64,000 nt of DNA from Candidatus Latescibacterota bacterium (GTDB lineage Bacteria > Latescibacterota > UBA2968 > UBA8231): the NCBI GenBank assembly GCA_020852055.1, contig JADZBP010000118.1, forward strand, positions 1-64,000, in the 5' to 3' direction. Shown here one piece after another: positions 1-64,000 of the stretch. Within the stretch, counting starts at the first letter, position 1, and every line of letters begins with the position of its first letter. The translations under genes and the position numbers were made by a program. The notes under the pieces were generated by a model that was given only the letters and a program-made list of their open reading frames with translations, was not told the origin of the DNA and did not search any database.

Positions 1-18
1 AACAGGAACCGGCCGTGC

Positions 19-2931
19 TCACCGATCCCGGTCCCGGCCCTGGCGGAACGGCTCGCCGGACTCCACGGGGGTGTTCCTGCCTCTCGATCGCTCCGGGAAC
101 GAACTCAGCCGGTAGGAGAAGGTCAGCAGGAAGTACCGGTTGAGGCTGTTGGTCTGTTGGTCCTGGATATAACTCGCCGTGACGTTCTGGCTCAGATTCC
201 TGTTTTGGTTCAACAGATCGGCGCCCTGCAGGGAGATTTCGCCGCGGTTTCCCGCCAGGAACCGCTTGCCCAGACTCAGATTCCACAGGGTGTAGCCCTG
301 GCGGTACCCCACCTGAGAACGGCGGTAAAGCTGATTGTTGACCTCGGTCCGGAGCGTGAACCCCTTCCAGATCACCCAGTTGCACCTCAGGCTCGCCGCA
401 TGGGAAAAGTAGTGCTGGTTGTTGTTGGCCTGAACGCTGTTCCGCTGATCGTTGAAGTTCGCATTGTAGGAAACAACAAAATCGAGGTTGGGGCCGATGT
501 TGCTAGTCAGGTTGACGCCCTGGGTGAGGGTATAGGTGTTGGCGGTATTGCTCGCGTAATTCACCAGGGAAGGGGTGCCGCTGTAGCTGGCACCGGAGTT
601 CAGGTTCAGATTGCACTTGATGAATCTGAGGGGCACGCTATAGGTTCCCAGAATACGACCGCTGCGCTGGGTGCCGAGGTTGGCTGGCCGCGACAACTGC
701 GACCCCTGTTTCAGGAGCACCCCTCCCTCCAGCAGGCTGTCGCTGGAGGCCAGGATCAGGGCGTTGCCGATATAGTCCTCGGTTAGCGACCCCGATAATA
801 GGACGAAGAAACTCGCCATCGATTCCAGGTTGGTCTTGGTGTAACGGGCCGTCAGCGATTGGGTGTAGTATTGCCGCAGATCCGGGTTGCCGGCGGAGAG
901 CAGCAGCGGGTTGGTGTTGTCGATGGTGTTCTCCAACTGCGTGACCGAGGGGGCACCCGTCGCCGTGCGGTACACCAACTGGATATTGTTCCGCCGCGAT
1001 ACGCCCCACTGGAGGGTTGCCGTCGGCATCAGGTTCCGAAATATCCTGTCGGTCGTGACGCTCCTTGGAAAAATCCGGTCAGCCGAGAGCGAGGCCCTCT
1101 GGAACCCCAGACCGAGGGTCGTTCTGAAGGTCTCACCCCGGAACTGGTAGCCGATATCCGCATGGTGGGTACGGTAGCCGCTGTTGACGACATTGCTCCT
1201 GAGGGGGTCGTACAGGTCGTACTCTCCGGTCGCAGCATTGCGGTCGAAGGAGCGCTTGTCGGTCGCATTGCTGGACACGGAGATCTCGTAGTTCAACCGC
1301 ACCAGGCCCGTCAGGCCGAGTGCTTCGGTGTAGGCGAGATTCGACGAGTGTGAGCGCCCGGAGGTCTCGGTGCTGGCGCGCTGGTCGAGGGAATCCGCCG
1401 TGGTGCGTGATCCGCTGTAGTACTCATTGGCGGATTGGAGATCGCGGTCGCTGTTGCGGTTGTTGCGGTTGGCGCTGGCTTGCAGGGAGAGGGTCCGGCC
1501 GCGGGTAGCGAAGCGGTGCCGATAGACCACCGCGCCCGAGCCGGTATAGCCATCGACGGTGGTGCGGTTCGCTGTTGCGGACTCGCTGATGGGCGAGTTG
1601 TCCTGCAGCCAGTTGCGGTTGGTCGAATTGCTGGCCGAGGAATTGGACTGGAAACTGACGCGGGGGGTGAAGATCACCTCGTTCGCCGAGTCGAGGGTGC
1701 ACTCAACCCTCAGGTTGGCGCGATGGTTGTAGTTGGTGGCGTCGCTCAGGTTCGATTGACGGTAATACTGGCTGGTGTCGGCAGCGAGGAAATACTGCCT
1801 ATTGGTCAGCTGGTCCCGGCGGTTATCGGTGCGGTTGAGGAAATAGCTGCCCTCGGCAGCGACCCCGGTTGCCCACTGGTCCGTATACTGGCCCCCCAGG
1901 GCGTGCGCCGTGTTGATGCCGCTTTGCCCGCCCATGGGGTTGTCCCCCCCCTCACCCGGCGAGGCGCCACCGCCGCCCCTCCCGCCGCCCCCTGCTCTCG
2001 CCCCGCCGCGCCCGCCGCCACCACCCCTCCCGCCGCCTCGTCCACCCCCACCGCCCCCACCACCCATTGCCCCGAGGAAATCCTGGGTGGTGAAGTTCTG
2101 CTGGTTGACGTTGTTGCTCTGCCCCAGGAGGGTGATCCGGCGCGTATCCCGGGCCAGGTTGAGGTTGCCGGCTGCCGCATACCTGGACGCATCCCCCAGC
2201 GCCGCCACCTGCCTGCCGAACTGGCCCCGCCGGCGGTCGGGTCTGGTGACGATGTTGATGGTCCTGGTGGTCTGGCCGTCATCGAACCCGGTCAATTCGG
2301 ACTGATCGCTCAGTTGGTCATATACCTGGATCTTGTCTACCACCTCGGCGGGCAGGTTCCGCAAGGCGATCATCGGGTCGTCGCCAAAGAACCTCTTTTT
2401 GTCGACCAGGACCTGGGTAACGTTTTCTCCCTGGGCAACCACCGCATTGCTCTGGGTCACCATACCGGGCAAGCGCGACACCAGTTCCTCCACCGTTGCG
2501 TTTTCCTGCACCTTGAAGGCCCTGGCGTTGAACTGGAGGGTATCCCCGACCTGTTCGACCGGGGGGATGGTGGCGGTGATGACGACCTCGTCCGTCGGGA
2601 GGGAAATCTGCGTCAGCGCCACCGTGTCCAGGTTCGAGGGTACCTGGACCACCACGATGTCTCTCAGGATTTCCTGGTACCCAACAAAAGAGACCTTGAG
2701 GCTGTAGCGGCCTCGGCTGACACTCGCAAGCCGGAACCTGCCGGCCTGATCGGTGGTGCCGACGCGCGTACTCGTGCTGTCCCTGGCATTGCCGAGGGTG
2801 ACGTACGCACCTCGGAGTGGCGCGCGGGTAACCAAATCGACGACCGTGCCGGTCAGGCCGGTCGGTTGGGCCTCGGAGGATACCCACGCCAAAGCCCCCA
2901 GGAGGAGTGTCAGTGGAACCACCTTCGGCAT
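19..2931 (-). CDS. TonB-receptor-like outer-membrane beta-barrel protein with carboxypeptidase-regulatory-like N-terminal domain
   Basis: Probably an outer-membrane barrel of the OMP_b-brl_3/TonB-receptor-like type that takes up or binds a large substrate. A signal peptide (about residues 1-21, ending near VSSEA) is followed by a carboxypeptidase-D-regulatory-like beta-sandwich (about 25-105, GTVVDLVTRAPLRGAYVTL), a plug-like segment (about 120-235, with LPGMVTQ and NIVTR) and a long barrel rich in alternating aromatic and polar strands. A run of Gly and Arg near residues 285-340 interrupts the plug-barrel junction. I chose the ATG at 2931 because GGGGGTGA lies just upstream; an in-frame TTG four codons earlier is less likely. 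No SusD-like partner is adjacent, so the ligand is unknown. The family is clear; transport as opposed to purely structural function is inferred. Confidence 0.85.
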   Translation of the reverse strand: MPKVVPLTLLLGALAWVSSEAQPTGLTGTVVDLVTRAPLRGAYVTLGNARDSTSTRVGTTDQAGRFRLASVSRGRYSLKVSFVGYQEILRDIVVVQVPSNLDTVALTQISLPTDEVVITATIPPVEQVGDTLQFNARAFKVQENATVEELVSRLPGMVTQSNAVVAQGENVTQVLVDKKRFFGDDPMIALRNLPAEVVDKIQVYDQLSDQSELTGFDDGQTTRTINIVTRPDRRRGQFGRQVAALGDASRYAAAGNLNLARDTRRITLLGQSNNVNQQNFTTQDFLGAMGGGGGGGGRGGGRGGGGGRGGARAGGGGRGGGGASPGEGGDNPMGGQSGINTAHALGGQYTDQWATGVAAEGSYFLNRTDNRRDQLTNRQYFLAADTSQYYRQSNLSDATNYNHRANLRVECTLDSANEVIFTPRVSFQSNSSASNSTNRNWLQDNSPISESATANRTTVDGYTGSGAVVYRHRFATRGRTLSLQASANRNNRNSDRDLQSANEYYSGSRTTADSLDQRASTETSGRSHSSNLAYTEALGLTGLVRLNYEISVSSNATDKRSFDRNAATGEYDLYDPLRSNVVNSGYRTHHADIGYQFRGETFRTTLGLGFQRASLSADRIFPRSVTTDRIFRNLMPTATLQWGVSRRNNIQLVYRTATGAPSVTQLENTIDNTNPLLLSAGNPDLRQYYTQSLTARYTKTNLESMASFFVLLSGSLTEDYIGNALILASSDSLLEGGVLLKQGSQLSRPANLGTQRSGRILGTYSVPLRFIKCNLNLNSGASYSGTPSLVNYASNTANTYTLTQGVNLTSNIGPNLDFVVSYNANFNDQRNSVQANNNQHYFSHAASLRCNWVIWKGFTLRTEVNNQLYRRSQVGYRQGYTLWNLSLGKRFLAGNRGEISLQGADLLNQNRNLSQNVTASYIQDQQTNSLNRYFLLTFSYRLSSFPERSRGRNTPVESGEPFRQGRDRDR

Positions 2932-3136
2932 GATCACCCCCAAGGGAATGTTTTTGACCGGTTTACCAGAAACCGAGCCGAGCAGAAACCAGCCAGGGCG
3001 GTATTGTGTCCCTAGGCGGAACTGCGCCTTTGTGTTGATTCGACGGCATCGGCACGGGGAAAGTTGCAGCTGGCCGGTAAGTGGGGGGGGTGGGGCGGAA
3101 CCGAGTGTTTTTGAGGCGGGGGATGTTGGCCGGGAC

Positions 3137-4318
3137 TCAGCAATCTCTCCAGGCGAATCTTTTCCACGCCGCGATCATTGCCAGGACATTGCGCTTGACG
3201 AGCTGCTGGTCCAGGCCGTCCACGAAGCCTACTGAATCGCCGGGCGCCAGGATGAACCCGGACCCCGGCGCCAGGGCGCCGAGGGCCTCCTGCACGGCCC
3301 GCTCGACCTCCTCCTCCGATCCTTCCTCCAGCACATGGGTGTTGTTCACCCCGCCGCACAGGCAGATACAATCGCCGATCTGCGCCTTCAGTTCCGCCAG
3401 ATCCGTCTTTGGCGCCTGCGGATCGATATTCGAGAGGAGGTCGAAGCCCAGCTCCCTGAACAGGGGCAGCAAGGGCATGGCGCCGGAGTTCATCACATAA
3501 CTCAGCTTCACGCCCGCTTGGTGCGCGCGCAGCACTTCCTGCCGCAGAGGATCGAACAAAAACCTCCGGTACAGGTCCGGCGACCAGAAATCCGTGCTTT
3601 CGTACCATCCCCGGCGGACCAGCACATCCACCCCCGCGTCGATCAGCAATTCGGCGATGCCCAGGTTCCACCGGGCGACGATCGCCACATAGGCTTCCAG
3701 GAACGAGGGACGCTCCAGGCCCGCCAGCAGCACCGGTTCCACGCCCGACATCCACATCAGCGGGTCCCCGACACCGGGGTAGGTGCCGGCCAGCAACACG
3801 CCGCGCTGGTCGCAAAACCGCCTGGCCTGCCGCGCCTGGTCGCGGAAAAGGGCCAGATCCTCCTTTCCCGGCGGCCGGAGGACCACCTCGAGGGCTTCCA
3901 GGTCCGCCTCCTGCGCCACCAGGTACTCCCTGGTGCGGCCGGGGGGAATGTGGTGGTCGGAGAAGATCGGCACCTGGGCGTGGGGATAATCCTTGGTCCG
4001 GCGCACCACCTGGCGCAGGGTCCCCCTGGAGGTCAGGTACTCCTTCACCAGCAGCGGCTCCGGTTCGTCCGCCAGGCGCTCCTCTCGCTGTCTCATCGCA
4101 AAACCAGAAGAAGCAAAGAGCGGCGGCGTCAGTTGCAGCGCGTGGTCCACGCCCAGGTCCAGGTAGTAGCGGGCCCTGGCGTAGGGATCGGGGAACTGGC
4201 GGTCGAGATACACGACGCTGCCGTGGCAGACACCCTCGAAGCACAGGGGCACCCGGTCCACCGGCCGGTGTTCGATTGCGGCGAGCAGCCGCTCCTTCGA
4301 GGACATCGGGGTCATCAT
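3137..4318 (-). CDS. UroD-family protein lacking the H-x-C metal motif
   Basis: A 393-residue member of the uroporphyrinogen decarboxylase superfamily, which includes HemE and the cobalamin:CoM methyltransferases MtaA, MtbA and CmuA. The start SSKERLLAAIEHRPVDRVPL is the usual N-terminal signature, and the C-terminal half keeps the pattern of a beta strand, a G-x-D segment and a CGGVNNTHVL strand. Where methyltransferases have H-x-C-G, this protein reads M-N-S-G, so the zinc ligands are missing and classical methyl transfer is doubtful. A Shine-Dalgarno-like AAGGAAGG lies about five bases before the ATG. It stands apart from the other ten paralogues in the window, between the barrel gene and the subtilase. 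HemE activity is unlikely because no other haem gene is near. The reaction is unknown. Confidence 0.82.
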   Translation of the reverse strand: MMTPMSSKERLLAAIEHRPVDRVPLCFEGVCHGSVVYLDRQFPDPYARARYYLDLGVDHALQLTPPLFASSGFAMRQREERLADEPEPLLVKEYLTSRGTLRQVVRRTKDYPHAQVPIFSDHHIPPGRTREYLVAQEADLEALEVVLRPPGKEDLALFRDQARQARRFCDQRGVLLAGTYPGVGDPLMWMSGVEPVLLAGLERPSFLEAYVAIVARWNLGIAELLIDAGVDVLVRRGWYESTDFWSPDLYRRFLFDPLRQEVLRAHQAGVKLSYVMNSGAMPLLPLFRELGFDLLSNIDPQAPKTDLAELKAQIGDCICLCGGVNNTHVLEEGSEEEVERAVQEALGALAPGSGFILAPGDSVGFVDGLDQQLVKRNVLAMIAAWKRFAWRDC

Positions 4319-4394
4319 CTGCGCCTTCCTTCAGCAAGGTCTCAACGGGGTATTTGTCCAATATCCACAGGTGGCTTTCTCCCTGCAAGTTGGG

Positions 4395-4533
4395 TCATCG
4401 GCCCCACCTAACCACCAGCTTCTTATCGATCATCTGCCGCGAGTAAATCCCGATGAACCGAGATCCCTTCCTCAACGACCAGGGCCAATCCCGCCGTCTG
4501 GTCGAGTACCGCAAGTTCGCACCCCTCGGCCGG
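4395..4533 (+). pseudogene. Truncated, internally deleted copy of the HpaI-type aldolase gene
   Basis: This stretch repeats the upstream region and first 16 codons of the intact aldolase at 7149, then jumps to codons 106-118 of that gene. The reading frame from the ATG at 4453 gives MNRDPFLNDQGQSRRL followed directly by VEYRKFAPLGR. The junction lies in CCCGCCGTCTG, and the intact gene has CCCGCCGCCTG at both 7186-7196 and 7453-7463. The loss therefore looks like recombination between two 11-bp direct repeats, removing 267 bp in frame. Homology stops near 4533. The frame then runs into the antisense end of the subtilase gene and stops at 4632. A functional product is very unlikely. Confidence 0.85.
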
Positions 4534-4544
4534 GCGAGCGTGCT

Positions 4545-6674
4545 TTATAACCCGTTTCCTGACTTGCCGAAGTTGCCAGCAAAAATAAAGAAATCATCAA
4601 AGTCGATGCTGCCGTTTCCGCTCAAGTCGTAGACGGGATTCCACGCTGCGGCTTTCGAGTTGCGTCCGAAGTTGTCAGCAAAGAGGAAGAAGTCGTCGAG
4701 ATCGACCAGGCCATCTGCATCGAAATCCCCAGGTAGTAAGGGTTCCACCACTACTTGGAAGGTGACCGAACTGAGGTTAGTCCCCACCCTGTCCTGGTCA
4801 TTGGCCGACAGGGAGAAGCTCTGGCCATCGGCGGTGGCAGTGTACGCCACATTGCTGAAGGCGGCCACCCCGTTGACCGCCTTGGCCGTGAGCGTGCCCG
4901 ACAGGGAGCCAGCGCCACTAATCAGGGAGAGCGTGACGGTCTCGTTAAATCCGACATCGATGAGTCCATGCCCGTCAACGGCCTTGACTACTGGCTGAGT
5001 GGTCAAGGCTGCCCCGCTGGCCGAACCCACTGGCTGAGTAGACCACGCCAGCTGAGTGGCCACTACATCTGAGGGTACCCGGTTAGAGGTGACCGCACTG
5101 AGGTTAGTCTCCACCCCGTCCTGGTCATTGGCCGACAGGGAGAAGCTCTGGCCATCGGCGGTGGCAGTGTACGCCACATTGCTGAAGACGGCCACCCCGT
5201 TGACCGCCTTGGCCGTGAGCAGGCCCGACAGCGAACCGGCGCCACTGCCCAGAGAGAGGGTGATGGTCTCCGTGAAAGTCTCGTCCGTGTTCCCGGCAAT
5301 ATCCCTGGCTTTTACTACCGGCTGGACAGCCAAAACAGCGCCACTTACCGACCCACTTGGTTGGGTGCCAAACACTAGCTGATCTGAAAGAGCCCCAGCG
5401 ATATTCAACCTTCCGCCCGTAACCGTTGTTCCGCTGAGGGTAGCCATCGGGTCAACGGATGCCAGCAACAACGCTTTCACCTGCGTATGGCTGAGGGTGG
5501 GGCGGTGCGACCATATCAGTGCCGCCGCTCCTGTAACGTGCGGGGCAGCCATCGAGGTGCCACTCAGATACGCGTAGCGATTCCCCGGATAGGTGCTGCC
5601 GATATCCTCTCCAGGAGCCCCCAGATCGACTGAAGTGGCGCCATAGTTAGAGAATGAGGAGCGCCCATCTCGAAGGTGGGTTGACGCCACCGAGATGATA
5701 TTGGGCAGGTTGTAACTGGCGGGGTAACTAGGCGTTGCGCCGTCGTTATCTATGGCCTCGTTCCCCGCTGCCGCAACCAGCAGCAACCCGCTCTCGTTGG
5801 CTTGCTGGATGGCGTGGTCCTGGAGGATCGAGTAGTCGTAGCCCCCGCCGCTGTAGTTGGCCAGTTTGATTCCCTTGGCAAGGGCATAGCTGAGTGCCGC
5901 GATAAAGTTCGATGAAACAGCCGAGCCATTGGCATCGAAGATCTTCAGGGGAATCATTTTTACCGCCCAACAGACCCCCGCCACACCTAGCGCATTATCC
6001 CCCACGGCACCGATTATCCCTGCCACATGGGTCCCGTGACCGTTATCGTCAAAAGGGTCGTTATCCTTATTGGCGAAATCCCATCCCCTTATATCGTCGA
6101 CCTTGCCGTTGCGATCGTCATCGCGGCCATTGCCGGCAATCTCCCCTGGGTTAATCCAGATGTTGGCAGCCAGGTCGGGGTGAGCGTAGTCGATACCTGA
6201 ATCGATAACCGCAACGATCACCGAACTGCTTCCGGTGGTGCTATCCCACGCTTCAGGGGCATCGATATCGGCATCGACGGTTCCCACAACTCCATGGAGG
6301 GTCTGCCCGGTATTATTCAGGCCCCACAACGAGGCAAGCAGGGGATCATCCGGTGTGGTTGAGTATAGATGTATGATGTAGTTTGGCTCGACGACCTCAC
6401 AATCGGGATCGGCCTTTAGGGCAGCGATTATTTGCCCAATGTCCGTGGCTTGGTCGAAACGCACATGTCGTATCCCAAAACGCTCGAAATTCTGGATCGT
6501 CCTCCCCTTCAATGCCGTCAATTTGCCCTGAATCTGGAACCCACTTACCTCCTTGCGGTACTTGACCAGCACCTCTCCCGGAACATATTGGGTGCTGGTT
6601 TGCCCGTGAGCCATAGCTAGTAGGGCCAGGGAAAGGGCGATGTTCAGCAGCAGCGAGTTCACGGACCTGGCCAT
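4545..6674 (-). CDS. Secreted subtilisin-like serine protease with two repeat domains and a dockerin-like tail
   Basis: A 709-residue secreted S8 peptidase. Signal peptide about 1-25 (ending MAHGQ); propeptide about 30-105 with YVPGEVLVKYR; catalytic domain about 112-430 with Asp158 (AVIDSGID), His213 (NGHGTHVAG), oxyanion Asn305 (AAGNE) and Ser374 (SGTSMAAPHV). Two nearly identical beta-rich repeats of 109 residues follow, then a tail with two calcium-loop motifs, GDFDADGLVDLDDF and DLSGNGSIDFDDF, resembling a dockerin. Such tails are common on exported proteins of Latescibacterota, Poribacteria and similar lineages. I placed the start at the ATG at 6674 because the signal peptide begins there; the upstream extension has no signal-like character. 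It is flanked by two copies of the same aldolase sequence, which suggests a recent rearrangement. Confidence 0.93.
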   Translation of the reverse strand: MARSVNSLLLNIALSLALLAMAHGQTSTQYVPGEVLVKYRKEVSGFQIQGKLTALKGRTIQNFERFGIRHVRFDQATDIGQIIAALKADPDCEVVEPNYIIHLYSTTPDDPLLASLWGLNNTGQTLHGVVGTVDADIDAPEAWDSTTGSSSVIVAVIDSGIDYAHPDLAANIWINPGEIAGNGRDDDRNGKVDDIRGWDFANKDNDPFDDNGHGTHVAGIIGAVGDNALGVAGVCWAVKMIPLKIFDANGSAVSSNFIAALSYALAKGIKLANYSGGGYDYSILQDHAIQQANESGLLLVAAAGNEAIDNDGATPSYPASYNLPNIISVASTHLRDGRSSFSNYGATSVDLGAPGEDIGSTYPGNRYAYLSGTSMAAPHVTGAAALIWSHRPTLSHTQVKALLLASVDPMATLSGTTVTGGRLNIAGALSDQLVFGTQPSGSVSGAVLAVQPVVKARDIAGNTDETFTETITLSLGSGAGSLSGLLTAKAVNGVAVFSNVAYTATADGQSFSLSANDQDGVETNLSAVTSNRVPSDVVATQLAWSTQPVGSASGAALTTQPVVKAVDGHGLIDVGFNETVTLSLISGAGSLSGTLTAKAVNGVAAFSNVAYTATADGQSFSLSANDQDRVGTNLSSVTFQVVVEPLLPGDFDADGLVDLDDFFLFADNFGRNSKAAAWNPVYDLSGNGSIDFDDFFIFAGNFGKSGNGL
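4761..5390 (-). repeat. Tandem 327-bp coding repeat inside the subtilase gene
   Basis: Two directly adjacent copies, about 4761-5087 and 5088-5390, encode the two post-catalytic domains. Corresponding landmarks are exactly 327 bp apart, for example GTCCTGGTCA at 4791 and 5118. A block of more than 60 bases around GGCCGACAGGGAGAAGCTCT is identical. The high DNA identity points to recent duplication or gene conversion. Confidence 0.9.
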
Positions 6675-7148
6675 GGACGAGGCCCTTCTTCCTCTGGTGG
6701 ATCCTGTATCAGCGATGCTCCGTAGGTCCGCACCGAATCCTCTACAGGACAAGCAAAAAGCCTGCCTTATCCTTGGCCCACGTATGGAGACCCTTCCCGG
6801 CGAAGTTGGCGGCCACTCCTGTTTGGGACCTGCGGAGGGCAGGCCCATGCAGGCCATCCGCATGAGGCACTTCCCAACAGCGCCGTACTGACTGTATGAA
6901 ACAGACAGAACATCCGGTCCGGTACACAGCAGTCGGAACCCAGGCAGGAGCGGAATAGATAACTGGCTTAGAGCCTGGTTGATCGGTCAACCCTGGTTCC
7001 TCCGTCAGCCAGCAGCCCTCCCTGAGCAGTCTGCGCAGGACTGGCCAACCCCAGGCACGCCGGCCCATCTTGCCCCTATCCCGCCCAATCCCTATCATCA
7101 GCCCCACCCATCAGCTTCTTACCGATCGTCTGAGGCGAGCAAATCCCG
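6675..7148. other. Noncoding region between subtilase and aldolase genes
   Basis: The subtilase and aldolase genes are divergent, so both promoters should lie in these 474 bp, but I could not pick a convincing -35/-10 pair. From 7094 to the aldolase start the sequence is homologous to 4395-4452, upstream of the truncated copy. An imperfect palindrome, GGTTGATC/GGTCAACC, at 6977-6992 could be an operator; one central base pair is mismatched. No tRNA or convincing small gene was seen. Confidence 0.5.
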
Positions 7149-7910
7149 ATGAACCGAGATCCCTTTCTCAACGACCAGGGCCAATCCCGCCGCCTGCGCG
7201 GGGTGACCATCTACAGCGGTTCCCCCCTGCTGGCCGGCCTGGCGGCCAGGGCCGGCTTCGAGGTGGTGTGGATCGAACTGGAACACGGCCCGGCCAGCTT
7301 CGAGCGGGTCGAGAGCCTGTGCCTGGCAGCCGTGGCCAACGGCGCCGTGCCCCTGGTGCGCCTGCCCGACGGCGAGCGCCACCACCTCCTGCGCGCCCTC
7401 GAATCGGGCGGGCAGATCCTGGTGGTGCCGATGATCGACACCCCCGAGCAGGCCCGCCGCCTGGTGGAGTACGGCAAGTTTGCGCCCATCGGCCGGCGCG
7501 GCTTCAACCTGCGCACCTGGGGGGTGGAGTTTGGCCTGGCCGGGCCCGAAGCCGCCTTTGCCCAGGCCAACGAGCGGGTGCGCATCTTCGCCCAGATCGA
7601 AACCGTGCAGGCGGTGCAGAACCTCGATGCCCTCTGCGCCGTGGAGGGACTCGACGGGATCTTCATCGGCCCGGGAGATTTGTCGGTGAGCCTGGGCCAC
7701 CCCGCCCAGGTCAACCACCCCGAGGTGATCGAGACGGCCCTCAGGTGTATACGCCGCGCCAAGGAAGCCGGCAAACGCACCGGGGTGCTGGTGGGTCCGG
7801 GCGCGCTGCTGAGCGCCACCCTCGAAGCCGGGGTGGACCTGGTCTTGTGCGGGGGGGATGTGGTGGAACTGGCCGCTGCCTGGCCCAAACTGCTGGCCAG
7901 CGTCAGCTAA
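7149..7910 (+). CDS. HpcH/HpaI-family aldolase (2-dehydro-3-deoxyglucarate or hydroxy-oxo-acid aldolase type)
   Basis: A 253-residue class II, metal-dependent aldolase that would reversibly cleave a 2-keto-3-deoxy sugar acid or hydroxy-oxo acid to pyruvate or an analogue plus an aldehyde. Family motifs are present: VVWIELEHGP near the N-terminus, VPLVRLPDG for the conserved Arg, GGQILVVPMIDTPEQA, QIETVQAVQNLD for the metal-binding Glu, and GIFIGPGDLSVSLG for the metal-binding Asp. The usual LDxGA segment reads LESGG. The stop codon TAA begins the Shine-Dalgarno sequence of the next gene, so it forms a pair with the PhyH-family oxygenase. Its 5' region is duplicated at 4395-4533. The Shine-Dalgarno sequence at this start is weak. 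The substrate cannot be told from the sequence. Confidence 0.88.
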   Translation: MNRDPFLNDQGQSRRLRGVTIYSGSPLLAGLAARAGFEVVWIELEHGPASFERVESLCLAAVANGAVPLVRLPDGERHHLLRALESGGQILVVPMIDTPEQARRLVEYGKFAPIGRRGFNLRTWGVEFGLAGPEAAFAQANERVRIFAQIETVQAVQNLDALCAVEGLDGIFIGPGDLSVSLGHPAQVNHPEVIETALRCIRRAKEAGKRTGVLVGPGALLSATLEAGVDLVLCGGDVVELAAAWPKLLASVS

Positions 7911-7923
7911 GGAGGGAAAGAGC

Positions 7924-8685
7924 ATGACCGAGGAGGAACGCTACTTCTTTGATGTGCGCGGCTACCATCTGGTCGAGGACGCGCTGAGTCCCGAGGAACT
8001 CAAAACCCTCAACGCGCTCTTCGACGCCCAGCAGGCGCAACTCGCCAACCCGCGGGCGGGCCGGGCCCGCTACCTGGAACTGATGACCTGGGGCAAAGCC
8101 TACCGCGACCTCATCGACCATCCGGGGGTGCTGCCCCATCTCGAAGAGATGCTGGGCAAGGACCTGCGCCTGGACCACGAATACGCCGAACACATGATCG
8201 AGGGCGGCGCCGGCGAGCTGCATATCAACGGCACCCCCTACAGCACCATGTTCCACTATCACGTGGCCAACAACCAGATCCACTGCGGCCTGGTGGCGGT
8301 GGTCTGGGCCCTGCAGGACGTGCCGCCCGGCGCCGGGGGCTTCTGCTGTATCCCCGGCTCCCACAAGAGCAGCTTCGCGCCGCCCTCCAGCATCACCTGC
8401 GTGGGCCAGCCCACCCCCGGCGTGCAACAGATCCCCTGCCGGGCCGGCTCGGCCATCATCTTCACCGAGGCCCTGCGCCACGGCACCCTGGCCTGGACCG
8501 CGCCCACCCAGCGCCGCAGCCTCTTCTACAAATACTCCCCGCGCCACATCTCCTGGTGGGGCACCTACTACGACCCGGCGGCCTACGACTACACCGAGCG
8601 CCAGCGGCAACTCCTGCGCTCCCCCTACCAGAGCCGGGTCTGGAACGATCCGCCTGCCAAAGGCTACGTGGTCAGTCCGGCCTAG
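7924..8685 (+). CDS. Phytanoyl-CoA-dioxygenase (PhyH)-like non-haem iron oxygenase
   Basis: A 253-residue member of the PhyH superfamily of Fe(II)/2-oxoglutarate oxygenases, placed by the block WALQDVPPGAGGFCCIPGSHKS (about residues 128-149), the distal His186 in EALRHGTLAW, and the following Arg-rich RRSLFYKYSP. In well-studied members the first iron ligands are H-x-D; the likely equivalent here is His100-Ile-Asn102, so the carboxylate ligand is not obvious. Start is ATG at 7924 behind AAGGAGGGAAAGAGC. The stop codon TAG overlaps the first base pairs of the palindromic element at 8684. PhyH-like enzymes of this type are abundant in Latescibacterota, Poribacteria and planctomycetes, usually with unknown substrates. 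It is probably co-transcribed with the aldolase. Confidence 0.85.
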   Translation: MTEEERYFFDVRGYHLVEDALSPEELKTLNALFDAQQAQLANPRAGRARYLELMTWGKAYRDLIDHPGVLPHLEEMLGKDLRLDHEYAEHMIEGGAGELHINGTPYSTMFHYHVANNQIHCGLVAVVWALQDVPPGAGGFCCIPGSHKSSFAPPSSITCVGQPTPGVQQIPCRAGSAIIFTEALRHGTLAWTAPTQRRSLFYKYSPRHISWWGTYYDPAAYDYTERQRQLLRSPYQSRVWNDPPAKGYVVSPA

Positions 8686-8847
8686 AGCCTATCCGGAAAC
8701 CTGCTTTGCCAGCGAGCCCGAGCGAAACCGGCGTGGGTAAGGCGCCCGAATGAGGCGTATTGACCCCAAAATACGCCGACTGAGGGCAACGCCAACCACG
8801 CCGGTTGCAGCCGGGCGCAGCCCAAATGGGGTTTCCGGATAGGCTCT
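8684..8847. repeat. 164-bp MITE-like palindromic element with perfect 18-bp terminal inverted repeats
   Basis: The ends AGAGCCTATCCGGAAACC (8684-8701) and its exact reverse complement (8830-8847) bound a segment that is itself an imperfect palindrome. Further perfect inner arms are 8726-8736 with 8796-8806 (11 bp) and 8754-8761 with 8770-8777 (8 bp), leaving an 8-base apical loop. It contains no gene. It lies exactly between two convergent genes, supplying the stop codon overlap of one and ending just before the stop of the other, so the hairpin could act as a bidirectional terminator. CTAG is present at the left junction only; no clear target duplication remains. No second copy was seen in the window. 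Confidence 0.85.
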
Positions 8848-8851
8848 CAGT

Positions 8852-9322
8852 TCAGCGGGACCAGCGCAACTCCAGCAGCGCCACACCCGGCCCCACGCGC
8901 GGCCCCAATCGCACCGCGAAGTCGGCCAACTGGGCGTCCACGTACGCGTCGATGCCCGCCAGGGTGGCGTTGGCCAGCAGCAACAACACCCGCGTGTTGC
9001 GGCCCGCCGCCAGATCCTCCAGCTCCGCGTCCGAAGCGCCCCGCCGGTCGGCCCGGCCCAACGCCCGCTGCTGCGCCACCACCCGCCCCGCCAGCACCAC
9101 TGCCGCCGCGCCGAACCCCAGCGCCTTGACCGGCCGCCCATTGGCGTACTGACCCCAACCCGGCAGCAAGAGCGAACGGACCAGCGCCTTTCTGGGCGCC
9201 TGGGCCCGCAGGCTGTCGGCCGGCGCCTGGGCCAGGGCCGGGACCGCCAGCAGTACGGCAAAAAGCAGATTAACGGCCGAGATGATCGCCGGCCTGGATG
9301 GGGTATCCCCGGACAAAGGCAC
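8852..9322 (-). CDS. DUF5683-like membrane-associated protein
   Basis: A 156-residue exported or membrane protein. A signal-like segment (about residues 15-32, LLFAVLLAVPALAQA) is followed by LVRSLLLPGWGQYANGRPVK and a hydrophobic stretch, GFGAAAVVLAGRVVA, the pattern of DUF5683-type proteins of FCB bacteria. A second hydrophobic segment (LLLLANATLAGIDAYVDAQ) follows. The first ATG overlaps the end of fmt by 53 bp; no later ATG, GTG or TTG start precedes the signal segment, so I kept it. It is the last gene of the long minus-strand series that includes PorV-like proteins. Function is unknown; a role at the cell envelope is inferred. Confidence 0.75.
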   Translation of the reverse strand: MPLSGDTPSRPAIISAVNLLFAVLLAVPALAQAPADSLRAQAPRKALVRSLLLPGWGQYANGRPVKALGFGAAAVVLAGRVVAQQRALGRADRRGASDAELEDLAAGRNTRVLLLLANATLAGIDAYVDAQLADFAVRLGPRVGPGVALLELRWSR

Positions 9323-10196
9323 TGCCTTCCATGGGCGGTTTGCCTGCGGGTTGACCCTCGGTCAGCAACAGGGACCCGTCGGCGGTGGCCACCACCAGCC
9401 CCTGGCGCGGATCGGCCAGGAGCACGGTGCCCACTTCGCCGGCCGGCGCCGCCGGCCGGCTGCGGTGTATCTTGAGCAACCCGCCGGCCCAGGTGGTAAA
9501 GGCTCCCGGCATGGGGTTGGCCCCGCGGATATGATTGCGCACCACCTCGGTGGGCCGGTTCCAGTCGAGGCGGCCGTCCTCTTTTTGCAGCTTGGGGGCG
9601 CGGCTCACCCTGCTTTTGTCCTGGCGCCGGGGGGCGATAGTGCCTTGTTCCAACCCATCCACGGTGCGCAGCAGCAGGTCAGCGCCCAGGGGGCTGAGGC
9701 GCGCCTCCAGTTCACCGGCAGTCTCCTCCGCATCGATGGCCACCGTCTCCTGCAAGAGCAGGTCGCCGGCGTCCACGCGGGGGTTGAGCTGAAAGGTGCT
9801 CAACCCGGTTTCTCGTTCTCCGCGGATCACCGCCCAGATGATGGGCGCCGCGCCGCGGTACGCCGGCAGGAGCGAAGGGTGGAGATTGACGCTGCCCAGG
9901 CGGGGCACTTCGAGCAACGGACGGGGCAGGATGGAGAAGGCCACCACCGCAAAGAGGTCGGGCTGGCAGGCGGCCAGGCGTTGGGCCAGGCCCGGTTCGT
10001 CGAGGGCCGCCGGCTGCAACACCTCCAGGCCCAACTCGAGGGCCGCCTCCTTGACCGGGGGCGCGGCCAGGCGCTGCCCCCGCCCCTGCGGCCGGTCCGG
10101 GTTGGTGACCACCGCCACCACCTGGTGGCTGCTGGCGGCCAGGCGCCGCAGCGCGGGGACAGCGAAGTGCGGCGTCCCCATGAAGACCAGTTTCAT
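9270..10196 (-). CDS. fmt: Methionyl-tRNA formyltransferase
   Basis: Transfers a formyl group from 10-formyltetrahydrofolate to initiator methionyl-tRNA in the cytoplasm. At 308 residues it has the usual length. The N-terminus MKLVFMGTPHFAVPALRRL is the typical Rossmann start; the active-site segment is VNLHPSLLPAYRGAAPI (Asn and His), and the catalytic Asp lies in RVDAGDLLLQ. The C-terminal tRNA-binding domain follows from about residue 210 with IRGANPMPGAFT. It begins four bases after the yajC stop and overlaps the DUF5683-like gene at its end. def, the usual partner gene, is absent from this window. Confidence 0.97.
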   Translation of the reverse strand: MKLVFMGTPHFAVPALRRLAASSHQVVAVVTNPDRPQGRGQRLAAPPVKEAALELGLEVLQPAALDEPGLAQRLAACQPDLFAVVAFSILPRPLLEVPRLGSVNLHPSLLPAYRGAAPIIWAVIRGERETGLSTFQLNPRVDAGDLLLQETVAIDAEETAGELEARLSPLGADLLLRTVDGLEQGTIAPRRQDKSRVSRAPKLQKEDGRLDWNRPTEVVRNHIRGANPMPGAFTTWAGGLLKIHRSRPAAPAGEVGTVLLADPRQGLVVATADGSLLLTEGQPAGKPPMEGSAFVRGYPIQAGDHLGR

Positions 10197-10200
10197 GCGC

Positions 10201-10548
10201 TCAGGAAGCGCTGGCTTGGCCTTCGGCGCTGCTCTTGACCGTGGCGACGGCGGATCGAGACAGATCGACCTTGACGTTCTCGGCGATCTTGAGGACCACG
10301 ATGTCGTCCTTGAGGTTGACCACCACCCCGTGGATGCCGCCGCTGGTCACCACCTCGTCCCCCTTCTTCAATTCGTCCACCATCTTCTGGTGGGCCTTCT
10401 GTTTCTTGATCTGCGGTCTCAGGATGAGCAGGTAGAGGACCGCGAACATCAGGACGAAGGGCAACATGCCGAGAATGGCGCTGCCGCCCCCGCCGCCCTC
10501 GGGCGGGGCGCCCATGGCGTAGGCTGCATCGACTAGAAAAGTAAACAC
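10201..10548 (-). CDS. yajC: Preprotein translocase subunit YajC
   Basis: A 115-residue single-span inner-membrane protein that associates with SecDF-YidC during protein export. The Gly-rich N-terminus is followed by one hydrophobic span (about 26-45, LGMLPFVLMFAVLYLLILRP) and the conserved cytoplasmic segment KKQKAHQKMVDELKKGDEVVTSGGIHG. The start is GTG at 10548, preceded by AAGGACTGACCC. It lies 82 bp after tgt in the same direction; tgt-yajC-secDF is a widespread order, but secD and secF are not next here, and fmt follows instead. Confidence 0.96.
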   Translation of the reverse strand: MFTFLVDAAYAMGAPPEGGGGGSAILGMLPFVLMFAVLYLLILRPQIKKQKAHQKMVDELKKGDEVVTSGGIHGVVVNLKDDIVVLKIAENVKVDLSRSAVATVKSSAEGQASAS

Positions 10549-10630
10549 GGGTCAGTCCTTTCGTTGGATGGAAAACGCGCTGTCAAAGATAGGGATTCGC
10601 CCCGCATCGGCAACCCGCCCGGCGCGGGGT

Positions 10631-11782
<1,152 letters not shown>

Positions 11783-12898
11783 TCAGCGGGCCAAATGGGA
11801 GAGGGAGATCAGGCGGAAGCCGCGCGCCTCGAGGCGGGGCAGCACCGCCTCCAGGGCCAGCAGCGTGGATTCGCGGGTCTGCCCCAGGCCCAGGGCCTGG
11901 CCCCGCTGGGCCGCCAGCGCGGCCAGCTCCCACAGTTTCTTCTCGACGGCGGCGCGGTTGTCCACCTCATCGAGGTACAGATCCCGGTGCACCGCGCGCA
12001 CCTTGGCCTCCCTGGCCATGCTGCCAGCGTCGAAGTCGAGGGCGGCGGCGCGGTCAACGAAGACCAGCTCGTTCTTGCGCGCCTCGCGCAGCACCTCGGC
12101 AGTGAGCCCTTCGTCGAGACCGGGCATATCCACCCCCATGGCCTCGGGCACCCGCTTGAGGTCCAGGCGCAGCAATTGGCGCAGGGCTTCGGGTTCGGGC
12201 AACTCCTCGGGGTCCAGGGGCCGGTGGACCAGCACCTGGTGGCCGCGCGCCTGCGCCAGGTCCAACACCTCACCCAGGCGTTCGCCCTCGGGGAAGAGGG
12301 CCAGGCCCAGGGGCGGGCGCAGGGCGCAGAAGCGTTCGAGCAGCCGCCATCTCGCCGGTCCCTGCCCCACCTCTTCGAGCAGCACGGCGATCTGCCCGGC
12401 GCGCCGGTGCAGTTCGGCATCGCGCTGCAGGACAAAAAGGGTGGGCTGGCCGGCTTCGCAGAGGATCTCGACCGTTTGCCCGCGCTGTCGCTCCACGGCG
12501 CCGCGCACCTGCCCGCCGCAGCGCTCCACCAGCCGGCACAGGTAGAGGTTGAGTTCGGTGAGCGGCAGATCGGCGGGCACCCGCACCACGATGCGGTCGC
12601 CGGTCTCCCCCGAGGCCGGGGCCAGGGAAACCCCGCGGGTCTTGCGGACCAGGCCGGGCTCCAACCCCAGTTCGGCCAGGGCCGCGTCCACCTGCTCGTA
12701 CAGAGGAGCGCCCGACTCCTCGCCCTCCTCGTCGGCAAGCGCCGGCGCCGAGGCCGGTTCGGGGGCCCGCAGCGGCCACTCGCTGTAGAAGAAGAGGCCC
12801 GCTCCCGCGGCCAGCAGCAGGGCGGTCAGCACCAGGTGCAGGGCCGGGGAGCGCCGCTTGCGGGCCAGCCGCACCCCCCGCTTGGCGGGTTTTTTCAC
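11783..12898 (-). CDS. Divergent polysaccharide deacetylase (YibQ/DUF610) family membrane protein
   Basis: A 371-residue protein with a basic N-terminus and one transmembrane span (about 20-38, ALHLVLTALLLAAGAGLFF), then a periplasmic region. The second half (from about 215) matches the divergent polysaccharide deacetylase fold: GLALFPEGERLGEVLDLAQARGHQVLVHRPL, VDMPGLDEGLT, DRDLYLDEVDNRAAVEKKL and LGLGQTRESTLLAL. Residues usually conserved are changed: the IDDLG start and the NHMGS segment (here VDMPG) are not recognisable, so catalysis is doubtful. I chose the GTG at 12898, which overlaps the upstream stop as GTGA; the earlier ATG at 12958 lies inside the lipoprotein gene. Homologues act on the envelope, but no substrate can be named. 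Confidence 0.72.
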   Translation of the reverse strand: MKKPAKRGVRLARKRRSPALHLVLTALLLAAGAGLFFYSEWPLRAPEPASAPALADEEGEESGAPLYEQVDAALAELGLEPGLVRKTRGVSLAPASGETGDRIVVRVPADLPLTELNLYLCRLVERCGGQVRGAVERQRGQTVEILCEAGQPTLFVLQRDAELHRRAGQIAVLLEEVGQGPARWRLLERFCALRPPLGLALFPEGERLGEVLDLAQARGHQVLVHRPLDPEELPEPEALRQLLRLDLKRVPEAMGVDMPGLDEGLTAEVLREARKNELVFVDRAAALDFDAGSMAREAKVRAVHRDLYLDEVDNRAAVEKKLWELAALAAQRGQALGLGQTRESTLLALEAVLPRLEARGFRLISLSHLAR

Positions 12899-13563
12899 CG
12901 GCCCTTGGCTTCGGCCCACGATACCTGCCCGGCCACCAGCTTGCCGGAACTGCCGCATTCAGTGCCGCCCGCCAGCGGATCGTCGATCCAGCGGATGATC
13001 CGCCACAGGCCGTCGCTGCCCTGCCGCAGTTTGTAGTTCATCACCTGATCGACGCGGAAGCCATCGCTGTTCTCGTCCACCATCAGCATGTGGGTCCGCC
13101 CGCGGAACACCACCCAGTCCTCGGCCGGGTGGCCGTCCGGATCGTCGGGGACGGCCTCCGGGTAGTCGCGGCCCAACTCCACGGTGCGCAAGATCGGGGT
13201 GAATTCGTACTCGAAGGTGCGGAAGCGCTCAAAGAAGCCCTGCTTGCTGCCGTCGCGGCTGCCACCCATGAAGGACAACTCCTCCTCGCGGCCGTTGAAG
13301 TAGATGTCCTCCCCGAGGCAGTTCTTCTCGGTGAACCAGAAGTCCTCGTCGAGCAAGGTTTCGTACAGGTCCTTGTCGCGGTCGTTGAAGGCCCGGCTCA
13401 GGTTGTCGATCAGGATCTCCGGGGTGGTGGCCGCCGGGGCCGGCAACTGCGGCTCGCCGTCGGGGGGGGTGCGCGGCTTGGGCGCAAAGGGGTTGGAGCA
13501 ACCGGCTGCCACCAGGGCCAGCAGGGCGAGGCAACAAGCGATATGTCTGGCGTAATTCATCAT
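12895..13563 (-). CDS. Lipoprotein with an NTF2/SnoaL-like domain
   Basis: A 222-residue lipoprotein. The lipobox LVAAGC follows a hydrophobic signal (about residues 9-21). After a Pro-rich linker, the segment from about 50 (LIDNLSRAFNDRDKDLYETLLDEDFWF) to the end (MNYKLRQGSDGLWRIIRWIDD) resembles the alpha-plus-beta cone of NTF2/SnoaL-like proteins. Tandem ATG codons (13563 and 13560) follow CAGGAG at a good distance. The preceding gene in the same operon encodes another lipoprotein that ends in a similar WSLRRWQDFRD pattern, so the two may be distant paralogues. No catalytic residues can be proposed. Confidence 0.78.
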   Translation of the reverse strand: MMNYARHIACCLALLALVAAGCSNPFAPKPRTPPDGEPQLPAPAATTPEILIDNLSRAFNDRDKDLYETLLDEDFWFTEKNCLGEDIYFNGREEELSFMGGSRDGSKQGFFERFRTFEYEFTPILRTVELGRDYPEAVPDDPDGHPAEDWVVFRGRTHMLMVDENSDGFRVDQVMNYKLRQGSDGLWRIIRWIDDPLAGGTECGSSGKLVAGQVSWAEAKGR

Positions 13564-13580
13564 TGGGCTCCTGTGGTCTT

Positions 13581-14318
13581 TCAGCGGGAAAGCATGGCCC
13601 GCGCTTCGGTCCAGGTTTTTTTGGCGGAGGCCAGGTCGCGGAAATCCTGCCAGCGCCGCAGCGACCAGGCCGGGTTCTCGGCGGTGGGGGTGTACACCTC
13701 GACCTCCATCCGCCCCTTGATGCCAAAGATCTCTTCCTCGCCGCTGCCCGACACCGGAATGAGATCGAGTTCGTAGGGAAAGAAGAACACCTCGGAGCGG
13801 CCGTCCTCGGCGATGGTGCGCTGGTCCTTGGCCGATTCGTACCAGCGGCGGAACTCGACGCGCTGGAAACGGTTCTTGTCGAGCAACCCGGCGGCAAAGC
13901 TGCGCTCCTGGGCATAGGTCCACAGGGTGTCCCGCTCGGGCACGTAGCCTTCGGGCAGATGGTACACCTCGGGGTAGAGGTCCATACCTTCGGCCTCGGG
14001 GATGAACCAAAAACCCTCGTCCAGCTGGTCCAGGTACTGCACCGGGCTGAAACCCTCGAAGGTGGTCTTGATATTGAACAGGACGTATTCGGCCCGCGTT
14101 GGTTCCAGAATGGGGATACGCTTGCCGGTGGGACAGTCGGGCAGCCGGGCCGCAAAGGGGTTGCTCGCCCCGGGGCGTTCGCCGCTGAGGAGGGCGTCGG
14201 CGCAGGCCGGGAAGAGATTCAGATCCGAGTCGGCGGTGCAGCGGCACTCGACCTGGGCGTCGTCGGCCAGGCCGCAGCCGGCCAGCAGGAGTGCGCAGAG
14301 ATAGGGCCGGAGGTCCAT
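13581..14318 (-). CDS. Lipoprotein, possible paralogue of the following NTF2-like lipoprotein
   Basis: A 245-residue lipoprotein with lipobox LLAGC at residues 11-15, the signal being very short (MDLRPYLCALLLAGC). The N-terminal part is Cys-rich (VECRCTADSDLNLFPACADALL), then comes a segment (IKTTFEGFSPVQYLDQLDEGFWFIP) that resembles the NTF2-like region of the next lipoprotein. The C-terminal part, GRMEVEVYTPTAENPAWSLRRWQDF, fits the same beta-sheet ending. It begins seven bases after the M50 protease stop and ends 17 bases before the next ATG, so the genes are co-transcribed. I do not recognise a function. Confidence 0.72.
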   Translation of the reverse strand: MDLRPYLCALLLAGCGLADDAQVECRCTADSDLNLFPACADALLSGERPGASNPFAARLPDCPTGKRIPILEPTRAEYVLFNIKTTFEGFSPVQYLDQLDEGFWFIPEAEGMDLYPEVYHLPEGYVPERDTLWTYAQERSFAAGLLDKNRFQRVEFRRWYESAKDQRTIAEDGRSEVFFFPYELDLIPVSGSGEEEIFGIKGRMEVEVYTPTAENPAWSLRRWQDFRDLASAKKTWTEARAMLSR

Positions 14319-14325
14319 CGCCGGA

Positions 14326-15318
14326 TCAGGCGCTGAAAGGCACGGGGGTGAAGCAGAGCACAAACACCGCCAGGCAAGCATAACCGACCAGCCGCCGCCG
14401 CCGGTCGATGGGGGTCTCCGGATCGGCGGGGGTCGGGTGCCCCTTGCCGAAGAGGGCCAAAAAGAGGGCCAGACCCAACCACCCCGGCCAGCCCTGGGGC
14501 CAGTTCCAGACCAGGGACAGGATGCCGTAGATGCCCATGCCCAGCAAGATGCCAAAAGCGAGGCGGCCGATGGCCCGGTGCCGGCGGCCAAAGAGCGCGT
14601 AGACGATATGGCCCCCGTCGAGCTGGCCCACCGGAAAGAGATTGAAGGCAGTGATGAAGAGCCCCACCCAGCCGGCAAAGGCCACCGGGCTGAGCAACAC
14701 CATCTGGTCGGGAGCGTGGGCCGGCAGGATCAGGGCCGACAGGCCGCTGAAGAGCAGCGGCGCGCCCAACTCGATGGGCGCCTGCTGCAACTCCGGGCGA
14801 AAGTAGCTGGCCTGCACCAGCACCGACTGGGACAGCCCCACCAGGCAGGCCAAGAGCGCCACCACAAAACCGGCCAGGGGCCCGGCCGCCCCGATATCGA
14901 GCAGCGCCCGCTTGTGGGGGATGGGGGAGCGCAGGCGGATCACCGCCCCCAGGGTGCCCAGCAGCGACAGGTAGTGCAGCATGGGTAGAAAGTAGGGGAA
15001 GGAGACCTTGAGCCCCCAGCGCCGGGCGGCGAAATAGTGCCCGAATTCGTGTACGGTGAGGATGCCCAGCAGGGTCACGGCAAAGGGGATGCCCTCGCCC
15101 AGGTGGACCAGGCTTTTGAGATCCGCCAGCGGATCGACCCCCTGCTGCATGGCCCCGGCGGCGGTCATCGAGAAGAGGGTGAGGGCAAAGAGCAGCAGGT
15201 GCAGCCAGGGACGGTCGCGGTCCGGGGCCGGCTGCCGGAAAAGCTCGGGGGGCAGGGGTTCCCAGATGGCCAGGGGCGGCGGCGGCAGCGGGGCCGGGGT
15301 GCGGCGCCAGAGCTTCAC
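14326..15318 (-). CDS. Membrane-embedded M50 (site-2-protease type) metalloprotease
   Basis: An intramembrane zinc protease of 330 residues with several membrane spans. The zinc motif is HEFGH (His90, Glu91, His94) in LTVHEFGHYFAAR, and the second ligand motif is FNLFPVGQLDGGH. Between them lie spans such as LLDIGAAGPLAGFVVALLACLVGL. It resembles the short, PDZ-less M50 group close to plant EGY proteins. I chose GTG at 15318, whose bases overlap the stop of the upstream PorV-like gene as GTGA; an upstream ATG at 15501 would extend into that gene. Substrates of this class are usually anti-sigma factors or remnants of signal peptides, but no such partner is evident here. Confidence 0.9.
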   Translation of the reverse strand: MKLWRRTPAPLPPPPLAIWEPLPPELFRQPAPDRDRPWLHLLLFALTLFSMTAAGAMQQGVDPLADLKSLVHLGEGIPFAVTLLGILTVHEFGHYFAARRWGLKVSFPYFLPMLHYLSLLGTLGAVIRLRSPIPHKRALLDIGAAGPLAGFVVALLACLVGLSQSVLVQASYFRPELQQAPIELGAPLLFSGLSALILPAHAPDQMVLLSPVAFAGWVGLFITAFNLFPVGQLDGGHIVYALFGRRHRAIGRLAFGILLGMGIYGILSLVWNWPQGWPGWLGLALFLALFGKGHPTPADPETPIDRRRRLVGYACLAVFVLCFTPVPFSA

Positions 15319-16181
15319 GGCGCTGCTCCCCGGTGCAGGTAGAGGCTGAGGCGGTGGGCAGTGCCCAGGTCGGCGCTGAGGGGCACCAAGGCGTAGTCGA
15401 GCGCCCAGGCATCCCGTTTCAGGCCCAGCCCCAGGGCCAGGCCGCGGCCTTCGGCGCTCTGGTACCCCCCGCGCAGGGCCAGCGAGGCAGCGGCCTGCCA
15501 TTCGGCCCCCAGATGCAGGGTGACCCCCTCATCGGTGTGGCGCAGCTCGCCGCTGCAGAGCAAGCGCGGCAGGCCGGTGTACACCAGGCCGGCGGCCAGG
15601 GTGCGCGGCAGCGGGGTGGCGCTTTGCTCCAGTTTATTCATCCGCCCCAATTGCCGTGCCGCCGCACCCAGGCGCAGGTCGGGGCGCAGCTGATAGAGCA
15701 GCCCCAAATCCCGGGCCGCCCCGGTGGCGGTGGCGGTGTACACCGCCTGGCGCAGCAATTTGAGATTCAGCCCCACCCGCAGGCGCGGGCTCCAGGAACG
15801 GGCACAGGCCAGGTTGAAGGCCCCTTCGTACACCCCGAATTCCCCCAGGGGCTCGACGCTGGGCCCGGTGCGGTGCTCCAATTGGCCGGAGTGGGAGAGC
15901 TGGACCGCCAAGCCGAGCACCTGCTGCTCGCGGCCCCACAGCAGGGTGAGGTATTCGTGGCGGATGTCCTGCACCCACTCGCTGTGGCCCAGGCCAACGG
16001 TTCGGCCCACCGACTGCAGGGCCGCCGGGTTGGCCGACAGGGCGTCTTCGTCGGGCAGGGCCACCCCGGCTTCGGCCAGGGCCGCCGCCCGCGCCCCGGC
16101 GGGCAGCTGGAGGTAGGCCATGCCCGAAAGGGCCCACAGCGGCGAGGCCAGGCACAGGCAGAGAAGGAAGAGGGGGATCAT
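15315..16181 (-). CDS. PorV/PorQ-type outer-membrane barrel protein
   Basis: A 288-residue outer-membrane protein with a signal peptide (about 1-18, ending LWALS). The N-terminal block GARAAALAEAGVALPDEDALSANPAAL is the PorV/UPF0164 signature (G-x-AxxxG-x-A..D..A...NPA). The remainder alternates hydrophobic and polar residues as in a barrel (for example LGAEWQAAASLALRGGYQS), ending in HRLSLYLHRGAAP. Its ATG overlaps the stop of the next PorV-like gene as ATGA, so the two paralogues are translated together. PorV is part of type IX secretion in Bacteroidota; in other phyla such proteins occur without the full system. No other T9SS gene is visible here. Confidence 0.85.
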   Translation of the reverse strand: MIPLFLLCLCLASPLWALSGMAYLQLPAGARAAALAEAGVALPDEDALSANPAALQSVGRTVGLGHSEWVQDIRHEYLTLLWGREQQVLGLAVQLSHSGQLEHRTGPSVEPLGEFGVYEGAFNLACARSWSPRLRVGLNLKLLRQAVYTATATGAARDLGLLYQLRPDLRLGAAARQLGRMNKLEQSATPLPRTLAAGLVYTGLPRLLCSGELRHTDEGVTLHLGAEWQAAASLALRGGYQSAEGRGLALGLGLKRDAWALDYALVPLSADLGTAHRLSLYLHRGAAP

Positions 16182-17107
16182 CAGAACCTGAGGCCCAGGC
16201 CGGCGTTCACCCGGTTGCCGGCACCCAGATCGTCGGTGGTATAGGCGTAGTGCAGCTGCAGATTGTCGCGGCGCATGGGGCGCAGGCTCAGCCCGAAGGC
16301 GGGCGCCACCCCGCTGCCGAGCCGGTTGAGCCCGGCGCGCAGGGTTAGGAGCGGCGAGGCCTGCCATTCCCCGCCCAGGCCCAGATACGACTCAGCGTCG
16401 GTGTGGTGCCCTTCGGCAGCCAGCACCAGGGCCTTCCAGGGGCGATAGGCCACCCCCAGCCCGGCATCGGCGGAGAGTTCGTCGGTGGTGTTGCTGGTCT
16501 GGGAGGAGGCCCGGTTGACTTTCCAATCCAAACTGCCGCGCACATTGCGCAGGGTCGCCGCCAGGGTGAGGCGCGGGTCCAGGTAGATCTGCAAACCGAG
16601 GTCGAAACCAGAGCCTCTGCCGGTGGACGCGCCGGTCTGCGGGGTGTCGATGGTGTGGCGCAGCACCTTGAGGCCCAGGCCCAGGGCAGCGCGTTTGCCC
16701 AGCGCCCGGGCCACGGCCACCTGATAGGCGTTTTCCCCGTCTTCGATGCGGCCCAGCGGGGTGCCGTCGGCGGCGCGGGCCATCAGCCCGCTGGTGCCGG
16801 CGTGTTGCCAGGCCAGGCCAAAGGCCAGCTCGCCACGCACGTTCAGGGCATAGGCCAGGCTCTGCTGCCGGCGGTCCAGGGACAGCGGCTGCAGCGAGGC
16901 CACCAGGCCCTGGCCCTGGCTGCGGATCAGGCCGGCCGGGTTCGAGTACGGGGCCGCCGGATCGTCGGCCAGGGCCATGAAGGCCCCGCCCATACCCGCA
17001 GCGCGCGGCCCCATGCCGGTCTCCAGAAAGGCGCCCGCATACTGGGCGGCCCGGCCCGCACCGGCCAGCAGCACACTAGAGCACAAGGCAATCCACAGCG
17101 CTCTCAA
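16181..17107 (-). CDS. PorV/PorQ-type outer-membrane barrel protein
   Basis: A 308-residue barrel protein, the clearer of two PorV-like neighbours. Signal peptide about 1-20; then FLETGMGPRAAGMGGAFMALADDPAAPYSNPAGL, the diagnostic PorV N-terminus; repeated barrel strands follow (ELAFGLAWQHAG, RAALGLGLKVL) and a C-terminal strand, GNRVNAGLGLRF, ending in Phe as outer-membrane barrels do. The start codon is TTG at 17107 and overlaps the stop of the upstream propeller gene as TTGA; no other start would keep the signal peptide. The preceding gene encodes an exported protein with an FlgD-like C-terminal domain, which in type IX-like systems is sorted with PorV help, so a functional link is plausible. 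Confidence 0.88.
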   Translation of the reverse strand: MRALWIALCSSVLLAGAGRAAQYAGAFLETGMGPRAAGMGGAFMALADDPAAPYSNPAGLIRSQGQGLVASLQPLSLDRRQQSLAYALNVRGELAFGLAWQHAGTSGLMARAADGTPLGRIEDGENAYQVAVARALGKRAALGLGLKVLRHTIDTPQTGASTGRGSGFDLGLQIYLDPRLTLAATLRNVRGSLDWKVNRASSQTSNTTDELSADAGLGVAYRPWKALVLAAEGHHTDAESYLGLGGEWQASPLLTLRAGLNRLGSGVAPAFGLSLRPMRRDNLQLHYAYTTDDLGAGNRVNAGLGLRF

Positions 17108-18765
17108 TCCAGCACCACAATCTTTCCAAAGGTCTCTTGGCCCGAGTCCAGTTCGACGCGGTAGAAGTACACCCCGTTGGCCACCGGGTCCCCCTCGTCG
17201 TCGCGGCCGTCCCAGGTGTCGCTGGCGTGGTTCTGGCCGCCGGCGCGCCGCTCCCCGGCAATCAGGGTGCGCACCTTGCGGCTGGCAAAATCGTAGATCT
17301 CGATGGTGACCTGGGCGTCCTTGCTGAGGCTGTAGACGATGCGCGCCTTCTCGTCCTGCGAAGGGGCAAAGGGATTGGGCGCGGCATAGGTCTGCAGGCT
17401 GTCGACCAGCCCGGCCTCCCCCACCAGTTCACCCCGGTCCAGGGAGAGAGGCCGCACCAGGGATTTGACCACCGCCCAGGTCTGGCCCTCGTCGGTGGAG
17501 CGGCCCAGGCCGTTCTCGGCGCCGGCCCACAGGGTCTGCCCCACGGCTTCGAGGCCGTTGAACACCCCGCTCAACTCCTCGCCGGTGGCCAGGTCGCGCA
17601 CCGCCACCTTCTCCCAGGTGACCCCCTGGTCGGCGCTGGCGTACAGGCCCTGGTTGGTGCTGGCCCAGACCTGGTTCCCGGTAAAGGCGAAGTCCCAGGC
17701 AAAGGTAGGCGCAGTGATCTGCCAGGTCTGGCCGTTGTCAGTGGAATAACTGATGGCGTCTTTTTCGCCGGCGAGGCCGGTGGAACGGGTGCCGGCCCAG
17801 ATCACCGAGCGCCCGTCGGGCCGCACCTGCCGTTTGAGGGCCACAACCCAGTTGCCGGCGATGTTGCCGGGCAGCAGCCCGCCCTGGGCATCGTGGCGCA
17901 CCTTGTGGTTGGCCCAGGTGCGGCCACCGTCGAAGCTGCGGGCGATACCGCTGGCCGTGCCCACCCATACCGTGTCGCCGTAGGTCAGCACCGCATAGGT
18001 GCGGTGCTGCAGGTGCTGGGCGCGCAGATCATCGACCTGGATTCTCAGGGCCTGGACCTGGTCGGCGCTGCCGCCGGCCCCTTCGAGGCTGTCGGCCACG
18101 GCCTGGAGGCTATCGGCCACCGGGCCGTTCTCGCGGTCGAAGTAGATGATCTCCTCAGCGCCGTCGGGCAGTACCCGTTCCCAGTTCTGCCCCAGGTCGC
18201 TGGTGCGCACCAGGGAGCCGGCGAAGTAGGTGGCCCACACCGTGGAGCCAGAGATGCCCACCCCGAAGCAGGGATTGTCGATGGCAGTGGTAGGACCGCG
18301 CAGAAACCCCGGCCTGGTGGTGTCGTCGAAGATGGCTTCATTGGTGATGTGATTCCAGTTTTGCCCGCCATCCAGCGAGAAACTCAAGCCGCTGCCCACC
18401 TGACCGGAGGCGCCGGCCGTAGTATCGAAAAGTGTCGCCGCCCACACGGTGTCGCCCACCGCATCCACCGCACTCACCGCGCCCCGGCCCAGGCCCTGCT
18501 CCTGGGTAAAGGTCACCCATTCGGCGGGGGAGAGCCCCTTGCTGAGGCTGGGATCGAGGCGGGCCAGGCCGCGCTCGGTGGCCACCCACAGATAACGACC
18601 GCTCCATTTGAGGTCGGAGATCTCGGTGCCCAGCAGGCTGTGGGGGGCGGGATTCTGGCTCTGGAACAGGTCGAGGGGCAGGGCGGCCCGGGCTGCGGGA
18701 GGCACGAGGGACAGCAGGCAGAGGCTCAGGCAGGCGATCCCGGCAGCGAGCGGGAGACGGCGCAA
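17104..18765 (-). CDS. Exported beta-propeller protein with FlgD-Ig-like C-terminal sorting-type domain
   Basis: A 553-residue secreted protein. Signal peptide about 1-28. Residues about 45-450 contain repeated sialidase-type Asp-box motifs, S-x-D-x-G-x-x-W: SLDGGQNWN, SDLGQNWE, SFDGGRTWA, STDNGQTWQ, SADQGVTWE and STDEGQTWA, implying a propeller. A coiled-coil-like insert (about 215-250, VADSLQAVADSLEGAGG) interrupts it. From about 460 the segment YAAPNPFAPSQDEKARIVYSL through NGVYFYRVELDSGQ is an FlgD-Ig-like domain, used as a C-terminal sorting signal in related phyla. The start is TTG at 18765 with TGAGGAA six bases upstream. It leads the two PorV-like genes with a four-base overlap. The binding partner is unknown. 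Confidence 0.85.
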   Translation of the reverse strand: MRRLPLAAGIACLSLCLLSLVPPAARAALPLDLFQSQNPAPHSLLGTEISDLKWSGRYLWVATERGLARLDPSLSKGLSPAEWVTFTQEQGLGRGAVSAVDAVGDTVWAATLFDTTAGASGQVGSGLSFSLDGGQNWNHITNEAIFDDTTRPGFLRGPTTAIDNPCFGVGISGSTVWATYFAGSLVRTSDLGQNWERVLPDGAEEIIYFDRENGPVADSLQAVADSLEGAGGSADQVQALRIQVDDLRAQHLQHRTYAVLTYGDTVWVGTASGIARSFDGGRTWANHKVRHDAQGGLLPGNIAGNWVVALKRQVRPDGRSVIWAGTRSTGLAGEKDAISYSTDNGQTWQITAPTFAWDFAFTGNQVWASTNQGLYASADQGVTWEKVAVRDLATGEELSGVFNGLEAVGQTLWAGAENGLGRSTDEGQTWAVVKSLVRPLSLDRGELVGEAGLVDSLQTYAAPNPFAPSQDEKARIVYSLSKDAQVTIEIYDFASRKVRTLIAGERRAGGQNHASDTWDGRDDEGDPVANGVYFYRVELDSGQETFGKIVVLD

Positions 18766-18775
18766 AGGGGGTTCC

Positions 18776-19600
18776 TCAGGCGTAGGAGGCGGAACGCTGG
18801 CGCAGGGCTTCGATAGCCTCGCAGCCGATGCCGCAGTCGCCGATACGCGGCCCTGCGGCTTCGCCGTGGCTGTCCGAGCCTCCGGACTGGAGCAGGCTGT
18901 AGTTTTCGGCCAGCTTGATGTAGTACTCGATCTGCAGCGGCTGGTGGGAGGGATGGTAGACCTCCACTCCGTCCAGGCCGTATTCGACCAACTGGGCGAT
19001 GACCGCCTCGGGCATGATCCCCGGATGGGCTAGCACCGCCACCCCCCGCACCTGGTGGATCAGCCCGATCACGTCCAGGGCCGAGGTGTAGGGCTTGGGC
19101 ACCACCGCCGGGCAGCGGTCGCCCAGGAAGCGGTCGAAGGCTTCTTCCTTGCTCGAAACCACCCCCCGCCGCACCATGGCCGCGGCGATATGGGGCCGGC
19201 CCACCATGCCGCCATTGGCCTGGTTGAGCACATCCTCGAGGGTAAGGGAGATGCCCAGATGGTTGAGTTTCTCGACGATGGCCATACCCCGGTCGTGGCG
19301 GCGCCGGCGCAACAGCCCCAGATGCTCCAGCAGTTGCGGGTCCTGCCAGTCCAGGCAATAGGCCAGGATATGGACCTCGCGTTCGCGGACATGGGCGCTC
19401 AACTCGGCCCCGGGCACGATGTCGATCCCCAGACGGCGACCGGCCAGCAGCAACTCCTCCACCCCCTCCACGGTATCGTGGTCGGTTAGGCTGAGGGCCT
19501 GGACCCCGGCCTGGTACGCCTCCTCGACCGCCTGGGCGGGGGTGCGCAGCCCATCGGAGCAGAAGGAATGGGTGTGGAGATCGGCTAAGTTATAGCGCAC
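18776..19600 (-). CDS. PHP-domain metal phosphoesterase (YciV/TrpH, RNase AM-like)
   Basis: A 274-residue PHP hydrolase with the full set of metal ligands: LADLHTHSFCSDG near the N-terminus, LSLTDHDTVEG, GAELSA, VAVLAHPG, and QSGGSDSHGE near the C-terminus. The order and length match YciV/TrpH proteins, shown in E. coli to be a 5'-3' exonuclease that trims short RNA and to hydrolyse 3',5'-bisnucleotides. I chose GTG at 19600, since the motif HTH must lie close to the N-terminus and the sequence further upstream is AT-rich and noncoding. There is no good Shine-Dalgarno. It is the first gene of the overlapping series toward fmt, 10 bp before the propeller gene. Confidence 0.88.
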   Translation of the reverse strand: MRYNLADLHTHSFCSDGLRTPAQAVEEAYQAGVQALSLTDHDTVEGVEELLLAGRRLGIDIVPGAELSAHVREREVHILAYCLDWQDPQLLEHLGLLRRRRHDRGMAIVEKLNHLGISLTLEDVLNQANGGMVGRPHIAAAMVRRGVVSSKEEAFDRFLGDRCPAVVPKPYTSALDVIGLIHQVRGVAVLAHPGIMPEAVIAQLVEYGLDGVEVYHPSHQPLQIEYYIKLAENYSLLQSGGSDSHGEAAGPRIGDCGIGCEAIEALRQRSASYA

Positions 19601-19635
19601 AAATAAGTTAGTTATTTTTAATGGGATATAAAGGA

Positions 19636-19673
19636 CAGGGGAGGCCCCTGCGCCGCCTTTGGGCCTTCCCCTG
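19636..19673. other. GC-rich hairpin in the leader between sigma factor and PHP gene
   Basis: CAGGGGAGGCCC (19636-19647) can pair with GGGCCTTCCCCTG (19661-19673) with one bulged base. No U-run follows in either direction, so it is not a standard intrinsic terminator. It lies within the AT-rich 181-bp gap and could shape the leader of the PHP-led operon. Confidence 0.4.
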
Positions 19674-19684
19674 TTCAGAGTACA

Positions 19685-19739
19685 TATAATAAGAAAACTA
19701 TTCCACGCTTTTTTTTCAAGCTCTGCGGGGAAATAGTTT
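19685..19739 (-). terminator. Possible intrinsic terminator after the sigma-factor gene
   Basis: On the minus strand AAACTATT (19739-19732) pairs perfectly with AATAGTTT (19702-19695), with CC/GG extending the stem after a bulge, and is followed by TCTTATT. The stem is AT-rich and the loop is about 29 bases and carries eight A residues, so this is a weak candidate. Confidence 0.3.
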
Positions 19740-19781
19740 GAGGACCAAAACGCCGGGCAGATGCGGTGGGACAATCAAGCC

Positions 19782-20666
19782 TCAGTTACGCGAAAGTTCG
19801 AGTAATTTCTCGCCGCAATGGAGGCGGATCTTCTCCAGGGCCCGGTCGCGCAACTGCCGCACCCGCTCCCGGGTCAGGCTCAGGCCCTCGCCGATCTTTT
19901 CGAGGGTCATGGGAGCACTGCCATCCAGGCCGAAATAGGCGCGGATGATCTGATGCTCCCGGGCATCGAGCACCTTCATGCTGGTGCGCAGGGCCTGGTT
20001 CAGGTGGTCGCGCTCCAGGTCCTCTTCGAGGGACTTGATGCCCGCGTCGAAGATACTCAGCAGGGAATCCTCTTCGCCGGGATAAACCGGCATGTCGAGG
20101 GAGAGGTCGCGCTGCCCGGTTTCGAGGGCGTTGCGGGCGCGGTCCAGGCTGATCTTGGCGCTGGCCGCCACCTCCTCGAGGGTGGGGTCGCGGCCCAGAC
20201 GCTGGGCCAGCAGGCTGGTCTGCTTCTCGACCTTTTGCAAATCATTGAGCTGGCTCATGGGGGGCCGGGCAATCTTGCCCTGTTCGGCAAGGGCCTTGAG
20301 GATGGCCTGCCGGATCCACCACACCGCATAGGTGATGAACTTGAAGCCGCGGGTTTCGTCGAAGCGTTTCACCGCTTCCATCAGCCCGTAGTTGCCCTCC
20401 GAGACCAGCTCGATGAAGCTGAGCCCGTGGTTGGCGTAGTGTTTGGCCACGCTGACCACAAAACGCAGATTGGCCTGGACCAGTTTCTGGGAGGCTTCGT
20501 CGTCTCCCTGCCTGGCGCGCTGGACCAGATCGGCTTCCTCGGCACGGCTGAGCGGGCGGTACCGCTGGATCTCGCGCCAGTACACCTCGGTGGAGGTGGG
20601 CACGCCGGGCGGTCGCAGACTGGTCTTCCTGGCTTTGGCCCTGGTTTTGGTCCTGGCAGTCGTCAT
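19782..20666 (-). CDS. RNA polymerase sigma-70 family factor (RpoD/RpoS-like, group 1-2)
   Basis: A 294-residue sigma factor lacking region 1.1 and the large nonconserved insert of primary sigma factors, so it fits group 2 or a short primary type. Region 1.2 starts about 24 (STEVYWREIQRYRPLSRAEE); region 2 includes LVQANLRFVVSVAKHYANHGLS, the core-binding GLMEAVKRFDETRGFKF and the -10-binding ITYAVWWIRQAI; region 3 is around 135-200; region 4.2 is a helix-turn-helix, MTLEKIGEGLSLTRERVRQLRDRAL. Thr/Arg-rich residues 1-17 probably form a disordered tail. It sits downstream of rhaB with a 75-bp gap, in the same direction. Confidence 0.95.
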   Translation of the reverse strand: MTTARTKTRAKARKTSLRPPGVPTSTEVYWREIQRYRPLSRAEEADLVQRARQGDDEASQKLVQANLRFVVSVAKHYANHGLSFIELVSEGNYGLMEAVKRFDETRGFKFITYAVWWIRQAILKALAEQGKIARPPMSQLNDLQKVEKQTSLLAQRLGRDPTLEEVAASAKISLDRARNALETGQRDLSLDMPVYPGEEDSLLSIFDAGIKSLEEDLERDHLNQALRTSMKVLDAREHQIIRAYFGLDGSAPMTLEKIGEGLSLTRERVRQLRDRALEKIRLHCGEKLLELSRN

Positions 20667-20741
20667 CGGGCTTCCGCAGTGTGGGCGATGAGGATCTTGC
20701 TGCTCGCCTGTATTGGACTGCGGAAGGGGGGGTTGGTTCCG

Positions 20742-22220
20742 TCAGGAGCCGGGGCGGAGGGCCTGGAAACGGGCGTACGCCTGGTCCCAGGCGCCGACCT
20801 CGCGAGGCTGGTACTGGATGGGGGAGAAGGAATGGCTCACCACCTCGCGGGCCTGGGCCAGGGAACCCACCTCCCCCAAGCCCATGGCCTGCACCATCAG
20901 ATTGCCGATGGCCGTGGCCTCGAGGGGGCCGGCCACCACCAGCCGGCCGGTGGCGTCGGCGGTGAACTGGCACAAAAGCTGGTTCTGGATACCCCCGCCC
21001 ACCACGTGGATACACCCCAGGCGCCGGCCCAGGATCTCCTCCAGCCCTTCGAGCACCTGGCGGTAGCGCAGGGCCAGGCTTTCGAGGATGACCCGGATCA
21101 TGCCGCCTTCGTCGGCCGGCGGGTTCTGGCCGGTCTGCTGGCAGTAGGCGCGGATACGAGCCGGCATGTCGCCGGGAGCCAGAAAACTGTCGTGGTCCGG
21201 GTCGATGAGGGCGGCAAAGGCAGGGGCCTGGCCGGCCCTGGTCGCCAACTCGGCATAAGAGAAGGTGCGCCCCTGGCGTTCCCAGGTGCGCCGGCACTCC
21301 TGCACCAGCCACAGGCCCATGATATTCTTGAGGAAGCGGAAGGTGTGGCCCACCCCGCCCTCGTTGGTGAAGTTATGGGCCAGGGCTGCCGCATTTACCA
21401 GGGGCTCGTCCAGCTCGGCGCCCATCAGCGACCAGGTACCCGAGCTGATGTACGCATAGTCGCGGGTGGTGGCGGGAATGGCCGCCACCGCCGAGCCGGT
21501 GTCGTGGGTGGCCGGGGCGATGACCGGCACCGGCCCCACCCCGGTGCGCTCGGCCAGGGCCGGCAGCAGGGTGCCCAGGCGGGTGCCGGGCGAGATGATA
21601 CGGGGCAGCATCGCGGTGGGCAGGCCGAGTTTTTCCAGCAGTTCGGTGGACCAGCGGCCCTGGCGCGGGTCGTAGCACTGGGTGGTGGTGGCGTTGGAGA
21701 ACTCGCAGGCCTTCTCCCCGGTGAAGAAGAAGTTGAACAGGTCGGCCATCATCAGGAAACACTGGGCCGCCTCCAGCACCGGCGAGTGCTGCAGCTTCAT
21801 GGCCAGCAGCTGGTACAGGCTGTTGAGCTTGATAAATTGCACGCCGGTGTGGGCGAAGATCTCTTCGCGGGGCACGCGGGCAAAGGCCGCCTCCAGCATA
21901 CCCTCGGTGCGGGGGTCGCGGTAGTTGCGGGGGTTCTCCAGCAACACGTCGCCCCGGCCCAGCAGGGCAAAATCCACCCCCCAGGTGTCGATGCCTATGG
22001 AGTCGATGCCGCCCTGGCCGGCCGCCTGCATCAACCCCTGCTGCATCTCGGCGAAGAGGCGCAGCGGGTCCCAGTACAGGTGCTCGAAGACCTGCACCGG
22101 CCCGTTGGCAAACCGATGCACCTCGCTCAGCTCGAGCCGCGCCCCGTCGAACTGCCCCAGCATGGCGCGGCCGCTCTCGGCCCCCAGATCAAAAGCCAGC
22201 AACTGCCGTTTGGCGGACAT
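20742..22220 (-). CDS. rhaB: L-rhamnulokinase-type FGGY carbohydrate kinase
   Basis: Predicted to phosphorylate L-rhamnulose with ATP to rhamnulose-1-phosphate. The 492 residues match RhaB: N-terminal phosphate loop LLAFDLGAESGRAMLG, substrate region GIDTWGVDFALLG, NYRDPRTEGM, and the C-terminal nucleotide-binding stretch HVVGGGIQNQLLCQFTAD with GPLEATAIGNLMVQAMG. PATHDTGSAVAAIPA marks the second ATPase-fold half. A strong AGGAGG precedes the ATG, next to a 20-bp palindrome (22233-22252). RhaA, RhaD and a rhamnose regulator are not in the window, so rhamnose use must rely on genes elsewhere; a related deoxy-ketose kinase is possible. Confidence 0.87.
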   Translation of the reverse strand: MSAKRQLLAFDLGAESGRAMLGQFDGARLELSEVHRFANGPVQVFEHLYWDPLRLFAEMQQGLMQAAGQGGIDSIGIDTWGVDFALLGRGDVLLENPRNYRDPRTEGMLEAAFARVPREEIFAHTGVQFIKLNSLYQLLAMKLQHSPVLEAAQCFLMMADLFNFFFTGEKACEFSNATTTQCYDPRQGRWSTELLEKLGLPTAMLPRIISPGTRLGTLLPALAERTGVGPVPVIAPATHDTGSAVAAIPATTRDYAYISSGTWSLMGAELDEPLVNAAALAHNFTNEGGVGHTFRFLKNIMGLWLVQECRRTWERQGRTFSYAELATRAGQAPAFAALIDPDHDSFLAPGDMPARIRAYCQQTGQNPPADEGGMIRVILESLALRYRQVLEGLEEILGRRLGCIHVVGGGIQNQLLCQFTADATGRLVVAGPLEATAIGNLMVQAMGLGEVGSLAQAREVVSHSFSPIQYQPREVGAWDQAYARFQALRPGS

Positions 22221-22232
22221 GGTCAGTTCCTC

Positions 22233-22252
22233 CTAGATCGCCTACGATCTAG
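22233..22252. promoter_or_regulatory. 20-bp palindrome upstream of the rhaB ribosome-binding site
   Basis: CTAGATC and GATCTAG are perfect 7-bp arms around a 6-base centre. On the minus strand the second arm runs directly into the Shine-Dalgarno AGGAGG of rhaB, and the palindrome covers the stop codon of the preceding gene. It may be a protein-binding site or an RNA hairpin affecting rhaB translation. Confidence 0.4.
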
Positions 22253-22527
22253 ATATAATTCAATCCCAACTCCCAGACCAGTTCGCGGGTGGGGTCGTCG
22301 AGCAGGGCGCAGATCAGGGCGACACCCAGCTCGGGTTCGAGGGCCTCGGCGTAGCGCTGCTGCTCGTCGCGAAAGCTGAGCCGCTGGAAGCCCAGCACCG
22401 CCTGCCGGAAGTCCTGGGGCCGGTCGTAGATCACCTCCTGGGCCCTTTCGCTCTGCTCCAGGGCGTCCTGGACGAACTGGCTGCCGAAGATCTCCTCGAG
22501 GGCGTTTTGCAGTTGTCGATGCAGCAT
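22249..22527 (-). CDS. Small conserved-looking protein of unknown function
   Basis: A 92-residue acidic, helix-rich protein without signal or membrane segment. It begins with MLHRQLQNALEEIFGSQFVQ and ends with TRELVWELGLNYI. I do not recognise a family. Its ATG overlaps the stop of the 64-residue upstream gene as ATGA, and that gene starts one base after the purC stop, so all three are translated together. Reading-frame coupling and normal codon use support a real gene. A partner role with the upstream small protein is possible. Confidence 0.65.
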   Translation of the reverse strand: MLHRQLQNALEEIFGSQFVQDALEQSERAQEVIYDRPQDFRQAVLGFQRLSFRDEQQRYAEALEPELGVALICALLDDPTRELVWELGLNYI

Positions 22528-22721
22528 CAGAAGGGATATACCTCATCCAGCCGGCGGCGCAGGTAAGCCGAGGGGCGGTGTTGCTCCGTCTGCCTGGCGC
22601 CCAGCACGATCTCGATGGCCGGCCGGCGCAGCCAGGCCAGAAACACCAGGCTCCAGTCCACCGGCACGGTCTGCAGCTCCAGCCGCAGCACCAGGCAGGT
22701 GCGGATCAGTTTCCTCAGCAT
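22527..22721 (-). CDS. Small basic protein of unknown function downstream of purC
   Basis: A 64-residue basic protein, too short to be assigned. It starts MLRKLIRTCLVLRLELQTVP and ends with YLRRRLDEVYPF; the middle (WSLVFLAWLRRPAIEIVLGA) is moderately hydrophobic but broken by charged residues, so a membrane span is uncertain. The ATG at 22721 lies one base after the purC stop, and its own stop overlaps the next start. Position in a tightly packed operon is the main support. Confidence 0.55.
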   Translation of the reverse strand: MLRKLIRTCLVLRLELQTVPVDWSLVFLAWLRRPAIEIVLGARQTEQHRPSAYLRRRLDEVYPF

Positions 22722-22722
22722 C

Positions 22723-23688
22723 TCAGAAGTACTGGGCGATGTTGCGCTCGATGCGCTCCAGGATCGGCGTTTGGCCCGCCTCGGCGGTGAAGGGCTGGCC
22801 GGTGACCCGCTCGAAGAGCCCGATATAGCGCTGGGCCACTTGGATACGGATCTCGTCGTCGAGGACGGGGATGTTCTGGTCGGTGATGCCCCGCTCCTTG
22901 AGCCAGAGGCGCAGGAACTCCTTGTCCAGGCTCTCGGGTTCCTCGCCCCGGCCGTGGCGCTCCGGGTAAGTGGCGGCAATCCAGTACCGCGACGAGTCCG
23001 GGGTGTGGATCTCGTCGGCCACCGTCACCCGCCCCTCTTCGTCGAGGCCCATCTCGTATTTGGTATCCACCAGGATCAACCCCTGCCGGGCGGCCACTTC
23101 GGTGCCGCGGGCAAAGAGGGCCAGGGCGGCGTGTTCCACCTTTTCCCAGGTGTCGCCGTCCACCAGGCCCCGCTCGATGATCTGTTTGGGCGAGATCGAC
23201 TCGTCGTGATCCTCGGACTTGGTGGTGGGGGTGATGATGGGGGCGGCGAAAGGCTGGTTCTTGACCATGCCCTCGGGCAGATCCACGCCGCAGAAGTTGC
23301 GCACCCCCTTGTTGTAGTTGGTCCACACCGAGGTCGAGGTGCTGCCGGTCAGGTAGCGGCGCACCACGATCTCCACCGGCAGCATCTTCAGCTCGCGGGC
23401 CACGGTGACGTTGGGGTCGGGCACGGCCAGCACCTGGTTGGGCACCAGATCGCGGGTCTGCTCGAACCAGTACTGGGCGATGCGGTTGAGCACCTCACCC
23501 TTGAAGGGGATGGTGCCCAGGATGCGGTCGAAGGCACTCTGCCGGTCGGTGGTGATGAGGATGCGTTTGCCGGGCAGCAGGTAGATGTCGCGGACCTTGC
23601 CTTTCTGGTAATGGGCCTGCCAGCGCGGGTAGCGGGCCTCCAGCAGGCAGTTCTCCAACTGACTCGCGATTTGCTCACGCGTGATCAT
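22723..23688 (-). CDS. purC: Phosphoribosylaminoimidazole-succinocarboxamide (SAICAR) synthase
   Basis: Cytoplasmic purine enzyme joining CAIR and aspartate with ATP. The 321-residue length and sequence match the longer, Ade1-like form rather than the 235-residue E. coli form. Motifs: GKVRDIYLLPGKRILITTDRQSAFD (ATP loop), VVRRYLTGSTSTS for the conserved Arg-Tyr-x-x-G-S, PIITPTTKSEDHDE, LILVDTKYEMG, and VADEIHTPDSSRYW. It is preceded by the heparinase-like gene with a 31-bp gap and followed by two small coupled genes. No other purine genes are near. Confidence 0.97.
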   Translation of the reverse strand: MITREQIASQLENCLLEARYPRWQAHYQKGKVRDIYLLPGKRILITTDRQSAFDRILGTIPFKGEVLNRIAQYWFEQTRDLVPNQVLAVPDPNVTVARELKMLPVEIVVRRYLTGSTSTSVWTNYNKGVRNFCGVDLPEGMVKNQPFAAPIITPTTKSEDHDESISPKQIIERGLVDGDTWEKVEHAALALFARGTEVAARQGLILVDTKYEMGLDEEGRVTVADEIHTPDSSRYWIAATYPERHGRGEEPESLDKEFLRLWLKERGITDQNIPVLDDEIRIQVAQRYIGLFERVTGQPFTAEAGQTPILERIERNIAQYF

Positions 23689-23719
23689 ACTTGCACCTCT
23701 CCTCGGTTCTGCGTTGGGG

Positions 23720-26521
23720 TCAAAGCAAAGTGACTTCGATTTCGTGGCGGCCCGCTGCCAGCTTCAGGCTCAGGCGCCGGCCCTGGGGCGCGTAGCTGTA
23801 TTCCCCCTCGGCCAGGGCGCGCCCGTCGAGCCGCAGGCTGCGGGGCCGGGTGCCGGCGCTCAGGCGCAGGGTGCAATCGGCGCTGGCCCGCACCTGGGCG
23901 CTGAGCCGGCTGGCTGACTGGTGGAAAACCAGATCCACCGGCTGGTCGGCGCGGACCAGTTCGGTGCGCACCTGCAGATAGGTGCCGCCGATCAGCCCGT
24001 ACACCGCCGTGGCCGCCCGCACGCCGCGCCGGGCGAAGACCAAGCCCGCGTCGCTGCGCATACCCTCGAGGTTGAGGGCCTCGGCCTCCAGGTCGCGCCA
24101 CAGCACCCAGTCGGTGCTGCCGCCGCGCACCACCTTCACCCCCTGGCCGCCGCGGCCGCTCAGGGGTTCGGGTCGCAGGCTGGAACGGCCGCCGGCTGGC
24201 CGGGGCACCAGGACCGCCAGGAACTGCAGCCGTGCCCCGCTCTGGCTCAGGCTCAGGTAGTCGGTGCACTCGGCTTCCAGGGCCGCCGGGGTGCGCCCCC
24301 GCCCCGTCGCTGAGGGCTCCAGACAGTGGACCTCGAGGCCACCGCCCTCGCCCCGGATATAAGCCCGGCCTTCCTCGGCCAGCTCCAGCGGGCAGGTAGT
24401 GTGCAGCAGCCACTCGGCCTGGACCGGGGCAGCGGCTTCTACCTGGTCGACAACAACAAAATAGTCGGGTTTAATATAGGCGATGCGCCGGCGAAAACCA
24501 CGCAGGGCCGGGTACGCCCGGCCCGCCTCGCCGGCGACGAAGTCGAGCACCCCCGAACTGAAGAATCCCTCGACGCTGCCCTGGTGGGTGCGCGGATCGG
24601 CCCGCCACTGGCTGGGGCTGCGGCGCTGCGGCTGGCCGTCGATCAGCAGGGTGTTGCCGGCAAAGGTGTTGAGGAAGTAGTTGTCCAGGTCGTACTGGCG
24701 CTGCGACAGTTCCGGCTCCCCCGAGGCGGCCTCGGGCAGCTCGCCGCACAGGACCTGGCCCCCCACCTTCAGGGCAAAGCCATTCTGGTCCCCCCGGTCC
24801 TTGCCCATGGCCGGGCCAGCGCGCAGGCGCAACTCCGTCCCGTCCTCGCCGCGCAGGAAAACCAACCCGGCGTCCTCCAGGTGCAGGGAGGAACGCGCCG
24901 GGGGCGGGGCCGGGGCCAGTTGCTCGTCGTACCACAGATACTCCCAGGGGCCGTCGAACCACACCTGCCCGCCCAGCGCCCCGCCCAGCGGCGCGGTCTG
25001 GCCGTCGCTGTCGCACTGGAGGAAATCGGCCCCCAGCACCGGAAAGAGTTCCACCGCCGCCAGGTGCAGGCCGGGACCCGCCTCGCCGCCGGCGCTGAAG
25101 CGCACCACCGCGCTGTCGAGCAGGTCGGCCTTGTTGATCTGGAACCAGGCCTGTCCCTGACTGGCGGCCGGGAAATCGATGCACAGTTCGGGCACCCGCA
25201 GCCGCACCTCGGCGTTGCCCGGGGCCCCGTCACCACCAATGGCCAGTTCGGCGTGCTGCTCCAGGGGCAGGATGGCGGGGTGGTCGCCGGGCCGCACCCC
25301 CAGATGACTGAGGCGGAAACCGCCGCCCTGGCCAGCGGCGCCAAAGGAAAGGCCGTCGATATGGCCCAGCCCCGCCGGATCGCAGACGGCAAAGCGCCAG
25401 GTGCGATCATCGATGGTCAGGGTGCAGGTGCCCTTGCCCGCATCCCAGCCCATCACCACCGTGTACCAGGTCTGAGGTTTGTACGGCCGGCGGTGCAACT
25501 GGCGGTAGAACCAGTCCAGGGGGGTGCCCCGCGGCACCGCCAGGCCCTGCCGCCCCGCCTCGGCCTGGAGCGCCCCGTCCTGCAGCGCGGAGGCCAGATA
25601 GAGCAGCACGTAGCGGTAGTGGTGGGGAGAGGGCGGCTGGAAGGTGGCCCAGCACCGCGGATGGGGTGGATGCCCCAGATCAGCAGCGTCGCTGCTGGCC
25701 AGCAGCTGGGCCGGGTAGGCCCGCAGCCCCGGATCGAGGCACAGGTCCGGCCCTCCCTGGCGCCGCAGGGCCTCGAAGAAAAGCACCCCCTGGCGCAGGG
25801 CGCAGATATCCCACCAGCCGGTACCCTCGCAAAACTCGCCCTGGCGGCCGAAGCTGGCGGGCAGCACCTGGGTCTGGAAGAGCCCGGCCCAGTGCTCGAC
25901 CCAGGCGGCCGCCTCGGGCTCTTCGGGGTGCAGGACCAGACTGGCCAGGCCGGCGGCAGCCAGGCACACCCAGGCGGTGCTGGTGTTGAGCGATGCCCCT
26001 TCCCACTGCTGCCGGAAGGCGCGCACCTGGCGGGTGAGGGCCCGGCGCAGCAACCGGCTCTCCTCTTCAGTCAGAAACCCGGCCAGCCAATCGCAGACCA
26101 GGGCCAGGCCGGTCAGCGCATACGCGGCTTGGATGCCGTCGGGCGCCGCCGCCGGCCCCCACTGCGGCCAGCCGGCCACCTCCAGGGCCCAGTCGCGGGC
26201 GCGGACCGCATAGCGGCCATCCCCGCTGAGCAGGTAGGCAAAGGCCAGCACCTGGCCGTACCCCTGCAGGGCGTGGCCGGCGGTATAAAACTGGTAGTGG
26301 ACGCGCAGATAGTCCCGCGAATATCCCGCCTCGTCCTGGGCCAGGAGCGGGCCGGGCGCGGGCCGGGAGGGCAGTGGGTCGCGCAGCAACTGGTCGGCGG
26401 TCTGGAGCAGCAGGCGGTGGCAGGCGGCGTACGGCTCGCGCGCCGACCGCTCCCGCAGGCGGGGCAGTTCGGCAGTCGAGAAAAAAAGGCGGGGGGAAGG
26501 GCGGGGCCGATCCGTCTGCAT
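23720..26521 (-). CDS. Heparinase II/III-like polysaccharide-lyase family protein
   Basis: A large (933-residue) protein with the two-part architecture of heparinase II/III-like lyases: an alpha/alpha toroid (about 40-390, with DYLRVHYQFYTAGHALQGYG and QGEFCEGTGWWDICALRQG) and a C-terminal beta-sandwich (about 560-930, with LHLEDAGLVFLRG, NYFLNTFAGNTLLIDG and DYFVVVDQVEA). Such enzymes cleave uronic-acid-containing polysaccharides by beta-elimination. No signal peptide is visible, which is unusual for a lyase and suggests action on imported oligosaccharides. The segment EGTGWW has Trp where many family members have the active Tyr. Longer than most members, with extra beta-domain sequence between the halves. 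Substrate unknown; a uronate-rich glycan would fit the mannonate-dehydratase-like gene at the window end. Confidence 0.82.
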   Translation of the reverse strand: MQTDRPRPSPRLFFSTAELPRLRERSAREPYAACHRLLLQTADQLLRDPLPSRPAPGPLLAQDEAGYSRDYLRVHYQFYTAGHALQGYGQVLAFAYLLSGDGRYAVRARDWALEVAGWPQWGPAAAPDGIQAAYALTGLALVCDWLAGFLTEEESRLLRRALTRQVRAFRQQWEGASLNTSTAWVCLAAAGLASLVLHPEEPEAAAWVEHWAGLFQTQVLPASFGRQGEFCEGTGWWDICALRQGVLFFEALRRQGGPDLCLDPGLRAYPAQLLASSDAADLGHPPHPRCWATFQPPSPHHYRYVLLYLASALQDGALQAEAGRQGLAVPRGTPLDWFYRQLHRRPYKPQTWYTVVMGWDAGKGTCTLTIDDRTWRFAVCDPAGLGHIDGLSFGAAGQGGGFRLSHLGVRPGDHPAILPLEQHAELAIGGDGAPGNAEVRLRVPELCIDFPAASQGQAWFQINKADLLDSAVVRFSAGGEAGPGLHLAAVELFPVLGADFLQCDSDGQTAPLGGALGGQVWFDGPWEYLWYDEQLAPAPPPARSSLHLEDAGLVFLRGEDGTELRLRAGPAMGKDRGDQNGFALKVGGQVLCGELPEAASGEPELSQRQYDLDNYFLNTFAGNTLLIDGQPQRRSPSQWRADPRTHQGSVEGFFSSGVLDFVAGEAGRAYPALRGFRRRIAYIKPDYFVVVDQVEAAAPVQAEWLLHTTCPLELAEEGRAYIRGEGGGLEVHCLEPSATGRGRTPAALEAECTDYLSLSQSGARLQFLAVLVPRPAGGRSSLRPEPLSGRGGQGVKVVRGGSTDWVLWRDLEAEALNLEGMRSDAGLVFARRGVRAATAVYGLIGGTYLQVRTELVRADQPVDLVFHQSASRLSAQVRASADCTLRLSAGTRPRSLRLDGRALAEGEYSYAPQGRRLSLKLAAGRHEIEVTLL

Positions 26522-26641
26522 GGCGGCGACACTGGTTCCGGGGAGGGGGCTAGAAGGTAGCCGGCTGGGGGCAGGCCGTCAATGCCCGCATCGGGCCGCC
26601 GCCTTGATTTTCGCGAGCGCCCGGCGTATGTTAAGGCCGTT

Positions 26642-27121
26642 ATGATCAAACTCGCGACCCTGGTGCTGGCCCTGCTGTTGGGCGGCTGCGGCAGCAAGGA
26701 GGAAGCCTCCGAGCTGGTGGCCTATCTGCAGACCTTGCAGCGTTTCCAGCCCCTCAACCAGCAGGTCCAACACTACATCGATTTCTTCGAGGCCCCCGGC
26801 CGGCCGATCAGCCAGACCGAGATTGAAGGGGCCCGCACCCTGCTGGCCGATTATGCCCGGGCGGTCGAGACCCTCAGCACTGCCTCCCTGAAGGGCGACG
26901 ACCTGCGCGAGGCCCACCAGTTCTACGTACTCACCTGCCAGCACGCCCTGCAGCTGAGCGCCGACACCACCGGCGGCATCCGGCAGCAGACCCGCACCGT
27001 GACCTTTGCCCTGCACACCCTGCGGGCCTATATCACCGGCCGCTTCTATCCGGGCCTGGGCATCATGCTGACCCACAAGAAGGTCGAAGGCAACCTGCAG
27101 CCGCCGGCCTGGCCCGAATAA
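26642..27121 (+). CDS. Small lipoprotein of unknown function
   Basis: A 159-residue lipoprotein. The signal is short (MIKLATLVLALLLGGC) with lipobox LLGGC; the mature part is almost wholly helical (ELVAYLQTLQRFQPLNQQVQ, DLREAHQFYVLTCQHALQL). I placed the start at the ATG at 26642, since the upstream in-frame ATG at 26582 adds a basic stretch with no signal character. It is transcribed divergently from the heparinase-like gene and faces the RCK gene. No family recognised. Confidence 0.75.
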   Translation: MIKLATLVLALLLGGCGSKEEASELVAYLQTLQRFQPLNQQVQHYIDFFEAPGRPISQTEIEGARTLLADYARAVETLSTASLKGDDLREAHQFYVLTCQHALQLSADTTGGIRQQTRTVTFALHTLRAYITGRFYPGLGIMLTHKKVEGNLQPPAWPE

Positions 27122-27144
27122 CCCTTCCGCCTTACCTCGGCATC

Positions 27145-27888
27145 TCAACCGGTCAACTGGTGCAACGCCTCGAACTGCACCGGGCTGCCCATCACCACCA
27201 GCACGTCCCCCTCGTTGATGACCGTTGCGGCCCCCGGATTGTAGCGGTGCTGCGTCGCCCCCCGCGGCAGGAACGCCAGCACCAGCAACCCCGTGCGCCG
27301 CGGCAACTCCAACTGGGCCAGGGTCTGGCCGCACATCTCCGCGCCGGCGCGCACCTCGACCTCGTAGATCAATAGATCTGGGTTCTTGTCCCGCAAGAGC
27401 TCGTCGAGAAAGGCGGTCACCGCCGGGCGGACCGCCTCGGAAACCAGGCGCAGGCCGCCGAGAAAGTTGGGGGAGATGACCGCGTTGGCCCCGGCGCTGG
27501 CGAACTTGCGGCCGCTGGCAAAAGGATCGACCGTGCTGGCGACGATGCGGATGCCGGGATTCTTCTGCCGGGCGGCAATGGCCAGATAGAGGTTGTCCTT
27601 CTCGTCGTGCATTACCGGAAAGATGCCGTACGCCTCGCCGATGCCGGCCTGCTCCAGGACCTGATCGTCGGTAGGATCGGCGGTCAGGAAACGAAAGGGG
27701 CCGAGACGGCGAACCAGGCGCTCCACCGCCTCGGCCGAGGGCTCGATGAGCAGATAGTCGTTGCCCGGCGCTTCGGCGCCGCCGGGCTGGCTCGCCAGCT
27801 GAGTTTTGTGTTCCTCGAGTTCCTCGAGGATGTACAGGGCCGTGGGCCCGGCCCCGCAGACGATAACGTGGTTGCGCAGGGTTTCCAT
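27145..27888 (-). CDS. Stand-alone RCK (TrkA-N plus TrkA-C) protein
   Basis: A 247-residue cytoplasmic protein with two halves: a Rossmann RCK domain (about 1-150, starting NHVIVCGAGPTALYILEEL) and a TrkA-C domain (about 165-247, ending NEGDVLVVMGSPVQFEALHQL). RCK domains bind nucleotides, ions or cyclic dinucleotides and gate potassium transport. The nucleotide loop reads G-A-G-P-T-A, so the third Gly of GxGxxG is Ala. The ATG overlaps the stop of the channel gene as ATGA. The channel already carries its own RCK half; this protein is related to it (both have EKDNL and SGR-F/RM segments) and may complete a hetero-oligomeric gating ring. Confidence 0.88.
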   Translation of the reverse strand: METLRNHVIVCGAGPTALYILEELEEHKTQLASQPGGAEAPGNDYLLIEPSAEAVERLVRRLGPFRFLTADPTDDQVLEQAGIGEAYGIFPVMHDEKDNLYLAIAARQKNPGIRIVASTVDPFASGRKFASAGANAVISPNFLGGLRLVSEAVRPAVTAFLDELLRDKNPDLLIYEVEVRAGAEMCGQTLAQLELPRRTGLLVLAFLPRGATQHRYNPGAATVINEGDVLVVMGSPVQFEALHQLTG

Positions 27889-28949
27889 CAGCCTTTCGCC
27901 TGGGCCAACTGCCGCAGCCGGGTGATGCGGTCCATATCGCCGATGGCGATGAGCACGTCGCCCGCAGCCAGTTGCTGGTCGCCGCCGGGGTTGCACACCA
28001 GCATCGCCCCCTGGCGCAGGGCGGCGACCACCAGGCCAACCTGCTGGGGCAGTTGCGCCTGGGCCAGGGTGAGGCCGTCGAGGGCGGATTGGGGTTGGAT
28101 GGTGGCTTCCTCGATGCGCATCACCGCGCGGGTGTCGCGCAGCATGCGGTCGAGGAAGGTAGTCACCGCCGGCCGGAACATCTCGGCCACCATGCGCCGG
28201 CCACTGATGGCGTTGGGCGCCGCAATGGCGTCGGCGCCGGCCAGGCGCAGCTTGGGGCCGGCGGCCTCGGCGTTGGTGACCTTGGCGGCGATGCGGAAGC
28301 CGGGCGCCAGCTTATCCCGCCGCTGTCCGGCGGTGATGGCCACTACCAGATTATCCTTCTCGTTGGGCAAGGCGGCGATCAGGCCAGCGGCCTGCTCCAG
28401 CCCCGCCAGCAGGAGGTTGGACTCCAGGGTGGCGTCCCCCTCGACGAAAAGCAGGTCGGGAAACTCCTCCTCCAACTCCTTCAGCCGCTCCTCAGTCTGC
28501 TCTACCAGCACGAAGGACCGCCGCGTGCGCGCCAGTTCGCGCAGCATATGCAGCCCGGTCTCCCCGCCGCCGCAGACGATGAAGTGACCCCGCAGCCGGG
28601 CGATGCGCTGCTGCATCTTGCGGCGCCGGCTCTCGCGCTGAATCTCGCCGGAAACCACAAACTCGGTAACCACCCCGATGGCGTAGATGAAGGCGCTGAT
28701 GCCCAGGATGATCAGCAGGCAGGAGAAGAGTTCGCCCGCCTCGTGGCGCCAGGTGCCCTTGGGGATGTGGCTGTGGGTCGTGATGTCGCCGTAGCCCACC
28801 GTGCCGATGGTGACGATGGTGACGTACACGGCTTCGACAAGGGTGATATCGCCGATGAGGAAATAGTGGCCCAGGACCCCAAAGAAAAAAACAAAGAGGA
28901 TGATCCCCAGCGACCGGGAGAGGCGCTTCCTGATTTCGCGGTTGTACAT
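27888..28949 (-). CDS. Two-transmembrane potassium channel with RCK domain
   Basis: A 353-residue inner-membrane channel. The first span is about 13-31 (LGIILFVFFFGVLGHYFLI); the pore helix and filter follow with TIGTVGYGD at residues 47-55; the second span is about 72-95 (LFSCLLIILGISAFIYAIGVV). Residues 118-260 form a TrkA-N domain (GHFIVCGGGETGLHMLREL) and 270-353 a TrkA-C domain (LAAGDVLIAIGD). The layout is that of MthK-like channels. The downstream gene, overlapping by four bases, encodes a second RCK protein. Together with the nearby antiporter this forms a potassium/proton homeostasis block. Confidence 0.93.
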   Translation of the reverse strand: MYNREIRKRLSRSLGIILFVFFFGVLGHYFLIGDITLVEAVYVTIVTIGTVGYGDITTHSHIPKGTWRHEAGELFSCLLIILGISAFIYAIGVVTEFVVSGEIQRESRRRKMQQRIARLRGHFIVCGGGETGLHMLRELARTRRSFVLVEQTEERLKELEEEFPDLLFVEGDATLESNLLLAGLEQAAGLIAALPNEKDNLVVAITAGQRRDKLAPGFRIAAKVTNAEAAGPKLRLAGADAIAAPNAISGRRMVAEMFRPAVTTFLDRMLRDTRAVMRIEEATIQPQSALDGLTLAQAQLPQQVGLVVAALRQGAMLVCNPGGDQQLAAGDVLIAIGDMDRITRLRQLAQAKG

Positions 28950-28982
28950 CGGGCCCTCTGCGGGTTTGGCCGCCCGGCGGTG

Positions 28983-29549
28983 CTACTCCCGAATGCCGGG
29001 CTGGAGGCCGTAACTGCGGGTAACCTTGCCGCTGGTCACCAACGCCACCATGCCAGAGGTGGAAGTCCCGGTCATCACCGCCTCCACCAGGGGCGGACTG
29101 ATCTCTCCGAGCGCCTGCCAGGCGACGATGAAGTTGGCCCCGGTCCCGCCGCTGCGGTCCTGCTCGGCGACCACAAAACTGGTGGTTTCGAGCGGGTTGA
29201 GGACCAGCGGCTGCTGCAGATGGGACCGGATCAATTCCCCTTTGGTGTTGTAGTAATCGATCCGGGTGAGTTCGAGCTTCTTTTCCAGGTCGATGTTGTG
29301 GATGGAGAGCATGGCCGACAACTCGCGGGTCTTTTCGCTGTCGAAATAAAAGATGCTGGAGTAGATGGGCACATAGATGAGCTGGCCCACGGCGGGAGCC
29401 GGAGGCGCGGGATAAAGGGCCCGCACATCGGGCATCTGCGGGGCCGACGCACCGGTAGGGTGCGCCTGGCCGGCACCGGGTGGTGGCGCCGGGCCGCCAC
29501 AACCCAGGGATAGAAGGAAAAATCCGAGGCCGAGAAGGAAAGACTTCAT
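28983..29549 (-). CDS. DUF3124-family lipoprotein
   Basis: A 188-residue lipoprotein: signal about 1-16 with lipobox SLGC, a Pro/Gly-rich linker (to about 50), then the DUF3124 domain with GQLIYVPIYSSIFYFD, LSIHNIDLEKKLELTRIDYY, TTSFVVAEQDRSGGTGANF and PLVEAVMTGTSTSGMVALVTSG. The family is widespread in proteobacteria and cyanobacteria without known function. I chose the ATG at 29549, which has GGAG seven bases upstream; an ATG two codons earlier is possible. It lies 33 bp before the channel gene in the same direction, which gives a weak hint of a role in the same ion-related stress response. Confidence 0.8.
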   Translation of the reverse strand: MKSFLLGLGFFLLSLGCGGPAPPPGAGQAHPTGASAPQMPDVRALYPAPPAPAVGQLIYVPIYSSIFYFDSEKTRELSAMLSIHNIDLEKKLELTRIDYYNTKGELIRSHLQQPLVLNPLETTSFVVAEQDRSGGTGANFIVAWQALGEISPPLVEAVMTGTSTSGMVALVTSGKVTRSYGLQPGIRE

Positions 29550-29577
29550 GACCATTCTCCGCAGCAGGTCCGCGCGC

Positions 29578-29607
29578 TTGACAGGTGGTGCCGCACATCA
29601 ATATTCT
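29578..29607 (+). promoter_or_regulatory. Candidate sigma-70 promoter for the CPA2 antiporter gene
   Basis: A perfect TTGACA at 29578-29583 is followed after 18 bases by TATTCT at 29602-29607, sharing four of six bases with the -10 consensus. It lies in the 154-bp gap between divergent genes, about 97 bp before the antiporter start. Confidence 0.45.
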
Positions 29608-29703
29608 GGGACAATATAGCTAAGGATCCCGCAGGAGAACAGCCGACCAGCGGCTCTGACCCTCGCGTTTTTCCCGCCACCCCCTTTCCAGCCCGACCTC
29701 CAC

Positions 29704-31671
29704 ATGCCCGAACTGCATTTTCTCCACGATATGGTGGTGCTTTTTGGCGCGGCCCTGCTGGTCATCGCCCTCAGCAGTCGCCTGCATATCCCCCCGGTAG
29801 TGGGGTTTCTCCTGACCGGCATGGCCGTGGGCCCGTACGGCCTGGCGCTCATCGACGACACCCACGCGGTGGAGGTCTTCGCCGAACTGGGGGTGGTCTT
29901 CCTGCTCTTCATCGTTGGCCTCGAACTCTCGCCCAGCCGCCTGCAGCGCTTGGGACGGATCCTGCTGGTGGGCGGCAGTATCCAGACCACCGCCACCATC
30001 GCCCTGGCCACCGGCGCGGCGCTGGTGCTGGGTTATACCCTGCGCGAGTCGCTCTACTACAGCTTCCTCATCGCCCTGAGCAGCACCGCCATCGTGCTCA
30101 AACTCTACTCCGAGCGCCGCGACCTGGAAACCCCGCACGGCGAGGTGGTGATGGGCATCCTGCTCTTCCAGGATTTCCTCATCGTCCCCCTGTTGATCGT
30201 GGTCCCGGTGCTGGCCGGCGCCGGCAACACCTCGGCCGGCGAGGTGGCCCTGCGCTTTGGCGGCGGCCTGCTGGCGGTGGGGCTGATCTTTGGGGCCGGG
30301 CGCTACGTGCTGCCCTATTTTCTGCACCTCATCATCCATACCCGCATCCGCGAACTGGTGGTCATCGGCGCCCTCTTCGCCTGCCTGGGGGCGGCGCTGA
30401 TCACCGAGTCGCTGGGCTTTTCCCTGGCGCTGGGAGCCTTTGCCGCCGGCCTGCTGATCGCCGAGACCGACTACCGCTACCAGGTGCTGGCCGAGACCGC
30501 GCCCTTCCGCGACGTCTTCAACAGCATGTTCTTCATCTCGGTGGGCATGTTGCTGCGCCTGGATTTCGCCCTGCACCACGCCGCGCTGATCCTGGCGGTG
30601 GGCGGCGCGGTGATGGCCATCAAGGCCCTGCCGGCGCTACTGGCGGTCAAAGCCCTGGCCTTTCCGCCGCGCACCTGTCTGATCGCCGCCCTGGGCCTGG
30701 CCCAGATCAGCGAGTTCTCCTTTGTGCTCATCCAGGCCGGACAGGGGTACGGCCTGCTGGACGAACACCACTATCAACTGGCCATCGCCGCCTCGGTGCT
30801 GACCATGCTGCTCACCCCGCTCTGTGTGGCGCTGGCCCCCCGGTTGGCCCGGCGGTTCTTCGGCGCCGAGGGCGCCGCGCCCCAGGTCGAGGAGTTGCAT
30901 CTGCACCAGCCGCCGCAGGTGGTGATCTTTGGCTTCGGGCCCAACGGCCGGCACCTGGCGCGGGTGCTCAAGCTGGAGGGTATCCCCTACAGCATCGTCG
31001 ACATCAACGGCCGCACCGTGCGCCAGGCCCGCGCCGAGGGTGAACCCATCCTCTTTGGCGATTCGACCCGCCGCGAGATCCAGGAAAAGGCCGGGATCGA
31101 GGAGGCCCACATCGCGGTTTTCGCCATCTCCGACCGCACCGCCCTGCGCGACAACGTGCGCCTGGCCCGCGCCCTCAACCCCGGGCTCTTCATCATCGCC
31201 CGCACCCGCTATCTCAGCGAATTTTCCGACCTGCGCCAGTGCGGGGCCGACGCGGTGGTGGCCGAGGAATTCGGCTCCTCAGCCGAGATCCTCAGATCGG
31301 TGCTCATGCACCTGCACCTGCCGGGCAACGTGATCCGCACCGAGATGCACCGGTTGCGCCAGGAAGCCTACCCGCACCGCGACCAGCCCACGGCAGCGCC
31401 CCCGGTGGCCCTGTCGCCGAAACAGGGCCGGGTCGATACCTTCCTCCTGCAGCCCGAACACGGCAGCAACGACCAGAGCCTGGCCCAGCTCGATCTGCAC
31501 CGGCGCACCGGGGTCCGGGTCGTGGCCCGGATGCGGGGGGACGAAATCGCCGCCCCGCCCGACGAGAACACCCGGCTGGCGGCGGGGGATGTGCTGGTGC
31601 TGGCCGGCCCCCACGAGGCGGTGGAGCAGGCCTTCCGCCAGCTGGAAAACCCCGCTGCTGCTCAGGCATAA
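29704..31671 (+). CDS. CPA2-family monovalent cation:proton antiporter with RCK domain (KefB/C/YbaL-like)
   Basis: A 655-residue inner-membrane transporter. Residues 1-385 hold about twelve membrane spans with VGFLLTGMAVGPYGLALI, ELGVVFLLFIVGLELSPSRL and the ion-site segment LLFQDFLIVPLL (conserved QD). Residues about 400-520 form a TrkA-N domain (VVIFGFGPNGRHLARVLKLEG, a complete GxGxxG) and about 560-650 a TrkA-C domain (LAAGDVLVLAGPHEAVEQAF). This is the KefC/YbaL type, exchanging potassium or sodium for protons under nucleotide control. It has its own promoter candidate and is followed after 26 bp by an aldo-keto reductase. Kef ancillary proteins (KefF/G) are absent. Confidence 0.93.
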   Translation: MPELHFLHDMVVLFGAALLVIALSSRLHIPPVVGFLLTGMAVGPYGLALIDDTHAVEVFAELGVVFLLFIVGLELSPSRLQRLGRILLVGGSIQTTATIALATGAALVLGYTLRESLYYSFLIALSSTAIVLKLYSERRDLETPHGEVVMGILLFQDFLIVPLLIVVPVLAGAGNTSAGEVALRFGGGLLAVGLIFGAGRYVLPYFLHLIIHTRIRELVVIGALFACLGAALITESLGFSLALGAFAAGLLIAETDYRYQVLAETAPFRDVFNSMFFISVGMLLRLDFALHHAALILAVGGAVMAIKALPALLAVKALAFPPRTCLIAALGLAQISEFSFVLIQAGQGYGLLDEHHYQLAIAASVLTMLLTPLCVALAPRLARRFFGAEGAAPQVEELHLHQPPQVVIFGFGPNGRHLARVLKLEGIPYSIVDINGRTVRQARAEGEPILFGDSTRREIQEKAGIEEAHIAVFAISDRTALRDNVRLARALNPGLFIIARTRYLSEFSDLRQCGADAVVAEEFGSSAEILRSVLMHLHLPGNVIRTEMHRLRQEAYPHRDQPTAAPPVALSPKQGRVDTFLLQPEHGSNDQSLAQLDLHRRTGVRVVARMRGDEIAAPPDENTRLAAGDVLVLAGPHEAVEQAFRQLENPAAAQA

Positions 31672-31697
31672 CAAACACCAACCACAGGGAGGACAAA

Positions 31698-32645
31698 ATG
31701 GAATACCGCTATCTGGGTCGGACCGGCGTGCAGGTGTCGGAACTGTGCCTGGGGGTCATGACCTTCGGGGGCCGCACCGACGAAGCCGAGGGCACCCACA
31801 TCGTGCGCCGCGCCCTGGACGCCGGCATCAACTTCGTCGACACCGCCAACGTCTACAACCAGGGCCGCTCCGAGGAGATCACCGGCCGCGCCCTCGAAGG
31901 GGTGCGCGACCAGGTCTTCCTCGCCTCCAAGGTGCATGGCAAGATGGGGGACCGGCCCAACGACTCGGGCAACTCGCGCTTCCACATCGTCCGCCAGGTC
32001 GAGGCCAGCCTCAAACGCCTGCGCACCGACCGCATCGATCTCTACTACCTGCACCGGCCCGACCCGGCCACCGCGGTGGAGGAGGAGATCCGCGCCATGG
32101 ACGATCTGGTGCGCCAGGGCAAGATCCTCTACGCCGGCACCTCGCACTACCCGGCCTGGGTGCTGACCAAGGCGCTCAACTATGCGGCACAGGCCGGCCT
32201 GGCCCCCTTTGTCGCCGACCAGCCGCGCTACAACGTGGCCTGCCGCCAGATCGAGGTGGAGTTCCTGCCCTTCTGCAAGGACAGCGGCTACGGGGTGGTG
32301 CCGCACAGCCCGCTCTTCGGGGGGGTGCTGACCGGCAAGTACCAGCGCGGCCAGGCCCCGCCCGCTGACTCGCGGGCCGGACAACCCAACAACAACATGG
32401 CCGAGCGCCTGACCGAGACCAGTTATGCGGTAGTGGAGGGGGTGGGCGCCGTGGCCCAGGCGCGGGGGAAAAGCATCGCGCAGGTGGCCATCCAGTGGAC
32501 CCTGGCCAACCCGCAGATCGATTCGATCATCATCGGGCCGCGCACCCTGGAGCAGTTGGAGGACAACCTGGGCGCCGACGGCTGGCGCCTCACCACCGAA
32601 GAGGTGGAGCACCTCAACACCCTGGCCCCCCCGGTGCGGGAATAG
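31698..32645 (+). CDS. Aldo-keto reductase
   Basis: A 315-residue NADP-dependent oxidoreductase of the AKR superfamily. The catalytic tetrad is intact: Asp48 and Tyr53 (FVDTANVYNQG), Lys78 (LASKVHG) and His119 (DLYYLHRPD). The N-terminus MEYRYLGRTGVQVSELCLG and the late segment SIAQVAIQWTLANPQIDSIIIGPRTLEQLEDNL are typical of the YajO/YghZ-like group. A good Shine-Dalgarno, CAGGGAGGACAAA, precedes the ATG. It follows the antiporter gene closely. Substrate unknown; sugars or sugar-derived aldehydes are common in this group. Confidence 0.93.
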   Translation: MEYRYLGRTGVQVSELCLGVMTFGGRTDEAEGTHIVRRALDAGINFVDTANVYNQGRSEEITGRALEGVRDQVFLASKVHGKMGDRPNDSGNSRFHIVRQVEASLKRLRTDRIDLYYLHRPDPATAVEEEIRAMDDLVRQGKILYAGTSHYPAWVLTKALNYAAQAGLAPFVADQPRYNVACRQIEVEFLPFCKDSGYGVVPHSPLFGGVLTGKYQRGQAPPADSRAGQPNNNMAERLTETSYAVVEGVGAVAQARGKSIAQVAIQWTLANPQIDSIIIGPRTLEQLEDNLGADGWRLTTEEVEHLNTLAPPVRE

Positions 32646-32648
32646 GGA

Positions 32649-33044
32649 TCAGAGTCCGAAGACCTTGCGCACCACCGCCAGCAGGCGGTCGGTGCGCACT
32701 GGTTTTTTGATCACCCCCACGGCCCCCTCGAAGATGGTCTGCCCCTTGATCTCGGTGGCCAACTCCTCGCTGCACAGGGCCACCCGGGATTGCGGGTCGA
32801 GTTTGCGCAGCCGGGCGAAGGCCTCCTCGCCCGACAGATCGGGCAGGCTCATGTCGAGGAAAACCAGGCCGATCCGAGCGCGCTCCTGGTAATAGAGCCG
32901 CAGGCCGGCGATGGCCGTGCCGGCTTCCAGCACTTCGAAGCCGTAATATTCCAACTGCCGGCGCAGGGTGCTGCGGGCGATGGGCTGGTCGTCGATGACC
33001 AGGATGGCCTTGGTCGGTTTGGTGGCCGGCCCCGGTGCGTTCAC
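32649..33044 (-). CDS. Stand-alone response-regulator receiver protein
   Basis: A 131-residue single-domain receiver. Acidic pocket AILVIDDQPIAR, phosphoacceptor Asp in LVFLDMSLPDLSG, Ser in ALCSEEL and Lys in GVIKKPVR are all present, so it should be phosphorylated by a sensor kinase. There is no output domain. I chose GTG at 33044, which overlaps the stop of the upstream UroD-family gene as GTGA. No kinase gene is adjacent; the nearest in the window is the hybrid-type locus at 58-63 kb. Its coupling to a metabolic gene is unusual. Confidence 0.88.
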   Translation of the reverse strand: MNAPGPATKPTKAILVIDDQPIARSTLRRQLEYYGFEVLEAGTAIAGLRLYYQERARIGLVFLDMSLPDLSGEEAFARLRKLDPQSRVALCSEELATEIKGQTIFEGAVGVIKKPVRTDRLLAVVRKVFGL

Positions 33045-34135
33045 GCCGCGATCCCCGGCGCCGCGGCCTGGATGGGCAGCCGGCCGTACTCGTTGAGGGT
33101 CTGCAGGATGGTGGCGAAACTGATCCGCCAGCGGTCCTCGGGCACGTTCTCGGTGATGCCGACGATGAAGCGGTCTCCCGGAGCCGCCTCGCGCAGCAGT
33201 TGCCGGGTGACGGCGGCGATGGACTCGGGACTTTCGAGGTGCACCGCCGAGGGGAAGTTGAGGAAGAGCACCTTGCCCGGCCAGGCGGCCCGCGCCTGGG
33301 CCACACTCATGTCGGTGTCCGGGGCGGGGGAGAAGGCCTCGATCCAGTCCAGGGGCGCGGCGGCCACCTCGGCGGCCCACAACTGGTTGTCGGCGTCGAG
33401 GTGGGAACCCAGCAGCTTGCCCCGCTGCCGCAGCGGCGCGGCCGCCTCCTCCCAGTGGGGCAACACATACTCGACGAAACGCTCGCGGCCCAGCACCGAA
33501 GGGGCGTAGTTGCCGCCGCTCTGCACCACCCGCGCCGGCGAAGCGGCGACGATCTCCCAGAGGGGGGACAGATTTTCGGTCATCGCCTGGTGCAGGGCGA
33601 TCACCTCGTCGCGCCGCTCATCCCACTCGATACTAAAAGACTCCAAGCCCATAAAGCTATATATGATGTCGTGCAGAGGACAACCAGGCGCGGTGGTCTT
33701 GAAATAGGCGTCGCCGCCCAACTGTTCGCGGGCCTTGAGAAAACCCTCGTAGCTGGCGGTGTAGCGCCGGTCGGTCACCATCGCCCGCAGGGCAGCGTAG
33801 TCCTCGGGCCCCTTGAAGGGCCACTCCATTTGCCAGGTGGTGCGCTCCACCTGGTCGCCGCCTACCTGGCGGTTGAGGGTGCTCAACTCCCCCTTGGCAG
33901 TTTTGATGATGGTGCGCTGGTACCCCACCCCGTCGCGGGTAAAGTGCAGGGTCTCCGTCTGCACGTTGGGGCTGTGGACCTGGTACACCCCGCGGGTGTC
34001 GAAGACCCCCATGCCCTGGTTGCGCAGGGTGCGTTCGGCCTCGCACTGGGGGATGCGCCAGCCCTTGAGGGCAAAGGGCACGCAGTCGATCAGGTCACCG
34101 GCAAAGACGGCTTCGAGACGTTGGGCAGCATTCAT
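33041..34135 (-). CDS. UroD-family protein with an H-x-D motif in place of H-x-C
   Basis: A 364-residue UroD-superfamily protein (MNAAQRLEAVFAGDLIDCVPF at the start). The metal-site segment reads LLGSHLDADNQLW, so the His is kept, the Cys is replaced by Asp and the following Gly by Ala. Other landmarks: VVQSGGNYAPSVLG and the distal segment GITENVPEDRW, which resembles the VPEDRW ending of several poorly studied paralogues. It is coupled to a receiver-domain gene by a four-base overlap and is divergent from the plus-strand UroD gene at 34236, sharing a 100-bp promoter gap. The reaction is unknown; methyl transfer with a different metal ligand set is one possibility. Confidence 0.82.
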   Translation of the reverse strand: MNAAQRLEAVFAGDLIDCVPFALKGWRIPQCEAERTLRNQGMGVFDTRGVYQVHSPNVQTETLHFTRDGVGYQRTIIKTAKGELSTLNRQVGGDQVERTTWQMEWPFKGPEDYAALRAMVTDRRYTASYEGFLKAREQLGGDAYFKTTAPGCPLHDIIYSFMGLESFSIEWDERRDEVIALHQAMTENLSPLWEIVAASPARVVQSGGNYAPSVLGRERFVEYVLPHWEEAAAPLRQRGKLLGSHLDADNQLWAAEVAAAPLDWIEAFSPAPDTDMSVAQARAAWPGKVLFLNFPSAVHLESPESIAAVTRQLLREAAPGDRFIVGITENVPEDRWRISFATILQTLNEYGRLPIQAAAPGIAA

Positions 34136-34235
34136 CGCGTTGGCGGGCGCCGAGGGTTTTTAGGTACTTAAAGAGAGCGCCGCTCCTCGGGAAAAAAGGT
34201 AGTGCAGGGGGCTGGCAACTACAAGGAGATCACCC

Positions 34236-35360
34236 GTGGACCCTCGCTCGTTCGACCCGGCCCGCTACCAGTCATCGATGGCCACGGCGCGCCGGCGCCT
34301 GGAGCAGGCCCGGTCCATGCAGGAACCCGACTGCGTGCCGGTCACCATCAGCACCGGCGGCAGCTTTTACTGCCGGCTCTTCGGGGTGAATATCCGCGAC
34401 TACTACCGGGCCGCCTTCGACAATCCGGATCTCCAGATCGAGCTGCAGTTGCAGGGCCTGCGCTGGGCCTTCGAGGAGTTGCGCGACGACCGCACCGGCT
34501 GCGGCCTGTACCTGGATCTGGGTCCCATCGGCGAGGCCTTTGCCTTTGATCTGGACGTCGAGTACCCCGACGATACCTCGCCCTGGATCGGGCGGGCCAT
34601 GAGTGTGCCCGAGGCGGCTGAAAAGCTGCAGGTCACCGATCCGGAGACCTCCCCCGGCGTGCAGAAGGTGTACCGGGCCTACGAGGCGCTCAGAGCCCGC
34701 GCCGAAGCGCTGGGGGTGAAGGTAGGGGTGAGTGGCGGCCTGGGCATCCACCCGCCTCTCTCTGCGGCCTGTGGCATTCTCGACGTGGAGGAGGTCTTAT
34801 ACTACCTGGCCACCGAACCGCAACTGGTGCACCGCATCTTCGAGAAACTGCTGCTCAGCTTCATCCGCCTGCGCGACTACCAAGACCGCTACTTCGGCAC
34901 CCGCACCACCTCCCTGGGCCTGGCTGACGACCACAGCGCCTTCATCTCCGACCCCATGTACCGCCAGCACGTGATGCCCTACAATATGGTGCTCTACGGC
35001 CGCTACGGCCTGCAGGAGCGGTACCTGCACGCCGACGGCCCCAACCAGCACCACTACCAGACCTATGCCGAGGTGATGCGACTGACCAGCATGGACATCG
35101 GCGGCTTTTCGGACTTCGACCAGGCCAAACAGATCCTGGGCGGCAAGGTGTTCTTTTCGGGCGGGCTCAACTGCAAGGACCTGTACGGGGATTTTGCCGC
35201 CGCCAAATCGGCCGTGGACCACGCCCTGCAGGTGGGCATGCCCGGGGGCGGCTACGCCCTGGCCGTGGGCGGGGAGACCTACACCGGGGTCAACCCCCAG
35301 ACCCTCTGCCAGGTAGTGTCCTACGCCCGGGAAGCCGGCCGGTACCCCGCCACCCGCTGA
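34236..35360 (+). CDS. UroD-family protein with an H-A-D-G motif
   Basis: A 374-residue UroD-superfamily member. The metal-site segment is ERYLHADGPNQHHY, that is H-A-D-G where MtbA-type enzymes have H-x-C-G. The remainder fits the TIM-barrel pattern: DCVPVTISTGGSFYCRLFGV near the N-terminus, TSLGLADDHSAFISDPMYRQHVMPY in the middle and KVFFSGGLNCKDLYGD later. It starts with GTG after AAGGAGATCACCC. It opens a plus-strand operon with a PLP-dependent decarboxylase, another UroD-family protein, an epimerase, a barrel hydrolase-like protein and a further UroD-family gene. HemE function is unlikely. Confidence 0.83.
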   Translation: MDPRSFDPARYQSSMATARRRLEQARSMQEPDCVPVTISTGGSFYCRLFGVNIRDYYRAAFDNPDLQIELQLQGLRWAFEELRDDRTGCGLYLDLGPIGEAFAFDLDVEYPDDTSPWIGRAMSVPEAAEKLQVTDPETSPGVQKVYRAYEALRARAEALGVKVGVSGGLGIHPPLSAACGILDVEEVLYYLATEPQLVHRIFEKLLLSFIRLRDYQDRYFGTRTTSLGLADDHSAFISDPMYRQHVMPYNMVLYGRYGLQERYLHADGPNQHHYQTYAEVMRLTSMDIGGFSDFDQAKQILGGKVFFSGGLNCKDLYGDFAAAKSAVDHALQVGMPGGGYALAVGGETYTGVNPQTLCQVVSYAREAGRYPATR

Positions 35361-35369
35361 GGAGACCCC

Positions 35370-36812
35370 ATGGAAAATCCCCTGCTGCCGCTGGGCGACA
35401 TGGAGCCGGAGGAATTCCGCCGCCAGGGCCACCAACTCATCGACTGGATCGCCGAGTACCTGGCCCATCCCGAACGCTACCCAGTGCTCTCGCAGATCTC
35501 GCCCGGCCAGATCAAATCCCAACTGCCCCTCGCCCCGCCCTCCCAGTCCGAGCCCATGGCCACCATCCTGGCCGACTTCGAGCAGGTACTCCTGCCCGGC
35601 ATCACCCACTGGAACCACCCCGGCTTCTTCGGCTACTTCGCCATCAGCGGTTCGGGACCGGGCATCCTGGGGGAACTGCTCTGCGCCGCCCTCAACGTCA
35701 ACGGCATGTTGTGGCGCACCTCGCCGGCCGCCACCGAACTGGAGGAGGTCACCCTCGACTGGCTGCGGCAACTGCTGGGCTTGCCGGCAACCTTCAGCGG
35801 CATCATCATGGACACCGCCAGCACCGGTATCCTGACGGTGCTGGTCGCCGCCCGCGAGCACCTCGGGCTGCACGCCCGCCAGCACGGCACCAGCGGCCTG
35901 CCGCCCCTGCGGATCTACGCCTCGGAGCAGGCCCACTCCTCCATCGAGAAGGCGGCCATCGCCACCGGTTTTGGCCAGGAGGGGGTGCGCAAGATCGCGG
36001 TGGATGCCGAGTTCCGTCTGGACCCGGCGGCTCTTGCCCGCGCCATCGCCGAGGACCGCGCCCGAGGGTGGCGGCCCTGCTGCGTGGTGGCCACGGTGGG
36101 CACCACCTCGACCACCAGCATCGACCCGGTGCCGGCCATCGCCGCCCTCTGCCGGGAGGAGGGGTTGTGGTTACACGTGGACGGGGCGTACGGAGGCATG
36201 GCCGCCCTGGTGCCGGAGTGCCGCCAGGTGCTGGCCGGCTGCGATCTGGCCGACTCCATCGTGGTCAATCCGCACAAATGGCTCTTCACCCCCATCGACT
36301 GCAGCGCCCTGTACGTGAAGGACCCCCATCTGCTGCGCCAGACCTTCAGCCTGGTGCCCGAGTACCTGCAAAGCCCCGAGGCCGAGGTCACCAACTACAT
36401 GGACTGGGGGGTGCAGTTGGGCCGGCGTTTCCGCGCCCTCAAGCTGTGGATGGTGCTCCGCCATTTCGGGCAGGAGGGCCTGGCCGCCCGGCTGCGCGAG
36501 CATTTGCGCCTGGGCCAGCTCTTCGCCGGCTGGGTGGATCAGTCGCCCTGCTTCGAGCGCCTGGCCCCGGTGCCCTTCAGCACCGTCTGCTTCCGCGCCC
36601 GGCCGCCCGGTGCCGAAGAGCAGGAAGTTGATGCCATTAACGAACGCCTGCTGCAGCGCATCAACACCGGCGGCGAGGTCTTTCTCTCCCACACCCTGGT
36701 CCAGGGCCACTATGCCCTGCGCCTGGCCGTGGGCCATATCCGCACCCAGGAGCGGCACGTGGCCCGGGCCTGGGAACTTTTGCAGGAAGGATTGAACCAT
36801 GAGCTGGGATGA
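35370..36812 (+). CDS. Group II pyridoxal-phosphate-dependent decarboxylase (aromatic-amino-acid decarboxylase-like)
   Basis: A 480-residue cytoplasmic enzyme of the AADC/DDC type. Typical motifs are HWNHPGFFGYFAISGSGPGILGELL near residues 78-102, the PLP-stacking region VYASEQAHSS-like IYASEQAHSSIEKAA, LWLHVDGAYGG (Asp to the PLP ring) and the PLP lysine in NPHKWLFTPIDCSALYV. Expected reaction: decarboxylation of an aromatic L-amino acid to the amine and CO2. Its 3' end overlaps the next UroD-family gene by 14 bp. Aromatic-aldehyde synthase activity is also known in this family and cannot be excluded; the usual Tyr of the catalytic loop cannot be placed with certainty. Confidence 0.92.
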   Translation: MENPLLPLGDMEPEEFRRQGHQLIDWIAEYLAHPERYPVLSQISPGQIKSQLPLAPPSQSEPMATILADFEQVLLPGITHWNHPGFFGYFAISGSGPGILGELLCAALNVNGMLWRTSPAATELEEVTLDWLRQLLGLPATFSGIIMDTASTGILTVLVAAREHLGLHARQHGTSGLPPLRIYASEQAHSSIEKAAIATGFGQEGVRKIAVDAEFRLDPAALARAIAEDRARGWRPCCVVATVGTTSTTSIDPVPAIAALCREEGLWLHVDGAYGGMAALVPECRQVLAGCDLADSIVVNPHKWLFTPIDCSALYVKDPHLLRQTFSLVPEYLQSPEAEVTNYMDWGVQLGRRFRALKLWMVLRHFGQEGLAARLREHLRLGQLFAGWVDQSPCFERLAPVPFSTVCFRARPPGAEEQEVDAINERLLQRINTGGEVFLSHTLVQGHYALRLAVGHIRTQERHVARAWELLQEGLNHELG

Positions 36813-37863
36813 TGGCTGGGCGGCGCTGAATCTGGACAAACCTCCGCGGGTGCCACACACCGAGTACTCCGCCGAAGGGCACTGGGAGTTGCTGCGGGTG
36901 GTCACCGGCCTGCCGGTCGAACTGGAGAGTCCGCCCGAATTGAAGCGCCAGGCCCGTGACCTCTTTGTCGGCCCGCAGGGCTGGAACCTGGACCTGTTCT
37001 GGTCCACCCTGATCGGGGGCGGGGAATTCGGGGCCTGGCACACCAGCATGGGCCACGCAGTGTACGCCGCCGGCGGGGTGGACTGGAACACCGACATCCA
37101 CTCCCCCTTCAAGGAACCCGAGGAGGTGCTGCGCTTCGACCCCGAAGAGGCGCTGGGTTTGCGCGACCGCGCCGAACTGGTGCGGCGCTTCGAGGAACAT
37201 TATCGGGCCAACTGCCGCAACAACCCCGGCGGGGTGAACATGACCGGGGTATACGTCACCTGCATCTCCGGCTTCATCGAACTCTTCGGCTGGGATCTGC
37301 TGCTGCTGGCGGCCGGCACCGACCCCAAGGCCTTTGGCGAACTGACCGGGCGCTACGGCCGGTGGATCCAGCAGTACTTCGACGCCCTGGGCGAGGCCGA
37401 TATCCCGGTGGTGATGGTGCACGACGACAATGTCTGGACCCAGGGCGCCTTCATGCACCCCGACTGGTACCGCGCCTTCGTCTTCCCCAACTACAAAAAA
37501 CACCTGGCCCCCCTCGTCGCCAGCGGCAAGAAGATCCTCTTCACCGCCGACGGCACCTACACCGAGTTCATCGACGACCTGGTCGCCTGCGGGGTGAACG
37601 GCTTTGTCATGGAGCCCACCACCGACATGCAGTACGTGGCCCAGAAGTACGGCAAGACCCATTCCTTCATCGGCAACGCCGACACCCGCATCCTGCTCTC
37701 CGGCCCCAAACCGGCCATCCGCGCCGAGGTGGAGCGCTGCATGGCCATCGGCAAAAGCTGTCCCGGCTTCTTCCTCGCCGTGGGCAACCACATCCCGCCC
37801 AACACCCCGGTGGAAAACTGTCTTTATTATGACGAGGTGTACCGCGAATTGAGCCGGCGCTGA
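36799..37863 (+). CDS. UroD-family protein with a T-A-D-G motif
   Basis: A 354-residue UroD-superfamily protein. The metal-site segment is KKILFTADGTYTEFIDDL, with Asp in place of Cys and Thr in place of His. Barrel landmarks: GEFGAWHTSMGHAVYAAGG, VVMVHDDNVWTQGAFMHPDWYRAFVFPNYKK and a C-terminal segment AVGNHIPPNTPVENCLYY, which keeps the N-x-I-P-P-x-T-P-x-x-N ending of methyltransferase-like members with His where MtaA/MtbA enzymes have Cys. The ATG overlaps the decarboxylase gene by 14 bp and follows GGAAGGATTGAACC. Substrate unknown. Confidence 0.85.
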   Translation: MSWDDGWAALNLDKPPRVPHTEYSAEGHWELLRVVTGLPVELESPPELKRQARDLFVGPQGWNLDLFWSTLIGGGEFGAWHTSMGHAVYAAGGVDWNTDIHSPFKEPEEVLRFDPEEALGLRDRAELVRRFEEHYRANCRNNPGGVNMTGVYVTCISGFIELFGWDLLLLAAGTDPKAFGELTGRYGRWIQQYFDALGEADIPVVMVHDDNVWTQGAFMHPDWYRAFVFPNYKKHLAPLVASGKKILFTADGTYTEFIDDLVACGVNGFVMEPTTDMQYVAQKYGKTHSFIGNADTRILLSGPKPAIRAEVERCMAIGKSCPGFFLAVGNHIPPNTPVENCLYYDEVYRELSRR

Positions 37864-37900
37864 AACCGGCCCAACAACCGAGAAAGGGAGCAGAAAATAC

Positions 37901-38824
37901 ATGGACGTACTCGTCATCGGCGGCAGCGGCCACGTCAGCGGGGCCGTGGTGCGCGCCGCCCTGGCCAACCGGCACCAGGTCTGGACCATCACCCGGGGAC
38001 AACGCCCGGTGCCCGCCGGGGTGACCTCGTTGGTCGCCGACCGCCACACCCCCGGCGCCCTGGAGGCGGTGATGGCCGGGCAGGGACGCGTGTGGGACCT
38101 AGTGGTCGACTGCATCTGCTACGATCTGCCCGCCATCCACCAGGACCTGGCGCTCTTCCGCCAGCGGGCCCGCCAGTTCGTGCTCATCTCCACCGACTTC
38201 GTCTACCATCCTTCCCACCGGTCTTTCCCCCAGCCCGAAGAGGCCAGCCACTGGGCCGGAGCACCGATCACGGCCTACGGTTACAAGAAGCGGCTCTGCG
38301 AGCTGGAATTGATCGAGGGCGACACCGGCGAGATGGGCTGGACCATCCTGCGGCCCTGCCATATCTACGGCCCCACCTCGGAGCTGGGCTGCCTGCCCCT
38401 GCACGGCCGCGACCCGCAATTGATCGCCAAACTGCGCGCCGGCCAGCCCCTGCAACTGGTGGGTGGCGGCCACTTCCTCCAGCAGCCCATCCTGGCCGAG
38501 GATCTGGCCCGGACCGTTGTCAGTGTCGCCGGCAACCGCGAGGCCTGCGGCCAGGTCTACAACACCGCCGGCCCCGAGGTGATCGAATCGCGGCAGTACT
38601 ATCAGCTCATCGCCGAGATCCTCGGTGTCGGGCTGAGCGTGGAGGAGGTGCCGGTCTCCTCCTACCTGGCCGAACACCCCGAGGCCGCGCCCTTCCTCTG
38701 CCACCGCACCTACGACCTCAGCCGCCTGGCCGCCAGCGGCCTGAGCGTGCCCTCAACCCCGGTAGCTGAAGGCCTGCGCCAACACGTGGAGGGCCTGCTG
38801 GCCCGCAAGGGGGCCGCGGGCTGA
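37901..38824 (+). CDS. NAD-dependent epimerase/dehydratase (extended SDR)
   Basis: A 307-residue Rossmann-fold enzyme. The cofactor loop is VIGGSGHVSGAVV; the active-site pair is Tyr-x-x-x-Lys in AYGYKKRLCE; TILRPCHIYGPTSELG is the common substrate-binding strand. The length and the motif HFLQQPILAEDLARTV fit sugar-nucleotide epimerase-like or reductase-like proteins of the same class as CSP41-like proteins. It lies 37 bp after a UroD gene and 31 bp before the barrel protein gene, within one transcription unit. Substrate unknown. Confidence 0.87.
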   Translation: MDVLVIGGSGHVSGAVVRAALANRHQVWTITRGQRPVPAGVTSLVADRHTPGALEAVMAGQGRVWDLVVDCICYDLPAIHQDLALFRQRARQFVLISTDFVYHPSHRSFPQPEEASHWAGAPITAYGYKKRLCELELIEGDTGEMGWTILRPCHIYGPTSELGCLPLHGRDPQLIAKLRAGQPLQLVGGGHFLQQPILAEDLARTVVSVAGNREACGQVYNTAGPEVIESRQYYQLIAEILGVGLSVEEVPVSSYLAEHPEAAPFLCHRTYDLSRLAASGLSVPSTPVAEGLRQHVEGLLARKGAAG

Positions 38825-38855
38825 ACACCACGGCAACATGAAGAAGGAGATGATG

Positions 38856-40097
38856 ATGAAGGGACATATTCTCGATGACGGCGTCTTCCCCATCGTCGGC
38901 TGGGCCGGCCCCGGGGGAGACCTCTTGCGCGACGACATCCTGGCCGGCATGGCCGAGGCCGGTTTCACCGTCAGCCACTCGTCCCCGCATGGCGACCCGG
39001 CAGCCGTGGAAAAAGCGCTGGATCTGGCCCACAAAAACAAGGTGCGCCTGCTGCTGGTCCACTCCCTCTGGCACGTGGGCGACGACTTCAAGCTGAACGC
39101 CGCCCGCAAGAAGGAGATCACCCGCCTGGTCGAGCGGGTGCGCCAGCACCCCGGCCTGTACGGGTATCACCTGCGCGACGAACCCGCCTTCGGCATGCTA
39201 CCCCTCCTGGCCGAGGTGAGCGACCACATCCGCAACCTCGACCCCTACCACCTCATCTACATCAACCATTTTCCGCCCATCCGCGGCTGGGGCGCGCCCA
39301 CCGCCGAGTGGTTCTGGCGCGAGTACATCCGCCTGGGCCGGCCCCAGATGCTCAGCTTCGACCACTATCCCATCACCATCGGCACCGCCGAGGAGGTGGC
39401 GCGCAGCCGCGACCTGCCCAACGTCTTCGCCGAACACAAGATCATCGTCAAGCCCGACTACTTCGAATGTCTGGATCTGTTGCGCTGGCTCTCCAACCTC
39501 AACAACATCCCCTTCTGGGCCTTCACCTGCGCGGTGCGCCACGGGCCCTATCCGCCGCCCACCGAGGGCCATATCCGCTTCCAGCTCTTCACCGACCTGG
39601 CGTACGGGGCCAAGGGCCTGCAGTACTTCACCTATGCCCACGACCAGGCCATGGTGCGGCCCGACGGCTCCACCACCGAAACCTGGGAAATGGCCCGCAG
39701 GATCAACGCCGAGATCCACACCTGGGCCCCCATCCTGAGCGGACTGCGCAATATCGGCGTCTGCCACAACCCACCTTTGTGGAGCGGCACCCGGCGGCTG
39801 GCGCCCAGCGGCGAACCCCTGGCCGCCGAGATCGAGGGCGATCCGGCAACCCTGGGTCTCTTTCTGGGGAAAAACGACCAGCGCTACCTGATGGTGGTCA
39901 ACGCCAATCCCTGCGAGTGGGCGCGACTCACCCTCAAGATCAACGTGCAGGACGAGAAGCTCTACTACGTGGACCCGCGCGACGGGGTAGTGCGCCTGTT
40001 GTGGCCGCCCAATGCCAAGGCTCAGCTATTGGTGCTGGCCCCCGGCGAGGCGAAGCTCTTCCAGGTGGGCGGGGAAGGGCAGGGGCAGAACTTCTGA
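38856..40097 (+). CDS. Glycoside-hydrolase-like (beta/alpha) barrel protein
   Basis: A 413-residue cytoplasmic protein resembling GH42/GH2-type barrels. VGWAGPGGDLLRDDILAGMAEAGFTVSH opens the barrel; HPGLYGYHLRDEPAFG carries a D-E-P motif typical of a catalytic acid/base Glu; the region PQMLSFDHYPI fits another barrel strand; PFWAFTCAVRHGPYPPPTEGHIRFQLFTDLAYGAKGLQYFTY is characteristic of this group. The last 90 residues form a beta-sandwich (RYLMVVNANPCEWARLTLKI). I chose the ATG at 38856 with AGGAG six bases upstream, though ATG at 38838, 38850 and 38853 also exist. No signal peptide; it probably acts on imported glycans. Substrate unknown. Confidence 0.78.
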   Translation: MKGHILDDGVFPIVGWAGPGGDLLRDDILAGMAEAGFTVSHSSPHGDPAAVEKALDLAHKNKVRLLLVHSLWHVGDDFKLNAARKKEITRLVERVRQHPGLYGYHLRDEPAFGMLPLLAEVSDHIRNLDPYHLIYINHFPPIRGWGAPTAEWFWREYIRLGRPQMLSFDHYPITIGTAEEVARSRDLPNVFAEHKIIVKPDYFECLDLLRWLSNLNNIPFWAFTCAVRHGPYPPPTEGHIRFQLFTDLAYGAKGLQYFTYAHDQAMVRPDGSTTETWEMARRINAEIHTWAPILSGLRNIGVCHNPPLWSGTRRLAPSGEPLAAEIEGDPATLGLFLGKNDQRYLMVVNANPCEWARLTLKINVQDEKLYYVDPRDGVVRLLWPPNAKAQLLVLAPGEAKLFQVGGEGQGQNF

Positions 40098-40098
40098 G

Positions 40099-41169
40099 AT
40101 GGACTCACGCCAGCGGGTGCGGGCCGCGCTCGAACACCGGGAGCCGGACCGCACCCCTTATTTCGAGTACGTGCTGCTCTCACCAGTGGCCGATGCGCTG
40201 CTGGGCCGGCGCTATTGCGGCGACCCGGTCCACTGGCCCGAGCTGGTGGCCGAGTGCGGCTGGGAGGAGGCGGTAAGGTGCAACGCCGCCGACCGGCTGG
40301 ACCTGGCCCTGCGGCTGGGCCACGACCTGCTCTACGTCACCAACAACCCGCCGCCACCGGGTCCGGCGGTGCCCGCCCCACCACCGGAATCCCCCACCGA
40401 CGACCCGGTGGAGCGCCTGCGCCGGCGCAACCAACGCGCCGCCCAGGACCCGCCGCCCGCCGACGAGACCTTCGCCGTGTACGTGCGGCTCCTCGAACTG
40501 ATGCACCAGCGCGGCGTGGACCTGCCCATCCTGGTCCCGGCGTACGGGCACGGGGTGTGGACCGACGTCGAGCTGATGCAGACCATGCTGCTGGCCCCCG
40601 AGGTGGCCGAACAGCACTTTGCCCTGGCCACCCGGCGCTCGCTGGGCCGCATCGAGAAGTACCTGGCGCTGGGCATCGACCTGGTAGGCGTGGGCGGGGA
40701 CTTCTCCGGCACCCGGCCGCTGATCTCGCCCGCGGCGTACCGGCATTTCATCGTGCCCGAGGTGCGCGCCCTCTCGCGCCGGCTGCACCAGGCTGGCGCC
40801 TTTGCCATCAATGCCAGCGACGGGGATCTGTGGCCGGTGATCGAGGACTTCCTCTGTGGCTGCGAGGTGGACGGCTACCTGGAGATCGACCAGTATGCGG
40901 GTATGGAGCTGCGGCGGCTGAAAACCGAGTACGGGGAAAAGGTGTGCCTGATCGGCAACCTCGACTGCGGCAATGCCCTCAGCTTCGGCACCCCCGAGCG
41001 CATCCGCCAGGAAACCATAGACTGCCTGGAGGCAGGGCGGGGGCAGGGCGGCCACATCCTCTGCGCCAGCAACGCCATCACCGCTGCCGTGCCGCTGGAG
41101 AACTATCTGGCCGTGGTTCATGCCTATCGGGAGTGGTGCGGACTGCCGGTACTGGAGTTGGGGTGCTGA
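40099..41169 (+). CDS. UroD-family protein with an A-S-D-G motif
   Basis: A 356-residue UroD-superfamily protein. MDSRQRVRAALEHREPDRTPY is a textbook N-terminus of the group. The metal-site segment is FAINASDGDLWPVIEDF (N-A-S-D-G, Asp for Cys, no His), and the distal strand reads HILCASNAITAAVPLENYLA. It is most similar in these segments to the minus-strand paralogue at 42923 (TSDGNHWPI and HASHSVHEDMPVANY), so the two are probably sister paralogues. It begins one base after the stop of the barrel protein gene and ends the plus-strand operon. The reaction is unknown. Confidence 0.85.
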   Translation: MDSRQRVRAALEHREPDRTPYFEYVLLSPVADALLGRRYCGDPVHWPELVAECGWEEAVRCNAADRLDLALRLGHDLLYVTNNPPPPGPAVPAPPPESPTDDPVERLRRRNQRAAQDPPPADETFAVYVRLLELMHQRGVDLPILVPAYGHGVWTDVELMQTMLLAPEVAEQHFALATRRSLGRIEKYLALGIDLVGVGGDFSGTRPLISPAAYRHFIVPEVRALSRRLHQAGAFAINASDGDLWPVIEDFLCGCEVDGYLEIDQYAGMELRRLKTEYGEKVCLIGNLDCGNALSFGTPERIRQETIDCLEAGRGQGGHILCASNAITAAVPLENYLAVVHAYREWCGLPVLELGC

Positions 41170-41208
41170 GATAGGGGGGCTGCCAGAAAGGCGGGTGATG
41201 GGTACGGT

Positions 41209-41499
41209 TTACTTGAGCAGAAAGGCGCCCATCATCGAGAACCAGCTGGCCAGGATGAGACCGATCACCAGGTTGAACCGGCTGTCCAACTTGGCCTCGA
41301 ATTTGGCGTCCAGGGCGTTGATCTTGGTATCGATCTTGGCGTCCAGGACATCGAGCCTGGCCTCGAACTTCATATCCAGGGCATTGATCTTGGCGTCCAC
41401 CTTGGCGTCGAGACCCCGCAGGTCCTCCTCGATCAGGCTGAGGCGGCGGTCCACCTGCTGGAGCACATCGCGGGTCGTCAGTTCGGGAATCGAGGTCAT
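41209..41499 (-). CDS. Small coiled-coil protein with C-terminal membrane anchor
   Basis: A 96-residue protein. Residues about 24-67 hold two nearly identical 22-residue units (LDAKVDAKINALDMKFEARL and LDAKIDTKINALDAKFEAKL), that is four hendecads, a pattern of long continuous coiled coils. A single C-terminal membrane span follows (about 76-93, LVIGLILASWFSMMGAFLL). The layout resembles DUF1640/CCDC90-type coiled-coil membrane proteins. The ATG at 41499 has a distant GGAG upstream; an upstream start at 41586 would add a less likely extension. It lies between convergent and same-strand UroD genes, and its role there is unclear. Confidence 0.72.
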   Translation of the reverse strand: MTSIPELTTRDVLQQVDRRLSLIEEDLRGLDAKVDAKINALDMKFEARLDVLDAKIDTKINALDAKFEAKLDSRFNLVIGLILASWFSMMGAFLLK

Positions 41500-41652
41500 G
41501 GGTGGGTGATCTCCGATCCGGTTTCTCAGGAATATATGCAAGAATCGGACCAGAGTGAAATCCTCTGGCAACGAGCGCCAGGGCACTCCTAACGCCTGTT
41601 TCTCCGACCACCCACTGGTGTGAGGCTTAGGCGCCGGCGCCCGCTCACGATC

Positions 41653-42915
41653 TCAGCGGTAGTACTCGTCCACCACCTCGCGGGCCAACTGGACCCAGCG
41701 GGGCAGCCGCTCCGGGTGGTTGTCGAGGGTGTGTACATCCTTCATGATCAGTTCGATGCGGCAGCCCCGCGCCAGCTCCAGGGTCTGGCGCAGTTCAGCG
41801 CGGATGGCCTGCTCGTCGAAGATCGAGGTGCTCACTAGCAGGGGGTCGGACTTGCGCGAGAAGACCAGGCGATCGCCCAGTTCCCGGGCCATGAATTCCT
41901 GGTCGGCCCGCGGCGCCACCGAGACCCGCGCCAGGTTGGGCAGCTGCTCGATGAGGTGCAGCCGGCTCTGCACCGGCTCGCAGCAACCGTAGTAGCAGCG
42001 GCCAAAATACTCGGCCAGGCTCAACTGGTAGGGGAGGATGAACTCCTCGAACTGGTCCGGGCTCACCCCCACCGTCTCCTGCGACTCCAGCAACACCCAC
42101 TGCTCGTGCAGCCGGGTCGGCCCCTCGTGCCCGCTGCCCAGCGCCTTGGTGTACCCCATGCTGCCCGAACCGATATAGTCGTTCTGGTCGTTGCGGGTGA
42201 GCAGGCCTTCGCCCTCCAGCCAGCGGGCGTAGGTCAGATGGTCGTCGCGCAGGAAGCGCATCAGCCGGTGCAGGCCTGCGGGGTTGTCGTACATGGCCAG
42301 CATCAGCTCTTCCAGGCCGATCAATTCAGCGGCCGGCCAGGTCATGCCCATGCTCCACCAGAAGCGGCCGCGGATACGCACCGGCAGCAACTCGCCGAAC
42401 ACCGCCTCCAGGCGGTCCTGCTCGGCAAAGGTGGCCTGCCGGTCTGCGGTGTAGGTGCGCGGGCGCAGCTTGGCAAAATCGGCGTCCAGGTCCTTGATCG
42501 GCGACTCCCAGCGCCGCGCCCCCAGCTTGACCTCGGGGCTGTCGGGATAGTGCTGGACCACCTCGACCCCGTAGCCGCTGACCTGCACCTGCCAGTTGGT
42601 GGTCAGGTGGGGCTCCACCACGTGGTCGTCCTTGAGCACCTCGAACTGGTAGATCTCGGTGCGCAACCCCCGCTCGATGCTCCTGCCCCAGGGCGACTCG
42701 CAGCAGAGCGCCGACTCGGGCAGGGGCACCTCCTCGTCCCGCAGCCCGCCGATCTCGGCCAGCACCATGGGCCGCTGACTCTCACCCGCATCGTGCGCGT
42801 ACCACAACTGCTTGCGCTCCAGGTTGAGCGGATCTCCGGCAATCTCGAGCTTGCGTTCGGCCAGCCGGCGGAGGATCTCGACCTCGCGCGGGGTAGGGGA
42901 TTGCGGCTCAGTCAT
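41653..42915 (-). CDS. UroD-family protein with a G-C-C-E-P motif
   Basis: A 420-residue divergent member of the UroD superfamily, longer than its neighbours. The barrel is recognisable by GRFWWSMGMTWPAAELIGLEELMLAMYDNPAGLHRLMRF and by QFEEFILPYQLSLAEYF. At the place of H-x-C-G it reads RCYYGCCEPVQSRLHLI, with two Cys and a Glu that could bind metal. The C-terminal part has VAPRADQEFMARELGDRLVFSRKSDP and a beta strand IELIMKDVHTL. It is followed in the same direction after a 153-bp gap by the coiled-coil gene and is preceded by the paralogue at 42923 with a seven-base gap. Function unknown. Confidence 0.82.
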   Translation of the reverse strand: MTEPQSPTPREVEILRRLAERKLEIAGDPLNLERKQLWYAHDAGESQRPMVLAEIGGLRDEEVPLPESALCCESPWGRSIERGLRTEIYQFEVLKDDHVVEPHLTTNWQVQVSGYGVEVVQHYPDSPEVKLGARRWESPIKDLDADFAKLRPRTYTADRQATFAEQDRLEAVFGELLPVRIRGRFWWSMGMTWPAAELIGLEELMLAMYDNPAGLHRLMRFLRDDHLTYARWLEGEGLLTRNDQNDYIGSGSMGYTKALGSGHEGPTRLHEQWVLLESQETVGVSPDQFEEFILPYQLSLAEYFGRCYYGCCEPVQSRLHLIEQLPNLARVSVAPRADQEFMARELGDRLVFSRKSDPLLVSTSIFDEQAIRAELRQTLELARGCRIELIMKDVHTLDNHPERLPRWVQLAREVVDEYYR

Positions 42916-42922
42916 ATCCTCC

Positions 42923-44095
42923 TCAGCGGGGCAGGGGGTCCAATCCGAAGTACTCGCGGTACGCGTCCACCGCCGCCCGGTAGTTGGCCACCGGCATGTC
43001 CTCGTGCACCGAGTGGCTGGCGTGGATGATGTGCCCGCCCCGGCTCTGCCGGCCGTAGTCGAGGCAGGCGATCACCTCGGCCTTGATCGACTCCGGGGTG
43101 CCGTGGCACAGGTTGTGGCGGGCGTCCAGGTTGCCGATGATGCAGATGCGGTCGGCCACCCCTTCGGCGATCAGCCGCGGCCAGTTCATGCCCGCCGCCT
43201 GATCCACCTCCTTGTACCCGTCGATGCGCGAATCGAAGAAATACTCCTGCTTGATGGGCCAGTGGTTGCCGTCGGAGGTGTACACCGCCTTGGCGCCCGC
43301 CTGGTGGATCAGGTCCACATGGGCCTGGATGGCGGGCAGGATGAACTCGCGGTACTGGGCCGGGGAGATGAAAGGCCCCTTGTCGCAACTGACATCCCCG
43401 CCCATGGCGATGACCGAGCAGCCGCTCTCCACCAGCTGCCGGGTGGCCGGAAAGGCATGGGCCATCTGGTATTCCATCCAGCGGCGGATCAACTGCGGCT
43501 CGTCGATCAGCCACATCAGCATAAAGGGCGGATAGAAGGCCACGCCCGTGCCGCAGCCGATCTCACCCATATAGGTCCACTCGATGCCCTCGGCCTCGGC
43601 CAGCCGGCGCACCCCCTCCACCACCGGGTCCGGGCCGCCGGGCGGGGGCACGCTGCCGTCCCAGGTTTCGAGCTGTCGGCGCAGCTGCTCTTCGTCGTAG
43701 CGGTGGGAATAGCTGGCCTGCTCGGCGGGGTTCTCCAACACCACCAGGTCCGTCTTCTCGTCGTAGCGATAGGGCACCCCGTTCAGGGTCCAGGTCCGCG
43801 GCCCGGTCTTGATGGGCCGGGTGTACCCCCGGCCCGGCCCGCCATTGAGCCGCACCATGTCCACCTGGAAGAACTTGTTGACCAGGAACTGGGCCTCGAC
43901 GTTGGCCCGCAATTGCTCCTCGTACGACACCCCCTCGGCCATGGCATCCCAGGCCATCGCCGCATCGGTGGCGATGGTGCGGCCGCAGATATCCCAGTAG
44001 ATGGGATGATAGGGGGAGTAGATCTCGAAAAGCGGGGTGCGGTCCGGGGTCTGGTGGGCCAGCGCGCGGGCCACCCGTTCAGTTGATGCCGACAT
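42923..44095 (-). CDS. UroD-family protein with a T-S-D-G motif
   Basis: A 390-residue UroD-superfamily protein with the N-terminus STERVARALAHQTPDRTPLFE. The metal-site segment is AVYTSDGNHWPIKQEYF, with Asp for Cys and Thr for His; the distal segment GGHIIHASHSVHEDMPVANY carries His. The middle reads VIAMGGDVSCDKGPFISPAQYREFILPAI, as in other members. It starts three bases after the stop of the radical-enzyme activase gene, so it belongs to the glycyl-radical operon that starts with the genes around 51.6 kb. A sister paralogue lies at 40099 on the other strand. Reaction unknown. Confidence 0.85.
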   Translation of the reverse strand: MSASTERVARALAHQTPDRTPLFEIYSPYHPIYWDICGRTIATDAAMAWDAMAEGVSYEEQLRANVEAQFLVNKFFQVDMVRLNGGPGRGYTRPIKTGPRTWTLNGVPYRYDEKTDLVVLENPAEQASYSHRYDEEQLRRQLETWDGSVPPPGGPDPVVEGVRRLAEAEGIEWTYMGEIGCGTGVAFYPPFMLMWLIDEPQLIRRWMEYQMAHAFPATRQLVESGCSVIAMGGDVSCDKGPFISPAQYREFILPAIQAHVDLIHQAGAKAVYTSDGNHWPIKQEYFFDSRIDGYKEVDQAAGMNWPRLIAEGVADRICIIGNLDARHNLCHGTPESIKAEVIACLDYGRQSRGGHIIHASHSVHEDMPVANYRAAVDAYREYFGLDPLPR

Positions 44096-44098
44096 GCC

Positions 44099-45052
44099 TT
44101 ATTCCCTCCCTAGCGGGGCCGCTTCGGCCGCCGTCGTGTTGAGCACCTTGACCCCCAGGGCGGCAAAGGCGGCGATCCACGCCGCCACTTCCCCCTCGGT
44201 GGGTGGATCGATTTCTTCCTGGCCCCCGGTCTCCAGCCCCAGCCGCTCCCGCTTGCCGGTGCCCAGGCGGTGATAGGGCATCAGCTCCACCCCCTCCAGG
44301 CCGGGCAGGGAATGGACCAACGCGGCCACGGCGGCAAAGTGTCCGGGCCGCGCGTTGTATCCGGGGATCAGGGGCAGGCGCAGGCGCACCCGGCCGCCCT
44401 GCGCGTGGAGCAGGCGCAGGTTCTCCAGGATACGCGCGCCCGGCACCCCTGTATAGGCCAGGTGCCGCTGCTCGTCGGTCTCCTTCACATCGAAGAGAAA
44501 GAGATCAACCAGGGGCAACAGCCGGGCGAAGTGGTCCGCCGGGCCAAAGCCGCAGGTCTCCACGCAGCAGTGGACCCCCTCGGCGCGGGCCGCCCCGAGC
44601 AGGGCCAATACAAAGGGGAACTGCAGGGTCGGCTCGCCGCCCGACAGGGTCAACCCGCCGCCCGAAGCCTGGTAGAAGGGCCGGTCGCGCCGCACCAGGT
44701 CCATGACCTCGGCCACCGATACCTGGCGACCCACCCCTTCGATGGCGCGGGCATAACAGTCGTCCACACAGGTGCCGCACACCTCGCAGCGCTGGCGGTC
44801 GAGCACGTGCAACCCCTCGACGATGGCGTGGGCCCCGTGCGGGCAGACGTTGAAACAGTGGCCGCAGCCGACGCAGCGCTCGGCCTGAAAGGAGATCAGG
44901 GGCCGGACCGGGATGCCCTCGGGGTTGTGGCACCACACGCAGTGCAGGGGGCAGCCCTGCAGGAACACCGTGGTGCGGATACCCGGCCCGTCGTGCAGGG
45001 AGCAGCGCTGGATCTCGAAGATGCGGCCCAGCCCGGCAGCCGGCTCAGACAT
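44099..45052 (-). CDS. Glycyl-radical-enzyme activating enzyme (radical SAM)
   Basis: A 317-residue radical SAM activase that installs the glycyl radical on its partner enzyme under anaerobic conditions. The SAM-cluster motif is GCPLHCVWCHNPEG (C-x3-C-x2-C) near residue 35. A ferredoxin-like insert holds two further four-Cys sets, CVGCGHCFNVCP and CEVCGTCVDDC, as in activases of eliminating-type enzymes (not PflA). SGGEPTLQF and ETCGFGP are standard SAM-binding elements. The ATG at 45052 overlaps the end of the glycyl radical enzyme gene by eight bases, so the pairing is unambiguous. Confidence 0.95.
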   Translation of the reverse strand: MSEPAAGLGRIFEIQRCSLHDGPGIRTTVFLQGCPLHCVWCHNPEGIPVRPLISFQAERCVGCGHCFNVCPHGAHAIVEGLHVLDRQRCEVCGTCVDDCYARAIEGVGRQVSVAEVMDLVRRDRPFYQASGGGLTLSGGEPTLQFPFVLALLGAARAEGVHCCVETCGFGPADHFARLLPLVDLFLFDVKETDEQRHLAYTGVPGARILENLRLLHAQGGRVRLRLPLIPGYNARPGHFAAVAALVHSLPGLEGVELMPYHRLGTGKRERLGLETGGQEEIDPPTEGEVAAWIAAFAALGVKVLNTTAAEAAPLGRE

Positions 45053-47198
45053 GGGAGAACTCCGTGCGCAGGATCAACTCGTCCTGCATCTGCGGCGAAA
45101 GGCGGGCAAAGTAGTCGGTGTACCCGCCGATGCGCACCACCAGGTCGCGGTACTCCTCGGGGTGGGCCCTGGCCTTTTTGAGGGTCTCCTGGTCCACCAC
45201 GTTGATCTGGGTCTCGAAACCGCCCCGCTGCAGATAGGTGAGGACCAAGTCGCGCAGGCCACGCCGGCTGGAGGGCGAACGCAGCAGGCCGGCGTTGAAC
45301 TTCATGTTGTAGGCCAGCCCGCCGATCATCGGGCGGTGGTCCCAGCTGGTGGTGGAGAGGATGGCCGCCGTGGGCCCGAAAGACTCGCGGCCCTGGGCCG
45401 GGCCGCAGCCGTCGGCAAAGGGGAAGCCGGCCCGCCGGCCGTCGGGGGTGGCGCCGGTCTGGCGGCCCAGATGCTCGTGCATGATCCAGACAAAGGCCCC
45501 CGGCACGTACGGGCTGTCGTCGGGAGCCAGGCGATGGCGGCGGCAGGCCGCGACAGCAAAACCCACCACCTGCGCCACCAGCGCGTCCACCTCGGCGCAG
45601 TCCTGCCCGTACTTGGGATAGCCGTTGAGGAAACGCAGGCGCAGGGCTTCGTTGCCGGCAAAGTCGGCGTCGAGGGCGGCCTTCAATTCGGCAAAGTCGA
45701 GGCGCCGCTGGCGGTAGATCTCCTCGCGCAGCACGTACAGGGCGTCGGCCAGGTTGGCCAGCCCCACAAAAGAACACTCCGCCCAGTTGTACCCCGCCCC
45801 GCCCTCATCCATGTCCAAACCGCGGGCCAGGCAGTCGCGGGTGAAGATGCTCTGCAGGGGTTTGCGGCCCCGCTCGCGCCGCACCTGGCGGGCCTGGTTT
45901 TGTTCGGCCACGGCCTGGGTCACCGCCTGCTCCAGCCGGTGGCGGTACTGCTCCAGGAAGGCCTCGAAGGTGGGCGCCGGCTCGTCGATCTGCGCGGCGA
46001 TCTCCTCCAGCAGCAGGCCGCAGGTGTTGTAGTAGGGAGAAGCCACCCAGACGTTGCTGGCCCCCGAGGGGGTGATCTCCACACAGGTGGAGTTCACATA
46101 GCGGCAGGACTCGGTAGGGGGCACACCCAGTTGGCGCAGGCCCTGCTGGATGATCTCGTCGCCGAAGAAGGCCGGGTTGGCGCACCCGGACGAGATCAAC
46201 TCCACGGCCAGGTCCACCAGCTCGCCGGGAGTGCCCTCGTGCCAGCACACCCCCACCGTGGGATAGATCAGCCGGGTCCGCCGCAGGGCCTCCAAGCACA
46301 GGTAGGACAGGTCGTTGGTCAGATCAGCGCCGGCTTCGTCGCGGCCGCCCACCATCACCGAGATGGCCAGGCCGTCGGGGATGAACTCGTTGACCAGCAG
46401 ATAGAGGGATTCGAGCAGCAGCAGGGCCTCGCCCTGATCCAGGCGCCCCGCCGCCGTGTCCTGCGCGTAAAAAGGCTGCAGCGTGCGGTCGAGATGGCCG
46501 GGCACCACCAGGCCCACCGGCTCGCCCTGCATCACCCCCACCAAGGTCAGCCACAGGAGCTGCACCGCGTCGCGGAAATCGGCCGGCGGCTGGTGGGCGA
46601 TACGCCGGCACGAGTCGGCGATGGCCGCCAACTCGGCCTGCCGCTCCGGTCCGGCGGCGGGCATGGCGGTCTCGGCCGCCTCGGCGGCATGTCCACACAA
46701 CAAGGACAACCCCTCCAGGGCGTAGAGGAAGGATTGATAGGTCGCCGCCCGCTCGCCGGCAGCGCCGGCCATCAGGTCGTGGATGTACCCGGCCACCCCG
46801 TCGATGCCCTGCGCCATGAGCCGGCCCAGATCCAACTCACAATGCCCCGTCTGCCCGGGCGGGCCGGGATACTGCTCCAGGTAGCGGCGGGCCGCCTCCC
46901 CCTCTTCCGGGCTGCCCTCTTCGCGCTCCAGATCGACGCGGCCGGCCAGCAACTCCAACTCGTCCAGGGCGAACTGCACCCCGGCCAGGCGGTCGCGCAG
47001 CAGCAGGCCGCGGCGCAGTTGCCAGGAGCACAGCGCTTCGCTGGCCTGCAGGGAACGGGCCGAGACCACGGGCATGCCCATCATCGACCAGCCGCTCCGG
47101 CCGCTCTGTTTGCGCTCCAGCAGCCGCTGACGCAACACCTGCACCCGCTGGGCCTCGGCTTCAACGGCACCTTGTTCGGCGCTCAGGATCTGGATCAT
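45045..47198 (-). CDS. Glycyl radical enzyme of the pyruvate-formate-lyase superfamily, C-V-E active site
   Basis: A 717-residue oxygen-sensitive radical enzyme. Gly692 lies in the radical loop VVRIGGYTDYF near the C-terminus; the thiyl Cys372 lies in NSTCVEITPSG with Glu374 two residues on, the C-x-E arrangement of diol, glycerol, choline and hydroxyproline-type eliminases and of arylacetate decarboxylases. PFL has Cys-Cys instead, so PFL activity is unlikely. The residue before Cys is Thr where most characterised eliminases have Gly. The ATG at 47198 follows GAAGGAAGAACG. The activase overlaps its end and four UroD-family genes precede it in the same direction. Exact substrate unknown. Confidence 0.93.
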   Translation of the reverse strand: MIQILSAEQGAVEAEAQRVQVLRQRLLERKQSGRSGWSMMGMPVVSARSLQASEALCSWQLRRGLLLRDRLAGVQFALDELELLAGRVDLEREEGSPEEGEAARRYLEQYPGPPGQTGHCELDLGRLMAQGIDGVAGYIHDLMAGAAGERAATYQSFLYALEGLSLLCGHAAEAAETAMPAAGPERQAELAAIADSCRRIAHQPPADFRDAVQLLWLTLVGVMQGEPVGLVVPGHLDRTLQPFYAQDTAAGRLDQGEALLLLESLYLLVNEFIPDGLAISVMVGGRDEAGADLTNDLSYLCLEALRRTRLIYPTVGVCWHEGTPGELVDLAVELISSGCANPAFFGDEIIQQGLRQLGVPPTESCRYVNSTCVEITPSGASNVWVASPYYNTCGLLLEEIAAQIDEPAPTFEAFLEQYRHRLEQAVTQAVAEQNQARQVRRERGRKPLQSIFTRDCLARGLDMDEGGAGYNWAECSFVGLANLADALYVLREEIYRQRRLDFAELKAALDADFAGNEALRLRFLNGYPKYGQDCAEVDALVAQVVGFAVAACRRHRLAPDDSPYVPGAFVWIMHEHLGRQTGATPDGRRAGFPFADGCGPAQGRESFGPTAAILSTTSWDHRPMIGGLAYNMKFNAGLLRSPSSRRGLRDLVLTYLQRGGFETQINVVDQETLKKARAHPEEYRDLVVRIGGYTDYFARLSPQMQDELILRTEFSHV

Positions 47199-47211
47199 CG
47201 TTCTTCCTTCT

Positions 47212-48213
47212 TTACTCCAGGGCCGCTTCAGCCATGGCCTGGACGTTCTCGGGGGGGACATTGGGCAGCAGGGCCTCGTGGCTGGGGCTGATGATCAGGC
47301 AGGGACCCAGCAGTTCCTTGACCCGGCGCACGTCGGCCTTGATCTCTTCCGGGGTGCCGCTGACCAGCAGTTCCTGGGTATCGATGCCGCCCAGAAAGGC
47401 GATGCGCCCTTTGAAGTCGCGGGCCAGGGTCTGGGCCTCCATATCGGCGGCGCGGGCCTGCAGCGGGTGCAGGCATTCGACCCCGGCGTCGATGAGCCGG
47501 TCGATCACCTTGTGCACCGAACCGCAGGAATGCAGGATCACCTGGTAGCCGCGGGCATGGGCCTGCTCGGTGAAACGGCGGAACCAGGGCATCACGAACT
47601 GGTCGAACTGGGCCGGCCCGCAGATCAGGTCGCGCTGGGTGCCGAAGTCGTTGCCGAAGAAATAGCCGTCCATCAACTCGCCGGCCGCATCGAAGAAACG
47701 CTCATTGGCCTCGTGGAAAAAGGAACAGACCCGGTCGGTGACCGCCTGCACCAGCTCCGGGTTGAGGTACATGTTCATCATGTACTGTTCCATGCCGAAC
47801 AGGTCCATGACGTGGTGGTAGAAGGGGGCCCAGAAACCGCTGGCCCGGTAATAGGGCCCGGCATGGCGCAGGGCCTCCAGCACCGGCTCGAAGTCGAGGT
47901 AATCGGGATTGGGCCACTCGTAGAGGGTATCAACCGCGGCCGGGTCCTCGCAGTGGGCGAAAGGCCCGGGGGTGCCGTGGGCGCTCTTGCCGGGAATATC
48001 GAAGAGCCCGCGGCCCTGGGGATGGCGGTACACCCCGGCGGGAATCCAGCGGAAGTCGTCGCCCAGCTTCAGGCGCAACTGCTCCTGGGTGGAGGTGCCG
48101 AAGTAGGCGTGGTACAGCGGCCAGGTGTCGGGGTACGGATTGCCCAGCCAGAAACCACAGCGGTCGGCCGGCTTTCCGGCGATGATGGTGCGCAGGCGTT
48201 CGCGGCTGTTCAC
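47212..48213 (-). CDS. UroD-family methyltransferase-like protein with H-S-C-G motif
   Basis: A 333-residue UroD-superfamily protein with the zinc motif VILHSCGSVHKVIDRLIDAG, as in cobalamin:CoM methyltransferases (MtaA, MtbA). The third ligand position, where MtaA-type enzymes have Cys, reads IISPSHEALLPNVPPENV, offering His. The N-terminus NSRERLRTIIAGKPADRCGFW is typical. The start is GTG behind AAGGAGCCAAG. It begins after a 27-bp gap from the upstream paralogue and ends 13 bp before the glycyl radical enzyme gene. Known relatives move methyl groups from corrinoid proteins; no corrinoid protein gene lies nearby, so the acceptor and donor are unknown. Confidence 0.87.
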   Translation of the reverse strand: MNSRERLRTIIAGKPADRCGFWLGNPYPDTWPLYHAYFGTSTQEQLRLKLGDDFRWIPAGVYRHPQGRGLFDIPGKSAHGTPGPFAHCEDPAAVDTLYEWPNPDYLDFEPVLEALRHAGPYYRASGFWAPFYHHVMDLFGMEQYMMNMYLNPELVQAVTDRVCSFFHEANERFFDAAGELMDGYFFGNDFGTQRDLICGPAQFDQFVMPWFRRFTEQAHARGYQVILHSCGSVHKVIDRLIDAGVECLHPLQARAADMEAQTLARDFKGRIAFLGGIDTQELLVSGTPEEIKADVRRVKELLGPCLIISPSHEALLPNVPPENVQAMAEAALE

Positions 48214-48240
48214 CTTGGCTCCTTGGTCGGGTGGGGTCCC

Positions 48241-49308
48241 TCAGTAGGCGCCCAGTTTTTTGGCCAGTTCGACGATCTGTCCGAACTCGGCCAGGCTGAC
48301 GCTGGAGGGAACCGAATGGTCGGAGGAGAAGATGTACCCGCCCCGTTCCTTGAGGACCGGCATCACCCTGCCCATCTCGGCCTGAATGGCCTGGGCATCC
48401 TCCCACAGCACCGCATTGATGCCCCCGTGCAACACCAGCTGTTCCCCCCAGGTCCGCTTCAGGTGCACCGGGTCCATGCCGGCCTTGACCTCGAGCGGGT
48501 TGAGCGCGTCGATGCCGATCTCCACCAGTTCGGGCACCAGCGGATTGACATCGCCGCAGGAATGCAGGTGGGCCCGCACCCCCCGGGCATGGGCCCATTC
48601 CACGGCGCGCCGGTGGAAGGGCTTCAGCAATTCGCGGTAGACATCCAGCGAGAAGAACTGGTGGTGTTTGTAGCCCATGTCGTCGGGCCAGCTGACCACG
48701 TCGAAGTGATAACCCGCCTCCCAGACCAAGTCCAGCAGGGCCAGGTTCACCTCGAGTTGGTGGCCGAACATATCGCGACACCACTCGGGGTCCTCGACCA
48801 GGGCGCACAAGAGGCGTTCGGTGCCCACGGTCCAGGAATGGGTGATGTCGAAACCAAACCACAGTCCGGCCTGAATCCAGCACCCCTCGCGCTGCCAGAC
48901 TGGGTAGTTCTTTTCCAGGTGTTGCCAGTCGATGCGGTCCCGGTCGGGCTGCATCCGCGCCTTGGCCGCGTCCCAGGCCTGGCGGTCGACGATGGTGAAA
49001 TCGAGGAATTCGGGGGTGGAGGCGGCGTGTTTCCAGTTCTTGAGGGTGGCCCCCCAGGCGGTGGTGAAGATCCGGTACTCGTCGGTCTCCTCGACGGTGT
49101 GCACCGGATAACGCGGCGAACTATCCACCCCGATATGGGCTACCCGGTCCAGGCCGAAGTAGTCGATATAGCTGGTATCGGCGGGCAACCCCTCCCGCTG
49201 CCAGCGCTCGATGGTCGCCCCCCAGGGCGAATCGATGATGGGCACCCGATCGGCCTCCCGGTGTTCGTACATGCGCTGGAAACGCTCCCTGCTGGTCATC
49301 ACCTTCAT
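48241..49308 (-). CDS. UroD-family methyltransferase-like protein with H-S-C-G motif
   Basis: A 355-residue UroD-superfamily member. Its zinc motif is AHLHSCGDVNPLVPELVEIG, its later strand QLVLHGGINAVLWED, and its third ligand position FSSDHSVPSSVSLAEF, again with His instead of Cys. N-terminus MTSRERFQRMYEHREADRVPI. ATG at 49308 follows the upstream stop by two bases, so it is co-translated with the paralogue at 49311. Together with its three neighbours it forms the only block in the window that keeps H-x-C. Methyl transfer is plausible but not shown. Confidence 0.88.
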   Translation of the reverse strand: MKVMTSRERFQRMYEHREADRVPIIDSPWGATIERWQREGLPADTSYIDYFGLDRVAHIGVDSSPRYPVHTVEETDEYRIFTTAWGATLKNWKHAASTPEFLDFTIVDRQAWDAAKARMQPDRDRIDWQHLEKNYPVWQREGCWIQAGLWFGFDITHSWTVGTERLLCALVEDPEWCRDMFGHQLEVNLALLDLVWEAGYHFDVVSWPDDMGYKHHQFFSLDVYRELLKPFHRRAVEWAHARGVRAHLHSCGDVNPLVPELVEIGIDALNPLEVKAGMDPVHLKRTWGEQLVLHGGINAVLWEDAQAIQAEMGRVMPVLKERGGYIFSSDHSVPSSVSLAEFGQIVELAKKLGAY

Positions 49309-49310
49309 GC

Positions 49311-50573
49311 TCAGTTCTCCCCATTGAATTCCCGCACCGCCCCCAGCATGGCCGCGATGTTCTCGACCGGGGTGTTGGCCTGAATATTGTGCACCGCGTT
49401 GAAGACGAACCCGCCCTGCCGCGAGAAGATGCGGCAGCGCTCCAGCACCTCGGCCCGCACCTCCTCGGGCGTGCCAAAGGGCAGGGTGCGCTGGGTATCC
49501 ACCCCCCCGCCCCAGAAGACCAACCGGTCCCCGGAGCGTTCCTTGAGCTGCTCGGGCTCCATGCCGGCCGCCGAGCACTGCACCGGATTGATGATGTCGA
49601 AACCGTTGTCGATGAAGTGGGACAGGAAGGGCTCCACCGCCCCGCAGGAGTGTTTGAAGGTCTTCCACGAGGTGTGGCGGTGGACCCAGTCGTTGATCTG
49701 CCGATAGTAGGGCGCGTAGAGCGAATCGAAGGTCTCGGGCGAGCAGAAGCTGGAGGTCTGGGTGCCAAAATCGGTGCCGCAGACAAAAAGCACATCAATG
49801 GCGTCCCCGACCACGGCGTGGATCTTTTCCAGATTCGCCAGGGCCAGTTCGCACTGGCAGGAGAACACCGCGTGCAGGTAGTCCTGGCGGACCAGGGTGG
49901 AGATGTACCACTCGGTGATGTCGCGGATGCCCTTGGGCCGCTTGAGGAAGGGGGCCGGCACCAGGGCGATGTCGCCAAAGGCCGTACCGCCGAAGGTGCC
50001 CATCCTGGCCCGGGGCGAATCGGCAAGGCGGCCCACCTCGGCGCGCAGGTGCGCCAGCACCTCTGCATCGACCGGAGTGAACTCCTCGAGGTTGTCGTCG
50101 GGGTTGAGGTGTCCCTCCTCGAACTTCTCCTGGTAGACAATGGTGTCGAAGAAGAAACCGCCCACCGGCAGCCGGCCCCGCGGCGGCGCGTCCAGGTCAC
50201 CCTGCGGATAGAGCAGCAGGTCGCCGTTGCCGTCCACCGTGGTGCGGAAGTGCCCGGAGACCAACACCTCCTGGCCCCAGGGGGTGCGAAACTCCCGCCA
50301 GTTCTCGTTGGGGAAACCGAAGAGGGTGTTGCGGGGATAGAGGCCTTCCACATCCAGGCCCATGGCCTCGCGCAGGTCTTCCTCGATCCAGCCCAGCATC
50401 TGGTAGGGTTCCCAGATCTTCACCGGCCGGTTTTCCAGGCCGTAGTGCCGGCGCAAGCTGTCGACGCAGGTAACGTGTACCCCGGTCACCGCCGTGCTGC
50501 CAAAATCGATGGGTACCCGGTCGGGCTCCTGGTGATTGAGGGCCTTTTTGAGCCGCTGCCGGCTGATCATCAC
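49311..50573 (-). CDS. UroD-family methyltransferase-like protein with H-S-C-G motif, long form
   Basis: A 420-residue UroD-superfamily protein, about 70 residues longer than its neighbours because of an insert (about 60-165, rich in Gly and Asp). Zinc motif KTFKHSCGAVEPFLSHFIDNG; third ligand position FNAVHNIQANTPVENIAAM, with His. MMISRQRLKKALNHQEPDRVPIDF is the usual N-terminus. It lies between paralogues with gaps of 2 and 12 bases. The long form resembles proteins annotated as methylcobamide:CoM methyltransferase-like in anaerobes of several phyla. Substrate unknown. Confidence 0.88.
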   Translation of the reverse strand: MMISRQRLKKALNHQEPDRVPIDFGSTAVTGVHVTCVDSLRRHYGLENRPVKIWEPYQMLGWIEEDLREAMGLDVEGLYPRNTLFGFPNENWREFRTPWGQEVLVSGHFRTTVDGNGDLLLYPQGDLDAPPRGRLPVGGFFFDTIVYQEKFEEGHLNPDDNLEEFTPVDAEVLAHLRAEVGRLADSPRARMGTFGGTAFGDIALVPAPFLKRPKGIRDITEWYISTLVRQDYLHAVFSCQCELALANLEKIHAVVGDAIDVLFVCGTDFGTQTSSFCSPETFDSLYAPYYRQINDWVHRHTSWKTFKHSCGAVEPFLSHFIDNGFDIINPVQCSAAGMEPEQLKERSGDRLVFWGGGVDTQRTLPFGTPEEVRAEVLERCRIFSRQGGFVFNAVHNIQANTPVENIAAMLGAVREFNGEN

Positions 50574-50585
50574 ACATCTCTCCCG

Positions 50586-51590
50586 TCAGGGTCCGTACGG
50601 AACCGGATCACATAAAGCCTTGAGATTGGCCACCGGCGTTCCCGGCGGGATCTCGCAGCCGGCGTTGACCATGTAGGGATTGCCCACCTCGGCGTAGGTG
50701 CGCCGCACCGCCTGGCGGATGGCCTCGGGCTGACCAAAGAGCACCCCGTCGGCCGGGTCGATATTGCCGGTGAGGGTCACCCGGCTGCCCAGGACGCGGC
50801 GGGCCTGGGCCATGTCCACCAGGTGGTCCACGTCGGCGATGTCGATGCCCAGATCGGCGATGCCGGGCAGCAGGTGGGTGATGTCGCCGCAGATATGCAG
50901 CCGCACCAGCGCCCCCATGCCCTTGATCGCCTGCACCAGGCGTTTTTCGCGCGGCTGAATCAGGCGTTCGTACACGCCGGGGGAGATCTGGCTGGCGATG
51001 GCGTCGCCGATACCGATGGTCTCGGCCCCCTCCTCGATCTGGGCGTGGGCGAAGGCGATGCCCACCTCGACGCAGCGGTCCATCAGCTCCCCAGCAAAAA
51101 CCTCGTCGTCGAGCAGGTCGATCAGGAAGGTGGCCACCCCGCGCAGGTCGGCCGCCTCGGCGGCCGGGCCCTCGACCCAGCCCATGATGGAAAAGCGCCC
51201 GCCGCAGTTTTCGCGGTAGGCGCGCACGGCCTCCAGGCGGTCCCGCATCCGCGCTGAGCGGCGGGGGTCGGGACGGCCCAGCGCCGCCAGGTCCTTGTGC
51301 TCGGCCAGAGGGGGATGCGGACAGCGCGGCACTCCGTCCTTCACATAGACGATCTCGGCGCCGAACCCCTGGGTCTCGCGGTACGGATCGGACATGGTGT
51401 TCATCTGGTCCAGACCGAAATCGGCGGCCATACGCCGGTTGGCCTCGACCAGCACCCGGTGATCCGCGGCAAAGGACCCGTAGTCCACCCCGAGGTGTTC
51501 GGCGGCAAATAACATGAGGATGGGCAGACGGGGCAGGAAATCCACCTGCTCCCCTCTCACCACCCCCAGGTAGCGTTCCAGGCTGTTCAC
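50586..51590 (-). CDS. UroD-family methyltransferase with complete H-x-C plus Cys zinc site (MtbA/MtaA-like)
   Basis: A 334-residue protein, the closest of the eleven to characterised cobalamin:CoM-type methyltransferases. It keeps RLHICGDITHLLPGIADLGID and, uniquely here, the third ligand as Cys in VNAGCEIPPGTPVANLKAL. DPYRETQGFGAEIVY and SIMGWVEGPAAEAADLRG match the corrinoid-methyltransferase group. The start is GTG after AGAAGAGG. It is the first gene of the minus-strand series leading into the glycyl-radical operon. In known systems such an enzyme takes a methyl group from a corrinoid protein; that partner must be encoded elsewhere. Confidence 0.88.
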   Translation of the reverse strand: MNSLERYLGVVRGEQVDFLPRLPILMLFAAEHLGVDYGSFAADHRVLVEANRRMAADFGLDQMNTMSDPYRETQGFGAEIVYVKDGVPRCPHPPLAEHKDLAALGRPDPRRSARMRDRLEAVRAYRENCGGRFSIMGWVEGPAAEAADLRGVATFLIDLLDDEVFAGELMDRCVEVGIAFAHAQIEEGAETIGIGDAIASQISPGVYERLIQPREKRLVQAIKGMGALVRLHICGDITHLLPGIADLGIDIADVDHLVDMAQARRVLGSRVTLTGNIDPADGVLFGQPEAIRQAVRRTYAEVGNPYMVNAGCEIPPGTPVANLKALCDPVPYGP

Positions 51591-51638
51591 GGCCGGCCTC
51601 TTCTTTCTAGGGAAAGGGGCGCCAGCCGGCCCCTTGCG

Positions 51639-51821
51639 CTACCGCGCTTTGGCCGGCTCGTTCTCCAACTGGTAATAAGTGCACTGCTCGCCGCACCAGA
51701 AGCAGTGTTTGAGTTTGTCGCCGCAGTGGCGCTGTCTTTTCTTGGCCGCTGCCAGGATCACCAGGGGAATCAGCAGGGCCAGACCGGCGAGGGCCAGGAT
51801 GGGCAGAAGGTCCGTCAACAT
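51639..51821 (-). CDS. Small Cys-rich single-span membrane protein
   Basis: A 60-residue protein: one membrane span (about 4-24, LLPILALAGLALLIPLVILAA), then a basic stretch (KKRQRH) and a cluster of Cys and His in CGDKLKHCFWCGEQC, which could bind a metal ion or form disulphides. The basic side next to the span suggests the Cys cluster is cytoplasmic. Start is ATG at 51821 behind AAAGGAGTTGATC, a strong ribosome site that supports a real gene. It is divergent from the carbonic anhydrase operon and precedes the UroD series. No family recognised. Confidence 0.72.
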   Translation of the reverse strand: MLTDLLPILALAGLALLIPLVILAAAKKRQRHCGDKLKHCFWCGEQCTYYQLENEPAKAR

Positions 51822-51968
51822 GATCAACTCCTTTCCAGGTCGGGGACGCGCTAGGTACAGTTCTCCAAAGGCCTCCGCCTGTCAAGCAGACTTCGGGGGG
51901 GGGCCTTCATTTCCGGGGCTCACTTGTAGATATTGGATGGTAAGGGCCTCTAAGCGGAGGAATTGGCG

Positions 51969-52613
51969 ATGACACCACGCCAAGCGCTCGAGCGGTTGCG
52001 GGAGGGTAACCAACGCTTCGCCGCCAATCTGCAGAGTCTCGACGCCCTGCTCACCCATACCCGGCGGGGGGAACTTGCCACCGGCCAGCACCCCTTCGCC
52101 ATCCTGCTGGGCTGCTCCGATTCGCGGGTGCCGGCCGAGACCGTTTTCGACCAGGGCCTGGGTGACCTCTTCGTCATTCGGGTGGCCGGCAACATCGTCG
52201 GCCCCTCGCAGGTGGGCAGCGTCGAGTTCGCCGTCGCCCGCCTCGGGGTGCGCCTGGTGGTGGTGCTGGGCCACACCCATTGCGGAGCGGTGGTGGCCAC
52301 CCTCGAGGAGTTACAGCGCCCGGCCCACGACCAGAACTTCCATCCCACCCTGATCACCGACCGGGTCCGCCCGGCGGTGGAGGGCCTGTTGGCCACCGAA
52401 CTGGTACACGACCAGGAGGCGCTGATCCGGCATGCGGTGCAGGCCAACGTGCGGGCCGCTGCCAGCCAGTTGCGCCACGGTTCGCCGCTCTTGGAGGAAC
52501 TGACCCAGAAAGGAGAAGTAGTGGTGGTGGGCGCCAAATACTCCCTGGAGAGCGGATTGGTCGATTTCTTCGACGGTTGCCCGGACCCCCTGGAACGGGG
52601 GGCCCTGTTGTGA
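51969..52613 (+). CDS. Beta-class carbonic anhydrase
   Basis: A 214-residue cytoplasmic zinc enzyme interconverting CO2 and bicarbonate. The zinc ligands and active dyad are present: Cys49, Asp51 and Arg53 in LLGCSDSRVP, and His102 and Cys105 in GHTHCGAV. The length and the VFDQGLGDLFVIRVAGNIV block are those of bacterial beta-CAs. I chose the ATG at 51969, eight bases after GGAGG; a TTG two codons earlier is too close to it. Its stop overlaps the GTG of a radical-enzyme activase as GTGA, so it belongs to the same operon, an unusual partnership. Confidence 0.96.
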   Translation: MTPRQALERLREGNQRFAANLQSLDALLTHTRRGELATGQHPFAILLGCSDSRVPAETVFDQGLGDLFVIRVAGNIVGPSQVGSVEFAVARLGVRLVVVLGHTHCGAVVATLEELQRPAHDQNFHPTLITDRVRPAVEGLLATELVHDQEALIRHAVQANVRAAASQLRHGSPLLEELTQKGEVVVVGAKYSLESGLVDFFDGCPDPLERGALL

Positions 52614-53506
52614 AGGGTCTGGTCCTCAACATCCAGCGCTTCTCCACCCACGATGGCCCCGGGGTGCGCACCACGGTTTTCCTCAAGGGCTGCACCAACA
52701 GCTGCGCCTGGTGCCACAACCCCGAATCCATCCGCCCCCGGCCCGAGGTCCAGATTTACCCCGAGCGCTGCCTGGGCTGTGGCCGCTGCATCGAGGTCTG
52801 TCAGGCCGGCGCCCACCAACTGGTGGAGGGCGCAAAGGGGTACCACCGCGAGCGCTGCCAGCACTGCGGCCGCTGCGCCGAGGAGTGTTTCTCCGGGGCC
52901 CTGGTTGCGGCGGGCCGGTCCCTGGAGGTGGAGGAGGTGATGGCCCAGATCCTGGAGGACGCCCCCTATTACCGCCACTCGCAGGGCGGCGCCACCTTCT
53001 CGGGCGGGGAACCGCTGATGCAGCAGGAGTTCCTGCGCGAGCTGCTGCGGGCCTGCCGGGACCAGGGCATCCACACCGCCGTTGAGACCGCCGGCAACTA
53101 CCCCTGGCCCTTCCTGGCCGAGCTGCTGCCCAGCATCGACCTGGTGATGTACGACCTGAAGATCGCCGACCCTGGGAAACACCGCCGCTACATCGGCAAC
53201 GACGGGGAGCGCATACGGGCCAACCTGCAGTTGCTGGGCGCGGCGGGCAAACCGCTCATCGTCCGCACCCCGGTGATCGGCGGGGTCAACGATACCCCCG
53301 AGGAGATCGGCAGCATCGCCCGCTTCATCGCCGACTTTCCCGAACTGCTCTATTACGAGTTACTGCCCTACCACACCCTGGGCCAGGCCAAGCTGCAGAG
53401 CCTGGGGCTGGAGGAAGAAGAGCGTTTCACCACCCCGTCCAAGGAACACCTGCACGAACTGGCCGAGGTGGCCAGGCAATTCGTCGGCCAGGTGAGACCG
53501 AACTAA
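52610..53506 (+). CDS. Glycyl-radical-enzyme activating enzyme (radical SAM)
   Basis: A 298-residue radical SAM activase. The SAM cluster motif is GCTNSCAWCHNPES; two ferredoxin-like Cys sets follow, CLGCGRCIEVC and CQHCGRCAEEC; FSGGEPLMQQ and AVETAGNYPW are SAM-binding elements. The start is GTG at 52610, overlapping the carbonic anhydrase stop by four bases. The glycyl radical enzyme gene begins 13 bp downstream. It is a paralogue of the activase at 44099 but only moderately similar, so each operon has its own dedicated activase. Confidence 0.95.
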   Translation: MKGLVLNIQRFSTHDGPGVRTTVFLKGCTNSCAWCHNPESIRPRPEVQIYPERCLGCGRCIEVCQAGAHQLVEGAKGYHRERCQHCGRCAEECFSGALVAAGRSLEVEEVMAQILEDAPYYRHSQGGATFSGGEPLMQQEFLRELLRACRDQGIHTAVETAGNYPWPFLAELLPSIDLVMYDLKIADPGKHRRYIGNDGERIRANLQLLGAAGKPLIVRTPVIGGVNDTPEEIGSIARFIADFPELLYYELLPYHTLGQAKLQSLGLEEEERFTTPSKEHLHELAEVARQFVGQVRPN

Positions 53507-53519
53507 TGGAGAACTTCCG

Positions 53520-55679
53520 ATGACCGCTACCACCCAGGATCTCTCGTACCGGGGCCGCATCGAAGCCCTGCGCCAGACCAAGTCCGCGCACACCGCCGAG
53601 AAGCTGCGCCTGCGCGGCTTCATGGATATCGACGACCACGGCTGGATCCCCTGGCCCGACCCCATCCCCTTCGAGCGCAAATCCAATCATCCGGGTGGGG
53701 GCAGCTACGGGGCCGCCTGTATCGGCGAAAACTTCCGCGCCTGGCTGGAGGTGCACCCGGTCTACATCCACCCCCAGAGCGCCCTGGCCGGGGCCTGGGT
53801 GCAGATCGGCCCTCCTGGCGTGGGCGGCTGGCGGCCCGAGGACCGTCCCACCCACCTGACCCCGCTGCACCAGAAATACAATATCCAGTTCACCGGCATC
53901 GGGGCCATGAACCACTGCGGGCCCGACATGCGCCTGGGCCTGGACCTGGGCTGGGGCGGCCTGCTGGAGAAGATCCGCCACTACCGCAACCTCAACCGCC
54001 CTGCGGATACCTCTTTCTACGACGGCGAGGAGGCCCTGGTGCTGGGGGTGCAGGCGTGGATCAGGCGGCACGTGGTCGTGGCACGGGAGATGGCTGACGC
54101 TGAAACGACCCCGGCCCTGCGCGACAACCTGCTCGAGATCGCCGCCATGAACGAGTGGCTGGTGGACAACCCGCCCCGCACCCTGCGCGAGGCCTGCCAG
54201 TTCTTGTCCTGGTTCCAGTCCATCGACCGCATGTGGGCCGCGGGGGGGGCGCTGGGCCAGCTCGACGAGCTGCTGCGGCCCTACTACGAGGCCGACTCGA
54301 CCGCCGGCCGGGGCGATGACGAGCAGGCCACCTGGTGTATCGCCAGCCTCTTCTTCAACGACACCCCCTACTCGCAGATCGGCGGGCTTTCCCCCGAGGG
54401 CCGCGACCTGACCAGCCCGGTCTCCTTCCTGGTGCTGGAAGCCATGCATCTGCTCAAAATCCCCATCAACATCGCCCTGCGGGTCCACGACGAACTCAAC
54501 CCCGAACTCCTGCGGCGGGCGGTGCAATACCTCTTTGAGGACGGCACCGGCTGCAGCTACGCCTGCGCCAAGGGCCTGGACGAGGGCTACGCCCGCAACG
54601 GGGTGCCCCTGCAGGTGGCGCGTATGCGCGCCAAGGTGGGCTGCAACTGGACCGCCCTGCCCGGCATCGAGTACTGCCTGCAGGACGTGACCCGCATGTG
54701 CCTGGTCTCCCCCTTCGAGCACGCCTTCAGGGACACCATCGCCAAAGGGGCCCCAACCCTGGAAAAACTGTGGGACCACTACACCCATCACCTGGGCATC
54801 GCGGTGGACACCATCAAAAAGGGCTTCGACTGGCACATGGAGCACCACGGCCGCAACAGCCCGGAGATCGTGCTCAACCTCTTTATGCAGGGGACCATCG
54901 AGCGGGGCCTGGATATGGCCGAGGGCGGGGTGGACATCTACCGGCTCACCTGCGACGGGGTGGGCCTGGCCACGGTGGCCGACTCCTTTGCCGCCATCGA
55001 GCAGCGGGTGGTCGTGGAGCAGCGGCTGAGCTGGGATGAGCTGGCCGGCCACCTGGAGCACAACTTCGCCGGGGCCGAGCCGGTGCGGCTGATGTTACAC
55101 GCCATCCCCCGCTACGGCTCGGGTGGCTCGCGGGCCGACCACTGGGCCAAGCGGGTGGCCGACCTCTACGGCGACCTAGTGCGCGGCACGCCCACGGCCA
55201 AGGGCTACACCGTGCTGCCCGGCCTTTTCTCCCACGGCATCGTCGCCATGCTGGGCAAGAACCTGGGCGCCACCCCCAATGGCCGGCACGCCGGCGACCC
55301 CATCTCCCACAGCGCCAACCCGGACCCGGGCTTCACCGCCAACGGCGGCTCGGCGCCCACGGCCAAGTCGAACGCCGTGGCCGCGGTGCAGCCGCGCTGG
55401 GGCAACACCACGCCCCTGCAGCTGGACATCGATGCCCATCTTTCGCGGGAAATCGGCGGCATCGAGGCCATCGAGGCGCTGATCAAGGGGCACAACGAGC
55501 TGGGCGGCACCCTGATCAACATCAACGTCATCTCCAAAGAACAGGTCCTGGAGGCCCACGCCGATCCGTCCAAATACCCCGATCTGGTGGTGCGGGTCAC
55601 CGGATACAGCGCCTACTTCCGCAGCCTCTCGCCTGAGTACCGGCAGCAGGTGGTGGACCGGCTCCTGGCCGAGTCCTGA
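53520..55679 (+). CDS. Glycyl radical enzyme with unusual C-N-W active site
   Basis: A 719-residue member of the pyruvate-formate-lyase superfamily. The radical Gly695 lies in VVRVTGYSAYF, and the thiyl Cys375 in KVGCNWTALPG. The residue two after Cys is Trp, not the Glu base of dehydratases, lyases and arylacetate decarboxylases, and there is no Cys-Cys pair as in PFL. The loop therefore fits none of the characterised reaction classes that I know. Partner residues near the N-terminus include NHPGGGSYGAACIGENF. It is preceded by its activase and a carbonic anhydrase, and its stop abuts that of a convergent SGNH hydrolase with no gap. Reaction unknown, with a link to CO2 or bicarbonate inferred. 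Confidence 0.92.
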   Translation: MTATTQDLSYRGRIEALRQTKSAHTAEKLRLRGFMDIDDHGWIPWPDPIPFERKSNHPGGGSYGAACIGENFRAWLEVHPVYIHPQSALAGAWVQIGPPGVGGWRPEDRPTHLTPLHQKYNIQFTGIGAMNHCGPDMRLGLDLGWGGLLEKIRHYRNLNRPADTSFYDGEEALVLGVQAWIRRHVVVAREMADAETTPALRDNLLEIAAMNEWLVDNPPRTLREACQFLSWFQSIDRMWAAGGALGQLDELLRPYYEADSTAGRGDDEQATWCIASLFFNDTPYSQIGGLSPEGRDLTSPVSFLVLEAMHLLKIPINIALRVHDELNPELLRRAVQYLFEDGTGCSYACAKGLDEGYARNGVPLQVARMRAKVGCNWTALPGIEYCLQDVTRMCLVSPFEHAFRDTIAKGAPTLEKLWDHYTHHLGIAVDTIKKGFDWHMEHHGRNSPEIVLNLFMQGTIERGLDMAEGGVDIYRLTCDGVGLATVADSFAAIEQRVVVEQRLSWDELAGHLEHNFAGAEPVRLMLHAIPRYGSGGSRADHWAKRVADLYGDLVRGTPTAKGYTVLPGLFSHGIVAMLGKNLGATPNGRHAGDPISHSANPDPGFTANGGSAPTAKSNAVAAVQPRWGNTTPLQLDIDAHLSREIGGIEAIEALIKGHNELGGTLININVISKEQVLEAHADPSKYPDLVVRVTGYSAYFRSLSPEYRQQVVDRLLAES

Positions 55680-56705
55680 TCAGATCAGGCGCTGCAGCAG
55701 CGGCAGGAAGGCCCGGGCCTGGCGCATGAAACCCAGGTCGGTGGGATGGGAGGAATCCACCGTGCCTTCGTCGTCCCCGCCCAGCAGCTCCTCGCCGGGC
55801 AGGTAGTGCAGATCGCCGAGACCCTGGGCGAGCAGCTCGCCGTGGGCGGCGCGCAGGGCGGCGCGGCTGTCCAGGTTGCGCTGGCGCACGCTGTCGAGGA
55901 AAAAGGCGTTGGTGTAGCTGCGGTCCTCCACCAGCACGATGGGGGCGGCGGGCCGGGCGCGGCGCAGGGTCTGGACCAGGGGCACGGTGCGCTCGGCCAC
56001 TTCCTGGGACGCCATATTGGGCAGGCAGTCGATGACAAAGGCGGCAGCGTCCAGCTCGGCCATCAGCTCGGTGATCGCCGGCTCCATCTTGCCGTTGCCC
56101 GAGAACCCCAGGTTGATCACCGGGCAGTCGAGCCAGCGGCCCAGCAGGGCGGTGTGCACCATGCCAGGGCGGGAGGCGCAGCCGCCCTGGGTAATGGAGG
56201 TGCCGTAGAACACCAGTGGCCGCCGGCGGCCGCTCGGCCGGGGCGGCGCCTTTTCGAGGGTACAGTCGGGCGGCAGGCCGATCTCCACCGCGCTCACCCC
56301 GTTGTACAGGGGCAGGTAGAGCAGGTACTCGCGCCGGCCCGGCGGCAGGCCCGTCACCAACTGCACCTGGCTGGTGGGAAAGGTCTGGGGCACCCCCACC
56401 GCCAGCCAGCGCCATGCCCCCGTCTCGGTCCGGGCGTAGAGGTCCAGGCCGCTCACCCCGGTGGCCGGCATGTGGGGCATGGCCAGGCTCTGGGCCGTCA
56501 GGGTCCAGCGCGCCTGGATGGCCGGGGCGTCGGTGACGAAGCGGGCGCAGAGCCCGGCGCTGTGCCGGCTCAGATCCCACACCGGCTCGCGCACCACGCC
56601 CTGGGCCCGGGCCGGCAGGCGGTCGTAGAAAGACGCCGTATCCATCCAGCCCTTGCCCTCGATCTCCAATTCCCGCAGGTCGTGCCAGCGCACCGTCTCT
56701 TCCAT
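55680..56705 (-). CDS. SGNH/GDSL hydrolase with N-terminal GxDLY beta-domain
   Basis: A 341-residue esterase-like protein. The N-terminal jelly roll (about 35-155) contains the GxDLY hallmark (SGLDLYARTETGAWRWLAVG); the hydrolase domain follows with the nucleophile block FYGTSITQGGCASRPG, the Gly/Asn blocks INLGFSGNGKME and IDCLPNM, and the catalytic Asp-His pair in DSSHPTDLGF. This pairing occurs in acyl or acetyl esterases acting on carbohydrates and natural products. ATG at 56705 lies behind GAGGAGACGGCA. No signal peptide, so it is cytoplasmic. Convergent with the glycyl radical enzyme gene. Confidence 0.9.
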   Translation of the reverse strand: MEETVRWHDLRELEIEGKGWMDTASFYDRLPARAQGVVREPVWDLSRHSAGLCARFVTDAPAIQARWTLTAQSLAMPHMPATGVSGLDLYARTETGAWRWLAVGVPQTFPTSQVQLVTGLPPGRREYLLYLPLYNGVSAVEIGLPPDCTLEKAPPRPSGRRRPLVFYGTSITQGGCASRPGMVHTALLGRWLDCPVINLGFSGNGKMEPAITELMAELDAAAFVIDCLPNMASQEVAERTVPLVQTLRRARPAAPIVLVEDRSYTNAFFLDSVRQRNLDSRAALRAAHGELLAQGLGDLHYLPGEELLGGDDEGTVDSSHPTDLGFMRQARAFLPLLQRLI

Positions 56706-57048
56706 TGCCGTCTCCTCTTTCCTTGGTTGGTTGGGTCCGCGTAATCTACATGACCCCCGCCACCGCGCCAATGGTCCGGCGCTGTATACTGTTTGCCGCC
56801 ACCCGGTGTAACCATCCGTTGGCACGACGATCTCTCTGTTCCGCCTCGGGATAGCCCTTACCAGGCCCGGAACCGTCAATTGCCGTTTACAGTGGTCCGC
56901 GAGCCAGGGCCAAAGCGGAGCACAGCCCAACCCGATATTTTTCAGCAACTTGTGTTTTCTCTGCCCTGCACCTGCAACTGGCATGGATTGTGCAAAAGGA
57001 GGGTACAGAGAGCGCCGATCCCGGGGCTCATACCAGAGGAGGAAGCCC
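56706..57048. other. Noncoding region between divergent SGNH hydrolase and PD40 propeller genes
   Basis: These 343 bp must hold both promoters. On the minus strand TATACA (reverse complement at 56784-56789) lies downstream of GTTACA with an 18-base spacer, a possible promoter for the SGNH gene. A strong ribosome site, AGAGGAGGAAGCCC, precedes the plus-strand gene. No convincing plus-strand -35/-10 pair, tRNA or small gene was seen. Confidence 0.4.
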
Positions 57049-57843
57049 ATGTACAAGCCGATTTATCTCCTGGTGGTGGTCATGGCCCTGCGGGCGGCTA
57101 CCGCGATGGCAGCCCAGGATACCTGCCAGGCGGAAAGCACCGCTGCCACGGATATGGATCTGGTCCCTTCCCCGGACGGCCGGCAGCTCGCCTTCACCTC
57201 CTCGCGGGACGGCGACCTGGAGATCTATGTGAAGGATGTCGACGGCAATAACATCCGCCGCCTCACCTGCCAGCCCGGCGCCGACCGGCAGCCGGTGTGG
57301 TCACCCGACGGCAGCAAACTGGCCTTTGTCTCGGACCGGGACGGCAACGACGAACTCTACGTCATGGACATCAAGGGTGAGCAGCTCGTCCGCCTGACCA
57401 ACCACCGCGGCTACGACTGGCAGCCCTCCTGGTCCCCCGACAGCCGGCAGCTCGTGTTCATGTCCAACCGCGCGGGCAACTGGGATCTGTATCGCGTCAG
57501 TGTAGACGGGCACGGCCTGAAGCAGATCACCGACCACCCGGGCCAGGACGGCCTACCCGCCTGGTCGCCCGACGGCCAGCGGATCGCCTTCGTCTCCGAC
57601 CGCGACGGGGATTTCGAGATCCATGTCGCAGGCGCCGATGGCCGGCAGCTGACCCGGCTGACCCACCGCCCCGGACCCGAACTCTTCCCCTCTTGGTCGG
57701 CAGATGGCCGGGCAATTATCTTTAGGGCGACGGGTGGCGCGGAACAACAATCCTGGTCCGTGAACGCCGATGGAACCGGTGAACCGCTGCCGGAAAGCAG
57801 CCTCTGTGCCGGGCAGGCGGTATCTGCCGCCGGTGGCCTGTAA
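57049..57843 (+). CDS. Exported WD40-like (PD40/TolB-type) beta-propeller protein
   Basis: A 264-residue secreted or periplasmic protein. Signal peptide about 1-22 (ending AMAA). Five PD40 repeats of about 40 residues follow, with the recurring cores [80 protein letters not shown] and [10 protein letters not shown]. TolB's N-terminal domain is missing, so this is a stand-alone propeller, one blade short of the usual six unless the C-terminus completes it. A terminator follows the gene. It lies upstream of the sensor-kinase locus but is separately terminated. Binding partner unknown. Confidence 0.88.
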
Positions 57844-57885
57844 ACCGCCGCGCCGTTCCGCCCCTTTCTGCCCCCCAACCGGTTG

Positions 57886-57921
57886 AACGGTGGCCTGCCT
57901 CGAAGCAGGCCACCCGTTTTT
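57886..57921 (+). terminator. Intrinsic terminator after the PD40 propeller gene
   Basis: AACGGTGGCCTGC (57886-57898) pairs with GCAGGCCACCCGTT (57905-57918) with one bulged base around a 6-base loop, followed by a run of five T at 57917-57921. It separates the propeller gene from the kinase gene. Confidence 0.85.
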
Positions 57922-57950
57922 ATCCGCCCTCCTCCGGCGTCGAGGTCCAG

Positions 57951-60900
57951 ATGCTCCTCTATTCCGCCTTGCTCCTCTCCCTGTTCCTGGCCGGTTCCGC
58001 TGCAGCGGCCAGGCCCCCCGCGGAACCCACCCTGGTCCGCCTCTCCTTCTGGACCGCCCCCGAACGCCGCACCGAGTTCGCCTCGGCCTACGAGCAGGAG
58101 GTCGCCCCCCTGCTGGCCGACTTTGGCCTGGTAGCCGCCCCCCTGCAGAGCCGCCCCATCGCCGACAGTGTCTTCAGCCGCCTCTTCGTCCTGCCCTCGC
58201 CGGCAGTCTGGTCCGCCACCAAGAAACAACTGGAAACCGACGCCGTCCGCCTCCGCCTGCGGGAACTGCGCCGCCACCTGGCCACCCGCTTCGGCGCCAG
58301 CCGCCCCGACGGGACCATAAAGGCCGGGTTGATGCTCTACTCCGCCCCGGCCGGCAAAGGCCGCAGCCAGCCAGCGGGCAAGGGGCAGGGCCGGGAACTG
58401 GGGCCGGGCAAAGGCAACTGGCGCACCTACGACGCCACCAACGGCCTGGCCGGCCCCTGGGTCATGGACGTGCTGCAGGACCGCGAAGGGTACCTGTGGT
58501 TCGCCACCTTCAACGACGGGGTCAGCCGCTTCGACGGCCAGACCTGGACCACCTTCTCCAACAAGGATGGCCTGGCCGACAACCGCGTCACCGGCCTGCT
58601 CCAGGACGCCCGAGACCAGCTCTGGTTTGCGACCCTGAGCGGGGTCAGCCGCTTCGACGGCCAGACCTGGACCACCTTCTCCAGCAAGGACGGCCTGCCC
58701 GACAACCGCGTCACCGGCCTGCTCCAGGACGCCCGAGGCCAGTACTGGTTCGCCACCCTGGGGGGGGTCAGCTGCTACGACGGCCACACCTGGACCACCT
58801 TCACCGAGCAGAACGGCCTGGCCGACAACCGGGTGATCGACCTGAAGGAGGACCACCAGGGCCGGCTCTGGTTCGCCACCCTGGGGGGAGGCGTCAGTTG
58901 CTACGACGGCCACACCTGGACCACCTTCACCGACAAGGATGGCCTGGCCGAGAACCGCGTCATGTCGATCTTCGAGGACCAGCAGGGCCATATCTGGGTC
59001 GGCGGGATGGACAAAGGATTGAGCCGCTACGACGGCCACACCTGGACCACCTTCACCGACAAGGACGGCCTGGCCAACAACCGGGTGATCGAGATCTTTC
59101 AGGACCGCCGGGGGGTGCTGTGGTTCGGCACCTACGGGGGGGTGAGCCGCTACGACGGCAAAACCTGGACTACCCTGACCACCGCCGACGGCCTGGTCTT
59201 CAACGTGGTCGCCGCCATCTGGCAGGACCGCGAGGGCGCCCTGTGGTTTGGCACCTCGGGGGGGGTGAATCGGTACGACGAGGAGAGCTTCCGGACCTTC
59301 GGCGCTGCCGACGGCATCTCCCCGGAGGGGGTGCACGGGCTCTTCCTGGATCGGGAGGGGCGCATCTGGTTCGCCAACGGCCCCCTGGTCACTCGGGGCG
59401 GCGGGGTGAGCTGTTACGACGGCCACCGGCTGACCACCTACACCACCGCCGACGGTCTGGCCGACGACAAAGTGTCCTCGGTCTCACAGGATCGCGAAGG
59501 AAATCTCTGGTTCGCCACTGCCGGCGGGGCCAGCCGCTACGACGGCCGCACCTTCACCAACTTCACCGAAGAGGACGGCCTGCCCGACAACGAGGTCAAT
59601 TGCATCATCCAGGACCGCCAGGGCAACCTCTGGTTCAGCAGCGGCGACGGGGTGGCCCGGTACGACGGCCGGCGCTTCGAGGTTTTTGCCGCCGAGGACG
59701 GCATGGGCGGCAGCGGCGCCTGCCCCATGCTGCTGGACCGCCAGGGCAACCTCTGGTTCGGCAGCGCCGAGAAAGGGGTGACCCGCTACGACGGCCAGCG
59801 TTTCCAGACCTTCACCACCCGCGACGGGCTGGCCCACAACGATGTGCTCGACATCTATCAGGACCCGCAGGGCGACCTGTGGTTCGCCACCCACGGGGGC
59901 CTGAGCCGCTACGACGGCCAGCGTTTTACCAACCTGACCACCCACCAGGGCCTCAGCTCCAACGACGTGCACGCCATCTCGCAGGCCGCCGACGGCGACC
60001 TGTGGATCGGCACCGATGGCGGCGGGGTGAGCCGCTACGACGGCCAGGTCTTCCAGCACCTCACCCGCGAGGACGGCCTGGCCAGCAATGTGGCCATCGC
60101 GGTGGTTGAGGACGGGCAGGGTTATCTGTGGGCGAGCAGCAACAACGGCATCACCCGGTACCATTCACCCGTACCCACCCCGTTGCCCACCGCCATCGAA
60201 GCCGTGGTGGCCGACCGGCGCTACCCGGCGCGGGGCAAGGTGGAGATCCCCACCGACGCCGGGCTGACCGCCTTCGAATTCCGCACCATGAGTTTCACCG
60301 TGCGCCCCGGCCAGGCCACCTATCTCTACCGGCTGCAGGGCTACGACCAGGACTGGCGCCAGACCCGCTCCAACCGGGTGGAGTACGCCGATCTGCCCAG
60401 AGGCGAATACCTGTTCGAGGTGCGGGCCGTGGACCGCGACCTCAACTACTCCGACCCGGCCCAGGTGCAGGTGGACCTCCACCTGCCCTATGCCCAGCTG
60501 GTCTGGATGGCGAGCCTGGGCCTAGCCCTTTTGCTCTTGGGCTGGCAGGGCAAACGCCTGGTGCAGCGCGACCGCCGGCTGCGGGCCTCCAACCTGGAAC
60601 TGTTGCAGAAGACCGCGGCCCTGGAGGAGGCCTACGGCCAGGTGCGCCGGGCCAACCAGACCAAAAGCGCCTTTCTCGCCAGTATGTCCCACGAATTGCG
60701 CACCCCGCTCAACGCCATTCTCGGTTTCACCGAGTTGCTGCAGGCCAACCGCGAGCAGAACCTCAGCGAGCGCCAGCAGCGCAACCTGGGCACCATCCAC
60801 CGCAACGCCGCCAATCTGCTCCATCTGATCAACGATTTGCTGGATCTGTCCAAGATCGAGGCCGGCCGCACCGCCCTCAACTGCGAACATTTTGTGGTGC

Positions 60901-61379
60901 AGGAGGTGGTGCAGGAGGTGGCGGTGATGGCCGAGCCCCTGCTGCGCGACAAACCCGTGGTCCTCGAAACCACCGGCGGCGACCTGCCCCTGTGGCTCTA
61001 CAGCGACAAAGCCAAACTCAAGCAAATCCTGGTCAACCTGATGAGCAACGCGGTGAAGTTCACCCGCGAGGGACGCATCACCATTCACACTCGGGTCCAG
61101 GAGCAGGGCCTGGAGATCGCAGTGCAGGACACCGGCGCCGGCATCCCGGCCGAAAAACTGGAGGCCATCTTCGAGGAGTTCAGCCAGGTGGACGGCCAGA
61201 CCCTGCCCGGGGTGGTGGGCACCGGTCTGGGGCTGGCCATCACCCGGCGCCTGTGCCAGTTGCTGGGCGGGCAGATCCAGGTGCACAGCGCGGTAGGCCA
61301 GGGTTCCACCTTTACCGTGAGCCTGCCCCTGAGCCTGGCGCCGGAACCCGCCCCCCCCTTGCAGGGAACGCCGGCATGA
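57951..61379 (+). CDS. Membrane sensor histidine kinase with 14-repeat two-component-regulator propeller
   Basis: A 1142-residue sensor. After a signal or anchor (about 1-20), residues 27-115 form a small alpha-beta domain (LVRLSFWTAPERRTEFASAY) reminiscent of NIPSNAP/ABM-like folds. Fourteen propeller repeats of about 42 residues (W-F-A-T ... S-R-Y-D-G ... D-G-L) span about 160-740, enough for two seven-bladed propellers. A Y_Y_Y domain (YLYRLQGYDQDWRQT) and one span (about 848-866) follow. The kinase core has the phosphorylated His914 in MSHELRTPLNAILGF, an N-box NLMSNAVKF, and G-boxes DTGAGIPAEKL and GTGLGLAITRRL. The layout resembles the glycan-sensing hybrid kinases of Bacteroidota, but here receiver and output are separate downstream genes. 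Confidence 0.93.
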   Translation: MLLYSALLLSLFLAGSAAAARPPAEPTLVRLSFWTAPERRTEFASAYEQEVAPLLADFGLVAAPLQSRPIADSVFSRLFVLPSPAVWSATKKQLETDAVRLRLRELRRHLATRFGASRPDGTIKAGLMLYSAPAGKGRSQPAGKGQGRELGPGKGNWRTYDATNGLAGPWVMDVLQDREGYLWFATFNDGVSRFDGQTWTTFSNKDGLADNRVTGLLQDARDQLWFATLSGVSRFDGQTWTTFSSKDGLPDNRVTGLLQDARGQYWFATLGGVSCYDGHTWTTFTEQNGLADNRVIDLKEDHQGRLWFATLGGGVSCYDGHTWTTFTDKDGLAENRVMSIFEDQQGHIWVGGMDKGLSRYDGHTWTTFTDKDGLANNRVIEIFQDRRGVLWFGTYGGVSRYDGKTWTTLTTADGLVFNVVAAIWQDREGALWFGTSGGVNRYDEESFRTFGAADGISPEGVHGLFLDREGRIWFANGPLVTRGGGVSCYDGHRLTTYTTADGLADDKVSSVSQDREGNLWFATAGGASRYDGRTFTNFTEEDGLPDNEVNCIIQDRQGNLWFSSGDGVARYDGRRFEVFAAEDGMGGSGACPMLLDRQGNLWFGSAEKGVTRYDGQRFQTFTTRDGLAHNDVLDIYQDPQGDLWFATHGGLSRYDGQRFTNLTTHQGLSSNDVHAISQAADGDLWIGTDGGGVSRYDGQVFQHLTREDGLASNVAIAVVEDGQGYLWASSNNGITRYHSPVPTPLPTAIEAVVADRRYPARGKVEIPTDAGLTAFEFRTMSFTVRPGQATYLYRLQGYDQDWRQTRSNRVEYADLPRGEYLFEVRAVDRDLNYSDPAQVQVDLHLPYAQLVWMASLGLALLLLGWQGKRLVQRDRRLRASNLELLQKTAALEEAYGQVRRANQTKSAFLASMSHELRTPLNAILGFTELLQANREQNLSERQQRNLGTIHRNAANLLHLINDLLDLSKIEAGRTALNCEHFVVQEVVQEVAVMAEPLLRDKPVVLETTGGDLPLWLYSDKAKLKQILVNLMSNAVKFTREGRITIHTRVQEQGLEIAVQDTGAGIPAEKLEAIFEEFSQVDGQTLPGVVGTGLGLAITRRLCQLLGGQIQVHSAVGQGSTFTVSLPLSLAPEPAPPLQGTPA
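58430..60170 (+). repeat. Fourteen tandem coding repeats of about 126 bp within the sensor kinase gene
   Basis: Each unit carries a similar block around CTACGACGGCCACACCTGGA and GACGGCCTGGCC. Units three to five are almost identical in DNA, suggesting recent expansion; later units have drifted. The repeats encode propeller blades, not a CRISPR array. Confidence 0.85.
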
Positions 61380-61752
61380 AAAAGATCCTCATCGCCGAGG
61401 ACAACCCCGACAACCGCGACTTCCTCTGCCAGGCCCTGGAAGACTGCGACTACGAGGTGGTCTGCACCGTCGACGGGGCGCAGGCCATCGAGCAGGTCCG
61501 CTGCTGCCGTCCCGACCTGATCCTCATGGATCTCTCCATGCCGGTGCTCGACGGCTGGGAGGCGGCCCGGCGCCTGAAGGCCGACCCGGAATTGCGCGCC
61601 ATCCCCATCATCGCTCTCAGCGCCCACGCCATGGTGGGCGACGACGCCCGCGCCCTGCAGGCCGGCTGCAACGACTACCTGAGCAAACCCATTTCCCCGG
61701 CCCGGCTGCTGCTCAAGTTGGAGGAGTGGCTGGGCTGCCGAGACCCGCTGCC

Positions 61753-61756
<4 letters not shown>
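61376..61756 (+). CDS. Single-domain response regulator (receiver)
   Basis: A 126-residue receiver with no output domain. Acidic pair in ILIAEDNPDNRDF, phosphoacceptor Asp in LILMDLSMPVLDGW, Ser in IALSAHAM and Lys in DYLSKPISP. It begins inside the kinase stop (ATGA) and ends inside the start of the NtrC-type regulator (ATGA), so all three are translated together. It may relay phosphate from the kinase to the transcription factor or compete with it. Confidence 0.94.
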
Positions 61757-63162
<1,406 letters not shown>

Positions 63163-63199
63163 AAGCCCACTGGCAGGGGGCGGGAGCAAACCCAAACCC

Positions 63200-63667
63200 T
63201 CACACCCAGCGCCGCACCCGGTTTTTGTAGGCGAGATAAGCCGCCCCGAACTTCCGCTCCAGGTACGCCTCCTCGCGGGTGATCACCCCCTTCTGCACCA
63301 CCACCAGCACCACCGGCAACAGCAGCAGTTGCCACCCCGAGCCCCAAAGCAGGGCGGCCCCCAGGTAGAACAGGGTGTCGGCCAGATAGATGGGGTTGCG
63401 GCTGAATCGGTAGATACCCGCTGCCGCCACCGCGCTGGAGGCCCGGTACGGATTGACCGAGGTGCCGGCGCGGGCCAGAGCCATCAGGGCCAGGACGAAC
63501 CCCAGACAGGCAGCCCCCACCAGCGGCCAGCCCAGCCACACCTCCCACCCTCCCCATTCCAGGGAGAGGGGCAGGTGGCGCTGCAGCCACAGCCCCGCGG
63601 CAAAGGGAACCAGATAAATAAGGGGCGGCGGCGCAATGATCCCCGGGCGGTCCGGGGCCGGCCTCAC
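63200..63667 (-). CDS. Isoprenylcysteine carboxyl methyltransferase (ICMT)/PEMT-like membrane protein
   Basis: A 155-residue integral membrane protein with about four spans. Diagnostic blocks are GIYRFSRNPIYLADTLFYLG (R-N-P-x-Y-L) and the C-terminal EEAYLERKFGAAYLAYKNRVRRWV, which form the SAM-binding part of ICMT/phospholipid methyltransferases. Bacterial members usually methylate small lipids or have no known substrate. The start is GTG at 63667, whose bases overlap the stop of the preceding gene as GTGA. Convergent with the NtrC-type gene. Confidence 0.86.
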   Translation of the reverse strand: MRPAPDRPGIIAPPPLIYLVPFAAGLWLQRHLPLSLEWGGWEVWLGWPLVGAACLGFVLALMALARAGTSVNPYRASSAVAAAGIYRFSRNPIYLADTLFYLGAALLWGSGWQLLLLPVVLVVVQKGVITREEAYLERKFGAAYLAYKNRVRRWV

Positions 63668-64000
63668 TTGCCGGTCCGCTCGATCACCTGCAGGATGGCC
63701 CGCAGGTATCCCAGGTCGAAGGCCCGACCCTTGTGCCCCCAATCGGTATCCTCGACCATGCCCGGCGGCAGGGCGGCCCGCATCGGCCCGGCGAAGCCGG
63801 CCCGCACCAGCACCTGCATCACCCTGGGCAGCGAGATCTCTCCCTCGTCGAGAAAGGCCTGCTGCTGCTGGCGCAGGTTGTTGGCGTGCACCATGGCCAG
63901 TTTCGCCCCGGCCGCGCCGATCAGGTCCTCGGCCCCCTTGCCAGCGCCGGCCACCTCGACCAGATCCAGATCCAGCGCCGGCACCAGTTCCAGCAGTTGC
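63664..64000 (-). CDS. C-terminal part of a mannonate-dehydratase-like (UxuA-like) protein, cut by the window edge
   Basis: About 112 residues are visible; the frame stays open past the window end, so the true start lies outside. The segment VHANNLRQQQQAFLDEGEISLPRVMQVLVRAGFAGPM and the ending GRAFDLGYLRAILQVIERTGK resemble the last third of UxuA-type mannonate dehydratases and related sugar-acid TIM barrels. Typical members have a P-D-H segment where this reads R-A-A-L-P-P, so it may be a divergent relative. UxuA dehydrates D-mannonate to 2-keto-3-deoxygluconate, which an aldolase of the type at 7149 could process, but that link is inference. Confidence 0.55.
   Translation of the reverse strand, partial: QLLELVPALDLDLVEVAGAGKGAEDLIGAAGAKLAMVHANNLRQQQQAFLDEGEISLPRVMQVLVRAGFAGPMRAALPPGMVEDTDWGHKGRAFDLGYLRAILQVIERTGK

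Follow-up and report, generated by a model that had tools for sequence, protein, structure and literature searches.

A family of glycyl radical enzymes with a Cys-[Asn/His]-Trp active-site loop and a possible role in carbohydrate catabolism

Introduction

Which reaction might be catalysed by a glycyl radical enzyme (GRE) whose active-site loop carries Cys-Asn-Trp at the place where eliminases carry Cys-x-Glu? The GRE families characterised so far each catalyse a distinct anaerobic reaction, and several of them are important in the gut. Many abundant gut GREs have no assigned function (PMC11574389). In eliminases, the glutamate of the CxE motif contacts the substrate hydroxyl and usually acts as the base (PMC7077986, PMC8473560). 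The question is raised by a gene in a stretch of 64,000 nucleotides from a Candidatus Latescibacterota bacterium (contig JADZBP010000118.1), the whole of which is called the window here; an initial annotation had placed its product outside the known reaction classes.

Results

The window GRE and its activase

The gene, the radical SAM activase that precedes it and the residues discussed below are as follows.

52610..53506, plus strand: cognate radical SAM activase of this GRE, carrying a pair of 4Fe-4S motifs; TIGR02494 337 bits against a cut-off of 174
53520..55679, plus strand: C-[N/H]-W family GRE of 719 aa, starting with ATG
53913..53915, plus strand: His132, aligned with the His conserved on beta1 (GDH His164); invariant
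54630..54665, plus strand: Cys loop KVGCNWTALPG, with Cys375 (54642-54644), Asn376, and Trp377 replacing the CxE Glu
54669..54674, plus strand: Glu384-Tyr385; Glu384 is a candidate substitute base
54684..54686, plus strand: Asp389, at the position of Asp447 in glycerol dehydratase (GDH), aligned to the D of GDH, PDHT and PflD; invariant
55233..55235, plus strand: His572, which the alignment would place on the strand bearing Thr645 in HypD
55593..55610, plus strand: glycyl radical loop RVTGYS with Gly695; invariant

The protein belongs to the GRE superfamily, as it matches PF02901 (E 1.8e-73) and PF01228 (E 5.6e-13) in Pfam, carries an intact radical glycine and a catalytic Cys on the Cys loop of the barrel fold, and has its cognate activase directly upstream, the GTG start of which overlaps the stop codon of the upstream carbonic anhydrase gene. 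Cys375 lies within GCNWTALPGIEY and, at 54642, in KVGCNWTALPGIEY, inside the interval to which the initial annotation had assigned the loop; the Cys375-Asn-Trp reading, its residue numbers and its coordinates were correct, and Gly695 is intact in RVTGYS, as had been described. The contrast drawn there with known classes also holds in our alignments, where C-x-E is seen in PflD, YbiW, CutC, HypD, PDHT and GDH, and Cys-Cys in the PFL-type enzymes L135 and L147.

Extent and conservation of the family

Homologues, ranging from 89% to 42% identity, were gathered from the genus and phylum of the window, from plasmids and from GTDB species genomes. C-N-W or its C-H-W variant is present in the orthologue from a related MAG (89% identity) and in all the homologues at 73-42% identity, so the motif is neither a chance occurrence nor a sequencing error. 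A genome scan returned 563 related stretches in GTDB species genomes, the best 80 of which are labelled Latescibacterota, Chloroflexi, Poribacteria, Armatimonadetes, Clostridia, Spirochaetales, Bathyarchaeota and others, from both MAGs and isolates. The family also occurs in Treponema and Bacteroidota; its clostridial members include gut isolates, and among cultured species it is found in, for example, Eisenbergiella tayi and Ruminiclostridium cellobioparum. Its hosts are anaerobic bacteria together with some archaea. A member is present in 7 of the 64 genomes of the window's phylum and in 19 of the 245 Clostridia genomes sampled. A search for viral relatives found none.

We define the family as the clade with GC[NH]Wx2[LIV]PGxEY and an Asp at Cys+14, both of which the window GRE displays. 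Position Cys+2 is Trp in 88/88 homologues examined, with Asn (78) or His (10) at Cys+1; this alignment was motif-filtered, and the unfiltered list and a 14-member set chosen by similarity only give the same Trp result. Every family member reads GC[N/H]W in the unfiltered alignment. Residues H132, C375, W377, E384, Y385, D389 and G695 are invariant in the 14-member alignment. In the larger set E384, Y385 and D389 are likewise invariant in 88 members and Gly695 is intact in 88/88 aligned members, although the homologues were partly selected on the radical motif: because PGxEY formed part of one scan pattern and the radical loop part of the second, the conservation of E384 and Gly695 there partly reflects selection, whereas that of W377 does not. 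Residue 572 covaries with residue 376, the pairs being N376/H572 in 76 members, H376/W572 in 10 and N376/W572 in 2.

Placement against characterised families

The 26 members placed on one tree fall on a single branch (SH-aLRT 100), and the 11 on another tree form one clade (100/100) inside which no characterised GRE that was placed falls. The tree references comprised PflD, YbiW, CutC, HypD, GDH, propanediol dehydratase and many uncharacterised GREs, and among these the family lies inside no characterised family; HPAD, IAD, IslA, the succinate synthases and the aminoacyl radical enzymes lay off the tree, the first four being matched through sequence and fold alone. A full-text literature search that excluded most subscription papers returned no described C-N-W or C-x-W GRE. 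Levin et al. 2017 is reportedly a network study of gut GREs, in which the family may figure as an unnamed cluster.

Profile models agree with this placement. The window GRE approached none of the NCBIfam equivalog cut-offs, and naming by NCBIfam was rejected: full-length GRE equivalogs gave at most 182 bits against cut-offs of 994-1150, and the broad PFL2-3 subfamily model gave 222 bits against 678. The CutC, HypD, HpsG, HpfG and PflD models scored at most 182 bits against 1000-1109, below the eliminase cut-offs, and the arylacetate decarboxylase models (HPAD, IAD) 77-96 bits against 1100-1150. For pyruvate formate-lyase the score was 72 bits against 994, and the window protein reads Gly374-Cys375-Asn376 with no Cys-Cys. 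The best reading is that the C-[N/H]-W GREs constitute a new GRE family, for which we found no characterised member.

The C-N-W triplet itself was considered as an exclusive mark of the family and rejected as such, since another GRE and its relatives carry GCNWPDIPGxQ without Glu384. This second C-N-W enzyme, from contig C74 of the genome that contains the window (G000:C74:9329-11665), reads GCNWPDIPGHQ and adjoins a GHL10-type protein; its relatives in two further genomes of the phylum retain GCNWPDIPGxQ, where Gln replaces the Glu at Cys+9. It may represent the sister group of the family (92/93), on a long branch.

Structure model and active site

The AlphaFold model of the window GRE has a mean pLDDT of 92.3 and a pTM of 0.92. 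In Foldseek searches GRE eliminases were the best matches (E 4e-38 to 2e-37, ~20% identity, TM-score about 0.8), the nearest solved structures being those of propanediol dehydratase, glycerol dehydratase and PflD; succinate synthases and PFL matched less well, and the best PDB profile matches were PflD and GDH. Active-site residues were assigned from alignments and published papers, not from pocket positions in the model coordinates. On this basis the eliminase CxE motif is replaced by C-N-W in the window protein and by C-[N/H]-W in the family, while the eliminase His and Asp (GDH His164 and Asp447) are retained as H132 and D389, the former aligning with H in PflD, YbiW, HypD, PDHT and GDH.

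Other differences accompany the altered loop. The beta2-beta3 segment (helix end 280 to strand start 284) falls ~18 residues short of its counterparts in GDH, PflD and CutC, the shortfall preceding Tyr284; in HypD, as the alignment reads, this stretch bears Ser334 and Asp339. A shortened segment is also found in other GREs (WIN_GRE2, L139 and L149). Arg370, Glu384, Glu449, Asp479 and Asp638 are invariant in the family and different in most reference eliminases, which have T, G, I, A or E at position 384. Together, the lost Glu, the short segment and the new invariant residues suggest, at the level of aligned sequences, a rebuilt and possibly larger pocket with new acid/base residues, several of which are candidates for the base.

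Loss of the CxE glutamate alone is no proof of new chemistry, because the proposed base of HypD is Asp278 and not the CxE Glu (PMC7077986), and because other uncharacterised GREs are also without this Glu, reading C-M-Q, C-M-G, C-N-Q or C-V-V. The C-V-V variant was observed in a GRE on a plasmid of Peptoclostridium acidaminophilum (L126:2302-4671), which groups with CutC on the tree. Separately, the Lachnospiraceae MAG RGIG5494 from sheep colon (G075; loci L158-L177, L105, L134 and L146) yielded 24 PF02901 matches, most of 670-770 aa, whose Cys loops include C-V-E, C-E-E, C-M-E, C-H-E, C-C-E, C-W-E, C-Q-E, C-S-E, C-T-E, C-N-W, C-M-Q and C-M-G, among others; this set is an unusual radiation of uncharacterised GREs.

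Comparison with named systems

PflD of E. coli (PDB 8yjo, 8id0), which acts on 1,5-anhydromannitol-6-phosphate (title of PDB 8id0; PMC12441222), shares with the window GRE the fold, the best PDB profile match (273 bits), the aligned His and Asp, and a similar end of the Cys loop (IPGRTY in PflD, LPGIEY in the window GRE). It differs in having C-V-E instead of C-N-W, in its longer beta2-beta3 segment and in sequence, with about 22% identity in the structure alignment; moreover, pflD lies in a PTS gene cluster, whereas C-[N/H]-W members have ABC importers or none. The B12-independent glycerol and 1,2-propanediol dehydratases (1r8w, 5i2a) are the top Foldseek matches, and their His and the Asp447 equivalent are retained, but they have the CxE Glu where the window GRE has Trp, fall in another clade and, in the case of GDH, are ~70 aa longer.

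HypD shares the conserved beta1 His and offers a precedent for a base outside CxE; it differs in reading C-V-E, and the window GRE appears from the alignment to be without an Asp at the Asp278 position and without the Ser334/Asp339 segment. The benzylsuccinate and alkylsuccinate synthases (4pkc, 9o8u) have the GRE fold and a reaction that is not an elimination, but their sequence matches to the window GRE are weak (134-141 bits). These synthases have accessory subunits; no X-succinate synthase small-subunit gene was recognised beside the window GRE. The aminoacyl radical enzymes, in which Ala, Ser or Thr replaces the radical Gly, belong to the GRE superfamily and are related to elimination, with varied gene contexts and unassigned reactions (PMC11528403); unlike them, the C-[N/H]-W members examined keep Gly695 intact.

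Gene neighbourhood in the window

Two further genes in the window bear on the interpretation.

51963..52613, plus strand: carbonic anhydrase family gene (PRK15219, E 2e-44), overlapping the activase start
45045..47261, minus strand: second GRE, of C-V-E type, with an activase at 44099-45052 (minus strand); 28% identity to the first GRE

The carbonic anhydrase was considered as a functional partner and rejected: it overlaps in the window and is missing from all homologous loci, including that of the closest relative (L037/L025), so it is probably an accidental neighbour. The second GRE belongs to a separate family. Five UroD/MtaA-like genes (42923-51590, minus strand) surround it and its activase, and three of these genes (84-92% identical) and the second GRE are found at L037 too, near the orthologue of the C-N-W GRE; UroD-like genes recur at a few other C-[N/H]-W loci. 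An SGNH hydrolase also lies close to the window GRE, and no sugar transporter or glycosidase is among the genes annotated beside it. Further downstream (57951-61379, plus strand), a large protein combines repeated propeller-like motifs with a C-terminus resembling a histidine kinase, and ORFs similar to response regulators come after it.

Operon context across the family

An activase adjoins most family members, and no other universal neighbour was found; since the activase is the only conserved neighbour and the glycosidases vary, no single substrate emerges. Clostridial and spirochaetal loci contain sugar-type ABC permeases and binding proteins, GH38 alpha-mannosidases directly downstream, a 760-aa protein (unk760), Gfo/Idh pairs and glycerol-kinase-like FGGY kinases. 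GH2, GH36-type, GH43-like and GH106-like enzymes occur near family members as single cases; the Flammeovirga member is near GH47 and GH130, and the Persicobacter member near GH47. Mandelate racemase-type enzymes, xylose isomerase-like proteins and Gfo/Idh oxidoreductases adjoin some members.

These contexts were compared with 218 control genes drawn from random windows of four related isolates, whose genomes are rich in sugar transporters. GH38 was in the operon at 9/56 family loci and 2/218 control genes (p 1.4e-5), any of GH38, sugar ABC permease, Gfo/Idh or unk760 at 22/56 and 28/218 (p 2e-5), and sugar ABC transporters alone, weakly enriched, at 11/56 and 22/218 (p 0.047), these p-values being optimistic because the categories were picked after inspection and the loci are related and not independent. 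Within 8 kb, sugar transporters were not significantly more frequent than around the control genes (p 0.15).

The unk760 protein (L104:6789-9065), with homologues in L062, L067, L070, L092, L098 and L108, is regularly in the GRE operon and has a conserved EEPEFW motif. It had no Pfam match and no PDB sequence match; its model (pLDDT 68) gave weak matches to GH42/GH112-type enzymes and, being of low confidence, makes it at best glycosidase-like.

Discussion

The initial annotation was right that the C-N-W loop is real, and we find it fixed in a clade without placed characterised GREs. Its stronger claim, that the enzyme lies outside known reaction classes, is possible and a new class is not established, because the fold and the mappable pocket residues are closest to those of eliminases. 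The reading that we tentatively favour, at a confidence slightly short of probable, is that the C-[N/H]-W GRE is a radical C-O lyase acting on a carbohydrate in sugar or glycan catabolism. It draws on the family-wide conservation of the loop, H132 and D389, on the closeness of fold and profiles to eliminases, on the precedent of PflD for sugar-like substrates, and on operons that carry GH38, other glycosidases and sugar transporters. In such an enzyme, the activase would install the radical on Gly695, which would oxidise Cys375 to a thiyl radical; this would abstract a hydrogen from a hydroxylated carbon of a sugar, glycoside or other carbohydrate-derived substrate, and the adjacent C-O bond would cleave. 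As in diol dehydratases, the departing oxygen would be held or protonated by His132 and Asp389. Loss of the beta2-beta3 segment would widen the pocket, in which Trp377 may stack on the ring of the sugar, and the proton removal that is normally the task of the CxE Glu could pass to another residue, with Glu384, Asp479, Asp638 and His572 as candidates.

The main rival to a C-O lyase, which we regard as rather unlikely, is a non-eliminating GRE that would carry out C-C cleavage, a radical addition, or the epimerisation or isomerisation of a sugar or sugar acid; without the CxE base, the substrate radical would not be made a ketyl and would fragment, add or be re-reduced. Loss of the Glu common to eliminases (PMC7077986, PMC8473560) fits such chemistry, as do the many family-specific invariant polar residues (R370, E384, E449, D479, D638) and the Cys loop of succinate synthase, which serves as an oxyanion hole for fumarate (PMC12358834). 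Retention of the eliminase pair H132 and D389 speaks against it, and so do the fold and profile matches, which are best for eliminases and weaker for succinate synthases and PFL.

Ranked next, and a shade more doubtful, is a 1,2-elimination of the usual kind, mechanistically not especially new, with a small polyol, a sugar acid or an inositol as substrate, in which the base has been relocated and Trp377 only changes the shape of the pocket. HypD, with its base from another strand (Asp278), makes this conceivable, and the Gfo/Idh, mandelate racemase-type and xylose isomerase-like genes beside some members would suit such substrates. However, all characterised eliminases in the alignment have the CxE Glu, which proved essential where tested (PMC7077986, PMC8473560), and the fact that it is replaced without exception in a family spanning many phyla speaks for a change of function. 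Arylacetate decarboxylases are themselves GREs, and the overlap of the carbonic anhydrase and activase genes in the window could be taken to indicate a decarboxylase coupled to the upstream enzyme; we hold this to be very improbable, as no homologous locus has a carbonic anhydrase and the decarboxylase models match weakly.

A fixed active-site change in a widespread family points to a reaction, or a class of substrate, that is still to be assigned, and since cultured hosts carry members, the function of the family is directly testable. It is conceivable, if unlikely, that the family acts on intact sugars or glycosides, cleaving or rearranging them through radical chemistry that does without the CxE glutamate. 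If this were true, anaerobes would gain an oxygen-sensitive, NAD-independent route for glycans beside the classical glycosidases.
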